Part shown: positions 1 through 64,000 of the stretch, one piece after another
Layout of the letters: each line of letters starts with the position of its first letter
Numbering within the stretch: position 1 is the first letter of the stretch
From: Natronobeatus ordinarius
GTDB lineage: Archaea > Halobacteriota > Halobacteria > Halobacteriales > Natrialbaceae
Length of the DNA: 64,000 bases
NCBI RefSeq assembly: GCF_024362485.1
Contig: NZ_CP101456.1
Coordinates: forward strand, 1-64,000
Direction of reading: 5' to 3'
Made by a program: the position numbers and the translations under genes
The notes under the pieces: generated by a model
What the model was told of the DNA's origin: nothing
The model's database searches: none
Seen by the model: the letters and a program-made list of their open reading frames with translations, nothing else

Positions 1-2
1 TA

Positions 3-955
3 TTACGACAAATGTGAACAGATAATCGGTTTTTCCTTGTCGTAGATTCCAGCTAAAAACACGTATAATAACAGAAGCAGCGTTAGAAGAATGGCTAAAT
101 ATCTAACTATGTGATGTATAGGTGGATTTCAGATTGACTAACTAATAGTGGTTCTAATGGTGACACACCCCTACCTTCTCCGACCCATCTGTTTAAGAAC
201 CTATCAAGAGATGTCAAATCCGTTGCGGACGGGCCAGTTATCATTGGAAGAAATACATTATAGAGGAATGTATGTAACCCTAGGAGAACAACTGAAGGGA
301 CTATTATAGCGGTCATGAAAAACCCTGTCAACTGGTTCCCTGACTTATTATTTGACCTGTATATTATGTCACTATGCCGAACGAAGAACCAATAGCCAAC
401 TAACAAAATCATGGTCATGAAAAGTCTATTGTATGAGATGAAAACTAAAGATACAGAAAGTAATGATATTAAGAGAAGATGCCTGGCTTTGTAGCCACCT
501 TGTCTGGTCACGATTAATAGAATTATGGCAATAGAAAGTAAGAGCATAAATCCATATGCATGTGGCCATAAAGTGAGCTCGCCCGAACCGCTACTCCCAG
601 ATATTAGTTGGGCGGAGAGTAATACACTCGACAAAATCATACTATTAGATATCTTATATATAATTGCAAAAAATAGAACTGAATATGGGAATAGATGAAT
701 TGGAACGAAGAGTAACCCTACCGCATCTAACCCCAAAATCTCCAAGAAGACTGCACCTGTCGTATAAAAACCAGGGATCTGATCTACGTAGATACTGCTT
801 GTCAACGTACCATCCCGTGCAGTCAAATATGACTGTTCTATATGCTTTGGGGAAAAATCATCTACCTTCAGGCCCTTTAACAAATAGCTGATACTCACTG
901 ACGTGAGTGAAATAATTAATGAAATTTTTATCGAAGTTCCCTTCCCAAATTGCAT
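3..955 (-). pseudogene. Multi-pass membrane protein, frameshifted near the C-terminus
   Basis: The open frame 955-107 encodes 282 residues made almost entirely of hydrophobic segments (about seven to eight), starting with a charged MQFGKGTSIK leader. It ends at a TAG at 107-109. A frame shifted by one base stays open from 113 to 3 and encodes another clear membrane segment (RYLAILLTLLLLLYVFLAG), so the gene probably once read through and suffered an indel. Base composition is AT-rich compared with the rest of the window, as in the flippase gene next door. The context suggests a role in surface glycan synthesis such as a polymerase or transferase, but no family motif is recognised. An assembly error could also explain the shift. 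Confidence 0.5.
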
Positions 956-1226
956 TGAAATTCTATATAGGCTTCAACAAACATATGCCCTCTGATCGCG
1001 TTGGCTGCACTGAACCCGGCGATTTTCGGAATCTCACGCTTTGTCAGTACGTTTGACGTTGAAAACGTCGGTCATGAGGATAATTTCGCGGAACTGCGGA
1101 ACCAGTCGCACTTTTGAATGGTACACCGTACGAGCGCTTGATGGCTGAGTTTCTACAAACGACCGCTTGTTTAGCGTTCATCTTCTGCACGGTGATCCTC
1201 ATGGTATCATATCTACCGTTAATGTT

Positions 1227-2690
1227 CTAGGAGAGTGTGTTCACTATCTTTTCCACATCTACTAAACCAAATAAAATGGCTAGCACTCCCCAGACTGCAG
1301 CGCCGAACCCTACGACTGCGAATAACGTAATGAAGCCTGTGATATAACCAGCCGTGGAAAACACGACTAACGACATTACTCCGGTCACGGCAATCGCTTG
1401 CCCAAGTTGGCGAAGTAGCCATTCTACACGGAGGCCAAGTTCTATGTGCATAATGTAGATATTAAAAAGAGCGTAAATTGAAAACGTTATCACGGTCGTT
1501 ATTGCGGCACCAATCACCCCCATCATGGGAATCAAAATCAGGTTTAATCCAAGGTTCAAAACGGCAGTTGTCCCCCTTACAATAGCGCGCTCACGAGCAC
1601 GTCCGAGATAATCTAATCCGTGACTAGTCACCTTCGTTATCGATAACGATACAGCGTAGATCGCAAAGACCTGAACAACTGGAACCGCCCCCGAATAGTC
1701 CGTTCCGAAGATGAGTTCAACAGCCGGTTCAGCGACGAGTATTAGACCAGCAGCTGCTGGAAGGTACAGTAGTAGGCCGTTTGAGAGCGCCATCTCGTAA
1801 ATTCGTGCTGCTCTATCAGCGTTTCCGCTGGCCTTCTGAGAGCCAAAAGTCGGCGAGAGGGTAAATCCCAGCGCACTCATCGGCGTTTCGATAAACTGGA
1901 CGATTTGTTTTCCGAGTGTATAGTACGCAACGCCAACTGGACCAACGAAAAATCCTACAAGAACCGTGTCGATACGCTGATCAATCACGTGAGAAGACTT
2001 CGTGACGGTGAGTGGGGCCGTATACTCCGCAATTCGTCTTCTCAATCCGGGTTCGATTGATGTCGCCTTTGACAGCGAAGTCCCCTTTTTGAAGACGAGG
2101 TACAGACTAGCTACTGCCGCTAATACCATGCTGAGAACGTATCCGGTGAGAGCACCGATCGCTTCGTAACCTAATAGTACAATTACAACAACCAATAATA
2201 ACCGTGAGCCGCTCTTTATTGCGGTAACAGCTGACGACTGTTTAATCTCTTCGAAGCCTTGGAGGGTGAGTTGACCGAATGCGAAGAGAGAACTAAATGC
2301 TATGAACGCACTCCCTATGAGAAGGAATGGGACTAGGTCAGGCTCTCCAAGAAGTGCTGCAATTGAGTGATGAGTGAGAAGTAACCCAATTACAACCACT
2401 ATGATAGTCGTGAGGTTAAGGAGAAACGAGAACCGAAGGATGTGTGGGATTTGCCCAGGATCAGACTCCTTGTATTCCGCGATATAACGGCCAGCAGATC
2501 TATGGACCCCAGATTCTGTTATTAATTGTGCGATGCCGAATATCGACATAGATAAAAATAACAAACCGTACCCATTCGGGGTAAGCATCCGAGTGAGAAA
2601 AACAGTCAAGATCCCACCAGTAAGGACAGTAACAATCTGTGCTCCGAACGCCGCTTTAAACCGGTTGCCTAGCTTTGATGCTAAACTCAT
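1227..2690 (-). CDS. Polysaccharide/lipid-linked oligosaccharide flippase (Wzx/RfbX type)
   Basis: The 487-residue protein has about 12-14 hydrophobic segments and the N-terminal FGAQIVTVLTGG region, followed by TRMLTPNGYGLLFLSMSIFG, typical of the polysaccharide biosynthesis C/Wzx branch of the MVF flippase superfamily. Such proteins move lipid-linked glycans across the membrane. The open frame extends to 2762, but the ATG at 2690 (MSLASKLG) matches where family members usually begin. Neighbours are an asparagine-synthase-like gene and a sugar epimerase, so it probably serves S-layer or exopolysaccharide glycosylation. GC content is lower than the window average, common for horizontally exchanged glycan loci. 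Confidence 0.85.
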   Translation of the reverse strand: MSLASKLGNRFKAAFGAQIVTVLTGGILTVFLTRMLTPNGYGLLFLSMSIFGIAQLITESGVHRSAGRYIAEYKESDPGQIPHILRFSFLLNLTTIIVVVIGLLLTHHSIAALLGEPDLVPFLLIGSAFIAFSSLFAFGQLTLQGFEEIKQSSAVTAIKSGSRLLLVVVIVLLGYEAIGALTGYVLSMVLAAVASLYLVFKKGTSLSKATSIEPGLRRRIAEYTAPLTVTKSSHVIDQRIDTVLVGFFVGPVGVAYYTLGKQIVQFIETPMSALGFTLSPTFGSQKASGNADRAARIYEMALSNGLLLYLPAAAGLILVAEPAVELIFGTDYSGAVPVVQVFAIYAVSLSITKVTSHGLDYLGRARERAIVRGTTAVLNLGLNLILIPMMGVIGAAITTVITFSIYALFNIYIMHIELGLRVEWLLRQLGQAIAVTGVMSLVVFSTAGYITGFITLFAVVGFGAAVWGVLAILFGLVDVEKIVNTLS

Positions 2691-2860
2691 GACATTTGGG
2701 ATATTATAGGTGGTTGTCCACAAATTCGAAACATATGTTGGTGTTTTGTTTAGAAATTGCACATCGGCCGCTCAGAGTCGATTCTTCCAACATCCCCCTC
2801 CAGTTACTCGAAAACCATTTTGTAGCGTCTTCTTGACAGAGGCATCGAAAAACTTGCACA

Positions 2861-4795
2861 TCATTGATTGACTATCTCTGAATGGTTGGAACAGTTTAAA
2901 TTGTCATCTGACGAATTCGAATTCAGCAATGATTGGGTCACTGGGATCGACGTGAACGAAACGAGAGCATACAGATCAGCAAATTTATCGTCTCCATTAA
3001 TATGTCGATCATAAGCGTTCCAGGCGCCCTTCGCATCAATCCATTCGACTATATCTATCATGCTTTCGTGAGTGTTCAAAGTGGTTTCGACGAAATCACG
3101 GTGCCTGATGAGTTCGCTTTGATTCGTCCAAGAACCGTGCGTGTAGTATGGTTTCGGTTTGTTATCGCTCGTAAATTGATCCGCGGCCCAGTTCACGCAC
3201 ATGGCAAGGTATTGAAGAGCGAACGAACGTTTGATGTCAATATTCGTTCCTGCGTGAGCCAGATTGGCAAGATTCACATCAATTTTCTCAACAGACGCAT
3301 TGATCACGTTCTTTCGAAGTCGATACTTGATCGGTAGTTGAGTCATTAACTCTATGAGACGAACGTCGAAAAACGGATTTCGGAACGGTGCCATTTGTTT
3401 CATTACATCGAAGAACAGATGAGTCGCCGGATTTGTGATCGGATAGCATTCACTAAACAGGGCGGCGTCACGAGGGGAACTATAGGTCACTCCGTGGTGG
3501 TCAACGAATCCCTCAGTCTCTGTGATGTTATCCTTGAGAATCGTTTTCAGGTTTGTGTTCAGTTGCAGATATTCGGGCAACGATCCACTAGCCTTCCGGT
3601 TGTGGAATTTTGTTCCAAGATACATCTCGATGAGGTCGCCAACTGTTTCCACTGGCTGCTCTATATACAGTGGAAGCTCCACATCCAGACCTGGTATCGG
3701 GACACCTTTGTATGGTAGATAACTGCGTTTAAACAAAGTGTCGGCGTAATGCCCATTCATCAAAACGTCGCATTCGTTTCTCAGCACGTCTGCGAAGCCG
3801 CTGGCGTGGCCCTGATCGTACCAGCTGATGTAGTTCGAGATTTGCGAGTTGAACTCGAGTGATCGTTCGTGGTAGTCCTCGTCTCGCTCGAGATAGACGA
3901 ACTCGTTCCCCGATATTGCTGCGACCTGGCGAGCGACTTCCATCTCGCGGTTTTCCCAGTCGTTGATGTGATACCCAGTAACTCCCTCATCTTGCAACGC
4001 ACCCATGATCAACCGGGAGTCACTTCCACCACTGAGCAGCACCCCAGTCTCCTTAGCGGAATCGTATCGCTCGGCCACCGCCGACTGAAAGAGTTCGACG
4101 AATCGATCGACGAAATAGTCGAACGACTGGTCGAGCGGCTCGTGAACGGGCCGCCATTGTACATCGACGCTGACTGATCGATCGTCGAGATCGATTTCCG
4201 TGAACGCTCCTGGGTGTCCCCTCTCGACACCATCGATCGGTGTCTTCAGCCCGAGCGACCGTTCGAAGGCGAAATACTCCGCAACATAATCTAAATCGAA
4301 CGAAAGTTCCCCTTCCAGTAGTGAACAGATCGCCTGGATTTGGGTCGAAAAGACGAGTCCGTCGTCGACGAGCGTATAGTGGATCGGACGTGAACCAAGT
4401 CGATCGGTAAAGAACTGAATCGAGTCAGAATCCTGGTCGTAGAGCACACCAACGAAACTCCCGTTGAGGCCGACGATGAACGTTCGACCATGCTCTTCGT
4501 ATAGCCGGGCACAGTACTCGGCCCGAGTGAGATCAGCGGCCCCCTCACGTTTCGAGGTGTACGTCCCGGCGTCGTCGTAGTACCCGTACACCTCTCCCCA
4601 GACCCAGAGGAGTTCCCCCGTCGATTCGACTTCTACGGGCTGTGGCTCAGCGTTGGCAGCATGGGATACAGCTGTGACAAACGCGACCTCGTCGCTGTGT
4701 TCGGTAGACGCTTCATCACCGAAGAAACAGAGCTCGCCAGTAAGCGCTGAAACATCTTGGTCGACATCTCCCACTACGCCCGCGAGGCCTACCAT
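2861..4795 (-). CDS. Asparagine synthase-like protein lacking the glutaminase cysteine
   Basis: The 644-residue protein has an N-terminal Ntn-hydrolase-like domain (residues 1-220, with RTFIVGLNGSFVGVLYD) and a C-terminal ATP-pyrophosphatase domain with the PP-loop SGGSDS at 255-260. Active class II glutamine amidotransferases begin Met-Cys; this one begins MVGLAGVVG, so it should not hydrolyse glutamine and may use ammonia or have another adenylating role. AsnB-like proteins are frequent in archaeal and bacterial glycan clusters, where they may amidate sugar acids; that role is inferred from position between a flippase and an epimerase. Start chosen at the ATG that gives the conserved GLAG opening. 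Confidence 0.8.
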   Translation of the reverse strand: MVGLAGVVGDVDQDVSALTGELCFFGDEASTEHSDEVAFVTAVSHAANAEPQPVEVESTGELLWVWGEVYGYYDDAGTYTSKREGAADLTRAEYCARLYEEHGRTFIVGLNGSFVGVLYDQDSDSIQFFTDRLGSRPIHYTLVDDGLVFSTQIQAICSLLEGELSFDLDYVAEYFAFERSLGLKTPIDGVERGHPGAFTEIDLDDRSVSVDVQWRPVHEPLDQSFDYFVDRFVELFQSAVAERYDSAKETGVLLSGGSDSRLIMGALQDEGVTGYHINDWENREMEVARQVAAISGNEFVYLERDEDYHERSLEFNSQISNYISWYDQGHASGFADVLRNECDVLMNGHYADTLFKRSYLPYKGVPIPGLDVELPLYIEQPVETVGDLIEMYLGTKFHNRKASGSLPEYLQLNTNLKTILKDNITETEGFVDHHGVTYSSPRDAALFSECYPITNPATHLFFDVMKQMAPFRNPFFDVRLIELMTQLPIKYRLRKNVINASVEKIDVNLANLAHAGTNIDIKRSFALQYLAMCVNWAADQFTSDNKPKPYYTHGSWTNQSELIRHRDFVETTLNTHESMIDIVEWIDAKGAWNAYDRHINGDDKFADLYALVSFTSIPVTQSLLNSNSSDDNLNCSNHSEIVNQ

Positions 4796-4904
4796 ACCGG
4801 TGTACTGTCACTACTCCTCAAATATTCGTCGGTTGTGAGCGGCCGTGTCGGCTGACTCTCTTCGTCCGGTGAATTCATTTAGGAGACGTTAGAAATACCA
4901 GCTA

Positions 4905-5867
4905 ATGACTTCCTATCTCGTCACTGGCGTCGCCGGCTTCATCGGCTCGAGTCTCGCTCGCCACCTCCTCGAGCGAGACCACACCGTCTACGGCCTCGAC
5001 AACCTCGAGACGGGCCTCGAGTCGAACCTCGAGGACCTCACCGGGAACTCCAACTTCGAGTTCATAAACGGCGACCTCCGAAACGAAGACGACGTCCGAG
5101 GCGCAGTCGCCGACGCGAGGTACGTCCTCCACCAGGGGGCCGTCCCGTCGGTTCCGCGAAGCGTCGAGGACCCCGTCCTCTCCACCGAAGCCAACTGCAC
5201 GGGCACAGCCAACCTCATCAGCGCCGCCCACGAGGCCGACGTCGAGAAGATCGTCGTCGCCTCCTCGTCGTCCGTCTACGGCCCCACGGAGGTCTCCCCG
5301 AAACGCGAGGATCTCCCAGCGAACCCGGTCTCGCCGTACGCGCTCACGAAGTACTTCACCGAACGGCTCGCCGTCCAGGCCAGCGAGTTCTACGACCTCG
5401 ACTCCGTCGCCCTGCGCTACTTCAACGTCTTCGGCCCCCACCAGAACCCCGAAGGAGACTACGCCGCAGTGATCCCGAAGTTCATCAACCTGATGCTCGA
5501 GGGCGAACAGCCGGTGATCTACGGCGACGGGACCCAGTCGCGAGACTTCACCTACATCGACAACGTGATTCAGGCGAACCTCAACGCAATAGAGTCCGAC
5601 GCGACGGGTGTTGCCCTCAACGCCGGCTGTGGCGACAGTTTCACGATCAACACGCTCGTCGACGAGCTCAACGGCATCCTCGGAACGGAGATCGAGCCGA
5701 TCTACGATGATCCCCGCCCTGGTGACGTCCCCCACTCGAAAGCGGACATCTCGAAGGCACGTGACCTGATCGACTACGAGCCGGCGGTGAGCTTCCGCGA
5801 GGGACTCGAGCGCACCGTCGAACACTTCGCGGACGACCAGACTATCCTCGAGCACGCCGACGACTAA
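4905..5867 (+). CDS. NAD-dependent nucleotide-sugar epimerase/dehydratase (GalE/WbpP-like)
   Basis: The 320-residue protein is an extended short-chain dehydrogenase. It has the NAD-binding motif TGVAGFIG (residues 7-14), an Asp-Asn pair at 32-33, serines at 121-123 and the catalytic YALTK (Tyr145, Lys149). The RYFNVFGPHQNP and YGDGTQSRDF motifs are those of UDP-hexose 4-epimerases acting on UDP-glucose/UDP-GlcNAc type substrates; the exact substrate cannot be read from sequence. It is transcribed away from the flippase/Asn-synthase genes and probably supplies sugar nucleotides to the same pathway. GC is high, unlike the genes at 1-2.7 kb. Confidence 0.9.
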   Translation: MTSYLVTGVAGFIGSSLARHLLERDHTVYGLDNLETGLESNLEDLTGNSNFEFINGDLRNEDDVRGAVADARYVLHQGAVPSVPRSVEDPVLSTEANCTGTANLISAAHEADVEKIVVASSSSVYGPTEVSPKREDLPANPVSPYALTKYFTERLAVQASEFYDLDSVALRYFNVFGPHQNPEGDYAAVIPKFINLMLEGEQPVIYGDGTQSRDFTYIDNVIQANLNAIESDATGVALNAGCGDSFTINTLVDELNGILGTEIEPIYDDPRPGDVPHSKADISKARDLIDYEPAVSFREGLERTVEHFADDQTILEHADD

Positions 5868-6204
5868 CGCACACACGCGACTCGTTCGAGGACCTAACAG
5901 GGAGATCGAAGGCCACGTACAGGGACGGCCTTCGCCGCTTTTTCATCGAATAATCGATTCAAGAGCCGTCCGGCCCGTCCACTCACAATTGCCGCCTGTC
6001 CAACACTCCGGGTGGGATCGAAAGGGGCGGCGCGCTCGAGGTGCGAGACGAAGTCCTCGCGAGCGGAGCGAGCGAGGGATCAGCGAGGCCGAAGGCCTCG
6101 CAGAGTAAGCACTGGAGCGAACGGAGTGAGCGAAGCGCGCAGCGAGTCGCAGCCCTCGAGCGCGTCGGGGCTTTCTGGGTAGTATTCGCTCGAGCGATTC
6201 CCGA
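5868..6204 (+). other. Intergenic stretch, no gene seen
   Basis: No convincing coding frame. A T-rich run (CTTTTT, about 5938) follows the epimerase gene and may end its transcript. From about 6040 to 6165 the sequence is a GC-rich run of degenerate GAGCGA/GGAGTGAGCGAAG repeats on one strand, a low-complexity type often found between haloarchaeal genes. Confidence 0.4.
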
Positions 6205-6468
6205 TTAGTCTTCGTCTCGCTCGAGTTCGCTGACGTCGAGTTCGCCCTCGAGGTACGTCTGGCCCTTCTCGGTCAACTGATACAGGCCAGTGTCGACGGA
6301 TTCTAACAGCCCTGCATCCGTAAGTGCACTACACCGTCTGCTCACGTACTGACGATCGTACTCGATATTCACCGCGAGCACTTTTGGCGAGACTAAGATC
6401 GGGTGCTCGTCGAAAAAGAGCATAATCTCGTAGTCGACAGGAGCCATCCAGGGAACCCGCTCTACCAT
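6205..6468 (-). CDS. Small winged-helix DNA-binding protein (phiH1-repressor-like)
   Basis: This 87-residue protein is a single winged helix: VDYEIMLFFDEH (helix 1), SPKVLAVNIEYDRQYVSRRCSALTD (helices 2-3), then GLLESVDTGLYQLTEKGQTYLEG (wing and last helix). The pattern is that of the haloarchaeal repressor family related to the phiH1 phage repressor and PadR proteins. It is transcribed divergently from the coiled-coil operon at 6702, with a perfect inverted repeat between them, so it probably controls that operon and itself. The second cassette at 15.0 kb has the same layout. ATG at 6468 used; an internal ATG at 6447 is possible. Confidence 0.75.
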   Translation of the reverse strand: MVERVPWMAPVDYEIMLFFDEHPILVSPKVLAVNIEYDRQYVSRRCSALTDAGLLESVDTGLYQLTEKGQTYLEGELDVSELERDED

Positions 6469-6530
6469 CTGTTAGTGAGTTCCCGCCAGCGGTACAGAAA
6501 AGTCAGCACTATCTGTCCAAAGTCTGTATA

Positions 6531-6559
6531 CGAACGTTGTTTTTCTCAGTCAACGTTCG
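6531..6559. promoter_or_regulatory. Inverted repeat, candidate operator
   Basis: Perfect 9-bp arms CGAACGTTG and CAACGTTCG are separated by 11 bp. The site lies in the 233-bp gap between the divergent winged-helix gene and the coiled-coil operon, where an autoregulating repressor would bind. Binding itself is inference. Confidence 0.5.
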
Positions 6560-6701
6560 TTGTTAAGACTTATGTCAATGGAGTGTATGTTCTTCAGTAC
6601 GGAAGCTATACGTGGCTCTCTAAAGCGCTGAGCCACAGAATAGCGGACTGGTGTTTGCCCCACCAGCCCGCGAGTAGCTCCCGTAACCAGCCTACGGAAG
6701 C

Positions 6702-7139
6702 ATGCCAAACGACGATTCACGGGAACCTAAATCTCCCGACCGAACGCGCGAACCGACGACGAAGACAGAGAACGCAGGCGGACTCACCGACGCAGCCCGC
6801 CTCGAGGCCATCGACCGACTCGCGGCGGCCCTACTCGAGCGGACCCAGAGTGGCGACGAAGACCGGCCCGAGTTCACGCGCCATTGCCGTGAGATTCGGG
6901 CCGAAGTCGAGTGTGCACGGCGGGCGCTGTCCGACGCCGATGGGATGGTGCGGGCTCGAGGCGTCGCGACGACGTCGTGTCTCGGCCCGCATCCGGGGAC
7001 GGTCGTCCGCGGGGGCGAGTGCGGAGGGACAGAGAAGAGAAGGGGTGTGCGTGGCGACGAACTCGACGGAGAAGGTGACGACGAGCCCGACGGGGAGCGT
7101 GACGACGAACCCGACGGAGAGGGTACCGATGAGAACTGA
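6702..7139 (+). CDS. Hypothetical protein, first gene of coiled-coil cassette 1
   Basis: A 145-residue, strongly charged protein with no recognised domain. Residues 30-50 form one amphipathic helix (LTDAARLEAIDRLAAALLER). The C-terminus carries a short acidic repeat (two EPDGE-type units within residues 120-142). Its stop overlaps the ATG of the next gene by 11 bases (7129-7139), so the two are translationally linked. The frame of the downstream gene is also open from 6403, but that upstream part reads like non-coding sequence. It has no visible counterpart in cassette 2, whose leading genes are different. Confidence 0.55.
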   Translation: MPNDDSREPKSPDRTREPTTKTENAGGLTDAARLEAIDRLAAALLERTQSGDEDRPEFTRHCREIRAEVECARRALSDADGMVRARGVATTSCLGPHPGTVVRGGECGGTEKRRGVRGDELDGEGDDEPDGERDDEPDGEGTDEN

Positions 7140-8235
7140 CGGCTCGAGTGTCGACGACGCCGGCGAGTCGATCACCCAGGCCAAGCGCCACGAGTCGATC
7201 ACCCAGGCCAAGCGCCACGAGTCGATCACCCAGGCCCAGCGCCACGAGGGGCGCGCGACCCTCGAGCACCGTCTCGACGCCCTCGAGACCCAGGTCGAGG
7301 GGCTCGAGGAGGAACTCGAGCGGAAAGACGACCGAATCGAGAGCCTCGAGGCCGATCGAGCGCGCCTCACCGAGCGGGTGCGGACGCTCGAGGCGTCGGT
7401 GAGCGACCTCGAGTCCACCACCACCGATCTCGAGTCCACCACCGCGAACCTGGAAGACACGACCACGAGCCTCGAGGACAAAACCACCGATCTCGAGGAC
7501 AAAACCACCGATCTCGAGGACAAAACCACCAACCTCGAGCGCCTGACCGAGGCGACCCGCCGGAAGACCAACGCGACGAAGGCCCGGCTGACGGAGCTCC
7601 AGGCGCGCGAGCTCGAGAAGGGGGCGCACCTGCTCGAGACGAACGTCGACGCCCACGAAGTCGACGTCCCCGACGGTCGCCTCGAGCGCATCACGAAGGC
7701 CGACGGCCGACGGTATTACCGGCTGCCCGAACGCGACGATCCGCTCGCCCGCGGGGGCGACGTAACCTGCGCATATGCAGAACTCCTGCCGATCCAGCAG
7801 CTGGCGCGGATGGACGAGACGATGCTGCGGTCGACGGCGAACGCGCTGCCGACGCGGCTCGCCGCGAAGCTCTGGCGAGCACGGACGGATCCGACGGTCG
7901 GCGACGATCCCTGGACCGACGGCTGCAAGGGCGTCGCCGCCTCGGTGAAAGCGAGCGATCTCAAACACTGGATCCGCAGACAGGAGCCGGGGACGAGCGA
8001 CGCCTACGCCAAGAAGCTCGTCTCGAGGACGATCGACGCGATCCTCGAGCTCTCGAGGAATCGCCTCGCGGTTCGCAAGCGAACCGAGCGAAAGAACGGC
8101 CTCGAGTACACCGAACGCCGGCTCGTCCTCCCGGCGGACGCCGAGATTCCGAGTGAGACAGCAACCACGACCGTGGAGAACACAAGAGCGTCCGGAGACA
8201 GCTGGCGTCCGCGGCTGACCAGGGACAGCGACTAG
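7129..8235 (+). CDS. Coiled-coil protein with conserved C-terminal domain, paralogue 1
   Basis: This 368-residue protein begins with three copies of the nonapeptide ESITQAKRH (residues 13-40). A long coiled coil follows (45-150), including the heptad LEDKTTD repeated several times. The C-terminal domain (157-340) aligns without gaps to residues 97-280 of the protein at 16172, with about 146 of 184 positions identical. That domain contains YYRLPE, LLPIQQLARMDE, LAAKLWRARTDP and a helix-then-basic-strand end (TIDAILELS, NRLAVRKR), which could be a winged helix. I do not recognise the family. The final residues differ from paralogue 2 because of a 1-base indel. Start chosen at ATG 7129, overlapping the preceding stop. 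The divergent repressor-like gene suggests a plasmid or viral origin. Confidence 0.7.
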   Translation: MRTDGSSVDDAGESITQAKRHESITQAKRHESITQAQRHEGRATLEHRLDALETQVEGLEEELERKDDRIESLEADRARLTERVRTLEASVSDLESTTTDLESTTANLEDTTTSLEDKTTDLEDKTTDLEDKTTNLERLTEATRRKTNATKARLTELQARELEKGAHLLETNVDAHEVDVPDGRLERITKADGRRYYRLPERDDPLARGGDVTCAYAELLPIQQLARMDETMLRSTANALPTRLAAKLWRARTDPTVGDDPWTDGCKGVAASVKASDLKHWIRRQEPGTSDAYAKKLVSRTIDAILELSRNRLAVRKRTERKNGLEYTERRLVLPADAEIPSETATTTVENTRASGDSWRPRLTRDSD

Positions 8236-8627
8236 AACCCCACCCTCGAGAGCGGATCACCAGCTCCACAAACCACCCTCAGCACACACGACCGCGGTTG
8301 GGTGGCGGGTCGGCTAGGCGTGGGTCTCTCGCTCGAGTGGTCGTCGGTGGTCATCATGACGGACAGGGTTCGAACGGGGCTCCGAAGACGACGGCTGTCT
8401 CCGGAAGTCCTCGAGGTAGGTCGCTGCTCGAGCGACCCGTTCGACCACCGGCGTCGCCAGCGATCGCCTCGCCGTGCTGGGTGGGTCGCTGTAGATACCA
8501 GCCGTCCCAGCAGTCGATCCGTCCACGAACGAATCCCAGTCGCGCCAGACAGTGTCGGTGGCTACTGGCCCACCATCGCGCCATTTCTGACCCAAGGGCT
8601 TTGTAGGAGAGCGGACAACAGTAGCGT
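8236..8627 (+). other. Non-coding tail of cassette 1; empty site for a MITE
   Basis: No gene seen. The first ~170 bases are homologous to the region after the second coiled-coil gene (17081-17400). At 8315-8316 a single TA occurs in GGTCGGCTAGGCGTGGG, exactly where the second copy carries a 119-bp insertion between two TAs. It is therefore a natural empty site for that element. Confidence 0.6.
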
Positions 8628-8862
8628 ATGCGGACGATCGACGTTCCACCGGACGTATACGACGCTTTGAACGTCCCGGAAGATCAGCGCGAGGACGTCA
8701 TCCGGCGGGAACTGGCGGTGTCGCTGTACCGAGAAGGGATCCTCTCGTTCGGAAAGGCGCGCGAACTCGCCGGGCTGTCACGGCGGGAGTTCCACCGCCT
8801 GCTCGGCGACCGCGAGGTCGATCGTCACTACACCGACGAGGAGCTCGCAGACGACCTCGAGT

Positions 8863-8876
<14 letters not shown>
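8628..8876 (+). CDS. UPF0175 family protein, putative antitoxin
   Basis: An 82-residue protein with the UPF0175 pattern: an N-terminal strand (MRTIDVPPDVYDALNVPED), then RREL.VSLYREGILSFGKARELAGLSRREFHRLLGDR, which is a helix-turn-helix. The family normally sits in front of a DUF3368 PIN-like toxin, as here; the two frames overlap by 14 bases, indicating coupled translation. Expected to bind DNA and neutralise the partner. The toxin gene's 3' end is altered by the TnpB element, so the state of the pair is worth noting. Confidence 0.85.
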
Positions 8877-10611
<1,735 letters not shown>

Positions 10612-10616
10612 CTGTA

Positions 10617-10632
10617 ACCTCACATATGAGGT
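10617..10632. promoter_or_regulatory. Palindrome just upstream of tnpB
   Basis: ACCTCA-CATA-TGAGGT, a 6-bp inverted repeat directly before the tnpB start. It could be a left-end structure of the element or an operator. Confidence 0.4.
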
Positions 10633-10714
10633 ATAGCTTTATAAGTTCTATGACAGGCGTGGGGGAGTCGGACGGTTATCGCTCGTGGTTTGTGTCGTCC
10701 CTTGTCGGCTTCCT

Positions 10715-10734
10715 CCCACGACTGAAGTCGTGGG
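10715..10734. repeat. Terminal hairpin (copy 2) upstream of tnpB
   Basis: The same 20-bp hairpin as at 9362-9381 and in the same orientation, with the same bases following it on the plus strand for a few positions (GGGCTT). No second tnpB frame is associated with it, so it probably marks the end of a lost neighbouring element. Confidence 0.65.
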
Positions 10735-10740
10735 CTTCCG

Positions 10741-11137
10741 CCTCGAGTACGTGTGACAGTCAGGAACCGTCTCTGAGCCGTGATCGGTGTAGCTGGCCGC
10801 GCTGGTCGCTGGGACTCGCCGCCGTGATTGGCTGACTGGGTTGACGGCGACTGGACGTGCCACATACCCCGGCAGGCAAGTGACCTACTCGCAACTGCGC
10901 TCGAGACGGCCGTCGACTCGAGGACTCACCGGCCCCCTGGTGGGCAACGGTCGTCCCGGTGGTGGCTCCGGCCGACCGGTGACGAGAGATGAGCCGCCTC
11001 GAGAACGAAGTCCGTCGAAGAACCGGGTAGCGTCGAGTACGAACACGGGAATCCGGGGCTGGTCCCAGAATGGGCGGCGCCCGAATGACATCGGTGACAG
11101 ACTAACAGTTATGACATCAGAGATAGTAGTGACAGCC
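10741..11137 (+). other. Intergenic stretch, no gene seen
   Basis: The open frame covering most of this stretch runs into the winged-helix gene at 11138 but reads as low-complexity Arg/Ser/Gly sequence typical of non-coding GC-rich DNA. The promoter of the winged-helix gene should lie at its end (ACTAACAGTTATGAC, around 11101-11115). Confidence 0.4.
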
Positions 11138-11488
11138 ATGCCGATCGACATCGAGACGTTCGACGAGGCGTCCGAGGACGACCTCGAGAGGCCGACGAAC
11201 GGGAAGCGGGTCGTGCAATTTCTCGTCGAGAACGACGAGCAGGCGTTTACGCCCGCAGAAATCGCCGATCGGACCGACGTCAAGCGGAGTTCCATCGGGA
11301 CCGTACTCAGGAGACTCGAGGAACGGGGGCTCGTTCGTCACAAGGGGGCGTACTGGGCAGCCGGCGACGAGGACGCGATTCGGGACGCCTACGAGTTTCA
11401 CCGATTGCTCGAGGACGCCGACGATCGATTCGGCGAGGAAGACCTCGACGAGTGGCGTGAGTACGCTGCCGGGAGTCCGGACGAGTAA
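11138..11488 (+). CDS. Winged-helix protein, putative antitoxin of a lost PemK/MazF-type toxin
   Basis: A 116-residue haloarchaeal MarR-like protein beginning MPIDIETFDEASEDDLERPTNG. The winged helix spans residues 24-75 (VVQFLVEND, FTPAEIADRTDVKRSSIGTVLRRLEERGLVRHKGAYWA), and an acidic tail contains FHRLLEDADDRFGEEDLDEWREYA. In haloarchaea this family is usually followed by a PemK/MazF-like toxin and acts as its antitoxin; here the following gene is a decayed remnant. An upstream in-frame ATG at 11111 is possible, but MPIDIE is the typical family start. It may persist as an orphan repressor. Confidence 0.75.
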   Translation: MPIDIETFDEASEDDLERPTNGKRVVQFLVENDEQAFTPAEIADRTDVKRSSIGTVLRRLEERGLVRHKGAYWAAGDEDAIRDAYEFHRLLEDADDRFGEEDLDEWREYAAGSPDE

Positions 11489-11622
11489 GTTACGAGCGAG
11501 GAGACGTCGTCATCGCTACGGATCCGTTCAAAGACGAACTCGCTGACCGCGGGAGCAGTCGGAACGTCAGGTTTCTGGATGCTGCTGACCGGGAACGTGA
11601 ACTCGACGCGTTCGATGGCTGA
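11488..11622 (+). pseudogene. PemK/MazF-like toxin remnant
   Basis: The frame immediately after the antitoxin stop reads SYERGDVVIATDPFKDE, the characteristic N-terminus of haloarchaeal PemK/MazF-like toxins. It then loses similarity (LADRGSSRNVRFLDAADREREL) and stops after about 44 codons. No start codon precedes it: the bases around the antitoxin stop read GAGTAAGTTAC, where an overlapping ATG would be expected. The toxin is therefore inactivated by loss of start and body, leaving the antitoxin alone. Confidence 0.65.
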
Positions 11623-11701
11623 GGGAGGACGACGACCGTCGACAGTGACGACTGGACGATCGGAGCCAACAGATAAGTCGAACCGGGACGATAGCTACCG
11701 C

Positions 11702-12148
11702 ATGGCCGACGAGGGACCGACTGCATCGAACGTCCAGTCTGAGGCGATCGATTTCGAGGGGATTCGATCGGTGCTCGCTGACAACGACGTTCAGTACGCC
11801 GTCGTATTCGGATCGGTTGCTCGAGGCGAAGACACGGCGACCTCGGATATTGACCTCTGTCTCCGGTTCTCCGATGACCTTTCCCCGCGAGAACGGTTCG
11901 ATCGACGGAACCGGATCGATTCGGTCGTCCAGCGATACACAACGCAGTTCGTTGACGTAAGTGACGTGGAGGCACTCCCCGACGACGTTGCCTTGAACGC
12001 GCTCCGTGAGGGGGTCGTGATCTATGGCAACGAGACGATGAAAGCGACGGATGAACAGCGCCTAACGGACCGCGTGAGGAGCTCGAAAGACGAACACACC
12101 CGGGAGCGTCGTGAGTTCATCGATCGACTCGCTGAAGGAAACGTCTGA
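11702..12148 (+). CDS. mntA: MntA-type nucleotidyltransferase antitoxin
   Basis: A 148-residue minimal nucleotidyltransferase: FGSVARGEDTATSDIDL (Gly37-Ser38, Asp49, Asp51 are the catalytic signature), followed by a strand with QFVDVSDVEALPDDV. In characterised MntA/HepT modules the nucleotidyltransferase AMPylates and blocks the HEPN ribonuclease. hepT follows after 5 bases but is interrupted by a MITE. The C-terminal helix SKDEHTRERREFIDRLAEG is complete. A near-identical but truncated second copy lies at 19195. ATG 11702 chosen because homology with that copy starts here; the open frame extends upstream to 11579 without similarity. Confidence 0.9.
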   Translation: MADEGPTASNVQSEAIDFEGIRSVLADNDVQYAVVFGSVARGEDTATSDIDLCLRFSDDLSPRERFDRRNRIDSVVQRYTTQFVDVSDVEALPDDVALNALREGVVIYGNETMKATDEQRLTDRVRSSKDEHTRERREFIDRLAEGNV

Positions 12149-12153
12149 TCCGG

Positions 12154-12699
12154 ATGGTCGAGGAAGATATCGTCGTCGATCGCCTCGAGCACATCAATCA
12201 GTACACTATAGTAACCGTTGAAAGTCATTGCACACCCGGTCACGACCATCGGCGGTCAGCCTCGTCGACAAGGTCGAGGCTGACCGCTCGGCTGTGACCG
12301 GGTGTAAATCGTTTCAACGAGTACTATAACGAACTCAAACAGATGCGACGGCTCTCCAAAGCGGAGTATCTCGAGGATGTCGTTCACCAGCGTGCAGTCG
12401 AACGATCACTGATGAACGCGATCCAGTCCTGTATCGATCTGGCGGCACACATCCGAGCAGCTGAGGATCTCGGGACTACAGCGACGTCGCGAGAAGAGAT
12501 CGAAGCCCTCGTCGACGCTGGCATCGTGACGCCTGAGACGGGAACGAAGCTGGCAGATGCGGTCGGGCTTCGAAATCTTCTCGCACATCGGTATGGTGAC
12601 GTCGATCACGACCTCATCTACGACGTTCTCGAGAGTGATCTGCAGTGGTTTGACCGATTTCAGCAGGAGGTCGCAACGTGGTTTCGAGAGGAGCGGTAG
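12154..12699 (+). pseudogene. hepT: HepT (HEPN/DUF86) toxin gene interrupted by a MITE near its 5' end
   Basis: The gene starts at ATG 12154 (MVEEDIVVDRLEHINQY), 5 bases after mntA, is interrupted at codon 18-19 by the 118-bp element at 12209-12326, and resumes as NELKQMRRLSKAEYLED. Removing the element with one TA joins Y-T-N-E-L-K in frame and gives a 141-residue HepT. The HEPN active-site motif Arg-x4-His-x-Tyr is present (RNLLAHRY, residues 100-107 of the restored protein). Reading into the element meets a TGA. An internal ATG at 12343 could yield a 118-residue form lacking the first helix, so partial function cannot be excluded. Confidence 0.85.
12209..12326. mobile_element. MITE, family A copy 1 (118 bp, TA target duplication)
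   Basis: Non-coding palindromic element beginning TAGTAACCGTTGAAAG and ending CGTTTCAACGAGTACTA, with inverted ends, flanked by TA on both sides (12207-12208 and 12327-12328). The centre is a second inverted repeat (GGTCAGCCTCG / CGAGGCTGACC). It sits inside hepT. A TA duplication is the hallmark of IS630/Tc1-mariner transposases, which probably mobilised it; no such transposase is in the window. Confidence 0.85.
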
Positions 12700-12728
12700 C
12701 GCCACATGAAACACCGGTCTGGTTGAGC

Positions 12729-13112
12729 GATCGTGTCACGCACGAGTCTCACGTCGCCCTCGAGGGGGCACGCATCGCGGTGCTCGGCCTCGCGTCCAAA
12801 CCCCGGACCGACGACATTCGAAACTCGCGGGCGATCCCGGTGATCGAGGGGCTTCAGGCCCGTGGCGCCGACGTCGTCGCCTACGACCCCGTGGCGAACG
12901 ACCCCATGCAGGAACGCTTCCCCGCCCTCGAGTACGCCACCTCGGCGGCCGGCGCGCTCGAGGGCGCCGACGGCGCCGTCGTCGTCACCGACTGGGATGA
13001 GTTCGCGACGCTCGATGCGGAGTTCGACGCGATGAACACGACGGTCGTCGTCGACGGCCGCCGGATCGTCCAACGCCGAGATGAACTCACGTACGAGGGG
13101 CTGACCTGGTAA
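12729..13112 (+). pseudogene. C-terminal fragment of a UDP-glucose/nucleotide-sugar 6-dehydrogenase (copy 1)
   Basis: The frame encodes only the last third of a UGDH-family enzyme: [41 protein letters not shown], then [19 protein letters not shown] to the natural C-terminus. The NAD-binding and catalytic domains are missing. The first residues overlap the junction just after hepT (12699). The frame opens at an ATG at 12678 that lies inside hepT and is unlikely to be real. Related enzymes make UDP-glucuronate for glycan pathways, fitting the locus at 1-6 kb. Copy 2 lies at 14666. Confidence 0.75.
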
Positions 13113-13234
13113 CTCACTCGAGGCGGCCGTGACGCGCTCGGAATCGACTCGAGCGGACCGACCGAGTTTTTTGCGGAGCCAGAATCGTTACTCGAGAGCA
13201 TCGAGGACGCGATTGCCTGGGCCCGGTTCGAGTA

Positions 13235-13357
13235 GTCTTCGATACGTACGTCATCGTTTCGGCGCTCGGGTTCGGCGGTCGTCCACTCGAGGCACTGCTT
13301 CGGCCGTCCGACGAAGGTGTCCAGCTACTCGTCTCCGACGATATTGTTCAGAACTAG
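13235..13357 (+). pseudogene. N-terminal remnant of a PIN-domain toxin
   Basis: The frame reads VFDTYVIVSALGFGGRPLEALLRPSDEGVQLLVSDDIVQN then stops; the N-terminal third of a PIN-family toxin (VFDTNV-type opening with Asp). A frame ending at 13233 just before it (about 13144-13233, GIDSSGPTEFFAEPESLLES...) is probably the C-terminus of its antitoxin. Both are too short to be functional. Confidence 0.55.
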
Positions 13358-13413
13358 TTAAGACACCGTAGAGACGAACACTCCTCGAGTTCGGAGGCCA
13401 GGGTTCCGCTCGG

Positions 13414-13926
13414 TCAACGATCGCAGTTGCAGACGCCGCCTTCGCGGACCTGGTTGGTCACGTGCCGGTGGATTTCGCGAGGCAACCGGTGCATGGTTTC
13501 GGCCTGCCGCTTCGTTGGATGGCGCCCACCGTAGTAGCTGTCCGTCCGATTGTCGCCGTACAGGGCTTTGAGCTCGCGCGCCAGTTCCCGGGTGAAGAGG
13601 CCAAACCGTGTCGCCCGGTCGTAGCAACGCTCGTGCGAGTCCGTCTGGAAATCGCGCAACTCGTCGCCACCCTCTGCGATGGCGAACGCCTCCAGTGATC
13701 GCTCGATGGTGCCGAAGCACAGCTCGACGACGGCAGTGTAGTAGCCATCGTCCTCGAGCTCGTCGGCGACGGCGAGGAGCCGACACCCTTTGGTGAGTTG
13801 CGTCTTCCAGTCGGCGTCCGTGTTGAGCTCCGGTTCTCGTGTCGGAATGCCATGACCCTCCTCGTTGAAGGCGTCGACGGCCGCATCGACCGCCTCCCTG
13901 ATGGCGTTCGGGTCACTCACCGGCAT
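13414..13926 (-). CDS. HEPN-like protein, partner of the wHTH-nucleotidyltransferase
   Basis: A 170-residue, mainly helical protein. Features are a Trp-Lys-rich first helix (ADWKTQLTKGCRLLAVADELE), a central helix (YYTAVVELCFGTIERSLEAF) and a C-terminal segment with Arg, YYGG, QAETMHRL and REIHRHV. The spacing resembles HEPN proteins that pair with minimal nucleotidyltransferases; REIHRH also fits the Arg-x4-6-His ribonuclease motif. Its start overlaps the upstream nucleotidyltransferase stop by 14 bases, so the two are co-translated. ATG 13926 chosen over the adjacent GTG 13929. Assignment to HEPN rests on context and pattern and needs a profile search. Confidence 0.6.
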   Translation of the reverse strand: MPVSDPNAIREAVDAAVDAFNEEGHGIPTREPELNTDADWKTQLTKGCRLLAVADELEDDGYYTAVVELCFGTIERSLEAFAIAEGGDELRDFQTDSHERCYDRATRFGLFTRELARELKALYGDNRTDSYYGGRHPTKRQAETMHRLPREIHRHVTNQVREGGVCNCDR

Positions 13927-14605
13927 CACCGTGTAAAATCATTCCACGGACGGTGTCGAACTCCTCCGTTCGATGGACGGCGATGCCGTCGCGGAGGATT
14001 TCTCGAAGCTCGTCTGCGTAGTTTGGAACGGCTTGCAGGCCCTCGACGTCGATCTCGAAGGCATAACGGTCGCCGTCGAACGCGTCTTCTTCGAGAGATT
14101 GCCTGACGCGGTTCGCCCGCCGCTGGTTGCCCATCCTGTCCTCGCGCACTAACGCCCAGAGGTCGACGTCGCTACGGCGGTCGGCCTCACCGCGAGCAAC
14201 GCTTCCATAGAGGACGATGCCGAGAACACCGTCGAGTTCGTCCAGCAACGCCTCCGTCGCTGCCTTCACCGGGGCGTGGAACGCCGACTGCGGGATTTCG
14301 AGGTAGGGGTCGTCCGGCAGGATCAACCGGTCGCGGTTGATCTGTACGAGGCGACGCGTTCCGTCGCGTTCCTCGACGACGAGTCCATTGTTGGAGAGGA
14401 CGTCGACCGTCTTGGTGATCGTCGGCCGCGTGTAATCGACCGCCTTGGCGAGGTCCGTCATCGAAAACGATTCGTCGCGGTGGCGCGTTAAAAAGAGAAG
14501 GACGTCGTCCGTGGCCCCACCCCTGAACAACCGGTCGTCCCAAAGGGGTATATCGACCGTTATCTGTGTCCTATCGTCTGAGTTACTGTTCGACTTCGTT
14601 TTCAT
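13913..14605 (-). CDS. Winged-helix/nucleotidyltransferase fusion, putative antitoxin
   Basis: This 230-residue protein joins an N-terminal winged helix (about 30-85: DDVLLFLTRHRDESFSMTDL, TRPTITKTVDVL, GLVVEERDG) to a minimal nucleotidyltransferase domain (about 115-225) with the signature YGSVARGEADRRSDVDLWAL. The fusion would let one protein both AMPylate a HEPN partner and repress its own promoter. It is first in a two-gene overlapping operon with the HEPN-like gene at 13414. The AT-rich promoter region lies just upstream (14606-14665). The start has no close in-frame alternative. Confidence 0.8.
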   Translation of the reverse strand: MKTKSNSNSDDRTQITVDIPLWDDRLFRGGATDDVLLFLTRHRDESFSMTDLAKAVDYTRPTITKTVDVLSNNGLVVEERDGTRRLVQINRDRLILPDDPYLEIPQSAFHAPVKAATEALLDELDGVLGIVLYGSVARGEADRRSDVDLWALVREDRMGNQRRANRVRQSLEEDAFDGDRYAFEIDVEGLQAVPNYADELREILRDGIAVHRTEEFDTVRGMILHGDAGE

Positions 14606-14665
14606 TGTAAAGATAGCCTTTCCATAGATACTTGAACCTTATTATTGAAATGGTACTTGGTTTAA

Positions 14666-14917
14666 CAAGGTTCCGACGTCGTCGCTCACGATCCGGTCGC
14701 GAGTGATGCGATGGCCGAGCGGTTCCCCGACCTCGAGTACGCCGATTCGGCCGCAGAGGCACTCGAGGGGGCCGACGGCGTCCTCGTCGTCACCGACTGG
14801 GCCGAGTTCGCCGACCTGGACGAGGAGTTTCACTCGATGAATACGAAGTTCGTCGTTGTCGGTCGACGGATCGTCGACCGCCGGGACGGCATGACCTACG
14901 AGGGACTGACCGGGTGA
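14666..14917 (+). pseudogene. C-terminal fragment of a nucleotide-sugar 6-dehydrogenase (copy 2)
   Basis: Reading begins in mid-domain with [19 protein letters not shown], continues to [19 protein letters not shown] and ends at the natural terminus TYEGLTG. It matches the last part of copy 1 at about three quarters of positions, so the two come from distinct paralogues, not a recent duplication. No start codon or NAD-binding part is present. It lies directly beyond the promoter of the wHTH-nucleotidyltransferase gene, as if that module had replaced the rest of the gene. Confidence 0.7.
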
Positions 14918-15047
14918 CACCCGCCCTCGGACGGGTTGACGCTTACGGTTACTTGATGGTGTTATACTCCAATCGGCCTGTGAACTCGAGCACGAGAAAT
15001 TTCACCAGTCGAGAAAAATCACCCACTACGAATGTTCGGGTCCCCAC

Positions 15048-15299
15048 TCACTCTCCATGTGAGCTTTCTTCTCGGGGATCACTAACGAATTCGTACAGTC
15101 CACGAGAAGGGCGATGGATCCAACCCGCATCGTGCAAACTTCTGAGACAAAATTCCACGTTGCTCTTCGAGAGACCAGTCTCATCTATTAGCCAGCGAGG
15201 GTTTGCACGGCCCCATGGCTCACCACTATTTCGACCTTTTTTCAGTGCGCTTAGCACTTTCTCATCATTGTCGGTAGGCGAGTACCGATCATTCACCAT
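15048..15299 (-). CDS. Small winged-helix protein, regulator of cassette 2
   Basis: An 83-residue winged helix: DNDEKVLSALKKG, then PRWLIDETGLSKSNVEFCLRSLHDAGWIHRPSRGLYEF. It resembles the haloarchaeal phage-repressor-like family in size and layout and diverges from the cassette 2 operon, as the 6205-6468 protein does from cassette 1. The open frame extends to 15350, but ATG 15299 (MVNDRYSPTDNDE) is the natural start. Base composition just upstream is AT-rich, with direct repeats that may be its operators. Confidence 0.7.
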   Translation of the reverse strand: MVNDRYSPTDNDEKVLSALKKGRNSGEPWGRANPRWLIDETGLSKSNVEFCLRSLHDAGWIHRPSRGLYEFVSDPREESSHGE

Positions 15300-15343
15300 G
15301 TCTTGTTCAAGTGTAATCATGGATGCCCTATAGTACAATATCA

Positions 15344-15388
15344 TATGCAATATACTTTGCCAAGCAATAGCCTATTCACTATGCAATA
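15344..15388. promoter_or_regulatory. Direct repeats TATGCAATA, candidate operators
   Basis: TATGCAATA occurs at 15344-15352 and 15380-15388, each followed within a few bases by an AAGTA/ACTTT motif, in the 190-bp AT-rich gap between the divergent regulator and operon. Confidence 0.4.
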
Positions 15389-15489
15389 CAAAGTACTAAG
15401 TCGGTCAGGAAATTACTATCTATAGGTACGGGACGTCCCAAAAGTGGCCGACGCGCGCCAACGCGTTCGACCGTGCCCTGAACAAGGCA

Positions 15490-15867
15490 ATGTCATCTAC
15501 GACGACCACACACGAAACGATTTCGGATGCACCACAAGCAAACATCGTCCTCGAGCGATCGGGGAGTTACTACGGCTACCTCGGCGAAGACGGCGAGGGC
15601 TACCACCATCACGTCGACGAGGCCACGAACACGATCTACGTGACGGAGAACCGCGCTGAGCGCTTTCTTCCCGAGGGCGCAGGCTTGTACTGGTTTCGCG
15701 TCCGTGGCGACGTCGATCACGTCGAAGACCTCGAGCAACACACCAACCGCGACCGTACCCACTGGATCGCGTACGTCGAGTCGGTCAGAGGCTGGCGAGA
15801 GCGCCCGCGTGACCTCCAGGCACTCCTCACCACGGCACTCAAGGGGGCGTTCGCCGATGAGCAATAG
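15490..15867 (+). CDS. Hypothetical protein, first gene of coiled-coil cassette 2
   Basis: A 125-residue acidic protein of unknown family. The core (residues 20-75) looks beta-rich (LERSGSYYGYLGEDGEGYHHHVDEAT, TIYVTENRAERFLPEG, GLYWFRVRG) and the C-terminus (90-122) is helical with a conserved-looking WRERPRDLQALLTTALKGAF. It overlaps the next ATG by 11 bases. No nucleic-acid or enzyme motif is seen. Confidence 0.65.
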   Translation: MSSTTTTHETISDAPQANIVLERSGSYYGYLGEDGEGYHHHVDEATNTIYVTENRAERFLPEGAGLYWFRVRGDVDHVEDLEQHTNRDRTHWIAYVESVRGWRERPRDLQALLTTALKGAFADEQ

Positions 15868-15964
15868 CGACCACACCACGGTCACCATCGAACTCGAGCA
15901 CCCGATCACGCCTGGTGACCTCGAGCGGGCGTACTGTGAACTCCTCGAGCAGGTGGGACGATGA
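15857..15964 (+). CDS. 35-residue peptide, second gene of cassette 2
   Basis: A very short frame, MSNSDHTTVTIELEH then an amphipathic helix DLERAYCELLEQVG. It starts inside the previous gene and its stop overlaps the next start (ATGA), which argues for real coupled translation despite the length. Confidence 0.5.
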   Translation: MSNSDHTTVTIELEHPITPGDLERAYCELLEQVGR

Positions 15965-16179
15965 GCCGCGGATTCGAACTGCAGTGGACGCCCAGACACG
16001 GCGCGACACGAAAGCTCGTCTTCGAGCCCCAACCCGACGGCGAGTATCCGTGGGCTCGCCTCGAGTTCGAACGCCGTGACACTCGGTGGCGTCAGGTCGG
16101 CGTCGAATATCTCACGGAGATCACGGTCACCCCAGATCCGACTCGAGCGCTCCGAGACGGAGGTGAGGACGATGAGTAG
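15961..16179 (+). CDS. Hypothetical protein, third gene of cassette 2
   Basis: A 72-residue protein of unknown family, probably beta-sheet (FELQWTPRHG, RKLVFEPQP, WARLEFERRD, WRQVGVEYLTEITVTPD). It overlaps both neighbours: its ATG sits in the stop of the 35-residue gene, and its stop overlaps the ATG at 16172 by 8 bases. Confidence 0.6.
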   Translation: MSRGFELQWTPRHGATRKLVFEPQPDGEYPWARLEFERRDTRWRQVGVEYLTEITVTPDPTRALRDGGEDDE

Positions 16180-17080
16180 CCACACAGAACCTGAGGACCT
16201 CGAGGACCTCCTCGAGGCGGTTACCCACCTCCGGAAACAAAACGAGCGACTCCTCGAGCGCGTCGACGACCTCGAGTGTGACCTCGAAGAGACCGAGCAC
16301 AACCTCGAGACACTCGAGAGCGAACACGAGACGCTGCAGCAAACCAACGACCACCTTCGCGACCGCCTCGAAGCGTGTGAGCGAGATCTCACGCGAGTCG
16401 ATGCGCTCACGGATGCGGCACGCAAGCGATCGGGCGTGAACAAACAGCGGATCGAAGAGCTCCAGGCGCGCGAACTCGAGAAAGGAGCCCATCTCCGCGA
16501 GCCGAACGTCGACGCACACGAGATCGACGTCGACGGCGGTCGCCTCGAGCAACTCACCAAAGCCGACGGCCACACCTATTACCGGCTGCCCGAGCAGGCC
16601 GACCCACTCGAGCGTGGGGGGACCGTCACACTCGCCCATAGTGACTTACTCCCGATTCAGCAGCTCGCCCGGATGGACGAGGAGATGCTTCGTTCGACGT
16701 CCAACTCACTGCCGACGCGACTCGCTGCGAAGCTCTGGCGAGCACGGACGGATCCGAGTATCGGCGACAACCCGTGGGAACGGGGATGTAAGGATATCGC
16801 AGAATTCGTCAAGGCAAGCGATCTCAAACACTGGATCCGCAGACAGGAGCCGGGGACGAGCGAGACCTACGCGAAGAAACTCGTCTCGCGGACGATCGAC
16901 GCCATGCTCGAGCTCTCGACGAACCGGCTGGCCGTGCGCAAACGTCGGGAACGAAAGAACGGCCTCGAGTGCACCGAACGCCGACTGATCCTCCCCGCGG
17001 ACGTCGATATTCCGGGTGAGACAGCAACCACGACCGCGGAGAACACAACGCGTCCGGAGACAGCTGGCGTCCGCGGCTAA
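16172..17080 (+). CDS. Coiled-coil protein with conserved C-terminal domain, paralogue 2
   Basis: A 302-residue protein with a coiled coil (residues 8-95; heptads such as LEDLLEAV, LLERVDDLECDLEE) and the same C-terminal domain as the protein at 7129 (residues 97-280 aligned without gaps to 157-340 there). Shared landmarks are LQARELEKGAH, NVDAHE.DV, YYRLPE, LLPIQQLARMDE, KLWRARTDP and SDLKHWIRRQEPGTS. The strong conservation of this domain beside divergent coiled coils suggests that the domain carries the function and the coil sets oligomer length. The frame is open from 16076, but ATG 16172 fits the operon overlaps. Its last ten residues differ from paralogue 1 through a 1-base indel. Confidence 0.7.
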   Translation: MSSHTEPEDLEDLLEAVTHLRKQNERLLERVDDLECDLEETEHNLETLESEHETLQQTNDHLRDRLEACERDLTRVDALTDAARKRSGVNKQRIEELQARELEKGAHLREPNVDAHEIDVDGGRLEQLTKADGHTYYRLPEQADPLERGGTVTLAHSDLLPIQQLARMDEEMLRSTSNSLPTRLAAKLWRARTDPSIGDNPWERGCKDIAEFVKASDLKHWIRRQEPGTSETYAKKLVSRTIDAMLELSTNRLAVRKRRERKNGLECTERRLILPADVDIPGETATTTAENTTRPETAGVRG

Positions 17081-17178
17081 CCATGGACAGCGACTAGAAC
17101 CCCACCCTCGAGAGAGGACCATCATCTCCAACGGACACCCCCGTTACACACGACCGCGGTTGGTTGGTGGGTCGGCTA

Positions 17179-17297
17179 TAGTAGCCACTGAAAGTCAGTG
17201 CACACCTGCTCGCGACTCAGCGGCCAGTACTGGCGAGATTCCGTCAGTACTGGCCGCTCTGCTGCGAGCAGTGTGTAAATCGTTTCAGTTGTTACTA
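17179..17297. mobile_element. MITE, family A copy 2 (119 bp, TA target duplication)
   Basis: Begins TAGTAGCCACTGAAAGTCAG and ends CGTTTCAGTTGTTACTA, flanked by TA at 17177-17178 and 17298-17299. The ends match copy 1 at 12209-12326, while the internal palindrome (CGGCCAGTACTG / CAGTACTGGCCG) differs. The paralogous sequence at 8315 lacks it, which fixes the borders. Confidence 0.85.
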
Positions 17298-17408
17298 TAG
17301 TCGTGGGTGTCTCCCTCGAGTGGTCGTCGGTGGTCATCACGGCGGACGAGGTTCGATGGAGCGTCTGGAGACGACAGGTGTCTCTGGAGAGAACAATACC
17401 GCTTCAGA

Positions 17409-17574
17409 AGAGCGTTCAGGGTGTCATAGAATACGTCTCACACCCCTACCTGGTGATCATACGGGCCTCGCTCTGCCCCTCACTGCCTGAAAACACCATC
17501 TCAGAATTCAATCCGTGGTCAGGGTGGTCGGAATGTTCTGCTTGAGAGCTATTGTATGACACCCTCAGAGCGTT
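17409..17574. mobile_element. MITE, family B (150 bp with 8-bp target duplication)
   Basis: The element at 17417-17566 has inverted ends CAGGGTGTCATAGAAT and ATTGTATGACACCCTC (14 of 16 positions pair) and is flanked on both sides by AGAGCGTT (17409-17416 and 17567-17574). No coding frame. Eight-base duplications occur in the IS1595/ISH4 and ISH1-type IS5 groups of haloarchaea; which one mobilised it cannot be decided here. Confidence 0.75.
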
Positions 17575-17587
17575 GGCAGTTCCACGT

Positions 17588-18394
17588 TCAAAGAAGATCG
17601 TTCGGATCGAATTCCGTCTCCCATTTCGGCCGCGTTGGTCCGGGCAGCTCATCAGCGTGAGCACGGAGTTCGGACAATGTGGTCCACGGATAGCACCGAT
17701 TGAGCGCCTCGAATCGCTTAAAGAGGCTCAGGTGAACCCAGCTATACGAGGCTGGTGGCTCAGCAATCTCCCCATCTCGCTCAAGAAGGATATCGGTTAG
17801 CTCACGTTCGGTAATTTCGATCTCGCTCTCTTCAGCAACCCGCAGTAACGAAAGGAGCTCTCGCTTTCGCTCTTCATCGGATGCGTCCGAGTAGTACACT
17901 GTGAGTGCTGCAGTAATAATATCCTCCCGAGTATTGAGACTCTCCTGAGCAACCCCGACATAATCACGTGGGAGAACAAACGTTTTCGACGAAAACAGCG
18001 CCCGAATAACGCCGAGTTCCGGACTTTCGCCGCCGTCTTCTTTCTCATAGACCCCAGCGATGTACGTTGCGGCCTCCCCAAGCAGGTTGAGCTTGATATC
18101 GAACTCGGGAATGACCGTTGTAGTGAGCTCCATCGTGTCACCTAACACAATCGACTCTGCAGTAGCGGGCATATTTAGCCGATTGGCGAATTCTCGAAGG
18201 CGATAGCCATATTCGCCGCGATAGCTCCCGAGAACGAGATAACTTACAGTAGCTTGCTCAAACCGTGGAAGTTCCTCGTTCATATATTGAACAACCGCAT
18301 GATAATCGCTTGGGGGTGCGTCTACCCCGTCGAAAATCCGCTCGACTGCTCGGTAGAGTGCAGTCGAGTTTCGTGGAACACGTGGCCCGCTCAT
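17588..18394 (-). CDS. Unrecognised protein, possibly with a TIR/deoxyribosyltransferase-like fold
   Basis: A 268-residue protein. Residues 50-75 (ATVSYLVLGSYRGEYGYRLREF) and 105-150 (FDIKLNLLGEAATYIAGVYE followed by GGESPELGVI) have the rhythm of nucleotide-hydrolysing alpha/beta folds. A Gly-Gly-Glu ahead of Pro-Glu-Leu-Gly could hold a catalytic glutamate, as in TIR-like or nucleoside deoxyribosyltransferase-like proteins; this is inference. The C-terminal 100 residues are helical with SYSWVHLSLFKRFEAL. The gene ends 14 bases from the MITE target duplication and diverges from a winged-helix gene at 18508. ATG 18394 is preferred to GTG 18403. Confidence 0.5.
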   Translation of the reverse strand: MSGPRVPRNSTALYRAVERIFDGVDAPPSDYHAVVQYMNEELPRFEQATVSYLVLGSYRGEYGYRLREFANRLNMPATAESIVLGDTMELTTTVIPEFDIKLNLLGEAATYIAGVYEKEDGGESPELGVIRALFSSKTFVLPRDYVGVAQESLNTREDIITAALTVYYSDASDEERKRELLSLLRVAEESEIEITERELTDILLERDGEIAEPPASYSWVHLSLFKRFEALNRCYPWTTLSELRAHADELPGPTRPKWETEFDPNDLL

Positions 18395-18507
18395 GTGATT
18401 CACTACTACTGTTCGGGTTTAAATCTTTAGAAGCAGGTTGGTTCCCAGAGCAAATCACAACTTGTTCGATCCGAACAGTTACGGTGGTAGAGACTGAAAC
18501 AACGAAC

Positions 18508-19137
18508 ATGAGCAATAGCGCCAACGACGTGCGGGAGTCCACCCCGCAGCCCTCCCCATTTGGTGGTGACGACGTCATGCCGTTCGAGAAACAGCGGCGT
18601 GCACATCGGTTTCTCACGCAGGAAACCCGCTACCACATCATCCAGGCGATTCTCGGCCATCCATCCCATCTCGCTACACTCGACGAACTCGAGTATCTCG
18701 TGCCGAAAAACCGCTCGACGATCCGAGAGCATCTCGATCGACTCGCCGAGAAACACATCATGGATAAGTATGTCTACGAGGGCGACGCGGCTGGTCAGTA
18801 CGACCCACGCGAGTTTTGGGGACTGACCAGGTACGGGATCACCCTCCTCGATGAGTATGACTATCTCCGCTACGCACCCGTACTACGAGCGCTCCAGGAT
18901 AATCTCCACCTTACCGAGAAGATCGAACGACACCGAACTGCACCTCGGCCATCGCTTCCAGAAACCGTTGACCAAGCGTTCAGGGCGCCTGACCTCGAGG
19001 CTGACACGAAAGAAGCGATTGACGCTGCACTGACTGTACAGCAATCCGACTCGCTCTTCGATGCGCCCCCAATCAAATACGACTCCAACACAGAGACTGC
19101 CGAGAACGCAGATCGCCCCATCGATGAATTATTTTAA
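18508..19137 (+). CDS. Winged-helix DNA-binding protein
   Basis: A 209-residue protein whose residues 25-115 form a winged helix of a type common on haloarchaeal plasmids: MPFEKQRRAHRFLTQETRYH, LATLDELEYLVPKNRSTIREHLDRLAEKHIMDKYVYEG, FWGLTRYGITLLDEYDYLR. The C-terminal 70 residues are low complexity. It is divergent from the gene at 17588 with a 113-bp shared control region and probably regulates it. The frame extends upstream to 18265 over the other gene, but ATG 18508 is the sensible start. Confidence 0.75.
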   Translation: MSNSANDVRESTPQPSPFGGDDVMPFEKQRRAHRFLTQETRYHIIQAILGHPSHLATLDELEYLVPKNRSTIREHLDRLAEKHIMDKYVYEGDAAGQYDPREFWGLTRYGITLLDEYDYLRYAPVLRALQDNLHLTEKIERHRTAPRPSLPETVDQAFRAPDLEADTKEAIDAALTVQQSDSLFDAPPIKYDSNTETAENADRPIDELF

Positions 19138-19194
19138 TCCTGGGCGTGCACCCACCGCAAACTGATAAGACAAACCGAGACGATAGGTAACGTA

Positions 19195-19674
19195 TTGCCC
19201 AACGAAGGACCTACTGTGTCGGACGTCCAGTCAGATGCGACCGATCTCGAGGCAATTCGATCGGTGCTCGCTGACAACGACGTTCGGTACGCCATCGTAT
19301 TCGGATCGGTTGCTCGAGGCGAAGACACGGCTACCTCGGATATCGACCTCTGTCTCCGGTTCTCCGATGACCTTTCCCCGCGAGAACGGTTCGATCGACG
19401 GAACCGGATCGATTCGGTCGTCCAGCGATACGCAACGCAGTTCGTCGACGTAAGTGATCTGGAGGCAATCCCCGACGACGTTGCCTTGAACGCGCTCCGT
19501 GATGGGGTCGTGATCTATGGCAACGAGACGACGAAAGATACGGATGAACAGCACGTGAACTACTCCGCCCTACTCGCCTGCTCGTTCCCGCTTAGCTTCG
19601 CTCCGCTCAGTCACGGAAGATCGAAGAGCTTCCGAACGACCCCGAGGCTTCTCCCTTCCCGCAGTTCACAGTAG
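19195..19674 (+). pseudogene. Truncated second copy of mntA
   Basis: Nearly identical to the intact mntA at 11702 for 118 residues (about 16 differences), retaining GSVARGEDTATSDIDL. After TDEQ (19546) it runs into unrelated sequence (HVNYSALLACSF...) until a chance stop at 19674, so the C-terminal helix is lost. The start is TTG where the intact copy has ATG. No hepT follows. The nucleotidyltransferase core could still fold, but without a toxin partner it is probably a relic of a duplication. Confidence 0.75.
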
Positions 19675-19885
19675 ACGCCATCTCTGAGAAAACCATCGAG
19701 AGGACGTCACGCCAGTTCGCTGGATGCGACGTATCGTCACCAGGTGTCGGTGCATCTGGCCCCGGATGGACGTGGTCACGGGCGTTGTGACCGGAAGGAT
19801 GTCTGTCCCATCGGTGATCGAACGCTCCGGTCTCGTGCTCCTCGTGGTAGTGGAGCGAGAAATCTCCGTTTTCGAACCGAGAGCA
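19607..19885 (-). pseudogene. Fragment of a TumE-like putative toxin
   Basis: The minus-strand frame includes FENGDFSLHYHEEHE, RWDRHPSGHNARDHVHPGPD and NWRDVLSMVFSEM, matching the C-terminal half of the protein at 28367-28798 (NDDFNFHYQEE, RWDRHPNEHNSRDHFHPPPD, DHRDVCRLVL). The N-terminal half is replaced by unrelated Ser/Pro-rich reading. It overlaps the chance tail of the truncated mntA on the other strand. Confidence 0.6.
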
Positions 19886-20069
19886 TAATAGCGTCGTTGA
19901 GACCGACGGCCTCCGTGATGCCATCGACGCCTGGCGTGGCGGCGAGATCGGTACCGATCTGCTCCGGGACGTCATCGACGCCTGGCGAAGCGGTGACCCG
20001 ATCGACGGCGACAAAGCGGGTGCGAGCGTCGAGCGATTCGGTACCGCCAACCTGGCGCTGGCTGGCTGA
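19878..20069 (+). pseudogene. Remnant with a dockerin-like repeat
   Basis: The frame reads VVETDGLRDAIDAWRGGEIG then TDLLRDVIDAWRSGDPIDG and ends LALAG-stop at 20067-20069. The two DAWR-containing units resemble C-terminal repeats of secreted haloarchaeal proteins. There is no start or signal peptide, so this is a C-terminal scrap. Confidence 0.5.
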
Positions 20070-20602
20070 TCGACGGGCTGATCGAGACCAGCCGCCCCAT
20101 CTCGGGGACTGAGCGATCGTTTCGATTCGCCACAGCTATTCATTTCTCACACAATCCACTAGTAAGATTTCATTTCCTGCCGTGCCTGTCGTCCTCATGT
20201 CTCGTCTGCGGAGATGAACGCCGACCGATCCACCGAGGACGACGCCGTGCCCGGGTGAACCGTCACGATAACGACGACGATCGAACCAGTGGATTGCTCG
20301 AGGGCGGCCGGATCAGGCGCGACCCAGCTCCAGGGCTATCACATCACCTCGGTCGGCTGTTCTGACTGATTGACGGTATCGAGTGCGGAGACGTCGGTCG
20401 TCCTGCCCCGAACACGGACTGTCGCCCGTACGGATCGCATTCGAACCCTGTCAGGCAGGAATCGACCAGCAGTCGCGTAATTGTTCTGTTCACGGATTCT
20501 CTTGGAAATAGTCATCTCGTGCTGATCATCAGCCTCATCGGTAGTTGAACATGCAGCCATTCGGTTTACCCTTCACGCCCGTCTGAAGTTTCACTTGCAG
20601 GC
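20070..20602 (+). other. Intergenic stretch, no convincing gene
   Basis: About 530 bases. A 73-codon minus-strand frame (20339-20560) has no family resemblance and an Arg-rich random look. The last part must hold the promoter of the acidic secreted protein. Confidence 0.4.
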
Positions 20603-22018
20603 ATGAGTGCACAACAGCTGATAGCCGTCACCCTGGCGCTGATTATGCTGGCGTCGGGCTTCGCCGCAGCGGGTGCGGCGGCCCCGGGCGCAGCCAACGT
20701 GACGGACGAACACGACGAACAGGGCGAAGAGATCCACGTAACGATCGAACAGGCGACGATCTTCGTGATCCACGAGGACCACGTCGATGACGAACACGAC
20801 GTCGACGCCGAAGACGAGGCGGCGACCGACGCGGAGGATGACGCCGGAGCGGAAGACGATGAAGAACTCGACGCGGAGGATGACGCCCTCGACGAGACCG
20901 ATGAACTGAACGACGTCGACGCCGAGGACGTCGAGCGCTACGACGACGTCACCATCGAGGTGACCCTCGAGATGGCGGAGTTCGTCAGCCTCGATGCGGT
21001 CGACGAGCACGCGGATGAGGCCGACGCACCTGCTGAGGACGACGATGCCCTCGACGAGGACGACGCCGTTGACGAGGAAGATGACGCTCTCGACGAGGAC
21101 GACGAGCTGAACGACAACGATGTCGCCGAGGATCGTGAGGTGACCATCGACCACGCGACCGTCTTCGTCGTCGTGGACGGCCCCGTCGACGAACTCGATG
21201 ACGAGGACGTCAACGACAACGACGTCGAAACGAACGCGGACGATGCCCTCGACGAGGAAGATGACGCCCTCGACGAGGACGACGCTATGGGCGAGGAAGA
21301 TGACGCCCTCGACGAGGACGATGCCGTTGACGAGGAAGATGACGCTCTCGACGAGGACGACGATGCCATGGACGACGACGAGGTGAACGACCTCGACGAG
21401 GACCGCATCGACCACGCGACCATCTTCGTCGTCGTTGACCACGAGCCGGTCGACGATAACGATGCCCTCGACGAGGACGACGCCGTTGACGAGGAAGACG
21501 ACGCCCTCGACGAGGAAAATGACGCAATAGACGAGGACGACGCCGTTGACGAGGAAGACGATGCCCTCGACGAGGAGGATGACGCCGTTGACGAGGACGA
21601 CGCCGTTGACGAGGAAAATGACGTCGACGACGCCCTCGATCTGACCATCGAGCAGGCGACCATCATCGTTTACGCTGACGAGACGTTCGACGACCTGACC
21701 GACCTCGACGAGGAGAATGCCATGGACGAGGATGACGCCCTCGACGAAGAAGACGACGCCGTTGACGAGGATGATGCCCTCGACGAAGAAGACGATGCCA
21801 TGGACGAAGACGACGCCCTCGACGAGGACCGGATTGACGTGACCATCGAGCAGGCGACCATCTACGTCTTCGCCGACGAACCCGTCGACGAACCCGTCGA
21901 CGAACCCGTCGACGACGTGGCGGACGATGACACGACCGACGAGAACAACGACGTGAACGACGACGCGAACGACGACGACGGCCAGGCCAGCCTGCAAGCC
22001 ACCTCCTGCGCCTGCTAA
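20603..22018 (+). CDS. Secreted, extremely acidic repeat protein
   Basis: A 471-residue protein with a Sec-type signal peptide (residues 1-28, LIAVTLALIMLASGFAAAG). The mature part is dominated by Asp, Glu and Ala in tandem units such as DALDEEDDAVDED. Six hydrophobic beta-like motifs interrupt it at regular distances: VTIEQATIFVI (46-56), 116-128, VTIDHATVFVV (180-190), 269-278, 348-357 and VTIEQATIYVF (413-423). There is no Lys or Trp, only four Arg, and the only cysteines are in the terminal Cys-Ala-Cys. Such a chain would bind many divalent cations or hydrate a surface layer; this is inference. The repeats also exist at DNA level, so length may vary between strains. No known family recognised. 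Confidence 0.8.
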   Translation: MSAQQLIAVTLALIMLASGFAAAGAAAPGAANVTDEHDEQGEEIHVTIEQATIFVIHEDHVDDEHDVDAEDEAATDAEDDAGAEDDEELDAEDDALDETDELNDVDAEDVERYDDVTIEVTLEMAEFVSLDAVDEHADEADAPAEDDDALDEDDAVDEEDDALDEDDELNDNDVAEDREVTIDHATVFVVVDGPVDELDDEDVNDNDVETNADDALDEEDDALDEDDAMGEEDDALDEDDAVDEEDDALDEDDDAMDDDEVNDLDEDRIDHATIFVVVDHEPVDDNDALDEDDAVDEEDDALDEENDAIDEDDAVDEEDDALDEEDDAVDEDDAVDEENDVDDALDLTIEQATIIVYADETFDDLTDLDEENAMDEDDALDEEDDAVDEDDALDEEDDAMDEDDALDEDRIDVTIEQATIYVFADEPVDEPVDEPVDDVADDDTTDENNDVNDDANDDDGQASLQATSCAC

Positions 22019-22036
22019 CCGTCCATCGATCCCCCG

Positions 22037-22053
22037 GTATCCGTTTTTTTGAC
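22037..22053 (+). terminator. T-rich transcription terminator
   Basis: A run of seven T (GGTATCCGTTTTTTTGACG) 25-35 bases after the acidic protein gene, typical of archaeal termination. Confidence 0.5.
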
Positions 22054-22275
22054 GGCTGATCCGCTCGAGGAGCGGTGCGACCCGGCTTCTGGACGGCTGC
22101 CCAGGGCGTTCACTCGCGGGCCGACGTCTGGTGGTCGGCGATCAGCGAGTACAGCGGCATAGACGCGGATTTGCCCCGGCGCGTGGCGAAGGTGCGCTAC
22201 GCTGGCGCCCGGCTACTGTCGGAACCACTCCACGCTATGTCCCGGCGAACGGTTCGAGAACCAGCCGACGGCGCG

Positions 22276-22449
22276 TCAGCTGACGACCAGGTAGAGCAGG
22301 TAGACGACGGCGGCGATGATCGCGAGCGTGAACAGGGTGGTGACGATCGACCAGACGATCCCAAAGAGGATCGACAGGACCTGGAGGACGACGTACACCC
22401 CGATGAGGACGACGACCAGGAGGCCGATGAGTCGGAGGAGGTCTGCCAT
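22276..22449 (-). CDS. Small two-segment membrane protein (57 residues)
   Basis: Starts MADLLRLIGLLVVVLIGVYV and has two hydrophobic segments (residues 5-32 and 34-56), ending LLYLVVS. There are almost no charges outside the first helix. No family assigned. The start ATG (22447-22449) follows an AT-rich stretch suitable for a promoter on that strand. Confidence 0.7.
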   Translation of the reverse strand: MADLLRLIGLLVVVLIGVYVVLQVLSILFGIVWSIVTTLFTLAIIAAVVYLLYLVVS

Positions 22450-22712
22450 GCTGTGTGATTCTTCACGTCACCGGATAAATGTTTCAGGTGAGCAGGGGTG
22501 GTCGACGGCTCACTGGACAGGAACAGGCGAGTGCGCACGCCACACGACGCTCGCCCACTGGCTCGAGCGCACGCCCGCCACGCTCGAGTCGGCTATCGAG
22601 ACTCGGCAGCGGCCGACAGCGCCGCCTCGAAGGGACGAGAGTGGGTTCGCCCCGAAGTTCGGTTGGTTGGCCCGGGGAAAACGCTCAAGCCGTCACCGCG
22701 AGCACGGGGCGT

Positions 22713-23186
22713 ATGGCGATCGAACTCGACGCGGACGAGCGCTGGGAACTGCTCGAGGAGGGGATGGTGATGCGTCTCGCGACCGTCGACCCGTACGGCC
22801 TGCCACACGTGGTGCCGATCTGGTACGTCGCCGATCGTGAGACCGGCTGTATCTACTTCTCGACGCCCGAGGACTCCCGGAAGGTGCGCGACCTCGAGGA
22901 GACGCCCAAGGCGTCGCTCACCGTGGACGAGGGGGCGTACTACTTCGATCTCCGGGCGGTGGTCGTCGAGGGCACCGTCTCGGTCCTCGAGGACGCAGAC
23001 GAGCGCGAGCGGATCGAACGCGCGTGGTGTCGGAAGTACTTCGACCAGGACGAACGTCCCGAGTACATGTCGCTGCTCTACCAGGGCCGACCGTGGGAGT
23101 GGTTCCGCGTCGAGCCGTCGCGGTGGCTCTCCTGGGACAACTCGGCGATCGACCTCGAGCGGCTGCGCGAGCGACGAGGCGAGTGA
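22713..23186 (+). CDS. Pyridoxamine 5'-phosphate oxidase-like FMN/F420-binding protein
   Basis: A 157-residue split-barrel protein: WELLEEGMVMRLATVDPYGLPHVVPIWYVAD, IYFSTPEDSRKVRDLEETPKASLTVDEG, LRAVVVEGTVSVLEDADE, and a WEWFRVEPSRWLSWDNS end. This is the general PNPOx-like/F420-dependent reductase fold used by many actinobacterial and haloarchaeal oxidoreductases; the substrate is unknown. ATG 22713 gives the normal family start; longer upstream frames are non-coding. Confidence 0.85.
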   Translation: MAIELDADERWELLEEGMVMRLATVDPYGLPHVVPIWYVADRETGCIYFSTPEDSRKVRDLEETPKASLTVDEGAYYFDLRAVVVEGTVSVLEDADERERIERAWCRKYFDQDERPEYMSLLYQGRPWEWFRVEPSRWLSWDNSAIDLERLRERRGE

Positions 23187-23384
23187 TCGATCGACCCGGG
23201 CAAGGGCTCCATCACCTGACACCGCAGGCGAGGGGATCCCCGAGCGACCGGCACGATGAGAGCAACGCCTCGTCGGCCTCGAGGCGAGTCCGGTGAGGCG
23301 AGTCGGCGTCGGCGATCCTGCTGCAAACGAGCACCGACGGAGCGGGCACGGCCTGGTATCGATCCGGGAAAGATTGAAACGTGC

Positions 23385-23401
23385 TGTATACGACGTATAC
23401 A
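23385..23401. promoter_or_regulatory. Palindromic operator overlapping the vapB promoter
   Basis: TGTATACG-A-CGTATACA, perfect 8-bp arms, ends 2 bases before the vapB ATG. The position fits autoregulation by VapB or VapBC at the promoter/start. Confidence 0.6.
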
Positions 23402-23403
23402 CC

Positions 23404-23643
23404 ATGGGAACGCGGACGGTTCGGCTGGACGAGGACACCTACGAACGGATCAGGTGCCGGAAGCGACCCGACGAGACGTTCTCCGAGGCGATCGACCGGC
23501 TCACCGACACGCCGTCACTCGCCGAGCTCGGCGGCATCGTCGACGAGGCGCGCGTCGAACGGATGGAAGCGGCGATCGAATCCGCCGACGAGGCCGACGA
23601 GGCGGAAGTCGACGACGTACTCGAGGAGTTCGGCGGTCGATGA
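23404..23643 (+). CDS. VapB-type antitoxin
   Basis: A 79-residue protein with an N-terminal strand-helix of the RHH/AbrB-like haloarchaeal VapB type (GTRTVRLDEDTYERIRCRKRPDETFSEAIDRLT) and an acidic tail that would wrap the toxin. Directly followed by a PIN toxin with a 4-base ATGA overlap. A perfect palindrome sits immediately before the start. Confidence 0.85.
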   Translation: MGTRTVRLDEDTYERIRCRKRPDETFSEAIDRLTDTPSLAELGGIVDEARVERMEAAIESADEADEAEVDDVLEEFGGR

Positions 23644-24026
23644 TCGCCGACACGTCGTTCCTGATCGACCTGTTGAAAGACGACGCGGACGCCCACGAGA
23701 AACTCCGGGAACTGGAGGGGCGCAACGAGCCGATCAAGATTCCGGCGATGGCCGTCCTCGAGCTCGGGATCGGGATCGGTGCGGCGCTGTCGGACGAAGA
23801 GAAACGGGCCGTCAGGGCGATTCTCGAGCCCCATCCGATCGTCCCGATGGACCACCGAATCGCCATGCGCGCGGGCGTCCGGATCGGCGAGGTCGACGCG
23901 TCGACGATGAAAAAACGGAAAGGTGACGCCGCGATCGGCGCGACCGCCGACCTCGAGGGCGAACCGGTGCTCACGCGGAACGTCGACGACTTCGAGCGCC
24001 TGGGATTCGAGACGGTGACCTACTGA
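23640..24026 (+). CDS. VapC-type PIN-domain toxin
   Basis: A 128-residue PIN ribonuclease: IADTSFLIDLLKDD (Asp4), AVLELGIG (Glu), RKGDAAIGATA (Asp) and LTRNVDDFERLGFETV (Asp) provide the expected acidic metal-binding residues. All are present, so it should be an active tRNA- or mRNA-cleaving toxin, controlled by the VapB encoded just upstream. Confidence 0.9.
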   Translation: MIADTSFLIDLLKDDADAHEKLRELEGRNEPIKIPAMAVLELGIGIGAALSDEEKRAVRAILEPHPIVPMDHRIAMRAGVRIGEVDASTMKKRKGDAAIGATADLEGEPVLTRNVDDFERLGFETVTY

Positions 24027-24099
24027 GTTCGAGCGAATCGTGGCCGCGTGAGATCGATGTCTGGAAGCCAGAACGATCGGGCACACGGTCCGCTCGAGC

Positions 24100-24834
24100 T
24101 CACCGCGTCGCCGTCTTCCACTCCCTGAGCCCGACGATTTCGCCGTCTAGCTCGTCCGGATCGGCCTCGGTCGCCGCCCAGACGAACATCCCGGCGACCG
24201 ACTCGGGGTCGCGGCCAGCGCCGCCGGTGAGGTCGGTGGCGAGCACCCCGGGCTCGAGGCAGCCCACGACGTACTCGGTGTCGGCGGCGAAGCCCCGAAC
24301 GACGGCTTCGGCGCCGGCTTTCGAGATCGCGTACGCGCCGTAGCCCGGTTTGGCCTCGCGGGCGACAGCTCCGGTTGGGACCAGGATTCGCGCGCCGTCG
24401 GTCAGGTGCGCGAGCGCCTCGGTGATCGTCGTGAAGACGCCGCGGGCGTTCGTTCGCCAGCTGTCGTCGAACGCGGTGTAGGACTCGGCGTCGGTCGGCG
24501 TCTCCCCCGCCTCGCCGTGGTAGATCCCCGCCGCCGCGACCACGACGTCGATCCCGCCTCGCTCCCCGAACCGCGAAGCCGTCTCCACCAGCCGTTCGAC
24601 GTCGAACTCGTCGCGCACGTCGGTTCGCAGGCCGGCCGCCGTCCCGCCCGCGTCCTCGAGGTCGGCGACCACGTTCTCGACCGCGTCGGCGTCTCGAGCA
24701 CCCACGACGACGGCCGCGCCCGCCGACGCGAACGCCTGCGCGACCGCCCGCCCGATGCCGCCCGTGCCGCCGGTCACGACGACCGTTTGCCCGTCGAGGC
24801 CCGGTTCTCCGTCGGGATCCGTCCGTTCGTCCAT
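24100..24834 (-). CDS. Short-chain dehydrogenase/reductase
   Basis: A 244-residue classical SDR with the NAD(P) motif TGGTGGIGRAVA, the NAAG-equivalent VVAAAGIYHGE and the catalytic YAISK. The usual catalytic Ser is not evident 13-14 residues before the Tyr; PTGA occupies that area, so a Thr may substitute or activity may differ. ATG 24834 is preferred; the frame continues upstream to 24954 across the shared promoter of the divergent crtD. Function in carotenoid metabolism is possible from position only. Confidence 0.8.
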   Translation of the reverse strand: MDERTDPDGEPGLDGQTVVVTGGTGGIGRAVAQAFASAGAAVVVGARDADAVENVVADLEDAGGTAAGLRTDVRDEFDVERLVETASRFGERGGIDVVVAAAGIYHGEAGETPTDAESYTAFDDSWRTNARGVFTTITEALAHLTDGARILVPTGAVAREAKPGYGAYAISKAGAEAVVRGFAADTEYVVGCLEPGVLATDLTGGAGRDPESVAGMFVWAATEADPDELDGEIVGLREWKTATR

Positions 24835-24952
24835 ACGTGTGCTACGGCGCCAGTCCACAGGAACCCACCGGAGGCGGAACCGCTCGTTTCGGCCGAAACC
24901 CCTACGCACGTAAGACGTACGCTTATCAACGAGCCGATACTCACTCACTACC

Positions 24953-26437
24953 ATGAAATCGCTGGCCGGGGAGTCGGTCGTCGTGATCGGGAGCGGCGTC
25001 GGCGGCCTCTCGAGCGCCTGCTATCTGGCCGGCGCGGGCGCCGACGTCCGAGTGATCGAGAAGAACGAACAGCTCGGCGGCCGCGCGTCGGTACTCGAGG
25101 TCGACGGCTTCCGGTTCGACATGGGGCCGTCGTGGTATCTGATGCCCGACGTCTTCGAGCGCTTTTTCGGCCACTTCGACCGGACGCCCACCGACTACTA
25201 CGAACTCACCCACCTCGATCCGCACTATCGAATCTTCTTCAAAGATGGTGATCGGGTGGACATCACCCCGAATCTCGAGCGCACCAAACGGCGCTTCGAG
25301 GCGTACGAGGACGGCGCGGGCGAGGCCTTAGAGCGCTACCTCGAGAAGTCGGAACTCAACTACGAGGTCGGGATGAAACACTTCGTCTACGAGGATCGCT
25401 CGCGGCTGCGGGACTTCCTCGACCTCGACGTCGCCCGGCAGGCCCGCGGGCTCTCGCTTCTGGGCTCGATGCAGGGCCACGTCGAGAACTACTTCGAGCA
25501 CCCGAAACTCCAGCAGATCATGCAGTACACGCTGGTCTTTCTCGGCGGCTCGCCGCGGAACACGCCAGCGCTGTACAACCTGATGAGCCACGTCGACTTC
25601 AACCTCGGCGTCTGGTACCCCGAAGAGGGCCTCGGCGGCGTCATCGACGGGATGGTCGAACTCGGCACCGAACTCGGCGTCGAGTACGTCACCGACTGCC
25701 CGGCGACCGAGATCAAAGGCCGCGAAGGCGGGTTTCTCGTCGAGAGCCCGAAAGGCGACCTCGAGGCGGATTTCGTGGTGAGCAACGCCGACTACGCCCA
25801 CACCGAACAGGAGCTGCTCCCGCCCGAGAAACGGGGCTACGACGCCGACTACTGGGCGTCGCGAACGTACGCCCCCTCCGCCTTCCTCTGCTATCTCGGC
25901 GTCGAGGGCGACGTCGAGGAACTCGCCCACCACACGCTCGTGCTGCCGACGGAGTGGGAGGAGCACTTCGCCCAGATCTTCGACGAGCCCGCCTGGCCCG
26001 ACGACCCCGCCTACTACCTCTGTGTGCCCTCGAAGACCGACGACGCCGTCGCCCCCGAGGGCCACAGCAACCTCTTCGTGCTCGTCCCCATCGCGCCCGG
26101 CCTTGAGGACACCCCCGAGGTGCGCGCCGAGTACCGCGACCTCGTGCTCGCGGACGTCGCCGAGCACACGGGCGTCGATCTGCGCGATCGGATCGTCGTC
26201 GAGGAGACGTTCAGCGTCGAGGACTTCGCCGACCGCTACAACAGCTTCCGGGGGACGGCGCTGGGGATGGCCCACACGCTCCGCCAGACGGCGCTGTTCC
26301 GGCCGCCGCGCCGGTCAAAGGCTGTCGACGGCCTCTACTTCGCCGGCTCCTACACCACCCCCGGCATCGGCGTCCCGATGTGTCTCATCAGCGGCGAACT
26401 GACGGCCGAGGCCGTCCTCGAGGACCACGGAGCGTGA
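24953..26437 (+). CDS. crtD: Carotenoid 3,4-desaturase (CrtD/CrtI family)
   Basis: A 494-residue FAD-dependent desaturase: VIGSGVGGLSSACYLAGAGA (dinucleotide-binding), LGGRASVLEVDGFRFDMGPS, and the family end GLYFAGSYTTPGIGVPMCLI. With lyeJ and cruF immediately downstream, it matches the Haloarcula japonica bacterioruberin cluster, in which CrtD introduces the 3,4 double bonds. First gene of a three-gene unit and divergent from the SDR; a TATA-like CTTATC precedes the start. Confidence 0.93.
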   Translation: MKSLAGESVVVIGSGVGGLSSACYLAGAGADVRVIEKNEQLGGRASVLEVDGFRFDMGPSWYLMPDVFERFFGHFDRTPTDYYELTHLDPHYRIFFKDGDRVDITPNLERTKRRFEAYEDGAGEALERYLEKSELNYEVGMKHFVYEDRSRLRDFLDLDVARQARGLSLLGSMQGHVENYFEHPKLQQIMQYTLVFLGGSPRNTPALYNLMSHVDFNLGVWYPEEGLGGVIDGMVELGTELGVEYVTDCPATEIKGREGGFLVESPKGDLEADFVVSNADYAHTEQELLPPEKRGYDADYWASRTYAPSAFLCYLGVEGDVEELAHHTLVLPTEWEEHFAQIFDEPAWPDDPAYYLCVPSKTDDAVAPEGHSNLFVLVPIAPGLEDTPEVRAEYRDLVLADVAEHTGVDLRDRIVVEETFSVEDFADRYNSFRGTALGMAHTLRQTALFRPPRRSKAVDGLYFAGSYTTPGIGVPMCLISGELTAEAVLEDHGA

Positions 26438-26522
26438 CGGTGACGATGACTGGCTCGAGGGATCGCTCGTCGACCGATTGCGCTCGTGCGCACACTGCGG
26501 GTGGCACTCGAGGTGGCCCGCC

Positions 26523-27395
26523 GTGACGGCGAACCGGACGACGAGCGCAGCCGGGGGTTCGCTCGACCGGCTCGCCTACCTGCTGACGCTCTCGCGGCCG
26601 CGCTTCTGGCTCTACCTCGCCGGGCCGGTACTCGTCGGCGTCGCCTACGCCGCGACGACCACCGACGAGTTGTTCGCCCCCGCGGCGGTCGCCCTCTTCG
26701 CGTACTTCCTCCTGCCGGCGAACGTCTTCCTCTACGGGATCAACGACGTCTTCGACCGCGAGATCGACGCCGAGAACCCGAAGAAGGAGGGCCGAGAGGC
26801 GCGCTACGAGGGCCAGCGGTTCGTCCCCATCGTCGTCGCGGGCTGTGCCCTCCTCGGAGTCGCCCTCGTCGCCGTCGTCCCGCCCGCGGCGTGGCCGTGG
26901 CTCGCCATCTTTCTCGTCCTCGGGGCCGCCTACAGCGCGCCGCCAGCCAGGTTCAAGACCACGCCCCTGCTCGACTCGGTCTCGAACGGCCTCTACATCG
27001 CCCCCGGGGCGGCCGCCTACGCCGCCGTCGCCGGGAGCCAGCCGCCCGCCCTCGCGATCGTCGGTGGCTGGCTCTGGGCGATGGGGATGCACACGTTCTC
27101 GGCGATTCCCGACCTCGAGCCCGACCGGCGGGCGGGCATTCAGACTACGGCAACGGTGCTCGGCGAGTCCCGGACGTACGCCTACTGCGCCGGGACCTGG
27201 CTCGCCGCCGCCGTCGCGTTCGCCGCCCTCGATCTCCGACTGGGCGCGCTCATGCTCGTCTACCCCGCCCTCGTCGCGGCGATCGCGACCGCGAGCGTCG
27301 GCGTTTCCCGGGCGTACTGGTGGTTCCCCGCGATCAACACCGTCGTCGGCGCGGCGCTGACGATGGGTGGCCTCTGGGGGGTGGCCCATGGCTAA
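26523..27395 (+). CDS. lyeJ: Lycopene elongase/hydratase (UbiA prenyltransferase)
   Basis: A 290-residue membrane prenyltransferase with the Mg/prenyl-diphosphate motif NDVFDREID and the second acidic motif IPDLEPDRRAGIQT, in a chain of about eight hydrophobic segments. It adds C5 units to lycopene and hydrates it on the way to C50 bacterioruberin. The start is likely GTG 26523 (VTANRTTSAAGG), about 85 bases after crtD; the frame extends further up without similarity. It overlaps cruF by 8 bases, so the two are translated together. Confidence 0.93.
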   Translation: MTANRTTSAAGGSLDRLAYLLTLSRPRFWLYLAGPVLVGVAYAATTTDELFAPAAVALFAYFLLPANVFLYGINDVFDREIDAENPKKEGREARYEGQRFVPIVVAGCALLGVALVAVVPPAAWPWLAIFLVLGAAYSAPPARFKTTPLLDSVSNGLYIAPGAAAYAAVAGSQPPALAIVGGWLWAMGMHTFSAIPDLEPDRRAGIQTTATVLGESRTYAYCAGTWLAAAVAFAALDLRLGALMLVYPALVAAIATASVGVSRAYWWFPAINTVVGAALTMGGLWGVAHG

Positions 27396-28266
27396 CGACG
27401 CCGGCGCGAGCCACGCCGAACCGTCCTGGACGCGCACCGACGTCCAGCGACGGCTCGAGGGCGTGATCCGCGAGAACCGCTTCACCATCGCCGTGATCTT
27501 CCCGCTCGTGGGTGCGGTGACCCTCGTCGGGAGCGCGGAGGGGTTGTTGCCGGGGCCGCTCGAGTACAACCCCCTGCTGATCCTCTTCGGAACGCTGGTG
27601 ATGCGTTCGCCGCTGCTCGTCGGACTCCTCCCGCGGATCGGCTGGTGGGCGCTGGGCTGTCTCGGCGTCCTCACGGCCTACACCTACGCCATCGAACTCG
27701 TCGGGGTGCGCACCGACTGGCCCTACGGCGCCTTCGAGTACACGATCCAGCTGGGCCCGATGCTGATCGGCGAAGTGCCCCTCGCACTGCCGGTGTTTTT
27801 CATCCCGCTCGTGCTCAACGCCTACCTGCTCACCCTGCTGGTGCTCGGCGACTGGCGCGACAACGTCGTCGTCCGACTCTTCACGGCGATCGTCGCCGTC
27901 GTCGCGATCGACCTCGTGCTCGACCCCGCCGCCGTCGCCGTCGGCTTCTGGGCGTTCACCCCGCCCGGTCCGTACTACGGCGTGCCCGTCAGCAACTACC
28001 TCGGCTGGGTGCTCTCCGGGGCCGTCGCCGTTACCCTCGTCGACCTCGCGTTCGACCGGGCGGGACTGCTCGAGCGCGTGCGTTCGTGTGAGTTCATCCT
28101 CGACGACCTGGTGAGCTTCGTCCTGCTGTGGGGGACGATCAACCTCCTCTACGGCAACTGGGCCGCCGCCGCGGTCGCCGGCGCGTTCTGCGTCGGGCTG
28201 TTCCGGACCGACCGGTACGACCTCGAGCTGGTGCGGACCGCGCTGCCGTCTGCGAGCGGGCGATGA
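27388..28266 (+). CDS. cruF: Bisanhydrobacterioruberin hydratase (CruF)
   Basis: A 292-residue protein with about seven to eight membrane segments and the family landmarks YTYAIELVGVRTDWPYGAF, DLVLDPAAVAVGFWAF and YYGVPVSNYLGW. CruF-type hydratases complete bacterioruberin by adding hydroxyl groups. The start at ATG 27388 overlaps the lyeJ stop. The C-terminus is unremarkable. Confidence 0.93.
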   Translation: MANDAGASHAEPSWTRTDVQRRLEGVIRENRFTIAVIFPLVGAVTLVGSAEGLLPGPLEYNPLLILFGTLVMRSPLLVGLLPRIGWWALGCLGVLTAYTYAIELVGVRTDWPYGAFEYTIQLGPMLIGEVPLALPVFFIPLVLNAYLLTLLVLGDWRDNVVVRLFTAIVAVVAIDLVLDPAAVAVGFWAFTPPGPYYGVPVSNYLGWVLSGAVAVTLVDLAFDRAGLLERVRSCEFILDDLVSFVLLWGTINLLYGNWAAAAVAGAFCVGLFRTDRYDLELVRTALPSASGR

Positions 28267-28366
28267 CGCATCAGAACTGGTTTGGCCACCAACATCAGTA
28301 ACCCAGAACTCGCCGGGGAAGAAAGTCGAGTGGGAGCGAACGACGAAGGAGTACGAGTGGACCCGG

Positions 28367-28798
28367 CTACTGCTCCTCCCACAACGTCTCGATGCGTTCC
28401 TCGACGCGAGCGAGTACGAGACGACACACGTCACGATGGTCGTCCGGCCACTGTGCGTCCTCTGCATCGGTACGACTGGCGTCTGGCGGCGGATGGAAGT
28501 GATCTCGCGAATTGTGCTCGTTCGGATGCCGATCCCACCGACACTTCCACACGCCGTCCCGACACTCCTCCTGGTAGTGGAAGTTGAAGTCGTCGTTGCG
28601 GTACCAGCGAATCTCGAGGCGAGCGGATGCCTCAGTCGGATAGTAGTCACCGGAAAGCTCGACGCAGAGAGACAGGTTCCCTTCCGCAACGATCTCCGCC
28701 GACTCGAACGTGCGACGCCCGCGAAACCGAGAACGCATCCGCTCCAACACCGCCCGGTCTATTGGTGCGGGACTCGCACCGTCGTCGGCCGGCACCAT
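28367..28798 (-). CDS. TumE-like putative toxin
   Basis: A 143-residue protein with an N-terminal strand region (FESAEIVAEGNLSLCVEL) and the conserved block RLEIRWYRNDDFNFHYQEE, RWDRHPNEHNSRDHFHPPPD, DHRDVCRLVLARVEERIE. The two-gene layout with a winged-helix gene, and the RYD/HPH-like pattern, resemble DUF6516 (TumE) toxins; assignment is by pattern. The gene follows the regulator with only 2 bases between stop and start. A decayed relative lies at 19607. ATG 28798 chosen because of this spacing. Confidence 0.55.
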   Translation of the reverse strand: MVPADDGASPAPIDRAVLERMRSRFRGRRTFESAEIVAEGNLSLCVELSGDYYPTEASARLEIRWYRNDDFNFHYQEECRDGVWKCRWDRHPNEHNSRDHFHPPPDASRTDAEDAQWPDDHRDVCRLVLARVEERIETLWEEQ

Positions 28799-28800
28799 CG

Positions 28801-29319
28801 TCAGGTGTGTGACGGGGCCGTCTGCCCAACGGCCTTCCTCCGCGCACGCTCGTGTAAGCGACGCTCCTCGATGGCAGTCGCCCACTCACCGAGATCCACG
28901 TACACGTCGTCAACCCGCTCCGCATCGAACTCGAGGACGTTGACCGCAGCGGGCGACTCCACGCCGTATTCGTCGCGGTACTCCTCGAGTCGCTCGGTCA
29001 GCTCCGAGACGCGAGCTTGCAACTCCTCGACGGTGTTCTCCCGCGCCAACTCGTTCACCCGGCGCCACTCGAAGTAGTCGTCGTTGCGTTCGTATCTGAC
29101 AGGTCGCCCTTCGTGCCGAATAACGATCCCGAGGTCGGCGTAGAAGGATAGGTGTGTCCGCGCCGACTCCGTCGAGCAGTCCGCCCGCTCGGCAATGGTG
29201 GCTGCCGTCGTCGGTTCTCGGGCGTGTAGCACCGCGCCGTACACCCGTTGTTTCGTGTCCTCGCCTTCGAACGGTCTATCGAACGGGGGCGGGCCATCGG
29301 GGCGGGTGTCGTCCGTCAT
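28801..29319 (-). CDS. Winged-helix regulator paired with the TumE-like gene
   Basis: A 172-residue protein: winged helix at residues 18-85 (EDTKQRVYGAVLHAREPTTAA, AERADCSTESARTHLSFYADLGIVIRH, GRPVRYERN), then a coiled coil (VEELQARVSELTERLEEYRD) and an acidic C-terminal segment containing VNVLEFDAERVDDVYVDLGEW. This is a common haloarchaeal regulator type next to small toxin-like genes and is probably the antitoxin/repressor. A TATA-like CTATAAG lies about 38 bases upstream on its strand. Confidence 0.75.
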   Translation of the reverse strand: MTDDTRPDGPPPFDRPFEGEDTKQRVYGAVLHAREPTTAATIAERADCSTESARTHLSFYADLGIVIRHEGRPVRYERNDDYFEWRRVNELARENTVEELQARVSELTERLEEYRDEYGVESPAAVNVLEFDAERVDDVYVDLGEWATAIEERRLHERARRKAVGQTAPSHT

Positions 29320-29503
29320 ACTTCTATCAACGGGTCAATCCCACATATTTCTTCTTATAGCCAAAATATATTGTTCGAGGCCAAGCAGTCGATCTAACTT
29401 TCCTTCTCGACGACTCCTGAAGAATCGAGATGCACGACGCCACCGTGCTGACTGCACGCGCTGTATGGTGGACGGACCGAAAACAGTATCCAAGGAACGC
29501 AGC

Positions 29504-29788
29504 CTACCGCCGCGCCTCGAGTTCGGCCTGCAACTCCTCGAGCTCCATCCCTTTCATCGAGAGCAACACGAGCAGGTGGTAGACGATGTCGGCGGCCTCG
29601 TGGGCCAGCTCCTCGCGGTCGTCGTCTTTCGCCGCTAACACCAGTTCGGTCGTCTCCTCGCCGAGTTTCTCGAGCACCGCGTTCTCGCCTTTCTCGTGGG
29701 TAAAGAGCGAGGCGGTGTACGAGCCCTCGGGCAGCGTCTCCTTGCGGTCCTCGATGACCGCGAACAGCTCCTCGAGCGTGTCGTCCAT
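29504..29788 (-). CDS. hisE: Phosphoribosyl-ATP pyrophosphatase
   Basis: A 94-residue all-alpha NTP pyrophosphatase, second step of histidine synthesis. It has LEELFAVIEDRKETLPEGSY, TASLFTHEKGENAVLEKLGEE and TELVLAAKDDDREELAHEAADIVYHLLVLL, with the Mg-binding Glu/Asp residues (EE..E, EAAD). It follows the DUF151 gene with no gap, and the pair is probably one transcript. Confidence 0.95.
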   Translation of the reverse strand: MDDTLEELFAVIEDRKETLPEGSYTASLFTHEKGENAVLEKLGEETTELVLAAKDDDREELAHEAADIVYHLLVLLSMKGMELEELQAELEARR

Positions 29789-30256
29789 CTATAGTTCACC
29801 GGGTACGTCACGGAGGTCTTCTAACTGCTCGAACTTCTCGCTGTCGTCACGCCCGTTCGCGAAGACCTCGTCGGTGAGCTCGATGGGGACGTTCGTTCGG
29901 GCGGCGAGCGCGAGCGAGTCGCTCGGTCTGGCGTCGATGACGACCGAGTCGCGGGGCGTCTCGAGGTGGAGGTCGGCGATGTACGTCCCGCCCATGCCGT
30001 CCTCACGTTCCTGGATCTCGCTGACGACGACGCGGTCGATCCGGCCGCCGAGTTCCTCCATCACGTCGAGTAAGAGGTCGTGGGTCAGCGGCCGGCCGAT
30101 GTCCTCGGCCTCGAGTCCACGCGCGATGCTGGTCGCCTCCTCGAAGCCGATGAAGATCGGCACGACGTCGTCTTCGCCCTCGACTGCGAGCACGAGAACG
30201 GGAACCGGACCCTGGGGCGTGCCGGCGACTCGCACCGCGTCGATGGATGCCTTCAT
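29789..30256 (-). CDS. DUF151 bifunctional nuclease-family protein
   Basis: A 155-residue protein of the bifunctional nuclease (BFN/DUF151) family: VPIFIGFEEATSIARGLE, RPLTHDLLLDVMEELGG and VIDARPSDSLALAARTNVPI are the signature. Members cleave nucleic acids in plants and are of unsettled function in archaea. Immediately upstream of hisE on the same strand, an arrangement I would expect to be co-transcribed. Confidence 0.9.
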   Translation of the reverse strand: MKASIDAVRVAGTPQGPVPVLVLAVEGEDDVVPIFIGFEEATSIARGLEAEDIGRPLTHDLLLDVMEELGGRIDRVVVSEIQEREDGMGGTYIADLHLETPRDSVVIDARPSDSLALAARTNVPIELTDEVFANGRDDSEKFEQLEDLRDVPGEL

Positions 30257-30346
30257 AGGGCACCGAACGGGGGCGAGCGGGAAAAACCTGTACGCCGCGC
30301 AGGCAGTCTCACGCCAGCACCGCGACAGCCGCCTGTCGGCGGACGA

Positions 30347-30982
30347 CTACTCGTCCGCCACCTCGTGTGACTCGAGCGTCAGCGTCTCGACGTCGAGCGT
30401 GTAGTACCCCTCCCAGACCGGGGCGAGGCTCACGACGCGCGTCCCTGCAAGTTCGGCCTCGCGGTGGCGGTGGTGGTGACCGACGAGACAGAGAGCCGGC
30501 GAGAGGGTCTCGAGCAACGCGTTCACGTGCTCACAGCCGGGATCGTAGCCGTAGGAGAGCAGCCCGCGCGGGGCCTCGTGGGTGAGAACGACGTCCACGT
30601 CGCGCAGGTCGGCGGCGCGCTCGACGTCCTCGCGGGTGAAGTGGCGGCGTCGACCGCCCTCGAGGTCGCGCCGTGGCCGGTCGAACTGCGTCGGGGCGTA
30701 GTTCCCCGAGAGGCCAGCGACGCACAGTCCGTCCACCGTGGCCGCCGTACTTGCGAGCAGGTGGGCGTTGCGAGTCGCCGGCGGTCCTCGCCCCGCCCGG
30801 AGCGCGTCGATCACGTCGAGCTCCTCGTTGTTGCCGGCGACGAACCAGGTCGGTGCGGGCAGGTCGTAGTACTCGAGGTCGCCGACCTGGAGGACGGCGT
30901 CGGGGTCGACGGCCTCGTAGAGGTTCAACAGCGTTTCCCGATTCGCCGGCTCCGAGGCGTGGACGTCGCCGAGGACGAGCAT
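30347..30982 (-). CDS. Calcineurin-like metallophosphoesterase
   Basis: A 211-residue phosphodiesterase with the five family motifs: LVLGDVHA (Asp-x-His), LQVGDLEYY (Gly-Asp), VAGNNEE (Gly-Asn-Asn, usually GNHD/GNND), LTHEAPRG and LVGHHHRHR (Gly-His-x-His). Two-metal active site intact. Substrate unknown; small archaeal members act on cyclic nucleotides or phosphodiesters. The frame is open to 31327, but the ATG at 30982 directly precedes motif I. Confidence 0.85.
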   Translation of the reverse strand: MLVLGDVHASEPANRETLLNLYEAVDPDAVLQVGDLEYYDLPAPTWFVAGNNEELDVIDALRAGRGPPATRNAHLLASTAATVDGLCVAGLSGNYAPTQFDRPRRDLEGGRRRHFTREDVERAADLRDVDVVLTHEAPRGLLSYGYDPGCEHVNALLETLSPALCLVGHHHRHREAELAGTRVVSLAPVWEGYYTLDVETLTLESHEVADE

Positions 30983-31130
30983 CGGTCGACGTTCGATGGC
31001 GAGCGGGATAACCCCCCGCCACGGAGTCGACGGACCCGGTCCCGCCCGTCTGCCGTCGGCCCGGCCGGGTCGCGAGGACGCGAGCGGACCGCATGAAACA
31101 ACGAAGGTACTGGGCGTCGACCGGGCACCT

Positions 31131-31760
31131 ATGTTCGACGATCGAACCGACGCCGGCGAACGGCTCGCAGCCGACCTCTCCCGTCGAGGCGTCGACGCGG
31201 ACGTGGTCCTCGGGATTCCGCGTGGCGCACTCCCAGTCGCTCGCCCGGTGGCGGACGAACTCGAGGCGGAACTCGACGTCGTGGTGGCGTCGAAGATCGG
31301 CGCCCCGACCAACCCCGAACTCGCCATCGGCGCGGTCGCGAGCGACGGGAGCGTCTGGCGAAACGAGGGCCTCGTCGCCCGACTCGGCGTCTCAGAAGGG
31401 TACGTCGAGCAGGAACGCGAGCGCGAGGCGACCTACGCCCGCGAGAAGGCCGATCGCTACCGCGACGACGGGATCGTCCCCGACCTCGAGGGCAAACGGG
31501 TCGTCGTCGTCGACGATGGCGTCGCGACCGGCGCGACTGCGCGGGCGTGTCTCCGACAGGTCACCGAGGCCGGCGCCGACCACGTCGTCCTCGCGGTCCC
31601 CGTCGGCTCACCCGACTCACTCGAGGAGATCGCAAGCGAGGTCGACGAGGTCGTCGCCCTCGAGCGACCCCCTCACTTCGGTGCCGTCGGACAGTTCTAC
31701 CGGCAGTTCGGCCAGGTCTCCGACGAGGAGGCGATCACGTACCTCGACGACCGGCCCTAG
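31131..31760 (+). CDS. Phosphoribosyltransferase
   Basis: A 209-residue type I PRTase with the PRPP loop VVVVDDGVATGATARA and an N-terminal PRGALPVARPVADEL hood region. This branch (IGAPTNPELAIGAV, YVEQEREREATYAREK) is the haloarchaeal/bacterial orphan PRTase family that occurs alone or fused to hydrolases; its base substrate is not established. The 3' end overlaps the convergent amine oxidase gene by 4 bases. ATG 31131 chosen. Confidence 0.88.
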   Translation: MFDDRTDAGERLAADLSRRGVDADVVLGIPRGALPVARPVADELEAELDVVVASKIGAPTNPELAIGAVASDGSVWRNEGLVARLGVSEGYVEQEREREATYAREKADRYRDDGIVPDLEGKRVVVVDDGVATGATARACLRQVTEAGADHVVLAVPVGSPDSLEEIASEVDEVVALERPPHFGAVGQFYRQFGQVSDEEAITYLDDRP

Positions 31761-32887
31761 AACCGCTCGAGCGAGAACATCCCGATCTCGTGGTCGGTCT
31801 CGCCCTCGAGCGCGAGGTCCGCGAGAACCTCGCCGACGACGCTCGCGAACTTGAAGCCGTGGCCCGAAAAGCCCGCGCCGACGGCGACCTGCGGGTGGTC
31901 TGGTAGCGTGTCGAGCACGAAGTGCTCGTCGGGCGTGTTGGTGAAGATGCAGGTCTCGAGGCGCATCGTCGGCCCGTTGGCGTCGGGGAAATACCGCTCG
32001 AGGAACGACCGGAGGACGCGCTCGTCTTCGGGTTTGGGCTCGCGTTCGAACGCGTCGGGGTCGATCGTCTCCTCGCGGTGGTGGTACTTGCCGAGTTTGA
32101 CCCCCGGGACGCCGTGGGTGGGGAAGCCGTAGAAGTAGCCCTCGGGCCCCTCGAAGAGCCACACCGGGAACGACTCGGGCGTGAACCGTTCCGGAGCCGA
32201 CGGCTGGAACCAGCCCACCACCTGCCGCTCGGGGACGAGCACGTCCGCGAGCTCGTCGACGAAGCGGGCGGCCCACGGCCCAGCGGTGATCACCAGCCGG
32301 TCGGCCTCGTAGGCGTCCTCGACCGTCTCGACGCGGACGCCGTCGTCGGGCGTCGGCCGCCAGCCGACGACGCGCTCGCGGGCACGGATCGTCGCCCCCG
32401 CGCGGTGGGCGCGCTCGGCGTGGGCGACGGTGCACTCCTCGGGGTCGAGAGAGCCACCGTCGGGCTGGTAGAGCGCGACGTACTCCTCCGGGACGTCGTA
32501 GGCGGGGTAGCGCTCAAGGAGTTCGTCACTCGAGAGGCGTTCGTACTCGAGGCCGTGTTCCTCACACGAGCGCGTCGAGCCCTCGATCAGCGAACAGTCC
32601 GGCGGCCCGACCTCGAGCGAGCCCGTGCGATGGAGCAGGGTCCGGTCGTGGTCGGCCTCGAGGTCGTCCCAGAGCTCGTAGGCGCGCTCGAGCAGCGGGA
32701 CGTAGGCAGGGTCCTCGAAGTAGGCCTTCCTGATGATCCGGGAGTTCCCGTGAGAAGAGCCGTAGTCGTGCGGGACGTCGTAGCGCTCGAGGCCGAGCAC
32801 GTCGACGCCGCGGTCGGCGAGGTGGGCGACGGTCGCCGCCCCCATCCCGCCGACGCCGATCACGATCACGTCGTATCGGGTGGTCAT
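31757..32887 (-). CDS. FAD-dependent amine oxidoreductase (N-methyltryptophan/sarcosine oxidase family)
   Basis: A 376-residue DAO-family flavoprotein: VIVIGVGGMGAATVAHLADRG (FAD motif), DYGSSHGNSRIIRKAYFEDP (the monomeric sarcosine oxidase signature), and a C-terminal AVGAGFSGHGFKFA flavin-binding motif. MSOX/SolA enzymes carry a covalent flavin via a Cys near the C-terminal part; CIFTNTPDEHF contains the candidate Cys. It probably oxidises a secondary amino acid such as sarcosine or N-methyltryptophan. Confidence 0.88.
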   Translation of the reverse strand: MTTRYDVIVIGVGGMGAATVAHLADRGVDVLGLERYDVPHDYGSSHGNSRIIRKAYFEDPAYVPLLERAYELWDDLEADHDRTLLHRTGSLEVGPPDCSLIEGSTRSCEEHGLEYERLSSDELLERYPAYDVPEEYVALYQPDGGSLDPEECTVAHAERAHRAGATIRARERVVGWRPTPDDGVRVETVEDAYEADRLVITAGPWAARFVDELADVLVPERQVVGWFQPSAPERFTPESFPVWLFEGPEGYFYGFPTHGVPGVKLGKYHHREETIDPDAFEREPKPEDERVLRSFLERYFPDANGPTMRLETCIFTNTPDEHFVLDTLPDHPQVAVGAGFSGHGFKFASVVGEVLADLALEGETDHEIGMFSLERF

Positions 32888-32921
32888 GTGCCAGCGGTAA
32901 GTGGGCCAGCGAAAAAACCCT

Positions 32922-33329
32922 TCACTTCGGTGACCAGCCGTCGGCCCGCTCGCGCAGTCGCCGTTGCTGGGCCCGTTCGGTCACGTGATCGAGCCCGTCG
33001 GCGAGGTCGTCGCGAACTCCCGCCTCGAACGTCGTCACGTTCTCGAGAAAGCCGTCCTCGAACTCGGTCACCAGCTCGTACGTCCAGCGGTCGTCGACCG
33101 CGCCAGCGGGCAGGTGCTCATTGCGGAGCTGGTCGGCCCACGTTTCGTGACCCGTCTCCCGGAGGTGTTCCTCGGCGTCGCTCATGCGGTCCATCGCGTG
33201 CCCGAGGTTGTGGTGGAACGTGAGGAGATTCCCGTAGGCGCGGTAGACGTACTCGATGGCGACCTGGCACTCGTGGAGGGCCGTCCGTTCCGCGTCGCTC
33301 AGCTCGAGGTCGTCAGGGTTGGAAGTCAT
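32922..33329 (-). CDS. Conserved haloarchaeal hypothetical protein
   Basis: A 135-residue, mostly helical soluble protein (ALHECQVAIEYVYRAYGNLLTFHHNLGHAMDRM, HETWADQLRNEHLPAGAV). It has several His residues in the first long helix (FHHNLGHAMD) that could bind metal, as in four-helix bundles, but no family motif is recognised. It lies 35 bases upstream of the amine oxidase on the same strand and may be co-transcribed. Confidence 0.7.
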   Translation of the reverse strand: MTSNPDDLELSDAERTALHECQVAIEYVYRAYGNLLTFHHNLGHAMDRMSDAEEHLRETGHETWADQLRNEHLPAGAVDDRWTYELVTEFEDGFLENVTTFEAGVRDDLADGLDHVTERAQQRRLRERADGWSPK

Positions 33330-33443
33330 GGGCTGACGACCACGGACCGAGTGAAAGCGCTTTTCGGCCCGGCAAGGGGTTCCGGATCGCTCACTGCGCC
33401 GAAACGCCTATCGGCTCGCAAACAGGTAGCATCGAGTGAACGA

Positions 33444-34802
33444 ATGGCGATTCTCGACGACCTCTCGGGGTACGACTTCGAGGACCTGATGGAAGACGTG
33501 TTCCGCAAGCTCGGCTACGAAAACGTCCGTCAGTCGACGCGCTCGGCCGACAAGGGCCGGGACATACTGATGGAGGAGGTCGTCGACGGCCGCCGTCGTG
33601 CGGTCGTCGTCGAGTGCAAGCACACCGACACCGTGAGCCGCCCCGTGGTCCAGAAACTCCACTCCGCAGTGGCGACCTACGACTACGACGGGCCGAAACG
33701 CGGGCTGGTCGTCACGACGGGCCGGTTCACCGACCCCGCCCGGGAGTACGCCCGCAAACTCGGCGGCCGAACCGACGGCGGAGTCGAGCTGCTCGACGGC
33801 CGCGATCTGCGAGAGATCGCCGACCGGATCGGCCTCGACCTCTACAACGGCCGGATAGAGATCCTCTGTGAGGAAGCGCTCGCTCCCACGCACCCGACCG
33901 CCGGCCGTGACGCCCCCGTCTTCGAGGCCGTCCGCGACGTCGAGAACCTCCCGCTTGAGGCGCTGCCGACCCCCGAGACGGCGGTCACGCTCGAGCCGAC
34001 CGTCACGATTCGGGCGCAGACGAGCGCCACCTTCGAGACGAGCGTCGGGGTGATCCACCGGCTCGACGAGACGGACGCCCTCGTCCTCCGCGCGGATCGT
34101 GACGGCCCGCAGGTCGCGACCGGTGACGTCCGCGAGCTCGTCGCCAACCGGAACGCTCCCCGGATCGACCTCGAGACGGCACCCCTCGAGCGACGGTTCG
34201 ACGAGGTAACGCGCGAGCGTTTCGGCGCGACCGAAACCGAGTACAAAGCGTGGGCAGTCGACCGACTCCGCCAACAGCACACGACGACGGTCCACTACAC
34301 GGGTGGGAACAACGTCGACTACGAGAAGACCTGCGAACCCACCCGATCGGACGTCTCGATCAAGTCGATCGACCCCGTCTACCTCCCCCACGTCGACTCG
34401 CGAGTTACCCTCGGTGAGTACGACTACCGCTACGCCTACTACGCCGCCGGCCCCTCCCGAACCACGACGGCAGACGGGTTCCACCGCTGCGTCCACTGCG
34501 GCGAGGACGACGCCGCCACCTACACCTACTGCGCCAACTGCGGCAGCATCAACTGCCCCACCCACACGAAGACGGAGCGACTCGAGGGCGAACCCGTCTG
34601 CACCGGCTGTGCCGTCACCGATCGCTTCGCGCTGAAGACGAAGTACTTCTACGACGAGGAAAACCGTGAGGCGTTTCGCGAGGAGTATTCGGAGATGGCG
34701 ATCCACGAGCAGGCGATGGAGAACCCCGCACTCGCCGCCGGCGCCGTCCTCGCGCTCGTCGTCGCCCTGGTCGTCGTCTCGAGCGCGCTGGGGATCGTCT
34801 GA
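33444..34802 (+). CDS. Membrane-anchored Mrr-like nuclease with zinc ribbons
   Basis: This 452-residue protein starts with an Mrr/HJR-type restriction endonuclease domain (residues 1-135): FEDLMEDVFRKLGYENVRQS, KGRDILM (Asp40), VVVECKHT (Glu57, Lys59) and VQKLHSAVAT. All D-ExK catalytic residues are present. A central region of unknown fold follows. Then come Cys-x2-Cys and Cys-rich zinc-binding segments (HCVHCGED, YCANCGSINCPTH, CTGC; about 365-405) and a C-terminal membrane helix (about 428-450, LAAGAVLALVVALVVVSSALG). Tethering such a nuclease to the membrane suggests surveillance of incoming or modified DNA. ATG 33444 chosen; the frame extends upstream over another gene. Confidence 0.8.
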   Translation: MAILDDLSGYDFEDLMEDVFRKLGYENVRQSTRSADKGRDILMEEVVDGRRRAVVVECKHTDTVSRPVVQKLHSAVATYDYDGPKRGLVVTTGRFTDPAREYARKLGGRTDGGVELLDGRDLREIADRIGLDLYNGRIEILCEEALAPTHPTAGRDAPVFEAVRDVENLPLEALPTPETAVTLEPTVTIRAQTSATFETSVGVIHRLDETDALVLRADRDGPQVATGDVRELVANRNAPRIDLETAPLERRFDEVTRERFGATETEYKAWAVDRLRQQHTTTVHYTGGNNVDYEKTCEPTRSDVSIKSIDPVYLPHVDSRVTLGEYDYRYAYYAAGPSRTTTADGFHRCVHCGEDDAATYTYCANCGSINCPTHTKTERLEGEPVCTGCAVTDRFALKTKYFYDEENREAFREEYSEMAIHEQAMENPALAAGAVLALVVALVVVSSALGIV

Positions 34803-35098
34803 CCGCACCAGTTCCTTCCCCGCCATCGTCGTTTCGACGGACTGACCGATCCACGGGTCGCGGCGGCGCACCCGAGGCGCGCCGGAGCGACAGCGACGGC
34901 GCGGCTCACTTCCTGCGCCGCCGGGGAGGCGTGGGGAGCCATCCCCGAGCGCGGGCCGAGCGACGCGAGGCCCGCTCGAGGACGGGCGGGCCATTCGTGT
35001 TTCGTGTGCGTTTCTCGAGTGGCTTCCTCGCCGCTCACGGGTGTGCCCAGCACCGCACTCACGGGTGCGCCCAGCACGGCACAGTCCCGCACGGAACG
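34803..35098 (+). other. Intergenic stretch with a 24-bp tandem repeat
   Basis: No gene seen. A 24-bp unit (CTCACGGGTGYGCCCAGCAC...) is repeated twice in tandem at 35034-35081, just beyond the stop of the HemG-like gene. Confidence 0.4.
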
Positions 35099-35656
35099 TC
35101 ATCCCGACGCGGGTTCCGCCTCGAGCAGGTCGGCGAACTCGAGGACGAACGCCTCGAGTTCGTCCCAGTCGGTGTACTCGTAGTCCTGCGAGGTGTCGGT
35201 GTCGCCGCGCTCCCTGCCGGCGATCCGTTTCATTACGAACCGCGTGAGCAGGCCGTACTCGCTGTACTTGAGCGCCCCGGCGACCGGCAACGTCAGGTCG
35301 GGCTCCCAGCCCATATCCTCGAGGAACGCCTCGAGTAACCCCTCGGCGTCCTCGCGCGTCCCGGGGTCGGCGCTCGCCGCCGAGAGGCTCACCGAGACGA
35401 ACGCGGAGGGGAGACGGTTCAGCGCCTCGCGGTGGGTCGAGACGAACGTCTCGACGGAGCGCTGGTGTCGACCCGCGTGAATCGACGCGCCGACGACGAC
35501 GCCGTCGTACCGGCCGGGATCGAGGTTCGCCGGCGGGTGGTTCGCGTTGACGACCGTCACGTCGACGCCCGCCTCGTCTAAGACGTCGCCGATCCGCTCG
35601 GCGATCGCCGCGGTCTGGCCCTCACTCGAGCCGTAGCTCACGAGCACGGTCGCCAT
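35099..35656 (-). CDS. HemG-like flavodoxin protein (protoporphyrinogen oxidase type), paralogue 1
   Basis: A 185-residue flavodoxin-fold protein: VLVSYGSSEGQTAAIAERIGD (FMN phosphate loop), YDGVVVGASIHAGRHQRSVETFV, and GALKYSEYGLLTRFVMKRIAG, the motif that distinguishes HemG (menaquinone-dependent protoporphyrinogen IX dehydrogenase) from electron-transfer flavodoxins. A second paralogue occurs at 48963. Its role in heme synthesis is inferred from family. Confidence 0.8.
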   Translation of the reverse strand: MATVLVSYGSSEGQTAAIAERIGDVLDEAGVDVTVVNANHPPANLDPGRYDGVVVGASIHAGRHQRSVETFVSTHREALNRLPSAFVSVSLSAASADPGTREDAEGLLEAFLEDMGWEPDLTLPVAGALKYSEYGLLTRFVMKRIAGRERGDTDTSQDYEYTDWDELEAFVLEFADLLEAEPASG

Positions 35657-35861
35657 CGGCGCTCACCTCGCGGCTGGAACGGCCGTCGGAATCGGTCGGA
35701 TCGGCTCACGATCACGGCCGGCGGTCCGATCGGGGAGTGCATGTCCCTCCCGTCGACGCACAACCATATCAAACGCGACCGCCCCCTGGTTCCGCTCGAG
35801 AAGCCGGCACGATTGGTCCCCGAACCGAACGTTTACGACGGTTGATGGAAACCGAGGGGAC

Positions 35862-36059
35862 ATGAGCGAGTGGCGTCCACGTCGACGTGCGCAGGCCGTG
35901 TTCGGCCTCGCGCTGGCCTCGCTCGCCGTCGTCGTCGGCATCCTCGCGGTCGTCGACCGAACCGGCGCGTTCGCGTTGCTCTACCTGATCGCCATCGCCG
36001 CGATCGCGGCCGGCGCCATACTGAGCCTGATCGGCCGTCGACGACCCGACGGAAAGTGA
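35862..36059 (+). CDS. Small two-helix membrane protein
   Basis: A 65-residue protein with a basic N-terminus (MSEWRPRRRAQAVFGL) and two membrane segments (residues 12-28 and 33-55). No family recognised. Confidence 0.65.
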   Translation: MSEWRPRRRAQAVFGLALASLAVVVGILAVVDRTGAFALLYLIAIAAIAAGAILSLIGRRRPDGK

Positions 36060-36147
36060 CCGAACCACGGTCGCTCGCGTCCGTCTCGAGGAGGCAAACG
36101 GGACGGACAACCGAACCCCTATCAACTCCGCAGCAGTAAGGAGTGCC

Positions 36148-37047
36148 ATGACCAAGCGGTACGTCTCACTCCCCGCGGAGGCCGAAACGGGGATGCGCGA
36201 GTTCATAGCGGAGGTCGATCGGCGGCTGTCCGGCGAGGAAGACACCTGTTCGGTCGTCGAGGACGTCCTGCTCGATCTCTCCGGCGATCGGGAGGCGTAC
36301 GAGCGCTGGCAGGCCGGCGAGCCGGTGTCGCCCGCAGAGCGCGTTCGACTGCAGAGTTACGATCCCTGTAACACGACCCTCGAGAGCGAGTACTACGCCG
36401 AGAAGGACGAGGAGGCGTTCAAACGGTCGAAACACCTCCAGTGGCTCTGGCGGCAGTTCGACAGCTTGCCGATCGCCGACAACGTCGAGTTCGCGCTTCG
36501 CTTTCGAGCGATGCTCGCCGAACATCTCTTCGCCGAGTGCGGTGAGAACTGTCGCTTTTTCAGGGGAATTACGTTCACCTACGGTCACAACATCTCCATC
36601 GGCGACAACGTCGTCGTGCACGACGACGTCCACCTAGACGACCGCGGAACGCTGACGATCGGCGACCGCGTCTCCATCTCCGACGGCGTCCACGTCTACA
36701 GCCACGACCACGACGTCGTCGACCAGACCGAGGTCAGAAACTACCACACGATCATCGAAGACGACGTCCGGCTCACCTACGACGCGGTCGTCCGCGCCGG
36801 CATGCGCGTCGGCGAGAACGCCATCGTCGGCGCCCGCGGAATCGTCCAGACCGACGTCCCCGCCCACCACATCGCCGTCGGCATGCCCGCGAAAAGCGTC
36901 CGGATCAAACCCGGCTGGGAGGACGTCGCAACCCCCATCGAGGAGGCTGGCGAAAACCGCCAGGAAGAACGACGCATCGAGTACGAGCTCCCGGCGGACC
37001 TCGAGGTGTTCGACGAGTTCGGACGCGACCGCCAGCCGCCGAACTGA
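36148..37047 (+). CDS. Left-handed beta-helix acyltransferase
   Basis: A 299-residue protein with an N-terminal helical region (1-120) and a hexapeptide-repeat beta-helix (about 133-250): GHNISIGDNVVVHDDVHLDDRG, ISDGVHVYSHDHDV (catalytic-type His), TYDAVVRAGMRVGENAIVGA and AVGMPAKSVRIKPG. The order is that of maltose/galactoside O-acetyltransferase-like enzymes. The acceptor is unknown. The AVGMPAK end is complete and a ~40-residue acidic tail follows. Confidence 0.88.
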   Translation: MTKRYVSLPAEAETGMREFIAEVDRRLSGEEDTCSVVEDVLLDLSGDREAYERWQAGEPVSPAERVRLQSYDPCNTTLESEYYAEKDEEAFKRSKHLQWLWRQFDSLPIADNVEFALRFRAMLAEHLFAECGENCRFFRGITFTYGHNISIGDNVVVHDDVHLDDRGTLTIGDRVSISDGVHVYSHDHDVVDQTEVRNYHTIIEDDVRLTYDAVVRAGMRVGENAIVGARGIVQTDVPAHHIAVGMPAKSVRIKPGWEDVATPIEEAGENRQEERRIEYELPADLEVFDEFGRDRQPPN

Positions 37048-37142
37048 TACGGACTATCGTGAGTCGTTCTCCCGCCGATGAGAGTCACCGTCGGCGACTG
37101 GCCACGGAATAGCCAAGTGCATAGAGAACGTATCGCACACCA

Positions 37143-37460
37143 ATGGAGCTCTGGGGCTGGCTCGTCGGCTACGTCATCCTGTTCGCCCTCTTTCACCTGG
37201 TGCTCTACTACGTGTACGTCCGCCGCGAGGGCGACGACGGCTCGCGCTCGCCGTCGCCGTCGCTCACCGACGGCAACGGAACGGGAGCCCAGTACGCCTC
37301 GAGCCCCGATCGGTTCGCCGGACCGACCGACGACGCGGACACCGACGCCGACATCGAGTTCGACGGGGAGACGATCCGCTGTCCACACTGTGGTCTCCAG
37401 AACGAAGCCGACCAGACGTTTACCTACTGCTGGAACTGTATCTCGACGCTCAGACAGTGA
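37143..37460 (+). CDS. Membrane-anchored zinc-ribbon protein (DUF7577-like)
   Basis: A 105-residue protein: one membrane helix (residues 4-25, WLVGYVILFALFHLVLYYVY), a low-complexity linker (35-70) and a C-terminal zinc ribbon RCPHCGLQNEADQTFTYCWNC (two Cys-x2-Cys pairs). The layout is typical of haloarchaeal DUF7577 proteins of unknown function. Confidence 0.75.
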   Translation: MELWGWLVGYVILFALFHLVLYYVYVRREGDDGSRSPSPSLTDGNGTGAQYASSPDRFAGPTDDADTDADIEFDGETIRCPHCGLQNEADQTFTYCWNCISTLRQ

Positions 37461-37490
37461 GCGGCCACGTCGCCCGTCGCGCTCGACGGC

Positions 37491-38216
37491 CTACCGCTCG
37501 AGCCCCGCCTCGATCGCGTCCAGGTGGTCGACGCCGACGACGGCGACGACGGAGCCACCCTCGCGAAGCGACTCGAGTCGGTCGACCATACACCGCTCGC
37601 GGAGTTCGTCGCGGTAGCTCATCGGCCCGCCGTCGGCGTTCGCCAGCAGCGACTGCACCGCAGTGACGTGGCCGTGTTCGTGCTCGGCCTGTCGCGCCGG
37701 TGAATCGGTCCGGTCGACGGCGTACTCGATCGGCTCGTCACACGTCACCGTCACCGACGTCGCGTTGGTGAGCGTCGCGGCCAGCCGACAGGTCACCGCC
37801 TGCCGGGTCGCGCCACCGACACTCGAGACGAGTCGCCGTGCGGTCGTCGGCGGAACGCGGTCGGCGACCAGCCGCACGACGAGTCGACGCAGGAACGACC
37901 AGTTCGGCGCGTCGATCCCGACGACGTCCGCGTCGGGGGCGGCGCGGATCGCCGCGCTCATCTCGCCGCCGAGGCGTGTCGTTCCATCCCGTGCATACGC
38001 ACGGTACAGCGACACGGCAGCCGGTGGCAACTCGAGCGCGAGGGCGTCCGGCCGAACCGACTCGAGGACGAGTTCGACGCGCGCGACGCTCGCGGGGTGG
38101 TCGTGGACCACGCCGACGAGCGTCACGTCGCCATCGTCGCCGGCGACTCGGCGGAGAAATCGATCGTTGACTCGTGGATCGTCTTCGGTCGGGACAACGG
38201 GCGGAGACACAGCCAT
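37491..38216 (-). CDS. TraB/GumN-like family protein
   Basis: A 241-residue protein with the N-terminal motif VTLVGVVHDHPASVARVELVLESVRPDALALELPP and C-terminal MVDRLESLREGGSVVAVVGVDHLDAIEAGL. The paired conserved His/Glu/Arg residues match TraB/GumN/TIKI proteins, thought to be metal-dependent proteases or related hydrolases. ATG 38216 (MAVSPPVVPTEDDPR) chosen over an upstream open frame to 38342. Confidence 0.7.
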   Translation of the reverse strand: MAVSPPVVPTEDDPRVNDRFLRRVAGDDGDVTLVGVVHDHPASVARVELVLESVRPDALALELPPAAVSLYRAYARDGTTRLGGEMSAAIRAAPDADVVGIDAPNWSFLRRLVVRLVADRVPPTTARRLVSSVGGATRQAVTCRLAATLTNATSVTVTCDEPIEYAVDRTDSPARQAEHEHGHVTAVQSLLANADGGPMSYRDELRERCMVDRLESLREGGSVVAVVGVDHLDAIEAGLER

Positions 38217-38656
38217 ATCGTCGACAGCTAGTCCGTGAGAGCCGTCATAACCCTTCTGTTGTCGACGTCCAACGAGTGGTTGCGTTCGAAAACAGCTGCT
38301 TTCGCCGGGCGACTGGGCACGGAACACCGCATTCTGCGCCATGGCACGGCTGTGCTACCTGCCAGGTGCGACCACGCCGTCAGACCTGCAGACCGGACCG
38401 GAACGCAGCGTCGTGGTGGCCACCGGCGATGGCACACGTAGCGGGTCACGGCGACGCCGTAGTGTCGCCACCGCCGGCGTTCGCCGACGCGAGAACCCGC
38501 GCCGGCCCCGAGAACGGGGACCTCCTGCGATAAACGGGACGTTTTCTCCTGCAACCGACGTAATAACTCCCTTACGAGGTGGGTTTCACCGACAACGACC
38601 GGTGAGAGGAGACAACGATTTCGTCGCTTTATTTTCGGGTCGTCCGTGTCTCGCAC
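38217..38656 (+). other. Intergenic stretch, no gene seen
   Basis: About 440 bases with several overlapping open frames on both strands, none with a protein-like composition. The AT-rich run TCGTCGCTTTATTTTCG (about 38622-38638) is a likely promoter for the PRC-barrel gene. Confidence 0.4.
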
Positions 38657-38902
38657 GTGGCCAGACGAACGCTCACGCCAGCGGACGAGGGAAAACGCGT
38701 ACTGAACGTCGACGGGACCGAAGTCGGTCGAATCGTCTCCGTCGAGGACGGTCGCGGGTACGTCGTTCCGGACCCCAGCATGACCGACACGATCAAGGCC
38801 AAACTCGGCTGGGGTGACGTTACCGCCGAGGCACACCCCCTCGACGAAGGCAGCATCGAAGAGATTACCGACGACGCCGTCCACCTCCGTGGCGTCCTCT
38901 GA
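38657..38902 (+). CDS. PRC-barrel domain protein
   Basis: An 81-residue single-domain protein: GKRVLNVDGTEVGRIVSVEDGRGYVVPDP and a C-terminal ITDDAVHLRGVL, the PRC-barrel pattern shared with ribosome-maturation RimM and haloarchaeal orphan PRC proteins. The start is GTG 38657, placed 20 bases after a promoter-like AT stretch. Confidence 0.75.
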   Translation: MARRTLTPADEGKRVLNVDGTEVGRIVSVEDGRGYVVPDPSMTDTIKAKLGWGDVTAEAHPLDEGSIEEITDDAVHLRGVL

Positions 38903-39491
38903 CCAGTGTTCACCACCGGGTACAACCCGCACGCAGATACCCGCGACCTGCAGTCACGAGGATCCCTGTACGCGCTCACACGAGAGTTCGACACTCACCG
39001 AATCGAGCACGCCGCCAAAAGATGACGTCTGAACGATGTGTGAGCCGAGTGCGGTGGTGCCCTCGCGGTCTCGGCTCACGTGTCCGGTACCACTTGTCTG
39101 GTGTGTCAATGACCTGAGACAGCCCGACACCGGACGCCCCATCGGAGCAGGGCGCAGTCGCCCCTGTACGCCGTCCTTCGCCCATACCATCCTCCCCGAC
39201 CGTTCCTGGCCGTCGTCGCCGAGCGTGAAGAGGAAAACGCACCTATTGAGCGTTGTGGCCGACAGACCACCATAGCGCTTCTGGCCGACGACACCCACAG
39301 CGGCGACGCCGGCCATCTGACGGGCGAATTCGCCCCCGGCCGACCGCCGTCCCCCCTCGAGTACACCGCCGCAACCGCTCGAGTCGACTCGCCTTCAGAA
39401 CCGGGTTCGCCAGCGCGTCGTCCCGAGCACCTCGTCTTCCATCGCCGAACAGATCGCAGGAGATATACGACTGGCTGGTGGCTACTGTAGT
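38903..39491 (+). other. Intergenic stretch with a long hairpin
   Basis: No convincing gene in about 590 bases. A perfect 10-bp inverted repeat GTGAGCCGAG / CTCGGCTCAC lies at 39040-39049 and 39070-39079 (20-base loop). Overlapping frames on the minus strand are Arg-rich shadows. Confidence 0.4.
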
Positions 39492-39683
39492 ATGGGTTTT
39501 GGAAGCTATGACGAGTCGGAGCAACAGCAGCAGAATCGGGACACGGAAGCGGACGAAGATGCTGTCGTGAACCTCCACGAGAACGAGTACGACGGTTCGA
39601 TCTCCGTCGAAACTGGTGAATCAACCGACGCGCTCCTCGGACAACTCCAGGATATTAAAGCGAGCAAAGCAGACGACGAATAA
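39492..39683 (+). CDS. DUF5786 small acidic protein
   Basis: A 63-residue protein beginning MGFGSYDESEQQQQNRD and ending TDALLGQLQDIKASKADDE. The MGFGSYDESEQ opening and LL.QLQDIK end are diagnostic of the haloarchaeal DUF5786 family of unknown function. Confidence 0.88.
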   Translation: MGFGSYDESEQQQQNRDTEADEDAVVNLHENEYDGSISVETGESTDALLGQLQDIKASKADDE

Positions 39684-40011
39684 CGTCTACAGCGGCTGGT
39701 CTGGCGTCTGGGACGCTATCGTAGTGAGCAGGAACGTCCGCCCTCAGTGTCTACAGCTCGGACTTTGGCGTCCTGCAGTACGCTTCATTGAAAATACAGA
39801 ACATGAGTTGGATCATAGGACCTTGTTTGAACGCGTGATTTCACGGGCGTAAGTATTTTGACCGGCTAATCAAAGACGCCCTGAAAATCCATCAGCAGCG
39901 TCTTATTTTCTAAGAACGACTGGCTACCATGGTCCAGCCACGTACCGCAGAGGTCCCTAGCTAAAAGCAGATGACCGAACTATTTATATTACAGTGAATT
40001 GTTTTTGGATT
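39684..40011 (+). other. Intergenic stretch, GC drops sharply
   Basis: No gene seen. An imperfect direct repeat (GTCTACAGC...GGCGTC, about 39686 and 39749) occurs after the DUF5786 gene. From about 39780 the base composition becomes AT-rich and remains so to about 40560. Confidence 0.4.
39982..39989 (+). promoter_or_regulatory. TATA box of the AT-rich membrane-protein gene
   Basis: ATTTATAT, centred about 26 bases before ATG 40012, as expected for a leaderless haloarchaeal transcript. Confidence 0.5.
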
Positions 40012-40488
40012 ATGAGCGTTATGAAATTTAAAAGACCCATTAGCAGGCGACAATTCAATTATGTCTTATCAGTCATATTTCTTCTCTCCTCCTCATTTCT
40101 TATTATGATTCCAACTTCTCTTTCCTTAGAGCCAGTGCTAGATATTGCGTCTGTTATATCTTTCGTCATAATTCCTGTGCTTTTAGCCCTCTCAGTTATG
40201 GTTGGAGTCGTTTTACAGGGAGTGCGATTTGTATCAGATAATATTACATCAAGCACCGACAATCGCTTGTATAACGTGTCGTTCTCTCGTGTTCTCATAT
40301 CAATCGTGCTCGTTATACTTGCGGCCCCCATTCCTAAATTGGTTATTGTTTATATTTATCACCAGTACATTGGTGACGCTGGAGGAGTTTCGCCGCTAGC
40401 ATTCGTATGGGTTTTAACTGGTTTGCTTGCTAGCTTTATTCTTTTCCAAGGTATTCTCTGCCTCATTTTCTTACAAAAAAGCGTCTAA
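40012..40488 (+). CDS. AT-rich orphan membrane protein
   Basis: A 158-residue protein with four predicted membrane segments (about 18-36, 47-66, 93-112 and 133-153) and basic inter-helix loops (MSVMKFKRPISRRQF). Codon use is AT-rich and the protein is not acidic, very unlike its neighbours, which points to recent transfer. It lies 360 bases from tRNA-Gly and an att-like repeat. A GTG at 39994 is an alternative start, but the TATA box at 39982-39989 favours ATG 40012. Function unknown. Confidence 0.65.
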   Translation: MSVMKFKRPISRRQFNYVLSVIFLLSSSFLIMIPTSLSLEPVLDIASVISFVIIPVLLALSVMVGVVLQGVRFVSDNITSSTDNRLYNVSFSRVLISIVLVILAAPIPKLVIVYIYHQYIGDAGGVSPLAFVWVLTGLLASFILFQGILCLIFLQKSV

Positions 40489-40730
40489 ATTGCACAAGTT
40501 GACCTCGTTGCGTAACTAACTCACTCACTCATTTCGACACATCGTAATCTGCCGCCTCACGTCCCAAAAGAGAGGGGCGGACAGACTGCTAGCTCTAGTA
40601 AGCCTGAGACGTTTTATACTCGTTAGACGGCGGGACGATACCGTTCGAGTACCCGGGATGTGAGCTTTTTTTCGGCATGGTCGGGTTTCGTGGGGAAACC
40701 CGGAAAGCCGCGGAGAGAAGGGCTGAGGAG

Positions 40731-40868
40731 TGCGCCGACCGGGAATTGAATCCGATGGCGAGACGGTCGCTCGCTCCGCTCGCGCTGCGACTCGCGTGGT
40801 TCAATTCCCGTGACCGAAGTTGCGACTCACGAACTGTTCGTCGCAACATGCGCCGACCGGGAATTGAA
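40731..40868. repeat. Direct repeat of the tRNA-Gly 3' end (att-like)
   Basis: The 20 bases at the 3' end of tRNA-Gly (40849-40868) recur exactly at 40731-40750, 118 bases further out on the 3' side. An inverted copy of the T-arm (TTCAATTCCCG, about 40800-40810) lies between them. This is what integration or excision at a tRNA 3' end leaves behind. Confidence 0.6.
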
Positions 40869-40919
40869 CCCGGGCTATGAGCTTGGGAAGCTCATGTCCT
40901 CCCACTAGACCACCGGCGC
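40849..40919 (-). tRNA. tRNA-Gly(CCC)
   Basis: 71 bases including discriminator A. The acceptor stem GCGCCGG pairs with TCGGCGC (one G-T), the anticodon stem TGAGC/GCTCA encloses loop TTCCCAA giving anticodon CCC, and the T-arm contains GGTTCAATTCC. CCA is not encoded. Confidence 0.92.
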
Positions 40920-41210
40920 GCTGCCGTGTTCCATCGTTGCTCGTGATCGCACTTGAACGTAGCGCTTCGACGAATCGTCGGCCGGCCAGACGGCAGTTGT
41001 AGCCGTCGACGTCACGAACGAGAGCAGTTAGGGAGCAACCGAGCGCAGCCGTCGAGCCCGCGACACGACGTCGCTCGAGCTGGTCGATGCGTGGCGATTC
41101 AGAGGGAAACTCACCCGACTCCCGGCCGAGAGCGGTTCAGAACCCGACGATCGTCCACCTTTTCACCGAGAGGGGAGCCTATTTGCGTTCTCCGACCCTA
41201 CTGTCGTCCG

Positions 41211-42005
41211 ATGATAGACCTTCGATTCTCGGAGGCAGAACTAGAGCGCCACCGCGAACACCTCACCTCGTTCATCCGCGACCAGGTCGACGCCGCCGGC
41301 GCCGACGGGGCCGTCCTCGGGCTCTCCGGTGGGATCGACAGCACGCTCACTGCCTATCTCGCCGTCGAGGCCCTCGGCGAAGAGCGCGTCCACGGACTCG
41401 TCCTCCCCGCCAAAGTCAGCGACGACGACCAGATGAGCGACGCCGAACGCGTCGCCGAGCTGCTCGAGATGTCCTCCGACGTCCTCGAGATCGAACCCGT
41501 CGTCGACGGCTTGCTCGAGGCCTACCCCGAAGCGGAGGGCGACCACCTCGCCGTCGGGAACGCCCGGGCGCGCGTTCGCGCCGTGGTGAATTACCTCGTG
41601 GCGAACCACGAGAACCGACTCGTCCTCGGCACCGGCAACCGCAGCGAGGCCGCCGTCGGCTACTTCACCAAGTACGGCGACGGCGCGGTCGACTGCCACC
41701 CCATTGGGAACCTCTACAAGGCACAGGTCCGCCAGCTCGCCCGCCACGTCGGTGTTCCCGAGGAGCTCGTCACCCAGACCCCGACGGCCGAGCTGTGGGC
41801 CGACCAGACCGACGAGGACGAACTCGGGATGGACTACGACACCCTCGACTCGATCCTCGCGGTTCACGTCGACGGCCCGCTCTCGGTCGCTGCCACCTGC
41901 CGACACCTCGAGGTCGACGAGGAGACGGTCGCCCGCGTTCGCAGCCTGTACGAGGCGAGCGAGCACAAGCGAGCGGTTCCACCGGCGCCCGACCCGCTGG
42001 CGTGA
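41211..42005 (+). CDS. nadE: NAD synthetase (ammonia-dependent)
   Basis: A 264-residue N-type ATP pyrophosphatase converting deamido-NAD to NAD with ATP and ammonia. The PP-loop SGGIDST is at residues 39-45, with the family motifs VGNARARVRAVVNYLVANHEN, GTGNRSEAAVGYFTKYGDGAVD and TPTAELWADQTDEDELGMDY. Length is that of archaeal single-domain NadE. Start at ATG 41211; the longer frame from 40953 runs through the tRNA flank and is not coding. Confidence 0.95.
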   Translation: MIDLRFSEAELERHREHLTSFIRDQVDAAGADGAVLGLSGGIDSTLTAYLAVEALGEERVHGLVLPAKVSDDDQMSDAERVAELLEMSSDVLEIEPVVDGLLEAYPEAEGDHLAVGNARARVRAVVNYLVANHENRLVLGTGNRSEAAVGYFTKYGDGAVDCHPIGNLYKAQVRQLARHVGVPEELVTQTPTAELWADQTDEDELGMDYDTLDSILAVHVDGPLSVAATCRHLEVDEETVARVRSLYEASEHKRAVPPAPDPLA

Positions 42006-42035
42006 GACGCCACGCACCGACGTCGTTCGCGACGG

Positions 42036-42575
42036 CTACGCCTGCTGCGCTCGCCACTCGTCCTCGAGCAGGCCGTACCAGACCACGTCCTGGTACGCGC
42101 CGTCGATGAACGCCGCCTCTCGGTGGACGCCTTCCCGGGTGAAGCCGACCGCCTCGAGCAACCCCTGTGAGGCCTGGTTGAACTCGAAGACGCGGGCCTC
42201 GATCCGGTGGAGCCCCAACTGGTCGAAGCCGTAGGCGACGATTCGCTCTGCGGCCTCGCTGCCGTAGCCCTGCCGATGGTGATCGGGATCGAGCCAGTAG
42301 CCCAGCTCTGCCCGCCCGGCCTCCCAGTCGAACGACTCGAGGGCGATCGTCCCCACCGGCGTCGAGTCGGCGACGATCAGGAGAGTCACCGACTCGTCGC
42401 TACAGACCACGTCCTCGAAGAAGTCCCGCTCCTGTGCGCGGTTGAGCGGTCGCGAGCCGCCGATCGGCCGCCAGATTCGAGGATCGTTGATCGCCCGTTG
42501 CAAGAACTCGAGATCGTCCTCCTCGATCGGTCGCAGGTCCACGCGATCGCCGGGGAGAAATGCGATGGCTGGCAC
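42036..42575 (-). CDS. GNAT N-acetyltransferase (RimJ/RimL-like)
   Basis: A 179-residue protein: VDLRPIEEDDLEFLQRAIND, RAELGYWLDPDHHRQGYGSEAAERIVAYGF (acetyl-CoA loop QGYGSEA) and RIEARVFEFNQASQGLLEAVGFTREGVHREA. It belongs to the RimJ/RimL branch that acetylates protein N-termini or small amines. The start is probably GTG 42575 (VPAIAFLPGDRVDLRP); the frame extends to 42707 without similarity. Confidence 0.88.
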   Translation of the reverse strand: MPAIAFLPGDRVDLRPIEEDDLEFLQRAINDPRIWRPIGGSRPLNRAQERDFFEDVVCSDESVTLLIVADSTPVGTIALESFDWEAGRAELGYWLDPDHHRQGYGSEAAERIVAYGFDQLGLHRIEARVFEFNQASQGLLEAVGFTREGVHREAAFIDGAYQDVVWYGLLEDEWRAQQA

Positions 42576-42639
42576 GATCGCTCGTTTCGGTCGGTTTACT
42601 AAAACGTTGTCCGAGGCATGGTACCAGAGTCCAGCCAAC

Positions 42640-43338
42640 TCACTCGAGGACGGCGTCGAGATCGTCGGCGTGGGCGGCCACGAGGTCGCCGAACGCCCGC
42701 GCCTCACGGCGTTCCTGGATCGTCCGTTCGCCGTCGTCTCGGATGCGCCGCTTCAGCACGGTGAGTGCGTCCGCCGCGTTCTCAGCGATCGCCGCTGCGA
42801 CCGACTGCGGCTCGTCCTCGATCCGAGAGACCAGTCCCATTCGGAGCGCCTCCTCGGCACCGACGACCCGCCCCGAGAGCGCGAACTCGAGGGCGTCGCC
42901 CTCACCGAGCACCCGCGGCAGCCGAGCCGTGCCGCCCCAGGCCCCGAAGAGGCCGAAGGTGACCCCCGGCTCGCCGAAGGTCGCCGCCGGCGTCGCCACG
43001 CGAACGTCACAGGCGAGCGCCAGCTCGAGGCCGCCACCGCGAGCCGCGCCGTCGATCACCGCGACGACGACCGACGGCGATTCCTCGATCGCTCGCGCGA
43101 CCTGCTGCCCTCGCCGAGCGAACGCTTCAGCCTCGTCGCGGTCGAGGTCGGCGACCACGTCGAGGTCCGCCCCCGCACAAAAGGCCGGCCCGGCCCCCTC
43201 GAGGGTGACCACCGGCTCGGTGGCCGATTCGACGGCTTCCTCGAGTGCGTCTAGCCCCTCCCAGGTGAGTGCGTTTCTGGCGTCCGGCCGGTCGATCGTG
43301 ATCCGTCGGATTCGCCCGTCGGCGTCGGTCTGAATCAT
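42640..43338 (-). CDS. Enoyl-CoA hydratase/isomerase family protein
   Basis: A 232-residue crotonase: RITIDRPDARNALTWEGLDAL, GAGPAFCAGADLDVVADLD (first oxyanion strand), GAARGGGLELALACDVRVA (second oxyanion motif), FGEPGVTFGLFGAWGGTARLPR. The catalytic acids of true hydratases are not both evident, so hydratase, isomerase or thioesterase activity is open. ATG 43338 (MIQTDADGRIRR) chosen. Confidence 0.85.
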   Translation of the reverse strand: MIQTDADGRIRRITIDRPDARNALTWEGLDALEEAVESATEPVVTLEGAGPAFCAGADLDVVADLDRDEAEAFARRGQQVARAIEESPSVVVAVIDGAARGGGLELALACDVRVATPAATFGEPGVTFGLFGAWGGTARLPRVLGEGDALEFALSGRVVGAEEALRMGLVSRIEDEPQSVAAAIAENAADALTVLKRRIRDDGERTIQERREARAFGDLVAAHADDLDAVLE

Positions 43339-43400
43339 GCAGGCAGGTCGGCGGGCGGTTTCCAAAGGTCTTTGGCTCCTCCGCCGTAACCCCCTCCGTG

Positions 43401-44066
43401 ATGGAACAGGCCGCCAGTTGCCGGCGCGCCGCCCGTGACGCCGTCTCGGATGTCGAGCCCCCTCGCCTCCACGACGTCATCACCGGCACGCTCGACGGTG
43501 CCTCGATGACTCCCGGCGTACTCACGCTCCAGAGCGCTGCGGCGATCGATCCCGGCGTCGACCGCTCGGGAATCGCCCACCACGCGGCGGGCGTCCAGCT
43601 CATCTACGAGGGGTTACGACTGACGAGAACGCTGGCTCACGACGAGCCCTGGACCCACGGCGACGCGAACGGCGACGGCGATCTCGAGATTCTCGCCGCC
43701 GACATCCTCGTCGCCCGTGGCTTCTACTTACTCGCTCGTACCGACGCCGCCGGTAAAGCCGTCCGCACCGTTCAGGCGTTCGGCCGCGATCAGACGCGAC
43801 GCGACCAGCCGGGTGCCGACGTCGATCGACTGGATTCGAACCTCGAGCGAGACGTCTTAGAGCTCGCGGTGCTGACCGGAGCGGCCGCGGTGGGTTCGAC
43901 GCCGACGCCGGAACTCGTCGCCGTCGCAAACGACGTCGGTGAGGCCGTGGGGACGGGCTTCCCACCTGCGGAGGAGTGTCTGTCGACGGTCGACTCGCCG
44001 GAGACGGACGCGACGCCCGGCGACGGCGTGGCGACGGACCGGGCGACGTCGGTGACCGATCCGTGA
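43401..44066 (+). CDS. DUF7114-like protein (degenerate polyprenyl-synthase-like)
   Basis: A 221-residue helical protein conserved in haloarchaea: MEQAASCRRAARDAVSDVEP, SMTPGVLTLQSAA, GVQLIYEGLRLTRTLAHDEPW, DILVARGFYLLARTDAAGKAV. The layout recalls polyprenyl diphosphate synthases, but the Asp-rich DDxxD motifs are absent. Function unknown. ATG 43401 is preferred over GTG 43398. It ends 72 bases before tRNA-Thr. Confidence 0.75.
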   Translation: MEQAASCRRAARDAVSDVEPPRLHDVITGTLDGASMTPGVLTLQSAAAIDPGVDRSGIAHHAAGVQLIYEGLRLTRTLAHDEPWTHGDANGDGDLEILAADILVARGFYLLARTDAAGKAVRTVQAFGRDQTRRDQPGADVDRLDSNLERDVLELAVLTGAAAVGSTPTPELVAVANDVGEAVGTGFPPAEECLSTVDSPETDATPGDGVATDRATSVTDP

Positions 44067-44137
44067 GTGCGAGGCCCACCCACCCCCGGGGCGAATCGAA
44101 ACCCATAAAGACGACTCCGGGTAATCAACGAATGCGC

Positions 44138-44209
44138 GCCTGGGTAGCTTAGCGGTAAAGCGCGTCCTTGGTAAGGACGAGAGCCCGGGTTCAAATCCCG
44201 GCCTAGGCT
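44138..44209 (+). tRNA. tRNA-Thr(GGT)
   Basis: 72 bases. Acceptor stem GCCTGGG/CCTAGGC (one G-T), anticodon stem CGTCC/GGACG with loop TTGGTAA giving anticodon GGT, T-arm GGGTTCAAATCCC. No intron and no encoded CCA. Confidence 0.93.
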
Positions 44210-44424
44210 CTTATCGTTTGTTGACAAGTACACGACCGAGTTGCTGCTACAGAGCCTGTGAGCTCATCTCTCTGTGAGTTCTCAGTCGGATAGAGGGAGA
44301 TCATCCCCGATTTGAATCGTAGTTACCGCAACGCTGTGGTCCACCGTTGAAGTCCTGCTATCGGCTGTAGAGTGCGGAGGCGTGCGAGATACAGGGTGCA
44401 TATTTCGAAAGAATACACTGCTCG

Positions 44425-45258
44425 CTACTGCGAACGCTCTGCGGTGACGACGTACGACTCCATGGGCGAAACGATGCCGTCGTCGTCGAGGTACCGATCT
44501 AACGCATCCTCCACCTCACGAACCAGTCCGTCCCGCACCTCTCGCTCGACGGCCGCAAGTGGTTCAGCCAGCGGCGAACTCGCTGCCTCGCGGCGAACGA
44601 ACTCCTCGACCGACGGATACCGCACAGAACCGATCTCGAGGGTCACCGACACGTCATCGAATCCGGCGTCCTGAGCGAGTGTTCGAAGGTTCTCCCCATC
44701 CCACGCAGGAAACGGAGAGCGCATCATTGCCCCGGCCTCGTCACCGACGTGTCGCGCTAACGCGTCGGCCAGTAGCACGTACGCAGGCTGGAACTCGAGC
44801 GGGCGCCAGACGCTCAGTGCCATCCGCCCACCTGGTGTGAGGACTCGTCGCATCTCTTCGGCGGCAGCGACGGGATCGTCGAAGAACTGGAGGGCTTGTT
44901 GACAGCAGACGACGTCGAACGCCTCGTCGGCGAACGGGAGATCGGTCGCGTCGCCTTGTCGCCACTCGATGGAGGGGGAGGCGTCGGCAGCGGCTTCCGC
45001 CGCCACTGCAAGCATTCCGTCGTTGACGTCGAGCCCCACGACGGAGCCACTCGTGCCGACTCGAGACGCGGCCCGACGCGCCACGATGCCGGTTCCGCAG
45101 GCAACGTCGAGGACGCGATCACCGTCGTGTATCTCGCCAGTCTCGACGAGTTGGTCGGCCCACGACGCGAAAATTGACGGTACCAGGTACTGTTCGTAGG
45201 CCTCGGAGGCGTTCTGCTCGAGTTGCCAGCCAGTCGATCGACGTGCGTGATTGCTCAT
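44425..45258 (-). CDS. SAM-dependent methyltransferase
   Basis: A 277-residue class I methyltransferase: VLDVACGTGIVARRAASRVG (SAM motif I), GDATDLPFADEAFDVVCCQQALQFF, EEMRRVLTPGGRMALSVW. It resembles the UbiE/Coq5-like group; substrate unknown. ATG 45258 (MSNHARRSTG). Confidence 0.88.
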   Translation of the reverse strand: MSNHARRSTGWQLEQNASEAYEQYLVPSIFASWADQLVETGEIHDGDRVLDVACGTGIVARRAASRVGTSGSVVGLDVNDGMLAVAAEAAADASPSIEWRQGDATDLPFADEAFDVVCCQQALQFFDDPVAAAEEMRRVLTPGGRMALSVWRPLEFQPAYVLLADALARHVGDEAGAMMRSPFPAWDGENLRTLAQDAGFDDVSVTLEIGSVRYPSVEEFVRREAASSPLAEPLAAVEREVRDGLVREVEDALDRYLDDDGIVSPMESYVVTAERSQ

Positions 45259-45371
45259 GTGCGTTCACCACGAACGCGGATACACCGCGAGCGTACGTGT
45301 AACTGTCTAGTGAAATATTTCACGCCGTGAAAGCACAGTCGTCGGGACGAATTCGGAGTGGCTGGCGTCGA

Positions 45372-46190
45372 TCAGTGGAGCGATTCGACCGAGAGCAGGT
45401 CACTTGCGTCCTCGAGCGGTCGGGCCTCGTCCCGGAACTGGTCGTAGTAGGTCTCCGCCCACGTCCGCATCCCGTCGCTCTCAGTGTCGACGAGTGACTG
45501 CAACGCCCCCGTTTCCGGGTCGTAGCAGCAGATGCTGACGCGGTCGTCGAACAGGCAGATGCCACATCGCTCGTCGAGTGGGAGGCCATCGTGCAGGAGG
45601 ACGGTGTAGTTGGCTCGTGTCACCATCTCCACGACCGTTTCTTCGTCCCACGAGAGGAGTTCCTCGAAAACGGTCGGTGGGTAGATGTATTCACACTCCA
45701 GGCCGTTCCGGACCTGGTCGAAAAACGGCTCTAAGTTCCCCGACTTGAGCAGTGCCATGCCGAATCCGCGCATCGTTCTCGTCGTCGTGAGACACGCTGT
45801 AAGGCGTTCGATCGGTCGATAGGGGTAGCCGGGCCCTGGCTGGGAGACCACCACGTCGGAGCACAGCTCGATATCGAATCCCTCAAGTTCGTGTGGCAGC
45901 CACGGCCAGACCTCGCGGAGTTGCCGCTGGGACGCCATCGCGCCCCTGAACTCCTCGAATCGATCGGCAACGAACGTGCCCAGATCGGTCAGCTGGTACG
46001 TCCTCCCATCTCGCTCGATCCAGTGTCGGTCCTGAAAGTCGGTAAGGATTCGGCCCATGGTCGGAGAAGACGCACCCGTTGCGGTACGGAGGTCGTCCCG
46101 GTCACACGGACCGCTTGCCAGTGCGTCGAGCACCCCAACGCGATGGTCCGAACTGACGAGGAACTCGATGTCGTCGAGTGTCGTGCCCAT
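45372..46190 (-). CDS. Winged-helix regulator with C-terminal FilR1-type domain
   Basis: A 272-residue protein. The N-terminal winged helix (MGTTLDDIEFLVSSDHRVGVLDALASG, SPTMGRILTDFQDRHWIER) is followed by a C-terminal sensor-like domain (about 95-260: LKSGNLEPFFDQVRNGLECEYIYP, YTVLLHDGLPLDERCGICLFDD), the FilR1/DUF1724 arrangement frequent in haloarchaeal regulators. ATG 46190 is preferred to 46211. Confidence 0.8.
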   Translation of the reverse strand: MGTTLDDIEFLVSSDHRVGVLDALASGPCDRDDLRTATGASSPTMGRILTDFQDRHWIERDGRTYQLTDLGTFVADRFEEFRGAMASQRQLREVWPWLPHELEGFDIELCSDVVVSQPGPGYPYRPIERLTACLTTTRTMRGFGMALLKSGNLEPFFDQVRNGLECEYIYPPTVFEELLSWDEETVVEMVTRANYTVLLHDGLPLDERCGICLFDDRVSICCYDPETGALQSLVDTESDGMRTWAETYYDQFRDEARPLEDASDLLSVESLH

Positions 46191-46374
46191 GTCAATGGTA
46201 CTCTCCCACACGCAATAGTCGTACTGGGGTACTCCGTTTCAGTTGTCACCAGAGTTGCGATTCCGACCAGCGTTGCGGGCAACCCTGGTCCCGCTGACGG
46301 CAACGATCGACGCTCACCGACCGGTATGCAGTGACCGACTCGACACGGTCGGGTCGACCGACCGCACGCCTGGC

Positions 46375-47634
46375 TCAGCCGGATTTCGACACCGGTTTCT
46401 CCGCCTCGATCGTCGCAGCGGCGACGTAGTCGCTCACGTCCCGCTCGGGGTCCCACTCGCGAATGAACGCCTCGCTCCCCTCGTCGGGCTCGATAGCGAT
46501 CGATTCGAACCCCGCGTCGTGTAGCATCGACTCGAGGGCGTCCACCGACGCCGCGCCCCCGACGCAGCCGGCGACGGACGACGGATCAGATCGGAGGTCA
46601 GTCGGGAGGGACGCGGTCGCCACGACGTCCGAGATGGCGAGCCGTCCGCCCGGTCTGAGCACGCGGAACGCCTCGTCGAACACGCGAGGCTTGTTCGGTG
46701 AGAGGTTGAGGACGCAGTTCGAGAGGATCACGTCCACGGACGCGTCGGCGACGGGGAGGTGTTCGATCTCGCCGAGCCGAAAGTCGACGTTCGAAACCTC
46801 GTTTGCCGCGGCGTTCTCGCGGGCGGTCTCGACCATCGCCGGCGTCATGTCGACGCCGATGGCCCGGCCCGCTTCCCCGACCTCCTGCGACGCCAGAAAG
46901 CAATCGAAGCCCGCGCCGGAGCCGAGGTCGAGGACGACGTCGCCCGCCGAGAGGCTCGCGATGCCGGTCGGATTCCCGCAGCCGAGGCCCAGGTTCGCGC
47001 CCGGCTCGACGCGCTCGAGGTCCTCGGGAGCGTATCCGAGCAGGCGGGAGTACTCGTCGACGGCCACGTCGCCTGTCGCATCGCCACAGCAGGTCGCCGC
47101 GTCGCTACTGCAGGCTGCCGGAGCGGACCGTTCGTCGGCCACCGACCGATCGGCGACCACAGCGTAGCGTTCTCGCACCGCTCGTCGTCGCTCGCTCGCG
47201 CCGAGTGCCCCGTCGTCTGGCCCCGACGAGGGCGTCTTCTCGTCGTCGGACGCCGGCGGAGGCGTCTCCCCGCGGCTCCCTGGGTCCTCCCCAGCCGTTC
47301 CGGCCGCCGACTCCAGCTCGGTGACGAACTCCTCGCCGAACAGCGATTTCGTGCCGTCGGGTCCGGTGATCGTGAGGTGTGTCTCGTCGTACGGTGGTTC
47401 GACGTCGATGCAGTACGTCGCGAACGAACAGCACCGGCGTTCGTCGGCGACGAACCGAGCGAGCGCGACCAGCGACTCGTCGATGCCGTCGAAGACGAAC
47501 GTGTAGCCGCCCGGCCGTTCGTCAGCGCGGACGAACGCCTCGCCAAGGATCGGAAGCCATTCGTCCGCACGTTCCCGTGCCTCCGCGTCGGTCAGCGTGC
47601 AGGCGACAGTCTGAGTCAGGTCATCATCGGTCAT
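46375..47634 (-). CDS. arsM: Arsenite methyltransferase with N-terminal extra domain
   Basis: A 419-residue fusion. Residues 1-105 form a small domain (ACTLTDAEARERADEWLPIL, YTFVFDGIDESLVALARFVADERRCC, DETHLTITGPDGTK) found alone or fused in bacterial arsenic/mercury loci. A linker of about 60 residues holds Cys-rich ACSSDAATCCGD. Residues from about 195 are an ArsM methyltransferase: LGLGCGNPTGIASL, LDLGSGAGFDCFLAS, LSNCVLNLSPNK and AGCVGGA supply the SAM site and the conserved arsenic-binding cysteines. It methylates As(III) to volatile or less toxic forms. Divergent from an HxlR-type gene with a palindromic operator between. Confidence 0.92.
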   Translation of the reverse strand: MTDDDLTQTVACTLTDAEARERADEWLPILGEAFVRADERPGGYTFVFDGIDESLVALARFVADERRCCSFATYCIDVEPPYDETHLTITGPDGTKSLFGEEFVTELESAAGTAGEDPGSRGETPPPASDDEKTPSSGPDDGALGASERRRAVRERYAVVADRSVADERSAPAACSSDAATCCGDATGDVAVDEYSRLLGYAPEDLERVEPGANLGLGCGNPTGIASLSAGDVVLDLGSGAGFDCFLASQEVGEAGRAIGVDMTPAMVETARENAAANEVSNVDFRLGEIEHLPVADASVDVILSNCVLNLSPNKPRVFDEAFRVLRPGGRLAISDVVATASLPTDLRSDPSSVAGCVGGAASVDALESMLHDAGFESIAIEPDEGSEAFIREWDPERDVSDYVAAATIEAEKPVSKSG

Positions 47635-47643
47635 ACACCAAAG

Positions 47644-47658
47644 CTTCGGTTACCGAAG
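47644..47658. promoter_or_regulatory. Palindromic operator between arsM and its putative regulator
   Basis: CTTCGGT-T-ACCGAAG, perfect 7-bp arms, in the 76-bp gap. A second half-site (CCGAAGTA) lies about 35 bases further on. Overlap with both promoters would allow one regulator to control both genes. Confidence 0.6.
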
Positions 47659-47710
47659 TACTTATGCTGTCGAGTCCGAAGTAATAGAGTAACTGCGAAC
47701 GATCGAACCT

Positions 47711-48076
47711 ATGACGGAACAGTGCTGCGGGACGGACGGATCGGACGTTTCGGTCGAGGACATCCAGTGTTACTGCCGGCTGGACGGACTCCTCGAGGTG
47801 CTCACCCGGAAGTACGCGATCCAGGTGCTCTGTCTGGTGTGGGCGCTCCAGCCTGCCAGGTACGCCGAGATCGAAGCGGCGCTCGAGGACGTGAGTAGCT
47901 CGACGCTCTCGACGCGGCTCGAGGAACTCACCGAGGCCGGCCTGCTCCACCGCGAGCGGTACGCGGAGATCCCCCCGCGGGTCGAGTACCGCATCACCGA
48001 CGACGGGGCGGAACTCTGTGCGTTGCTGGATCCGTTAGTACGGTGGGCGGCGGAGCGTGGCGCGCCCGATCCGTGA
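47711..48076 (+). CDS. HxlR-type winged-helix regulator, candidate arsenic sensor
   Basis: A 121-residue protein: residues 25-105 are an HxlR winged helix (LLEVLTRKYAIQVLCLVWAL, YAEIEAALEDVSSSTLSTRLEELTEAGLLHRERYAEIPPRVEYRITDDG). The N-terminus carries Cys-Cys at 5-6 and Cys-x-Cys in IQCYCRLDG, an unusual thiol set for HxlR that could bind As(III) in the manner of ArsR proteins. Divergent from arsM with a shared palindrome. The sensing role is inference. Confidence 0.8.
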   Translation: MTEQCCGTDGSDVSVEDIQCYCRLDGLLEVLTRKYAIQVLCLVWALQPARYAEIEAALEDVSSSTLSTRLEELTEAGLLHRERYAEIPPRVEYRITDDGAELCALLDPLVRWAAERGAPDP

Positions 48077-48140
48077 CGATCGCGGCGGAGTTCGTGACCA
48101 AGTGTGCCGATTCGAGGACGGGAAGAGGCGTGTCGGCGCC

Positions 48141-48911
48141 TCAGAGTCCCGCGGGCTCCTCGACGAGTTCCTTCAATCGCTGAACGAACCGCGTCGCGGG
48201 AGCGCCGTCGACGACGTCGTGGTCGAACGTCGCCGTGACCGAGAGGTACTCCCGCGGTTCGATCTCCCCGTCGACGATTCCCGGCTTCCGGGCGATACCG
48301 CCGACGGTGAGCTGTAGCGTGTAGTTCGTCGGAGTAATGCCCCACCCGCCGCCGGCGCCGAACATGCCGACGGAGGTCACAGCCACAGTGCCCGCGATCC
48401 GTTTCCAGCGTCGAGGAAACCACTGCGGGAGCCGAAAGAACAGCCGTCGGAGGGGGCCGGGGAGCCGGAGAGCCAGGTCGGCCGCTCCCGACTGGAGCCC
48501 ACCGTCCGGCCCCGTCTGGGCCGCCCGGATCTCGTCGTGGATCGACTCGAGCGAGCGCCGGTTCGCCGCCCTGATAACGTGCGGGACGCCGATCCGGTTC
48601 CCGTCGATCTCGGTCTCGACGATCACCATCACGTCGACGTCGTCGAACCGGACGATCCGCCCCCGCCAGTCGCGGTAGGCGTTGACGTGGGGGTGGTCCG
48701 CGAGGGCTCGAGCCAGACAGCACACGAGAAACGCGGTGAACGACAGGCCGGTGCCCGTCTCCTCCCGTCGGTCGCGGATGCGTGCGCTGGCCTCGGTGAC
48801 GTCGAACTCGACGAGCCCGTGAATGTCGCTTCGCCGGCCGGCCATGCGCATCGCGTCGACGGTGCCGCGTCGCTGGATCGGGAACGGTTCGGTCGTGTCG
48901 CGTCCTGCCAT
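48141..48911 (-). CDS. Stand-alone 2-oxoacid dehydrogenase E2-type acyltransferase domain
   Basis: A 256-residue CAT-fold protein with the E2 catalytic motif DHDVVDGAPA near the C-terminus and RGTVDAMRMAGRRSDIHGLVEFDVTEA at the start. It lacks the lipoyl and E1/E3-binding domains of complete E2 chains, so it is not a normal complex subunit; free-standing members of unknown acyl substrate are widespread in haloarchaea. Ends 51 bases from the HemG-like gene on the same strand. Confidence 0.8.
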   Translation of the reverse strand: MAGRDTTEPFPIQRRGTVDAMRMAGRRSDIHGLVEFDVTEASARIRDRREETGTGLSFTAFLVCCLARALADHPHVNAYRDWRGRIVRFDDVDVMVIVETEIDGNRIGVPHVIRAANRRSLESIHDEIRAAQTGPDGGLQSGAADLALRLPGPLRRLFFRLPQWFPRRWKRIAGTVAVTSVGMFGAGGGWGITPTNYTLQLTVGGIARKPGIVDGEIEPREYLSVTATFDHDVVDGAPATRFVQRLKELVEEPAGL

Positions 48912-48962
48912 AGGGTCACCTCACCGACGAGTCGCATAGGCCTTGGTTCGACCCCGGGCGGT

Positions 48963-49553
48963 TCAGCCGTCCTCGTCTCGGTCGTCGGCCGGAGGAGCGA
49001 TGCCGAGCCGCCCCTCCACGAACGCGGCGACGTCGGCAGCGAACGCCTCGACCTCGTCCCACTCCGTGAACTCGACGTCGCCGGAGGGATCCGGCGCCGG
49101 CTGCTCGGGGACGGTCCGCTTGGCGAGCTGTTTCATCAGCAGCCGTTTCAGGAAGCCGTACTCCGAGTAGCGCAACGCGCCGCCGAACAGGCCAATCCGA
49201 TCGGGGTGCCAGCCGGTGTCCTCGACGAACGATTCGACGTAGCCCGCCGCCTGGGCCTCCCCGCCTTCGGCGCCCGAGGACAGCGACACCTGGAAAAAGG
49301 CCGACGGCATCGCCGACAGCGTCTCGCGGTTCGACGAGACGAACTCCCGGACCGACGGCTGGTGCTTGCCGACGTGGATGGACGCGCCGACGAGGACCGC
49401 GTCGAAGTCGTCGAGCTCGAGCGTCGGCGGCACCTCGCTCGCGTCCACTGTCGTCACGTCGTGTCCGCGCTCGCCCAGCACGTCCGCGATGCGGGTGGCG
49501 ATCGTCGCCGTCTGTCCCTCTCCGGTTCCGTAGCACACGAGGAACGAGGCCAT
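48963..49553 (-). CDS. HemG-like flavodoxin protein, paralogue 2
   Basis: A 196-residue relative of the protein at 35099: LVCYGTGEGQTATIATRIADVL, FDAVLVGASIHVGKHQPSVREFV, GGALRYSEYGFLKRLLMKQLA. The extended acidic tail (PPADDRDEDG) is extra. The KxSEYG/LRYSEYG motif supports protoporphyrinogen dehydrogenase type. Why two paralogues are kept is not evident from sequence. Confidence 0.8.
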   Translation of the reverse strand: MASFLVCYGTGEGQTATIATRIADVLGERGHDVTTVDASEVPPTLELDDFDAVLVGASIHVGKHQPSVREFVSSNRETLSAMPSAFFQVSLSSGAEGGEAQAAGYVESFVEDTGWHPDRIGLFGGALRYSEYGFLKRLLMKQLAKRTVPEQPAPDPSGDVEFTEWDEVEAFAADVAAFVEGRLGIAPPADDRDEDG

Positions 49554-49811
49554 GAGAATCGCCGTTCAGTACGCCCCCGACGGGCATAAAGGGGCGAGGA
49601 GCGCCGAGTTCGGTCCCGTGAACGTCGTGCATCGACGCCACCCGCATCCTCTCCTCGTGCACCGAACGGCCAACTCCGAGCTCGAGTTCCCGACGCACAT
49701 CGAGCCGGCCGTGCCCGGACTACTGGTTCCGATCACCGGCGACGTGGCGGCCACTCTGGGGCCACCGTGTCGAAACGCAGCGCGCCGGAACGCCGGCCTC
49801 GAACGACCTCG

Positions 49812-52800
49812 CTACCGCAACGCCGCCTCGAGCGTCTCGATCGGCGTCGGCGGCTCCTCGGTCGCGCCGGGGCGGTTCTCGAGCTGGGTGCGACAGGAGG
49901 CGCCGGGGGCGACGATCCGCTCGCCGTTGCTCTCTGCGACCTGGTCGTAGAGGATCGCGGCGATGGCGTCGCTCATCGAGGCGTGTTCGGCCTCGTAGCC
50001 GAAACTGCCGGCCATGCCACAGCAGCCCGAGTCGAGCGGGTCGACCGCGTAGCCGGCCCGCCGGAGAACGCCGACGGCGTGGTGGTCCTTCCGGGTCGCC
50101 TTCTGGTGGCAGTGGCCGTGGTAGGTGAGCGATTCGGTGGGCGGGGCGAACTCGATTTCTTCGTCCAGGCGGAAGACGTCGAGGTACTCACAGACGCCGT
50201 AGGTGCGGTTGGCGACGGCTTCGACGTCCTCCCCCGAGAGCAGGTCGAGGTAGTCGAGCTGGAACATCACCGCATCCGAGGGTTCGACCACGACGACGTC
50301 CCAGCCGTCCTCGACGAGCGGGCCGAGGGCGTCGACGTTCTCCCGGGCGGTCTCCTTCGCCTGCTCGAGGAAGCCCTTCGAGAACGCCGGCCGGCCAGTG
50401 TCGCCGAGCCCCTCGGGGACCCGGACGTGGACGCCGGCGGCCTCGAGCACGCGGACGGCCGCCTTCCCCGCGTCGGGGTTGTTGTAGTTCGTGAACGTGT
50501 CGGGGTAGACGATGGCGTTCCGGGTCGCCTCGGTTTCTGGTACGCGAGCCCCGCCTCGCCCCTCGAACCAGTCGCGGAATGTGGTCCGGTGGAATCGCGG
50601 GAGCGGCCGGTCGGCGCCGATTCCGACCGTCTTCTCGAGCAGCCAGCGCGAGCCCGGCAGCTTCGGGCCGACGTTCGAGAGCGGGGCGAGTTTGCTGCCC
50701 AGTCGCGAGAACTCGTGAACGTTGGCGAACAGCCGGTCGCGGAACGTCGAGCCGTTGCGCTCGTGGTAGGCGTGGGTCACCTCGGCTTTGAGCTTCGCCA
50801 TGTCGACCTCGCTCGGACAGTCGATCGCACAGCCCTTACAGCCGACACAGAGGCCCATCACCTCCTCGACGAACTCGTCGGTGAACGCCTCCTCCCCCTC
50901 GAGGTCGCCGCTCATCGCCTGGCGGAGTGCGTTCGCCCGGCCGCGGGTGGCCGTGATCTCCTCGCGGCTGGCCCGGAAGGTGGGACACATCACGCCGCCG
51001 GTCGTCGACTGGTCGCCGCGACAGCCGCCACAGCCGTGACAGAGCTCGACCATCCCCTGGAAGCCGTTGTCCTCGTCCCACTCGAGGACGGGATCGAAGT
51101 CGGCGAAGTCGTAGTCGGGGCCCATGCGCTGGTTCGCTTTCATGTCCGTCGGGTTCTCGTCCCGGAAGACGACCTGGCCCGGATTCAGGAGCCAGTCGGG
51201 GTCGAACGCACTCTTGAGCTCCTGGAACGTCTTCCATAACTCTTCGCCGTACAGCTTCCGGTTCCACTGGGTGCGGGCGCGACCGTCGCCGTGTTCGCCC
51301 GACACCGAGCCGTCGTACTCGACGACGAGGTCGGTCGCGGCGTCGGCGATCGACTCCATCTCCTCGAGGCCGGATTCGGTCTTCGTGTTCACGAGCGGAC
51401 GGATGTGGAGGACGCCGGGGCCGGCGTGGGCGTAGAAGCTGGCGTAGGTGTCGTGGGCCTCGAGGATCTCCTGGAAGTCGGCGACGAAGCCGGAGAGATT
51501 CTCCGGCGGGATGGCCGTGTCCTCGATGAACGCGACGTGTTTCTCGTCGGTGGTTCGAGAGAGCAAGATCGGGAGGCCGGACTTGCGCAGCTTCCAGATC
51601 TTCGTCCGGCTCTCGTCGTCGTGGGCCTCGATCGCGTCGAAGGCGTGGGTCTCTGTCTCGAGCGTCAGTCGCTCGTCCTCGGGGTCGGGTTCGGCTTCGG
51701 GCTCGACGGTCGGGCAGCGGTCTGCGAGCAGGTTCGCGACCTTCCGTCTCCCCGCCGCGTCGCTGTCGGCGTAGAACTCGACGACGAGCACCGCCCCCGT
51801 GCCGTCGGGGAGAATCTCGGTGACGGGAGCGAACTCGGCGGTGTCCCGGGCGAGGTCGATCAGCACGTCGTCCATCACCTCGAGTGCCGCCGCATCGTGC
51901 TCGACGATCGGCGCGACGTCCGCCATCGCGTCGAGGACGGTATCGTAGGCGAGCAGCACCATGCTCTTTTCTTCGGGGATCGGCTCGAGCGAGACGGTCG
52001 CCTCGGTGACGATCGCGAGCGTCCCCTCGCTGCCACAGAGCAGTTTCGCGACGTTGACCACGCCACCCGGCGAGTCGGGTTCGCCGAGACCACGCTCGAC
52101 GCCGCGTGCATCGTCGACCAGCCAGTCTAAGTTGTAACCCGAGACGTTGCGCTTGAGGTCGGGGTAGAGCTCTTCGATCAGGTCGCCTTCCTCCTCGAGA
52201 ATCCGGGCGACCTCGGCGTAGATTCGAGCCTCAAGGTCCTCCTCGCCCGCCCGTTCGTGGAGTTCCTCGAGGGTGACCTCGCCAAAGCGCGTGACGGTGC
52301 CGTCGGCGAGGACGACCTCGACCTCCTCGACGTAGGCGTCGGTCTTGCCGTACTGCAGCGAGTGGGCGCCCGTCGAGTTGTTGCCGATCGCGCCGCCGAG
52401 GGCGCTCTTGTCGCCCCAGGCGGGGTCGGGGGCGAACTTCAGGCCGTGGGGGGCGAGTTCCTCGTTGAGTGCCCCGAGGTAAACCCCCGGCTGGGCGATC
52501 GCCAGCGCTTCGTCGGGGTCGACGGAGACGACGTCGTTCATGTACCGGCTGAAGTCGAGGACGACGGCCTCGTTGACGGTCTGGCCGGCGAGACTCGTCC
52601 CGCCGCCCCGTGGGAGGACGGGAATCTCCCGCTCGGCGCAGTACTCCATCACTCCGACGACGTCGGCGGTCGACGTCGGGAAGACGACGCCGATCGGCGT
52701 CACCTCGTAGATGCTGGCGTCGGTGGCGTACAGCTGTCGAGAGTAGGTGTCAAAACGAACGTCGCCGTCGACGAGGGACTCGAGGTCGGAGACGAGCCCG

Positions 52801-52880
52801 GGCCGGTCGACCTCGTCGCTCCGGTAGTCGTAATTTACGCGATCGTCGTCCGTCGGAAGTGGATATCGTTCAGTTGCCAT
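49812..52880 (-). CDS. FAD- and Fe-S-dependent D-lactate dehydrogenase (GlcD-GlpC fusion)
   Basis: This 1022-residue protein joins an FAD-binding oxidase (residues 50-590: VLPRGGGTSLAGQTVNEAV, DPAWGDKSALGGAIGNNSTGAHS, SVSGEHGDGRART) to an iron-sulfur half (600-1010) with Cys clusters CHGCGGCRG and CVGCKGCAIDCPSEVD. Two CCG-type domains follow (YHGHCHQKAT, DSGCCGMAGSFG). All redox motifs are present. Such membrane-associated enzymes oxidise D-lactate or glycolate and pass electrons to quinone. The lactate permease gene lies just upstream on the same strand, which supports lactate as substrate. Confidence 0.9.
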   Translation of the reverse strand: MATERYPLPTDDDRVNYDYRSDEVDRPGLVSDLESLVDGDVRFDTYSRQLYATDASIYEVTPIGVVFPTSTADVVGVMEYCAEREIPVLPRGGGTSLAGQTVNEAVVLDFSRYMNDVVSVDPDEALAIAQPGVYLGALNEELAPHGLKFAPDPAWGDKSALGGAIGNNSTGAHSLQYGKTDAYVEEVEVVLADGTVTRFGEVTLEELHERAGEEDLEARIYAEVARILEEEGDLIEELYPDLKRNVSGYNLDWLVDDARGVERGLGEPDSPGGVVNVAKLLCGSEGTLAIVTEATVSLEPIPEEKSMVLLAYDTVLDAMADVAPIVEHDAAALEVMDDVLIDLARDTAEFAPVTEILPDGTGAVLVVEFYADSDAAGRRKVANLLADRCPTVEPEAEPDPEDERLTLETETHAFDAIEAHDDESRTKIWKLRKSGLPILLSRTTDEKHVAFIEDTAIPPENLSGFVADFQEILEAHDTYASFYAHAGPGVLHIRPLVNTKTESGLEEMESIADAATDLVVEYDGSVSGEHGDGRARTQWNRKLYGEELWKTFQELKSAFDPDWLLNPGQVVFRDENPTDMKANQRMGPDYDFADFDPVLEWDEDNGFQGMVELCHGCGGCRGDQSTTGGVMCPTFRASREEITATRGRANALRQAMSGDLEGEEAFTDEFVEEVMGLCVGCKGCAIDCPSEVDMAKLKAEVTHAYHERNGSTFRDRLFANVHEFSRLGSKLAPLSNVGPKLPGSRWLLEKTVGIGADRPLPRFHRTTFRDWFEGRGGARVPETEATRNAIVYPDTFTNYNNPDAGKAAVRVLEAAGVHVRVPEGLGDTGRPAFSKGFLEQAKETARENVDALGPLVEDGWDVVVVEPSDAVMFQLDYLDLLSGEDVEAVANRTYGVCEYLDVFRLDEEIEFAPPTESLTYHGHCHQKATRKDHHAVGVLRRAGYAVDPLDSGCCGMAGSFGYEAEHASMSDAIAAILYDQVAESNGERIVAPGASCRTQLENRPGATEEPPTPIETLEAALR

Positions 52881-53106
52881 GGTCCGTGCGTCGTAATCAG
52901 TTAACGTGGACGAGGGTAGCAGTACCCAAAAGAACGACGGTTCCCGTTCCAGGTCGCCGTGACGCGTTTCGTGTCGCCACTCCGACCGGACACCTCATAC
53001 TACTGGACAACAGTCAGTGAACACTCGATCGCGCTGTGACCGGCCGTCGGACTCGCTGACGGCCGGTTGCGTGCGATCAATGTGTGAACCGTTTTGTCCG
53101 GCAGTA

Positions 53107-54840
53107 TCAAAAGAGGCCGGGAAACAGTACCGTCACGAGCAGCGTCGTCACGAGTCCAGTCACGATCAGGTAGTAGCCCAGCGGGAGGAGCGTCAGCCGG
53201 ATGACGCGGCCGGTCGCGCCGACCAGCCCGACGGTCGCGAGCGCGGCGATCACGTTGTGGACGGCGATCACGTTCCCGATGGCCGCGCCGGCCGCCTGGG
53301 CGGCGACGATCAGCTGCGTCGACAGGCCGAGGCGCTCGGCGACCTCGAACTGGAAGGCGCCGAAGGTGACGTTGCTCACCGTGATCGAGCCGGTGATGAA
53401 CGCCCCGAGCGCGCCGACGGCCGGCGCGACTGCAGGATAGGCGGGTCCGACGGCCACAGCCGTCCCGTCGGCGAGGACGACGATCATGCTCCCGGCGTCG
53501 GGCGCACCCGGATGCTCGCCCGTCTCGAGCATGATCTGGACCGCCGCGATCACGAACACCAGCGCGAAAAGCGGCTGGACGATCGCATCCGCGGCGTCCG
53601 TCCACGCCTCGCGGACCTGCCCACGGTCCATCCGATAGAGCGGGATAGCGACGAGCGCGCTGAGCAGGAGCCAGCTTCCGGGGACGTACGCCCACTCGAG
53701 GCCCCCATCGAGGGTCGTCCCGAGAACGTTCGACCACGTGAGCACGAGGCCGGGCGTCTCACGGAGCGTCGCCTCGAGCGGCTCGACGAGGCGGGTGAGC
53801 AGGAGGAATCCGACGAGCAGCAGGTAGGGTGCCCAGGCGCGAGCCAACGACATCGACGGCGAATCGTCGGTGCCGGGCAGTGCGTCGGTGGAGACCGGTG
53901 TGTCCGCTACAGCCCCGCTTCGGCCCGGTTCGACGTCCCCGACCCAGTGGTCGGGCCACTCCTCCCGCGGCGGGAAGTCCCACTGGGTTTCGGGTTCGAC
54001 GTATCCCGTTCGGAGGGCCGCGACGACGAGCCCGCCACCGACCATCGATCCGACGAGCGACGGGAGCTCGGGACCGACGAACCACGCCGCTGCCCAGAAG
54101 GGAACGACGAACGCGACGCCGGCGAACAGACAGAGCGGAACGACCTCGCGGATCGGCTCGAGCGAGCCGTCCTCCGGGTCGCCGAAGAAGTGAACGACCA
54201 TCGCAACGGTGAGCAGTGGCATCACCACGCCGACGATCGCGTGAACGAGCGCCGCCCAGCCGGCCGCCGTCGCGGCGAACTCCGCGACCGACATCCCGCC
54301 CTCGGCGATCGAGCCCGAGACGCTCGAAAGCGGCGACTCGAGGCCGACGATCACCGGCGTCCCGACGGCCCCGAACGTCGTCGCGATGGCGTGGCCCACC
54401 AGCGCCGCGACGACCGCCGCGAGTGCGGGAAAGCCGAGTGCGAGCAGCAAGGGTGCGACGACTGCAGCCGGCGTCCCGAAACCGGCGACGCCCTCCAGAA
54501 ACGTCGCGAGGAAGAAGCCGAGCAAGACGACCTGTACCCGCCGATCTTCGCTGATCGAGGCGAATCCGTCGTTGATCCGGTCGACCGCACCCGAGTGGAT
54601 CAGCGTGTAGAGCAAGACGAGCGCGCCGAAGACGATCCAGCCGATCTCGATCGCCGTCACGACGCCGACGATCGACGCCGCGGCGAGCCACTCGAGTGGT
54701 ACGTTCCAGGCCGTGTAGCCCACGACTACGGCGACGAGCCAGGCGATCGGCATGGCTCGAGCTGGAGACCACAGCAGGACGACCAGCAAGATCGCGACGA
54801 CGAGCAGCGGCGACGCCGCGAGCACGACCGTACTAGCCAT
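53107..54840 (-). CDS. lctP: L-lactate permease (LctP family)
   Basis: A 577-residue transporter with about 12-14 membrane segments. Family hallmarks are LEGVAGFGTPAAVVAPLLLALGF, IGWIVFGALVLLYTLIHSG and GALGAFITGSITVSNVTFGAFQ. It imports lactate or glycolate with protons or sodium. A long hydrophilic loop (about residues 300-360, with NHWVGD-like acidic sequence) separates the halves. ATG 54840 (MASTVVLAASPLL) chosen; the frame extends upstream towards the divergent kinase. Upstream of the D-lactate dehydrogenase by 226 bases. Confidence 0.92.
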   Translation of the reverse strand: MASTVVLAASPLLVVAILLVVLLWSPARAMPIAWLVAVVVGYTAWNVPLEWLAAASIVGVVTAIEIGWIVFGALVLLYTLIHSGAVDRINDGFASISEDRRVQVVLLGFFLATFLEGVAGFGTPAAVVAPLLLALGFPALAAVVAALVGHAIATTFGAVGTPVIVGLESPLSSVSGSIAEGGMSVAEFAATAAGWAALVHAIVGVVMPLLTVAMVVHFFGDPEDGSLEPIREVVPLCLFAGVAFVVPFWAAAWFVGPELPSLVGSMVGGGLVVAALRTGYVEPETQWDFPPREEWPDHWVGDVEPGRSGAVADTPVSTDALPGTDDSPSMSLARAWAPYLLLVGFLLLTRLVEPLEATLRETPGLVLTWSNVLGTTLDGGLEWAYVPGSWLLLSALVAIPLYRMDRGQVREAWTDAADAIVQPLFALVFVIAAVQIMLETGEHPGAPDAGSMIVVLADGTAVAVGPAYPAVAPAVGALGAFITGSITVSNVTFGAFQFEVAERLGLSTQLIVAAQAAGAAIGNVIAVHNVIAALATVGLVGATGRVIRLTLLPLGYYLIVTGLVTTLLVTVLFPGLF

Positions 54841-55142
54841 CGGACGCACCCACGTCGAGCGTCGGAATTCGCTGCTGGCGTTCACACTCGGCGCCGTCCA
54901 TCGTTGACCGATCGTCGTCCGTCCACGTATAGCCGTCGGCGCGTATCGCCGTCGGCGTCGGTAGCGAGTCGGGACGCCCCGGTGCGAGACTCGAAACGAG
55001 CACGAACGATCGACACTGTTATGCCCGTCCCCTCTTTGGGTCGACAGTACGCGACCCGGGATGGGCACCGGGATCGGAGCCGTACTCGCGCACGTCTGTG
55101 ACGCTCTCGACGGAGGGCGACCGTCGCCGCTGGCACGTCACC

Positions 55143-56903
55143 ATGGTTCAAGACGTCGACCTGTACATCTGGATGAATCTCGCTGCAGTGGTACTGTGTA
55201 GTTTCACCGCAGCCGTCGCGTGGCGACACCGCGACAAACCGGCCGGCTTCCCGCTCGTCGTGTTCAGCGTTGCGGGTGCGTGCTGGGCCATCGTTCCCGA
55301 GTTGCTCTTTTTCGCGCTGGGGCGAAGCTGGGTCTACTGGGGAACGATCCTCGGCTACGTGTTCATCGACCTGACCGTCGTCGCCTGGCTCTACATCGCC
55401 CTCGAGTACTCGAGCCGCGAGTCGAACTGGGTGCCGTCGATGCTTCCGGTGCTGGTCGCCGTCCCCGCCGTCAACCAGACCGTCCAGTGGACGAATTCGC
55501 TCCACGGGCTGTTCTACGCCGACCTCGCGTCGGTCGAGCCGGCTGCGCTCTACTACGTCCACGTCGCCCTGGCGCTGACCGCGATCACCATCGGCATTGC
55601 ACTCGTCGTCGACGAGTACCGGCGTGCTCGAGGTGTCTACCGCCGGCAGGCCGCTGCGATGGTGGCTGCGATGGGACTGTACATGCTCATGGCGCTCATG
55701 TACGTCTTCGATAGCGTCCCCGGGCCGTCGAACAGCCTCTCACTCGGCGGTCCGTTCGTCGCCGGCGTCTTCCTGTGGGCGCTGTTCTACGCTGACTTCC
55801 TCGAGGTCGTCCCCATCGCTCGCGAAACGCTCGTCGAGAACATGACCGACGCCGTGATCGCCCTCGATACCGGGGGTCGCGTGATCGACGTCAACGCCGC
55901 AGCACGCGACCGCTTCGGCGTCGACGACGACGTCGTCGGCCGCCCGTTCGAGACCGTCTTCGCCGACCATCCGGCACTTCTCGAGTTGCTCGCCGGTGGC
56001 CTCGAATCGACGACGGTCGCCGTCGAGCGCGACGGCGAGACGCGCCACTACGACCTGACCGTTTCACCCGTCTACGACGACGCGAGGGGTGTGCTCGCTC
56101 GACTGGCGGGCCGTCGCAACGAGCACGTCGGCGACCTCGTCGTCGTCCGCGACGTCACCGAACGAAAGCGCCGGGAGCGGGAACTCGAGCGAACGAACCG
56201 ACGGCTCGACCAGTTCGCGGGCTTCGTCAGCCACGACCTGCGAAGCCCGCTCGGAATCGCCTCGTCGTACCTCGACTTCGCCGAGGAGACGGGCGACGAA
56301 GCCGACTTCGAGGCCGTCCGAAAGCGCCTCGAGCGGATGGACGCCATGCTCGGCGACCTCCTGCGCCTCGCCAGACTGGACGCAGAGAGCGTCGAGCCCG
56401 AACCGTGTCAGCTGGCCGAAATCGCGCGGTCAGCCTGGGAACACGTCGACGTCGACGGGGCGTCGCTCACGCTGCGAGCCGACGAGACGCTGTCCGCCGA
56501 CCGGACGCACCTGTATCACGTGTTCGAGAACCTCTTTCGAAATTCCGTCGAGCACGGCTCGACGAGCCACCGGACGTACGTTTACGAGGAGGGGGAAACA
56601 GGGCTCGAATCGCAGGCTCGCCAGGCCGCTGCCAAACGCGACGAGCCGACGGTCACGATCGAGGTCGGCGTCCTCGAGGACGAGCCCGGGTTCTACGTCG
56701 CGGACGACGGCCCCGGAATCCCCGACGGGATGGAGGAGACGATCTTTGAGCAGGGCTACTCGACGAAAGCGGACGGAACGGGGCTGGGACTGGCCATCGT
56801 CCAGACGATCGTCGAGGCCCACGGCTGGTCGCTTCGCGTGACCGACAGCGAAAGCGGCGGTGCCCGGTTCGAAATCAGCACGACACCGACGACGGGAGCG
56901 TAA
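55143..56903 (+). CDS. 7TM-PAS sensor histidine kinase
   Basis: A 586-residue kinase with seven N-terminal membrane segments (residues 8-220, the 7TM sensor domain of haloarchaeal kinases), a PAS domain (about 228-340, LVENMTDAVIALDTGGRVIDVNAAA), and HisKA with phospho-acceptor His364 in FVSHDLRSPLGIA. The C-terminal HATPase has N-box FENLFRNSVEHG, G1 VADDGPGIPDG and G2 GLGLAIVQTIVEAHGW. The paired response regulator is not next door. It is divergent from lctP, so sensing of lactate or energy state is possible but unproved. ATG 55143. Confidence 0.9.
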   Translation: MVQDVDLYIWMNLAAVVLCSFTAAVAWRHRDKPAGFPLVVFSVAGACWAIVPELLFFALGRSWVYWGTILGYVFIDLTVVAWLYIALEYSSRESNWVPSMLPVLVAVPAVNQTVQWTNSLHGLFYADLASVEPAALYYVHVALALTAITIGIALVVDEYRRARGVYRRQAAAMVAAMGLYMLMALMYVFDSVPGPSNSLSLGGPFVAGVFLWALFYADFLEVVPIARETLVENMTDAVIALDTGGRVIDVNAAARDRFGVDDDVVGRPFETVFADHPALLELLAGGLESTTVAVERDGETRHYDLTVSPVYDDARGVLARLAGRRNEHVGDLVVVRDVTERKRRERELERTNRRLDQFAGFVSHDLRSPLGIASSYLDFAEETGDEADFEAVRKRLERMDAMLGDLLRLARLDAESVEPEPCQLAEIARSAWEHVDVDGASLTLRADETLSADRTHLYHVFENLFRNSVEHGSTSHRTYVYEEGETGLESQARQAAAKRDEPTVTIEVGVLEDEPGFYVADDGPGIPDGMEETIFEQGYSTKADGTGLGLAIVQTIVEAHGWSLRVTDSESGGARFEISTTPTTGA

Positions 56904-56948
56904 CGGTATGCACGACGAGACGGGACCGAACCGCCTCGAGCGGGTCGG

Positions 56949-57746
56949 TCACCGGTTCCAGGCCGCGTCGTCGGGATCGATCAGCCGCTCGCCGCGGTCG
57001 AGGGACTCGATCAGCTCGACGTCCTCGGCGTCCAGTTCGAGTTCGTGTCCCGCGAGGTTCTCCTCGACGTGATCGCCCGTCGCCTTCGGGATTGCGACGA
57101 CGTCCTCACGCCCTGCGAACCAGCCCATCACGACCTGCGCCGGCGTCGCGTCGTACTTCTCGGCGAGTTCGAGGAGTTCGGGGATCTCCATCACCTCGCC
57201 GCGTATCAGCGGCGAGTAGCCGACGGTCGTAATCTCGTGCTTGCGGCCGACCGAGACCAGCTCGTCCTGCTGGAGCCAGGGGTTGACCTCGATCTGATGG
57301 GCGACGATCGGCGACTCGAGTCTCTCGAGGGCCTCCTCGAGCAACGGGACCGTGAAGTTGCTCACCCCGACGTGGCGCGTCAGGCCCCGGTCGCGAACCT
57401 CGTCGAACGCCGGCAACGTCTCCTCGGGCTCGTAGGCGTCCATCGGCCAGTGGACGTACAGCAAGTCGACGGCGTCGACGCCCAGACGCTCGAGACTCTC
57501 CTTGGTCGTCTCCAGGACGTCGTCGTAGCCGAGGTTGCCGTGGTGGACCTTCGTCGCGAGGAACACCTCCTCGCGGTCGACATCGGCGCGGGCGAGCGCC
57601 TCGCCTACCTCGGCCTCGTTGTCGTACATCTGTGCGGTGTCGACGTGGCGGTAGCCCGCCTCGAGTGCCCTGACGACGCTCTCGACGCACGTCTCGCCCT
57701 CGTGTCTCGAGGTGCCAAAGCCCGGCTGTGGAATCTCCGCTGACAT
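56949..57746 (-). CDS. Aldo/keto reductase
   Basis: A 265-residue AKR: QPGFGTSRHEGETCVESVVRALEAGYRHVDTAQMYDNEAEVGEAL (catalytic Asp, Tyr), VFLATKVHHGN (Lys), LLYVHWPMD (His), VSNFTVPLLEEAL, HQIEVNPWLQQDELV. NADPH-dependent reduction of aldehydes; substrate unspecified. ATG 57746 (MSAEIPQPGF) chosen. Confidence 0.92.
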   Translation of the reverse strand: MSAEIPQPGFGTSRHEGETCVESVVRALEAGYRHVDTAQMYDNEAEVGEALARADVDREEVFLATKVHHGNLGYDDVLETTKESLERLGVDAVDLLYVHWPMDAYEPEETLPAFDEVRDRGLTRHVGVSNFTVPLLEEALERLESPIVAHQIEVNPWLQQDELVSVGRKHEITTVGYSPLIRGEVMEIPELLELAEKYDATPAQVVMGWFAGREDVVAIPKATGDHVEENLAGHELELDAEDVELIESLDRGERLIDPDDAAWNR

Positions 57747-57843
57747 GGCGGAGGCCACGGGTGGATCGTATACGACTTCCGGGAAAGCGGCAAGACGGCC
57801 GTCTCACTTCACTCGGACAGGGAACGGGCCGTGCGCCAGACGG

Positions 57844-59529
57844 TCACCGATCGACGCTCCCGAGCACGATATCGAGGCTCCCGAGCGAGGCGATCAGGTC
57901 CGCGACGTACTCCCCTTCTGCCATCTCCGGCAGCGCCGAGAGATTGTGGAAACACGGGCTGCGAATCTTGAAGCGGGCGGGCGAATCGGTGCCGTCGGCG
58001 CGGACGTAGATTCCCAGTTCGCCTTTCGCCGACTCGACGGCCCGGTAGGTCTCCGTATCCGCGTCCGGCCGCAGCGTCCGGGGGACGTTGCTCTGGAACT
58101 CGCGTTCGTCCTCGGGCCACTCCTCGAGGACGTCGAGACACTGCTCGACGATCTTCGCCGACTCTTCGACCTCGCCCAGCCGAACGAGCACGCGCGAGTA
58201 GTTGTCACAGCCGTCCTCGGTGACGACGTTCCACTCGAGGTTCGGGTAGTAGCCATAGGGGTCGTCCCGGCGAAGGTCGTAGTCGATCCCCGAGCCGCGG
58301 GCGACGGGGCCGGTACAGCCGTACTGTTTGGCGATCTCGGGCTCTAGAATCCCGGTGTCCACACAGCGGATCTGGAAGATCTCGTTCGTGACCAGCAGGT
58401 CGTGGTACTCGTCTGCGTTCTTCGGTAACTCGTCGAGGAAGTCCCGAACCTTCTCGAAGAACGCCTCGCGCGGCTCCGGCAAGTCCCAGGCGACGCCACC
58501 CAGCCGGAAGTAGTAGAACATCATCCGCTGGCCCGTGAGGTCCTCTAAGATGTCCTGGACGACCTCACGATCGCGGAAGCTGTACTGAAAGATCGCCGTG
58601 AAGTCGCCGAAGACGTCGAGTGCGAAGGTGCCGAGCGCGAGAAAGTGGCCGAGCATCCGCCCGAGCTCGGTCGCCATCGTCCGCAACACCTGAGCGTAGG
58701 CGGGGACCTCGATGTCCGCGAGGTCCTCGATCGCGCGGGCGACCGCCCACTCGTTCGGGAGGTTCGCCGTGTAGTCCCACCGGTTCGAGTAGGGGATGAT
58801 CTGGTACCGATACGTGCCTTGCTCGCACATCTGTTCCTCACACCGGTGGAGGTAGCCCACGTCCGGGTCGACGTCGACGACCGTCTCGCCATCGAGGGTC
58901 GCCTTCAGATGGAGCACGCCGTGTGTCGCCGGATGGTGCGGCCCGATGTTGATGAACATCGTGTCCGACTCGGCCTCCTTCCGGGTGGCCTCGAGCGGAT
59001 TCTCGTGGGCGGCGAACCTGACCACCTGGGGCTTGTCCTGATCGTAGCCCCGCGAGAGCGGGTGGCCCTGCCACGTCTCCGGCAGGAGAATTCGCCGGAG
59101 ATCCGGATTGCCCTCGTACTCGATTCCCACCAGATCGTACGCCTCTCGCTCGTGCCACTCGGCGGTCCGAAAAATCGGCTCGGCCGTCTCACAGACCGGT
59201 TCGTCGCTCGGCAACGGGACGACGAGCGTCACCTCCTCCTCGCGGTCGTCGTACGTCGTCAGGTGATAGATCGACTCGTAGCGGTCGGCGTACTCCTGAG
59301 CGGTGACACACGAGAGGTGATCGAACCCCGCCTCGTCGCGCAGCGTCCCCAGCGCCTCTTGCACCTCGTCCGGCCGGATTACGAACGCCGGCGCGTTCTC
59401 GTGGGCGTCGCGACCGATCGTATACGGCTCGAGCAGTTCCTCGAGTACCGACTCGTCTGCACCCCCCGCTCGCACGTGGTCGAACTCGGGATCGATACGG
59501 TCGGGCTCGCGCTGTGGTGGCTCGCTCAT
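57844..59529 (-). CDS. nuoCD: NADH-quinone oxidoreductase NuoC-NuoD fusion, isolated
   Basis: This 561-residue protein joins a NuoC-like N-terminal part (residues 30-180: AYDLVGIEYEGNPDLRRILLPETW) to NuoD (185-561: INIGPHHPATHGVLH, DPDVGYLHRCEEQ, GRMLGHFLALGTFALD, TGPVARGSGIDYDLRR, EMAEGEYVADLIASLGSLDIVLG). The key quinone-site motif is normal. In most haloarchaea the nuo genes are contiguous; here none of nuoA, B, H-N adjoins, so this is a relocated gene or a second copy. ATG 59529 (MSEPPQREPDRIDPE). Confidence 0.9.
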   Translation of the reverse strand: MSEPPQREPDRIDPEFDHVRAGGADESVLEELLEPYTIGRDAHENAPAFVIRPDEVQEALGTLRDEAGFDHLSCVTAQEYADRYESIYHLTTYDDREEEVTLVVPLPSDEPVCETAEPIFRTAEWHEREAYDLVGIEYEGNPDLRRILLPETWQGHPLSRGYDQDKPQVVRFAAHENPLEATRKEAESDTMFINIGPHHPATHGVLHLKATLDGETVVDVDPDVGYLHRCEEQMCEQGTYRYQIIPYSNRWDYTANLPNEWAVARAIEDLADIEVPAYAQVLRTMATELGRMLGHFLALGTFALDVFGDFTAIFQYSFRDREVVQDILEDLTGQRMMFYYFRLGGVAWDLPEPREAFFEKVRDFLDELPKNADEYHDLLVTNEIFQIRCVDTGILEPEIAKQYGCTGPVARGSGIDYDLRRDDPYGYYPNLEWNVVTEDGCDNYSRVLVRLGEVEESAKIVEQCLDVLEEWPEDEREFQSNVPRTLRPDADTETYRAVESAKGELGIYVRADGTDSPARFKIRSPCFHNLSALPEMAEGEYVADLIASLGSLDIVLGSVDR

Positions 59530-59717
59530 CGAATTACCGGGCCAGTACCCAGACAGTGACTGGCATACACCTGACACGGGAATGAGTATTTTGGTGCCGA
59601 GAGCGAACGGTCCGGCACGATGAACGGTTACGCCCTCGAGTGCTGGCCAGACAGCCGTACCGGTCCGCCAGCGGCGTCGGCCGCGAGTTTATAACACATC
59701 ACGAAGCGATCGCCTCC

Positions 59718-60131
59718 ATGTCGGACGAACCCGATGCGAACCGACGGACGGCACTGAAAACGCTCGGCGCACTCGGTCTCGGGACACTGGCGATTCCAGC
59801 CGCCGTCAGCGCACGAGCCGAGGACGTCGAACAGGACGGACAGGGCGGTCGACGTCCTCGAACCACCCGGTCAGCGGATGCGGGGGCGAGTGACACCGTG
59901 GTGGACCCGTCGCGAACGGGTGTCTACATCGGCGTCGTCGACCGGATCGTCGACGGCGAGCACGTCGTCATCCTGCTCGAGGACGGTGACGAGGTCGTCG
60001 ATCAGGCCGTCGTCCCCCACGAGGAGTGGCCGTTCCTCGAGGAAAGCGACATCGTCCGCGTCGTCTGCCTGGACGGCACCGTGATCCTGATCCAGCAGCT
60101 GGACGAGCGCCCCGGGGAGACCGCCGGCTGA
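59718..60131 (+). CDS. Tat-exported DUF3006-like protein
   Basis: A 137-residue protein with a twin-arginine signal (NRRTALKTLGALGLGTLAIP, residues 10-30) and a C-terminal small beta domain of DUF3006 type (VDRIVDGEHVVILLEDGDEVVDQAVVPHEEWP). Exported folded. Function unknown. ATG 59718 gives the signal peptide in position; an upstream open frame to 59640 is unlikely. A NikR fragment starts in another frame at its stop. Confidence 0.8.
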   Translation: MSDEPDANRRTALKTLGALGLGTLAIPAAVSARAEDVEQDGQGGRRPRTTRSADAGASDTVVDPSRTGVYIGVVDRIVDGEHVVILLEDGDEVVDQAVVPHEEWPFLEESDIVRVVCLDGTVILIQQLDERPGETAG

Positions 60132-60408
60132 CCGGGTCGATCGCGACTGGCGAGAGAACGTCGGCGGCCACCACCGCGGCTCGATCACGATCGTCTACGA
60201 CCACGACGCGCCGGGCGTCAACGACACCCTCCTCGAGGTCCAGCACGACTGCGGGGCGGTCATCGTCGCAACCCAGCACGTCCACTTCGACGAACACCGC
60301 TGTCTCGAGACGATCGTCGTCGACGGACCTGGCACCGCGATCCGCGACCAGGTCCAGGGGATCGAGTCGATAACCGGCGTCAAACAGGTCCAGTTCACCG
60401 TCGTCTGA
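60130..60408 (+). pseudogene. NikR-like C-terminal (metal-binding) fragment
   Basis: About 90 codons with no start: HHRGSITIVYDHDAPGVNDTLLEVQHD, VIVATQHVHFDEHRCLETIVVDGPG, SITGVKQVQFTVV. This is the regulatory domain of NikR; the nickel-binding His of VQHD, both His of HVH and the Cys of HRCLE are conserved. The N-terminal ribbon-helix-helix DNA-binding half is missing. The reading frame joins the end of the DUF3006-like gene without a start codon. Confidence 0.75.
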
Positions 60409-60496
60409 GTGGCTTTCCACGCCTGAACTGCTGAGCGAAACCGATCGCGTTCAACTGGGTTCGCTCAGCAGTCGACGGTTGGGAGGGTACTGAGCG

Positions 60497-62065
60497 TCAG
60501 CGGCCGTCGTAGACGACCTCGCCGTCGACCAGCGTCATCGCCACGTCGATCTCGTCGATCCGTTTCGGCCGCTCCCAGGGCGAGGCCTCGAGCACGACCA
60601 GGTCGGCGCACTTGCCGGGTTCGATCGTCCCGAGGCGGTCCTCGTCGAAGCCCGCGTAGGCCGCACCCAGGGTGTACGCCCGGATTGCCTCGGTCACCGT
60701 GAGTCGCTGCTCCTCGTGAGGGGCGGTGACCGCGTGGTGGATTCCGCCCAGCGGGTCGAGAGGCATGCAGTCTGAGCCGAAGGCGAGCGCGACGCCGGCG
60801 TCGGCGAGCGTCCGGAGCCGGTCGGCCCGGTTCCGGCGGTCGACGCCGACGCGCTGGTCGTAGAGGCCCCCTTCGTCGGCCCACTTGAGAAAGTTCGGCT
60901 GCATCGAGGCGACGACGCCCGTCTCGGCGAGTCGGTCGACGTGATCGTCGGTCGCGAGTTCGACGTGTTCGATCCGATGGCGCGCCGCGCCCGGATCGTC
61001 GGTCGTCTCGTAGGCCGCGAGCACTTCCTCGATCGCCTCGTCGCCGATCGCGTGAGCGGTCAGCTGGTAGCCGTCGCCGTCGGCGTCCGCGACGAACGCG
61101 CGAAGCGCCTCGGGATCGACGACCCACAGGCCCCGGCCGTCGCCGTCTTCGTACGGCTCGAACAGCCTGGCCGTCCGACTGCCCATGCTCCCGTCGGTGT
61201 AGGTCTTGATCGCCCCCATCCGGACGAACGGATCGCCGACGTTCGTCCGCAAGCCGGCCTCACGAACCGCCTCGAGGTGGTCGCTCCAGTAGTTGAGTCG
61301 CACGCGCAGGGTGAGCTCGTCGTCGGCCCGCAGATCGCGATAGGCCCGCGGCGCGTGGGAGTTACGGACCATATCGTGGATGCCGGTGACGCCGCGGGCG
61401 TTGGCGTACGCCTGGGCGGCGATCAGCAGCTCCCGCGTCTCCTCGAGGTCGGGATCGATCGCCTTCCAGACGACCTCGGCGGCCGTCTCGACGACGACGC
61501 CCGTCGGCTCGCCGCCTTCGGTCTCGACGTCCTCGGCCGGCATCGCCTCTCGCAGGCGCTCCAGGGCGACCCCGTTCAGCGACGCCGTGTGCATGTCGAT
61601 CCGGATGGCGGCGACGGGGCGCTCCTCGCTGACCGCGTCGAGTTCCTCGCGGGTGAGATAGTGGGGATCGTCCCAGTCGCTCTCGTCGTACCCAAAGCCC
61701 ACCACCCACTCGTGGTCGTCCTCGAGTTGCGCTGCGAGCCGGGCCTGACACGCAGCCGCGCTGTCGGCCTCTGAGAGGTCGGCGTGCACCTGGTACTGGC
61801 CGAGCATCTCCATGTGGACGTGGGCGTCGATAAATCCGGGGAGCACCACGCGCCCATCGCAGTCGATCACCTCGGTCTCGACGCCCTCGAGGAACTCGAG
61901 TTCGTACGCCGAGCCGACGCGGACGATCCGTCCGTCGCGGATCGCGACCGCCTCGTGAACTTCGTCGGCGGACTCGTCCGTCCGGGAGGGGTCGATCGTC
62001 CCGTCGGCGTCCGTCAGCGTGTGCACCTCCGCGTTCGTGAGGATGCGCGTCGCCGGAGTAGTCAT
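60497..62065 (-). CDS. Amidohydrolase (YtcJ-like)
   Basis: A 522-residue metal-dependent hydrolase: VVLPGFIDAHVHMEMLGQYQ (first metal His-x-His), LTAHAIGDEAIEEVLAAYE, RHRIEHVELATDDHVDRLAE and VALAFGSDCMPLDPLGGIHHAVT (later His/Asp ligands). The YtcJ group hydrolyses amides or urea-like bonds; substrate unknown. Starts at ATG 62065 (MTTPATRILTNAEVHTL). Confidence 0.88.
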   Translation of the reverse strand: MTTPATRILTNAEVHTLTDADGTIDPSRTDESADEVHEAVAIRDGRIVRVGSAYELEFLEGVETEVIDCDGRVVLPGFIDAHVHMEMLGQYQVHADLSEADSAAACQARLAAQLEDDHEWVVGFGYDESDWDDPHYLTREELDAVSEERPVAAIRIDMHTASLNGVALERLREAMPAEDVETEGGEPTGVVVETAAEVVWKAIDPDLEETRELLIAAQAYANARGVTGIHDMVRNSHAPRAYRDLRADDELTLRVRLNYWSDHLEAVREAGLRTNVGDPFVRMGAIKTYTDGSMGSRTARLFEPYEDGDGRGLWVVDPEALRAFVADADGDGYQLTAHAIGDEAIEEVLAAYETTDDPGAARHRIEHVELATDDHVDRLAETGVVASMQPNFLKWADEGGLYDQRVGVDRRNRADRLRTLADAGVALAFGSDCMPLDPLGGIHHAVTAPHEEQRLTVTEAIRAYTLGAAYAGFDEDRLGTIEPGKCADLVVLEASPWERPKRIDEIDVAMTLVDGEVVYDGR

Positions 62066-62187
62066 GGCAGAACAGGTGTAGCCGATTGGAATAAGCGTAC
62101 GGGAATTGGGGCCACTGGCGCTGCGACGTAATTACTTTCGACTAGTGAACCACAACCGTATCCACCGGTGCAGTGGTAACGACAGCC

Positions 62188-62814
62188 ATGGCCGAACGAG
62201 TCCACCTCGTGTACGCTGCGGGAATCCTCGTCTTCCTCACGGCGGGAATTCACCTCGTCCTCGGGCTCGGCGAACTGTTCGCCGCGTTCACCGGCGAGGG
62301 AACGCTCGCTTACGGCGTGCTGTTGACTCTCGGTGGGCTCGCTGTGCTCGCGCTCGTCGTCGGCTACGCGACCGGCATCGCCTCGCCGTTCACCAGCTAC
62401 ACGCTCGGCTGTGGACTCATGCTCGTGTACGTCTTCGCGTACGTCGACGTCCACGGGCTCGGCTATCTCGAGTCGCTGACGGGTGCCGAGTTGCACAACG
62501 ACCACAACGGACACAACGGTCACGACCACAACGGACACAACAGTCACGATCACAACGGACACAACAGTCACGATCACAACGGACACAACAGTCACGATCA
62601 CAACGGACACAACAGTCACGATCACAACGGTCACGATCACAACGGTCACGATCACAACGACCACGATCACAACGACCACGATCACGGTGACGACACCCTC
62701 GAGACCGTCGCCGACCACCTCCTCGAGGACACGGTCGCGCTCGTCACGAAACTGACCGAAGTGAGTGCGGCGATGGTGCTCGCCGTGCTCGCCGCGACGG
62801 AACGTGGACGGTGA
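62188..62814 (+). CDS. Membrane protein with a histidine-rich repeat
   Basis: A 208-residue protein: three membrane segments (about 6-30, 40-62, 67-90), then a His/Asn/Asp segment (103-172) built of HDHNGHNS octapeptides and shorter HNGHD units, then a C-terminal amphipathic helix (VADHLLEDTVALVTKLTEVSAAMVLAVL). The His segment would bind Zn, Ni, Co or Cu. Membrane part plus His tail is a general metal-transport or storage layout; no transporter family is recognised. The DNA repeats suggest copy-number variation between strains. Confidence 0.75.
   Translation: MAERVHLVYAAGILVFLTAGIHLVLGLGELFAAFTGEGTLAYGVLLTLGGLAVLALVVGYATGIASPFTSYTLGCGLMLVYVFAYVDVHGLGYLESLTGAELHNDHNGHNGHDHNGHNSHDHNGHNSHDHNGHNSHDHNGHNSHDHNGHDHNGHDHNDHDHNDHDHGDDTLETVADHLLEDTVALVTKLTEVSAAMVLAVLAATERGR
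62527..62682. repeat. Tandem repeats encoding the histidine-rich segment
   Basis: Four exact 24-bp units (62527-62622, peptide HNGHNSHD), then two 15-bp units and two 15-bp variants (62623-62682). Exact repetition at DNA level makes the array prone to slippage. Confidence 0.85.
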
Positions 62815-62830
62815 AAACCCGGATTCGCGA

Positions 62831-63871
62831 TTACTCGGAGACGGCGCCCGTCCCGGACCGCTCGAGCGCCTCGAGGTCGATGTAGCCGCCGGGCATCGGG
62901 ACGCCGTCATAGACGTCCTCGGCGAGCAACAGCGAGCCGTCGAGGTCGGCGTAATCGAGCAGCGGCGCGAGGTGGCAGGCGGCGGCGATCGAGGCGTTCG
63001 ACTCCGACATACAGCCACACATGACCTGGAGCCCGTGGGCGCGGGCGGCGTGGACGATCCGGATCGCCTCCCGGAGGCCGCCACACTTCATCAGCTTCAG
63101 GTTGGCGACGTCACAGCGATCAGCGATTCGCGGCACGTCGTCGACCGTGATCAGCGACTCGTCGGCGGCGATCGGCAGCGGCGAGCGCTCGTAGACGTAG
63201 CCCAATCCCTCGGGGTTCTCCGCGGGGACGGGCTGTTCGACGAACTCGAGGTCGTAGGCGGCGATGGCTTCGATCTTCGCGACGGCTTCTTTCGGCGTCC
63301 AGGCCTCGTTGGCGTCGACGTAGATGCGCGCGTCGGGGGCGGTCTCGCGGATCGTGCGGACGATCTCCTCGTCGCGATCGGTGCCGAGTTTGACCTTGAG
63401 CGTCCCGTAGCCGCGCTCGACGGCCGTCTCGGTCTTCTCGCGCATCGTCTCCGTGTCGTCGATACCGATGGTGTACGACGATTCGACCGACTCGGCCGGG
63501 TCGAGCCCCCAGTAACGGAACAGCGGCTGCTCGAGCTGTTTCGCGGCGAGGTCGTGGAGGGCGATACTCACGGCACACCGCGCGGCGGGATTGTTCCGGA
63601 CCGTCTCGCGCATCCGGCGCTCGATCCGGGCGAGCTGGTGGGGGTCGCCGACCGCCTCGACGACGCCGAGCAGGTCGGGGAGGACGGCCTCGATCGTATC
63701 GGCAGTCTCGCCGTAGTGGGCCGACGGGCCCGCGCCGCCGACGCCGACGACGCCGTCCTCGTCCTCGATCGTGACGATCACGTTCTCGGCGTGGGTCGCC
63801 GTCCCGCGGGCGATCGTGAACGGGAACTCGAATGGGAGCTCGACGCGTTCGAAGGAGGTCTCGAGGCTCAC
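62831..63871 (-). CDS. Dipeptide (L-Ala-D/L-Glu type) epimerase, enolase superfamily
   Basis: A 346-residue MLE-subgroup enzyme. Catalytic Lys pair in TLKVKLGTDR, metal ligands in VDANEAW, EQPVP and ADESL, and the second Lys in LKLMKCGG. These identify the dipeptide epimerase group that racemises the second residue of a dipeptide. The start is GTG 63871, overlapping the stop of the upstream DUF1611-like gene (GTGA), the usual operon partner. Confidence 0.85.
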   Translation of the reverse strand: MSLETSFERVELPFEFPFTIARGTATHAENVIVTIEDEDGVVGVGGAGPSAHYGETADTIEAVLPDLLGVVEAVGDPHQLARIERRMRETVRNNPAARCAVSIALHDLAAKQLEQPLFRYWGLDPAESVESSYTIGIDDTETMREKTETAVERGYGTLKVKLGTDRDEEIVRTIRETAPDARIYVDANEAWTPKEAVAKIEAIAAYDLEFVEQPVPAENPEGLGYVYERSPLPIAADESLITVDDVPRIADRCDVANLKLMKCGGLREAIRIVHAARAHGLQVMCGCMSESNASIAAACHLAPLLDYADLDGSLLLAEDVYDGVPMPGGYIDLEALERSGTGAVSE

Positions 63872-64000
63872 AGCAGAACCTCCAGCAACTCGTCGGTGCC
63901 GTACCGGACGGGATCGGTCGCCGGTGCGCCGAGGGCCGCCTCGTACTCCTCGACGGTCGCCTGCGCGTCTTCCTCGGAGAGTCCGTACGTGTTGATCGCG
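63868..64000 (-). CDS. C-terminal end of a DUF1611-like protein (runs off the window)
   Basis: Only the last 43 codons are in the window: AINTYGLSEEDAQATVEEYE, ALGAPATDPVRYGTDELLEVLL. DUF1611 proteins commonly lie directly before dipeptide epimerases, as here (overlapping GTGA). The 5' end is beyond 64000. Confidence 0.6.
   Translation of the reverse strand, partial: AINTYGLSEEDAQATVEEYEAALGAPATDPVRYGTDELLEVLL

What the first reader, a model, noticed from the sequence alone, without database searches (positions are those of the whole stretch)
12154..12699. A MITE has cleanly interrupted hepT of an MntA/HepT toxin-antitoxin module
Deleting 12209-12326 plus one of the two flanking TAs rejoins codons Tyr-Thr-Asn-Glu-Leu-Lys in frame and yields a 141-residue HepT with its Arg-x4-His-x-Tyr motif. 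As it stands translation stops inside the element, while mntA is intact. An internal ATG (12343) could still give a shortened HepT, so the module is either disarmed or reprogrammed. It is an unusually clear case of a MITE acting on a toxin gene.
Basis: seen in the sequence. Interest (0 to 1): 0.72.

Follow-up and report, generated by a model that had tools for sequence, protein, structure and literature searches.

The report
Toxin gene broken by transposable element
In this salt-loving archaeon a 118-base "hitch-hiker" transposon, present in about 40 copies, has recently jumped into the toxin half of a toxin-antitoxin pair and silenced it while leaving the antitoxin intact; this is a clean example of an ordinary kind of event, and relatives have often lost the same toxin in other ways.

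Summary
A 118-bp MITE (12209-12326) with a TA target-site duplication (12207-12208, 12327-12328) sits in codon 18/19 of hepT (12154-12699); mntA (11702-12148) is intact. The genome has about 40 copies of the element; one, 520 kb away with different flanks, is identical, so the jump is recent. A likely mobiliser is in the same genome: a 1,057-bp IS630-family element (five near-identical copies) with matching terminal bases, TA duplication and target preference. Insert plus one TA is 120 bp, so the frame is kept, but the element carries one in-frame TGA (12295-12297). The "reprogrammed" reading is weak: a start at ATG 12343 removes all of helix alpha1, and that ATG is uncoupled from mntA. Among 37 orthologous loci, 22 pairs are intact, 15 have a broken hepT (8 with mntA still intact), and none has an intact hepT with a broken mntA. 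The MITE is therefore one of many independent toxin knock-outs. Best reading: a disarmed type VII toxin-antitoxin module with an orphan MntA. A clear instance of a known phenomenon.

The parts
11702..12148 (+). mntA, intact 148-aa nucleotidyltransferase antitoxin; GSx10DxD motif as GSVARGEDTATSDID
   Evidence: NCBIfam NF047752, 61.2 bits vs cut-off 60
12154..12206 (+). hepT, 5' part: first 17 codons and two bases of codon 18 (Thr); N-terminal part of helix alpha1
   Evidence: (the 18-residue stretch matches the orthologues at 55-83% identity)
12207..12208 (+). left copy of the TA target-site duplication
12209..12326 (+). 118-bp MITE with terminal inverted repeats TAGTAACCGTTGAAA / TAGTACTCGTTGAAA; folds as one long hairpin
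   Evidence: RNA fold -74.8 kcal/mol, z -11.9
12295..12297 (+). the only in-frame stop codon (TGA) that the element brings into the hepT frame
12327..12328 (+). right copy of the TA target-site duplication
12329..12699 (+). hepT, 3' part, open to its stop; carries the RNase/AMPylation motif RNLLAHRY (Rx4HxY)
   Evidence: PF01934, 4.3e-24; NF047751, 110.8 bits vs cut-off 60
12343..12345 (+). internal ATG (Met24 of the ancestral numbering), the possible start of a short HepT lacking helix alpha1

Best explanation
A type VII HepT/MntA toxin-antitoxin module whose toxin gene was recently knocked out by a non-autonomous IS630-type MITE. The IS630-family transposase, most likely supplied in trans by the element resident in five near-identical copies in this genome, inserted the MITE at a TA in codon 18/19 of hepT. 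Ribosomes entering at 12154 read 17 native codons plus about 30 element-derived codons and stop at TGA 12295-12297, so no HepT is made. The 122-nt hairpin in the transcript would further hinder downstream expression (inferred). MntA is left as an orphan antitoxin with no toxin of its family in the genome. Shown: element, copies, duplication, frame, stop, intact mntA, matching uninterrupted homologues, partner IS, recurrent toxin loss in relatives. Inferred: that the resident IS moved the MITE, and that the product is inactive.
For: About 40 copies at 86-100% identity; an identical copy at C1:534780-534901 with unrelated flanks; TA duplication; IS630 elements (HTH_33 plus DDE_3) whose left end TATAGTAACCGTT is identical to the MITE's over 13 bases, with TA duplication and the same C-TA-G target tendency. 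Uninterrupted orthologues continue across the site with the same residues and spacing. TGA stop. Helix alpha1 = residues 4-23. Only one HepT-like match in the genome. In 37 orthologous loci the toxin is broken in 15, and the antitoxin only ever together with it. MITE copies avoid genes (at most 5 of 41 look intragenic against 63% of random positions), and the hepT copy is the clearest intragenic one, as expected if hepT is dispensable.
Against: The 3' part is still open and keeps the Rx4HxY motif, as it would if a short product were made, although a recent insertion predicts the same. No strain of this species with the empty site was available. No expression data. The MITE and the IS share only their outermost bases.
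Confidence: 0.87

Rival explanations
1. Reprogrammed toxin: translation from ATG 12343 makes a 118-aa HepT lacking helix alpha1 that is still an RNase or still binds MntA, so the module works with altered strength.
For: The ATG exists and the 118-aa frame is open with the catalytic motif intact; Pfam and NCBIfam still recognise it.
Against: All of alpha1 (4-23) is lost; alpha1 contacts the tyrosine loop and forms part of the dimer interface in the Legionella HEPN. No ribosome-binding-like sequence directly upstream, and no coupling to the mntA stop 195 nt away. Other broken hepT genes in relatives do not share a preserved short frame: L109 lost the catalytic His, L113 has a further frameshift, L124/L125 end at codon 45, L135 and L143 have stops further downstream.
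Confidence: 0.07
2. Read-through: the insert keeps the frame (120 bp) and has a single TGA, so occasional read-through yields a HepT with a 40-residue loop in helix alpha1.
For: Frame kept, exactly one stop.
Against: A 40-residue insertion in the middle of alpha1 is unlikely to fold; a single stop in this frame is the family norm (30 of 35 copies), so it is not a special adaptation. Recoding signals were not looked for.
Confidence: 0.02
3. The orphan MntA is kept by selection as an anti-addiction factor that neutralises HepT toxins arriving on plasmids or other elements. This adds to the best explanation rather than replacing it.
For: mntA is intact in 8 of 15 loci where hepT is broken; HepT/MntA pairs also occur on a haloarchaeal plasmid (L148, L149); the model is proposed for other TA families (PMC2654758).
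Against: In the other 7 loci mntA is decayed too, which fits neutral decay after toxin loss; no selection test was made.
Confidence: 0.15

Closest known systems
Type VII HepT/MntA (HEPN/MNT) toxin-antitoxin module, e.g. SO_3166/SO_3165 of Shewanella oneidensis
   Same: Both proteins, gene order mntA-hepT, GSx10DxD and Rx4HxY motifs; solved homologues 5yep, 6m6u, 7bxo
   Different: hepT is split by a transposable element, so the module is probably not a working toxin-antitoxin pair
IS630/Tc1-mariner-type MITEs (TA target)
   Same: 118 bp, terminal inverted repeats, TA duplication, many copies, no coding capacity, resident IS630-family partner with matching ends
   Different: No name could be assigned here (ISfinder not available); related but distinct short families share the termini in other Natrialbaceae
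IS-inactivated or decaying chromosomal TA loci (hok-sok copies of E. coli K-12, ccdO157 decay; PMC2654758)
   Same: Toxin function lost by mobile-element insertion or point mutations in a chromosomal TA module
   Different: Archaeal type VII module; a MITE rather than a full IS; intact antitoxin left alone
IS and MITE insertions in cas genes (PMC10359306) and a MITE in a Haloquadratum CRISPR array (PMC3119063)
   Same: Small mobile elements inactivating a host system
   Different: Target is a TA toxin

Membership tests
Type VII toxin-antitoxin HepT/MntA | MNT nucleotidyltransferase antitoxin with GSx10DxD | tested here: met
   GSVARGEDTATSDID; NF047752 61.2 bits vs cut-off 60
Type VII toxin-antitoxin HepT/MntA | HEPN toxin with Rx4HxY | tested here: met
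   RNLLAHRY in the 3' part; NF047751 110.8 bits vs cut-off 60
Type VII toxin-antitoxin HepT/MntA | Complete toxin reading frame adjacent to the antitoxin | tested here: not met
   Stopped by TGA 12295-12297 inside the MITE; it is the remains of such a module
Type VII toxin-antitoxin HepT/MntA | HepT toxicity neutralised by MntA AMPylation of the tyrosine | not testable with these tools
   needs an experiment
IS630-type MITE | Short, non-coding, terminal inverted repeats | tested here: met
   118 bp, inverted ends, hairpin
IS630-type MITE | TA target-site duplication | tested here: met
   35 of 41 copies; in hepT the uninterrupted orthologues agree with an insert of 120 bp including one TA
IS630-type MITE | Ends shared with an autonomous IS630 element in the genome | tested here: met
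   TATAGTAACCGTT identical at the left ends; HTH_33 + DDE_3 transposase; the right ends agree less (TATAGTACTCGTT vs TATAGTAAAAATT)
IS630-type MITE | Mobilised in trans by that transposase | not testable with these tools
   needs a transposition assay

The most novel reading that the evidence does not exclude
In haloarchaea the chromosomal HepT/MntA module is repeatedly converted to a stand-alone MntA by toxin knock-out, here by a MITE, and the orphan MntA is retained because it protects against HepT toxins carried by incoming elements.
Probability: 0.13. Interest if true: 0.6.

Novelty: new member of a known kind. Interest (0 to 1): 0.3.

Why it matters
It is a recent natural knock-out of a type VII toxin with the antitoxin left alone, in a family of archaea where the same toxin is lost again and again. 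It gives a ready test of whether orphan MntA proteins are mere leftovers or act as anti-addiction factors, and it identifies the likely autonomous partner of an abundant haloarchaeal MITE.

Tried and rejected
Autonomous copy carrying the exact MITE ends: the nine single terminal repeats outside full copies turned out to be short deletion derivatives or decayed MITEs, with no transposase identified next to them; the best hits in other genomes also looked like MITEs. Programmed frameshift at codon 18/19, considered because two relatives have 1-bp deletions there: rejected, because most orthologues are in frame through the site. First intragenic test with 150-bp flanks failed its positive control because only 53 bp of hepT precede the insert; repeated with 60- and 90-bp flanks. 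The genome-contig scan returned no record of this genome. Paper searches found no report of this insertion.

Full report
What is there. The window holds mntA (11702-12148) followed after 5 bp by hepT (12154-12699). Both are recognised above NCBIfam's curated cut-offs as type VII toxin-antitoxin proteins and carry the defining motifs (GSVARGEDTATSDID in MntA, RNLLAHRY in HepT). hepT is split by a 118-bp element at 12209-12326 flanked by TA on each side. In the frame of ATG 12154 translation meets one stop, TGA 12295-12297, inside the element; the frame is otherwise kept, because insert plus one TA is 120 bp.

The element is a MITE. About 40 near-full-length copies lie in the 4.2-Mb genome; the terminal pattern occurs 35 times on each strand and never in the reversed control. 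Of 41 copies examined, 35 have clean TA duplications and 31 are exactly 118 bp; the copy at C1:534780-534901 is identical to the one in hepT but has unrelated flanks, so both are recent insertions rather than a duplicated segment. As RNA the element folds into a single hairpin (-74.8 kcal/mol, z -11.9).

The likely mobiliser. A search for the IS630-type DDE domain found five near-identical copies (99.6-100%) and one older copy of an element of 1,057 bp (1,059 counted from TA to TA), with flanking TA. Its left end TATAGTAACCGTT is identical to that of the MITE over 13 bases including TA; the right ends agree over TATAGTA. Its transposase is split into an HTH part and a DDE part in overlapping frames. 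IS and MITE share a tendency to insert in C-TA-G. That this IS moves the MITE is inferred; haloarchaeal MITEs are known to share only a few terminal bases with the transposon that supplies the transposase (PMC3119063).

The empty site. Uninterrupted orthologues at roughly 60 to 79% identity continue across the insertion point with the same or similar residues, e.g. G032 ...VNQYTNELKQMRG..., Natrialba ...INQYTNECKEM.... The 5' part of the window's gene ends ...INQYT and the 3' part resumes NELKQMRR.

Does anything still work? AlphaFold2 of an intact orthologue (Natronolimnohabitans innermongolicus; mean pLDDT 91.9) puts helix alpha1 at residues 4-23. The insertion is inside it, and a start at ATG 12343 (Met24) removes it entirely. 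In the Legionella HEPN crystal structure alpha1, with alpha2 and the tyrosine loop, forms the dimer interface, and alpha1 residues contact the tyrosine loop (PMC11586414). The ATG lies 195 nt downstream of the mntA stop and has no ribosome-binding-like sequence directly before it, whereas in many relatives the mntA stop touches or overlaps the hepT start. A functional short HepT is therefore unlikely, though not excluded.

Context: the same toxin is lost repeatedly. Among 37 loci of this orthologous group (window included; second copies and a more distant subfamily left out), 22 have both genes intact. In 15 hepT is broken: with mntA intact in the window (MITE), L109 (1-bp deletion and loss of the catalytic His), L124 and L125 (stop after codon 44 and the rest missing; probably one event), L135 and L143 (in-frame stops), L145 (1-bp deletion near the start) and L154 (frameshift); with mntA also broken or absent in L106, L108, L113, L127, L128, L129 and L153. 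No locus has an intact hepT with a broken or missing mntA. Treating the loci as independent, the chance that all seven mntA losses fall among the 15 toxin-broken loci is about 6e-4 (my arithmetic); shared ancestry makes this optimistic, and some 1-bp indels in draft genomes may be sequencing errors. The pattern fits toxin first, antitoxin later, as expected for an addiction module.

Where the MITE otherwise sits. A codon-usage test on 60-bp flanks% of positions within genes and 63% of random window positions intragenic, but only 5 of 41 MITE copies, with the hepT copy by far the clearest. So the family is nearly confined to intergenic DNA, and hepT is a rare tolerated genic target.

Verdict. 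The module is most likely disarmed, not reprogrammed. Transposable elements and point mutations inactivating chromosomal TA toxins are known (PMC2654758), so this is a clean new instance of a known kind. The part worth following is the recurrent stand-alone MntA.

Noticed in passing
G000:C1:105200, 1984302, 3486201, 3613050, 3630162 (loci L089-L093): Five near-identical IS630-family elements whose transposase lies in two overlapping frames (HTH part and DDE part), which suggests a programmed frameshift.
   Followed up: partly
L109 (G057) and L108/L130 (G043), codons 18-19 of hepT: Two relatives carry different 1-bp deletions within a few bases of the MITE insertion point; clustering of three independent breaks at codons 18-19 is unexplained and may be chance.
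   Followed up: partly
window 13414-14605, minus strand: A second HEPN/MNT-like pair: an HTH-nucleotidyltransferase fusion followed by a 171-aa protein with no Pfam match that is widespread in relatives (37 of 61 genomes) and may be its HEPN-like partner.
   Followed up: partly
window 12756-13109 and 14711-14914, plus strand: Two C-terminal fragments of UDP-glucose/GDP-mannose dehydrogenase (PF03720) flank the second pair, pointing to repeated rearrangement here.
   Followed up: no
window 9355-10623, minus strand: TnpB/OrfB (Cas12f-like) gene of an IS200/IS605-type element.
   Followed up: no
window 8629-9372, plus strand: A DUF3368 protein (PIN-like, from memory) preceded by a small ORF; looks like another toxin-antitoxin pair.
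   Followed up: no
G000:C1:640032-640065, 1157162-1157189, 2692803-2692850: Very short MITE derivatives of about 28-48 bp that consist of little more than the two terminal repeats.
   Followed up: no
L066-L069 and other Natrialbaceae: A shorter (about 84 bp) MITE family with the same termini but a different core occurs in several genera.
   Followed up: no

Follow-up and report, generated by a model that had tools for sequence, protein, structure and literature searches.

In Pseudomonas FapC, repeats are joined by linkers of approximately 30–260 residues, Asn/Gln residues are conserved, and a CxxC motif lies outside the fibre core (PMC12392863, PMC6173800). Among haloarchaea, halomucin of Haloquadratum walsbyi is a secreted, Asp-rich protein that has been proposed to form a hydrated coat (PMC1544339). 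Congo red and thioflavin T stain the biofilms of Haloferax, the responsible protein not being established (PMC4180959). This analysis concerns a haloarchaeal gene found in the first 64,000 nucleotides of Natronobeatus ordinarius contig NZ_CP101456.1; this whole stretch is referred to as the window.

The window protein and its family

The gene (20603–22018, forward strand, as are all features of the gene given below) begins with ATG and, from the open reading frame list and its homologues, encodes a secreted acidic six-motif protein of 471 amino acids. The precursor contains 144 Asp, 76 Glu, four Arg and two Cys residues and neither Lys nor Trp; Asp and Glu make up 47 % of the precursor and 49 % of the chain past residue 26, His and Gly number nine and eight, respectively, and the computed pI is 4.05. 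Residues 1 to ~30 (20603–20692) form a plausible signal peptide, consisting of a hydrophobic core and AAAPGA; the n-region is neutral, with no positively charged side chain ahead of the hydrophobic core, the same N-terminus is kept in the alignment of homologues, and residues 3–17 are modelled as a helix. Beyond it, VTDEHD (20699–20716) matches a V-D-E-H-D stretch that, in the N-terminal alignment, is common downstream of the signal peptide. A T7 tract past the stop codon (22044–22050) is a possible transcription terminator. The first-pass annotation, made from the DNA letters, had described a secreted protein of regular design, and its open reading frame coordinates, signal peptide, acidic make-up, lack of Lys and Trp, four Arg residues, motifs and SCAC end were all confirmed. 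No Pfam or NCBIfam model matches the protein at E values up to 1.

With the whole window protein as the query, matches were obtained in 26 out of 125 Natrialbaceae genomes. A profile built from an alignment of 17 N-termini matches approximately 94 of 101 Natrialbaceae genomes in a class-wide sample (E up to 1e-3), a figure counted by hand from the match listing, the weak matches of which were read only in part; the source genus is represented by a single genome. The window protein, itself one of the sequences in this profile, matches it at E 5e-24. The best match outside the Natrialbaceae has an E value of 2.6e-7, and no protein of the family was present at the five outside loci that were read. 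A narrower N-terminal alignment search named members in Natronococcus, Natronoglomus and one Natrialbaceae metagenome-assembled genome. Plasmid-borne members occur in Haloterrigena, Natronorubrum and Halostagnicola, where they are annotated as hypothetical proteins; the plasmid search gave seven matches with a DUF7282-class relative as the query and none with a window-type N-terminus.

These sequence comparisons suggest an unnamed family that is present in most of the Natrialbaceae sampled and has so far been seen only there. No description of it was found in the open-access literature and, despite its presence in nearly all of the sampled Natrialbaceae, the records read give its members no annotation beyond hypothetical protein. 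The search for the six-motif pattern in Halobacteria, suggested by the first-pass annotation, returned homologues with preserved motifs across the Natrialbaceae. Therefore, of the two findings which that annotation held would count against it, the lack of any such homologue falls away.

Two classes are apparent within the family. In window-type proteins, the signal peptide is accompanied by motifs, of which many proteins carry five, by acidic linkers and, in many cases, by a terminal Cys. Proteins of the second class additionally contain DUF7282 (E 1e-44) and, frequently, CARDB (E 6e-7), with a motif number that is mostly zero, one, three or six. The V-D-E-H-D stretch is shared by both classes. 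The source genome contains a three-motif relative with CARDB (L061, G000:C1:2543305).

Motifs, linkers and the terminal cysteine

The family motif spans 16 positions, LEVTIEQATIFVVVED, of which I2, F8, I7, Q4, T6 and A5 are the best conserved. At a score of 7, its profile finds 281 sites in the fetched proteins, against 0.4 expected from shuffles; the profile was trained on the same family and the shuffles control for composition only. In the window protein, five motifs are recognized by the profile: M1 (IHVTIEQATIFVIHED, 20732–20779, 46–47 bits), M3 (REVTIDHATVFVVVDG, 21134–21181, 37–38 bits), M4 (DEDRIDHATIFVVVDH, 21395–21442, 26–28 bits), M5 (LDLTIEQATIIVYADE, 21635–21682, 35–37 bits) and M6 (IDVTIEQATIYVFADE, 21833–21880, 40 bits). 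The first half of M4 is altered, as it is in L068 (DDEQLERATIFVFIGD). The remaining motif, M2 (IEVTLEMAEFVSLDAV, 20954–21001), has the degenerate core IEVTLEMAEFVSL and was placed by hand; its counterpart in L068 is LDVTIQQADMVDLGED. The motif cores start at residues 46, 120, 180, 267, 347 and 413, giving spacings of 74, 60, 87, 80 and 66 residues. The six evenly placed motifs that had been claimed for the window protein are thus present, M2 by hand placement, whereas across the family the spacing ranges from 22 to 271 residues. A strictly parallel strand order, considered on the basis of minimum linker length, was dropped because the shortest spacing is 22 residues.

Between the motifs lie five acidic linkers: linker 1 (20780–20953), recognized by composition and disordered in the model; linker 2 (21002–21133), defined by repeat search and composition; and linkers 3 (21182–21394), 4 (21443–21634) and 5 (21683–21832), each a tandem DNA repeat found by repeat search. 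A C-terminal acidic tail (21881–22003) follows M6 and includes exact 12 nt repeats encoding EPVD three times (21874–21915, period 12, 3.5 copies, 100 % match). The linker DNA is built on tandem repeats of 12, 18, 21, 39 and 60 bases, with 9.8 copies of the period of 39, 2.6 of the period of 60 and the 3.5 of the period of 12 just described.

Motif number reaches six at most; seven were counted in two proteins, both at a relaxed score. Near-identical motif copies are present within single proteins (L062, L076 and L077), therefore duplication does occur, although the ceiling of six stands. Motif order was compared over the 720 permutations of motif pairing, two positions (M2 in the window protein, M4 in L069–L071) having been set by hand. 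Collinear pairing ranks first of 720 with both L068 and L066 and 2–6 of 720 with L069–L071, whereas the test is not significant against L072 (424 of 720), L063 (169 of 720) or L067.

Four orthologue pairs separate the motifs from the linkers clearly, the motifs containing 0, 0, 1 and 0 gap columns and the linkers 19, 75, 92 and 97. Linker dN/dS in these pairs is 0.24, 0.08, 0.19 and 0.17, with dS possibly inflated by repeat misalignment; motif dN/dS in the same pairs is 0.84, 0.32, 0 and 0.04, values behind which there are very few changes. Linker composition is kept among relatives while sequence and length change, and each lineage has repeat units of its own (DALDEEDDAVDED, DNGVDDA, EEPVDEEP and DDNESDTGVGT). 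The length change that had been predicted from the DNA repeats is therefore real between relatives, orthologues differing in length through linker insertions and deletions.

AlphaFold2 models of the window protein (seven sequences) and L105 (eight sequences), which share most of their alignment, have mean pLDDT values of 45.5 and 46.7, respectively, and a pTM of 0.34 in each case. Strands of approximately 12–15 residues, of which two are split into two pieces, are modelled at five motifs in the window protein (M1, M3, M4, M5 and M6, with no strand at M2 in model 1) and at six in L105. pLDDT is mostly 53–75 in the motif blocks, and the linkers are disordered and mostly below 50. At this low confidence, the models give only hints that the motifs may be strands and the linkers disordered. 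Foldseek found no match to the L105 model in the PDB.

The window protein ends in SCAC (22004–22015), a CxC in which Cys is the last residue. Comparison of 23 window-type proteins places Cys as the final residue in 14, and one more has CxC two residues before its end. This Cys is usually the only one in the mature chain or else belongs to a CxC, as in L068 (HCTC), L075 (SCSC), L079 (SCSCTG) and L095 (ACHC). The Cys-Ala-Cys end that had been pointed out is therefore present and its terminal Cys recurs, but not throughout, since nine of the 23 lack it; the DUF7282 class is likewise without it. The archaeosortase (PGF-CTERM) tripartite signal with its transmembrane helix is absent from the window protein, the C-terminus of which is the acidic tail ending in LQATSCAC.

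Upstream element and genomic surroundings

Comparison of upstream regions identified an element, GAAATGGTT-N5-GGTTTAT or a variant of this, approximately 61 nt upstream of the ATG and common to 72 loci; many window-type genes bear the variant GAAATGGCAGTMCCAGTTTAAG. When 61 genomes were searched with GNAATGGTTNNNNNGGTTTAT, allowing one mismatch, 34 sites were found in 33 genomes, 30 of which lie approximately 59–65 nt upstream of the ATG of a family gene, as judged from coordinates or by reading. The four other matches equal in number the sites found with a reversed control pattern, and the three that were read are unrelated. Sites of the element also revealed family members missing from the N-terminal profile matches. 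The element thus appears to be family-specific and almost absent elsewhere in the genomes searched. Like the ceiling on motif number and the DUF7282/CARDB class, it had escaped the first-pass annotation. The upstream comparison and the element search place a degenerate copy before the window gene (20544–20570), which retains only the TATA-like right half (GGTTTACC, 20563–20570), well kept and ending 32 nt before the ATG, with GTTGAACATG (20544–20553) as a remnant of the left half.

An inverted repeat, TGCC-N5-GGCA, is present from about −19 to −4 relative to the ATG in L067, L084, L116 and other DUF7282-class genes; its loop is variable and its outer pair varies, and it is a candidate hairpin or operator. 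As a common RNA hairpin of the family it was rejected. Upstream stem scores over all genes are modestly higher than in shuffles (12.3 against 10.2) and conservation of the repeat is confined to the DUF7282 class plus a small number of relatives, therefore no hairpin is claimed for the window gene.

The window gene neighbours a nucleotidyltransferase fragment and a pyridoxamine-phosphate-oxidase-like gene (Pfam), and no gene that would assist assembly or export was found next to it. Ten window-type loci lie between the phosphoenolpyruvate carboxykinase gene and a pair of genes that we take, from their sequences, to be cutA and rpl11. The window gene is not at this locus, the cutA of its own genome being at 2.35 Mb. 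DUF7282-class genes adjoin DUF7344 and DUF7343 helix-turn-helix genes. In L148 (pHTUR04) and L149, for example, the DUF7282-class gene lies between an upstream helix-turn-helix gene and a convergent regulator (DUF7343 and DUF7344, respectively, in L148), with a sugar-nucleotide epimerase nearby and identical gene order in the two genera.

Elsewhere in the window, a polysaccharide flippase, an asparagine-synthase-like protein and a sugar epimerase form a surface polysaccharide or glycosylation cluster (1227–5867), which is followed by a TnpB-like gene (9355–10623). Two nucleotidyltransferase ORFs (11579–12145 and 19138–19671) are 84 % identical over 121 aa, the second seemingly cut off at its end. 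Two further ORFs are similar to each other (6403–8235 and 16076–17080), having in common ELQARELEKGAHL...NVDAHE and a long C-terminal part; the ORF at 16076–17080 has no Pfam match.

Proposed function and comparison with known systems

Three features, namely fixed motifs set among freely varying acidic linkers, a motif number that stops at six and a Cys at the C-terminus, suggest that the window protein is secreted and has a structural role at the cell surface or in the matrix, its beta core carrying acidic loops that are hydrated. This reading is given about an even chance of being correct. The chain would be exported through Sec. Its motifs would pair as beta strands, forming one small core per molecule or stacking between molecules, while the linkers would protrude as hydrated, cation-rich polyanionic loops that remain in solution at molar salt. 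Chains may be joined by a disulphide, or the protein anchored, through the terminal Cys, which is usually the sole one. On sequence grounds, the products of the family may be part of the outer coat or biofilm matrix of the Natrialbaceae.

A functional amyloid, by analogy with FapC, is a distinctly less probable reading. The motifs would then stack in register across molecules to give cross-beta fibres that have a fuzzy acidic outer layer and are cross-linked through the terminal Cys. The near-identical short strands, V-I-Q-T-F-V ladders, conserved Gln, variable linkers and C-terminal Cys are consistent with such a design, as is the dye staining of Haloferax biofilms, although Haloferax does not belong to the Natrialbaceae, to which these genes have been traced. 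The very high net charge of the protein and the lack of chaperone, nucleator or exporter genes near the window gene argue against it, as does the motif ceiling, since a limit of six would not be expected of most open-ended fibres. It is correspondingly unlikely that archaea have here a dedicated functional amyloid or cross-beta protein of the matrix, with a family-specific promoter, a core of up to six strands and a C-terminal Cys as cross-link or anchor; if they did, the haloarchaeal matrix would gain a candidate protein component.

It is improbable that, as the first-pass annotation had suggested among its possible roles, the protein is a divalent-cation reservoir or interacts with minerals, with Ca or Mg bound by the acidic linkers and the motifs merely acting as spacers. 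The acidity of the mature chain, the nine His residues and the kept linker composition would fit, but the conserved motifs and the ceiling of six would be left unexplained and the charge would be screened in brine. Neither Pfam nor NCBIfam matched the window protein to a metal-binding family, EF-hand and RTX included, and no RTX GGxGxDxxx nonapeptides are present. The cutA gene beside ten relatives also adjoins rpl11 and seems to be simple synteny.

Anchoring of an acidic brush at the surface, with the CxC or Cys end lipid-modified, as in the CxC of Rab, or disulphide-bonded to the envelope, is very doubtful. The exact terminal position of Cys in 14 of the 23 proteins speaks for it; however, nine lack it, disulphide linkage fits the same facts, and the literature searched gave no case of an exported archaeal protein lipidated at its C-terminus. 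A functionless low-complexity frame arising from tandem GAC/GTC repeats, to which the tandem DNA repeats and a long minus-strand mirror frame might point, is hardly credible and is refuted by the homologue searches, in which Natrialbaceae proteins keep the signal peptide, motifs and terminal Cys, by the purifying selection seen in orthologue dN/dS and by the common upstream element. A protease-activated antimicrobial precursor like HFX_0892 (PMC12893001) was also rejected, as that protein has an alpha-helical active part and the two showed no visible likeness.

Under the favoured reading as a secreted structural protein, the clean separation of the conserved signal, motifs and end from the free linkers means that simple mutants can probe what holds haloarchaeal surfaces and biofilms together, and the family may show how a sticker-and-spacer protein is constructed for saturated brine.

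Among known proteins, those that haloarchaea secrete and that carry DUF7282 (PF23951) and CARDB (PF07705), such as HTUR_RS27775 of Haloterrigena turkmenica (pHTUR04; annotated as hypothetical), are homologous, sharing the kind of signal peptide, VDEHD, the motif and the upstream element, the last in degenerate form before the window gene. Unlike these, the window protein has neither DUF7282 nor CARDB by Pfam and ends in CxC, and the DUF7282 class often has fewer motifs. Haloarchaeal proteins outside the family, represented by L097, contain short T-[IV]-E-N-A-T-[IV] units (VTIENATI-type) that resemble the motif and may be distantly related to it; these units are contiguous rather than spaced in the same manner by long acidic linkers. 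Halomucin, set beside the window protein without direct alignment, differs in its 9,159 aa and mucin-like domains. The likeness to FapC lies in the imperfect short repeats, the linkers of variable length (here with a spacing of 22–271 residues) and the conserved repeat Gln. A Cys motif outside the repeats may be a further parallel, being CxxC in FapC and CxC or a terminal Cys in most, not all, window-type proteins. No Pfam or NCBIfam model for FapC was matched and no fapA–F partners are among the neighbours read. The repeats are of 16 rather than 35–40 residues and number up to six rather than usually three, the linkers of the window protein are acidic, and the protein is archaeal. Compared here from sequence alone, the window protein would therefore resemble FapC in design without being a member, and the proposed architecture would be a FapC-like sticker-and-spacer rebuilt for high salt.
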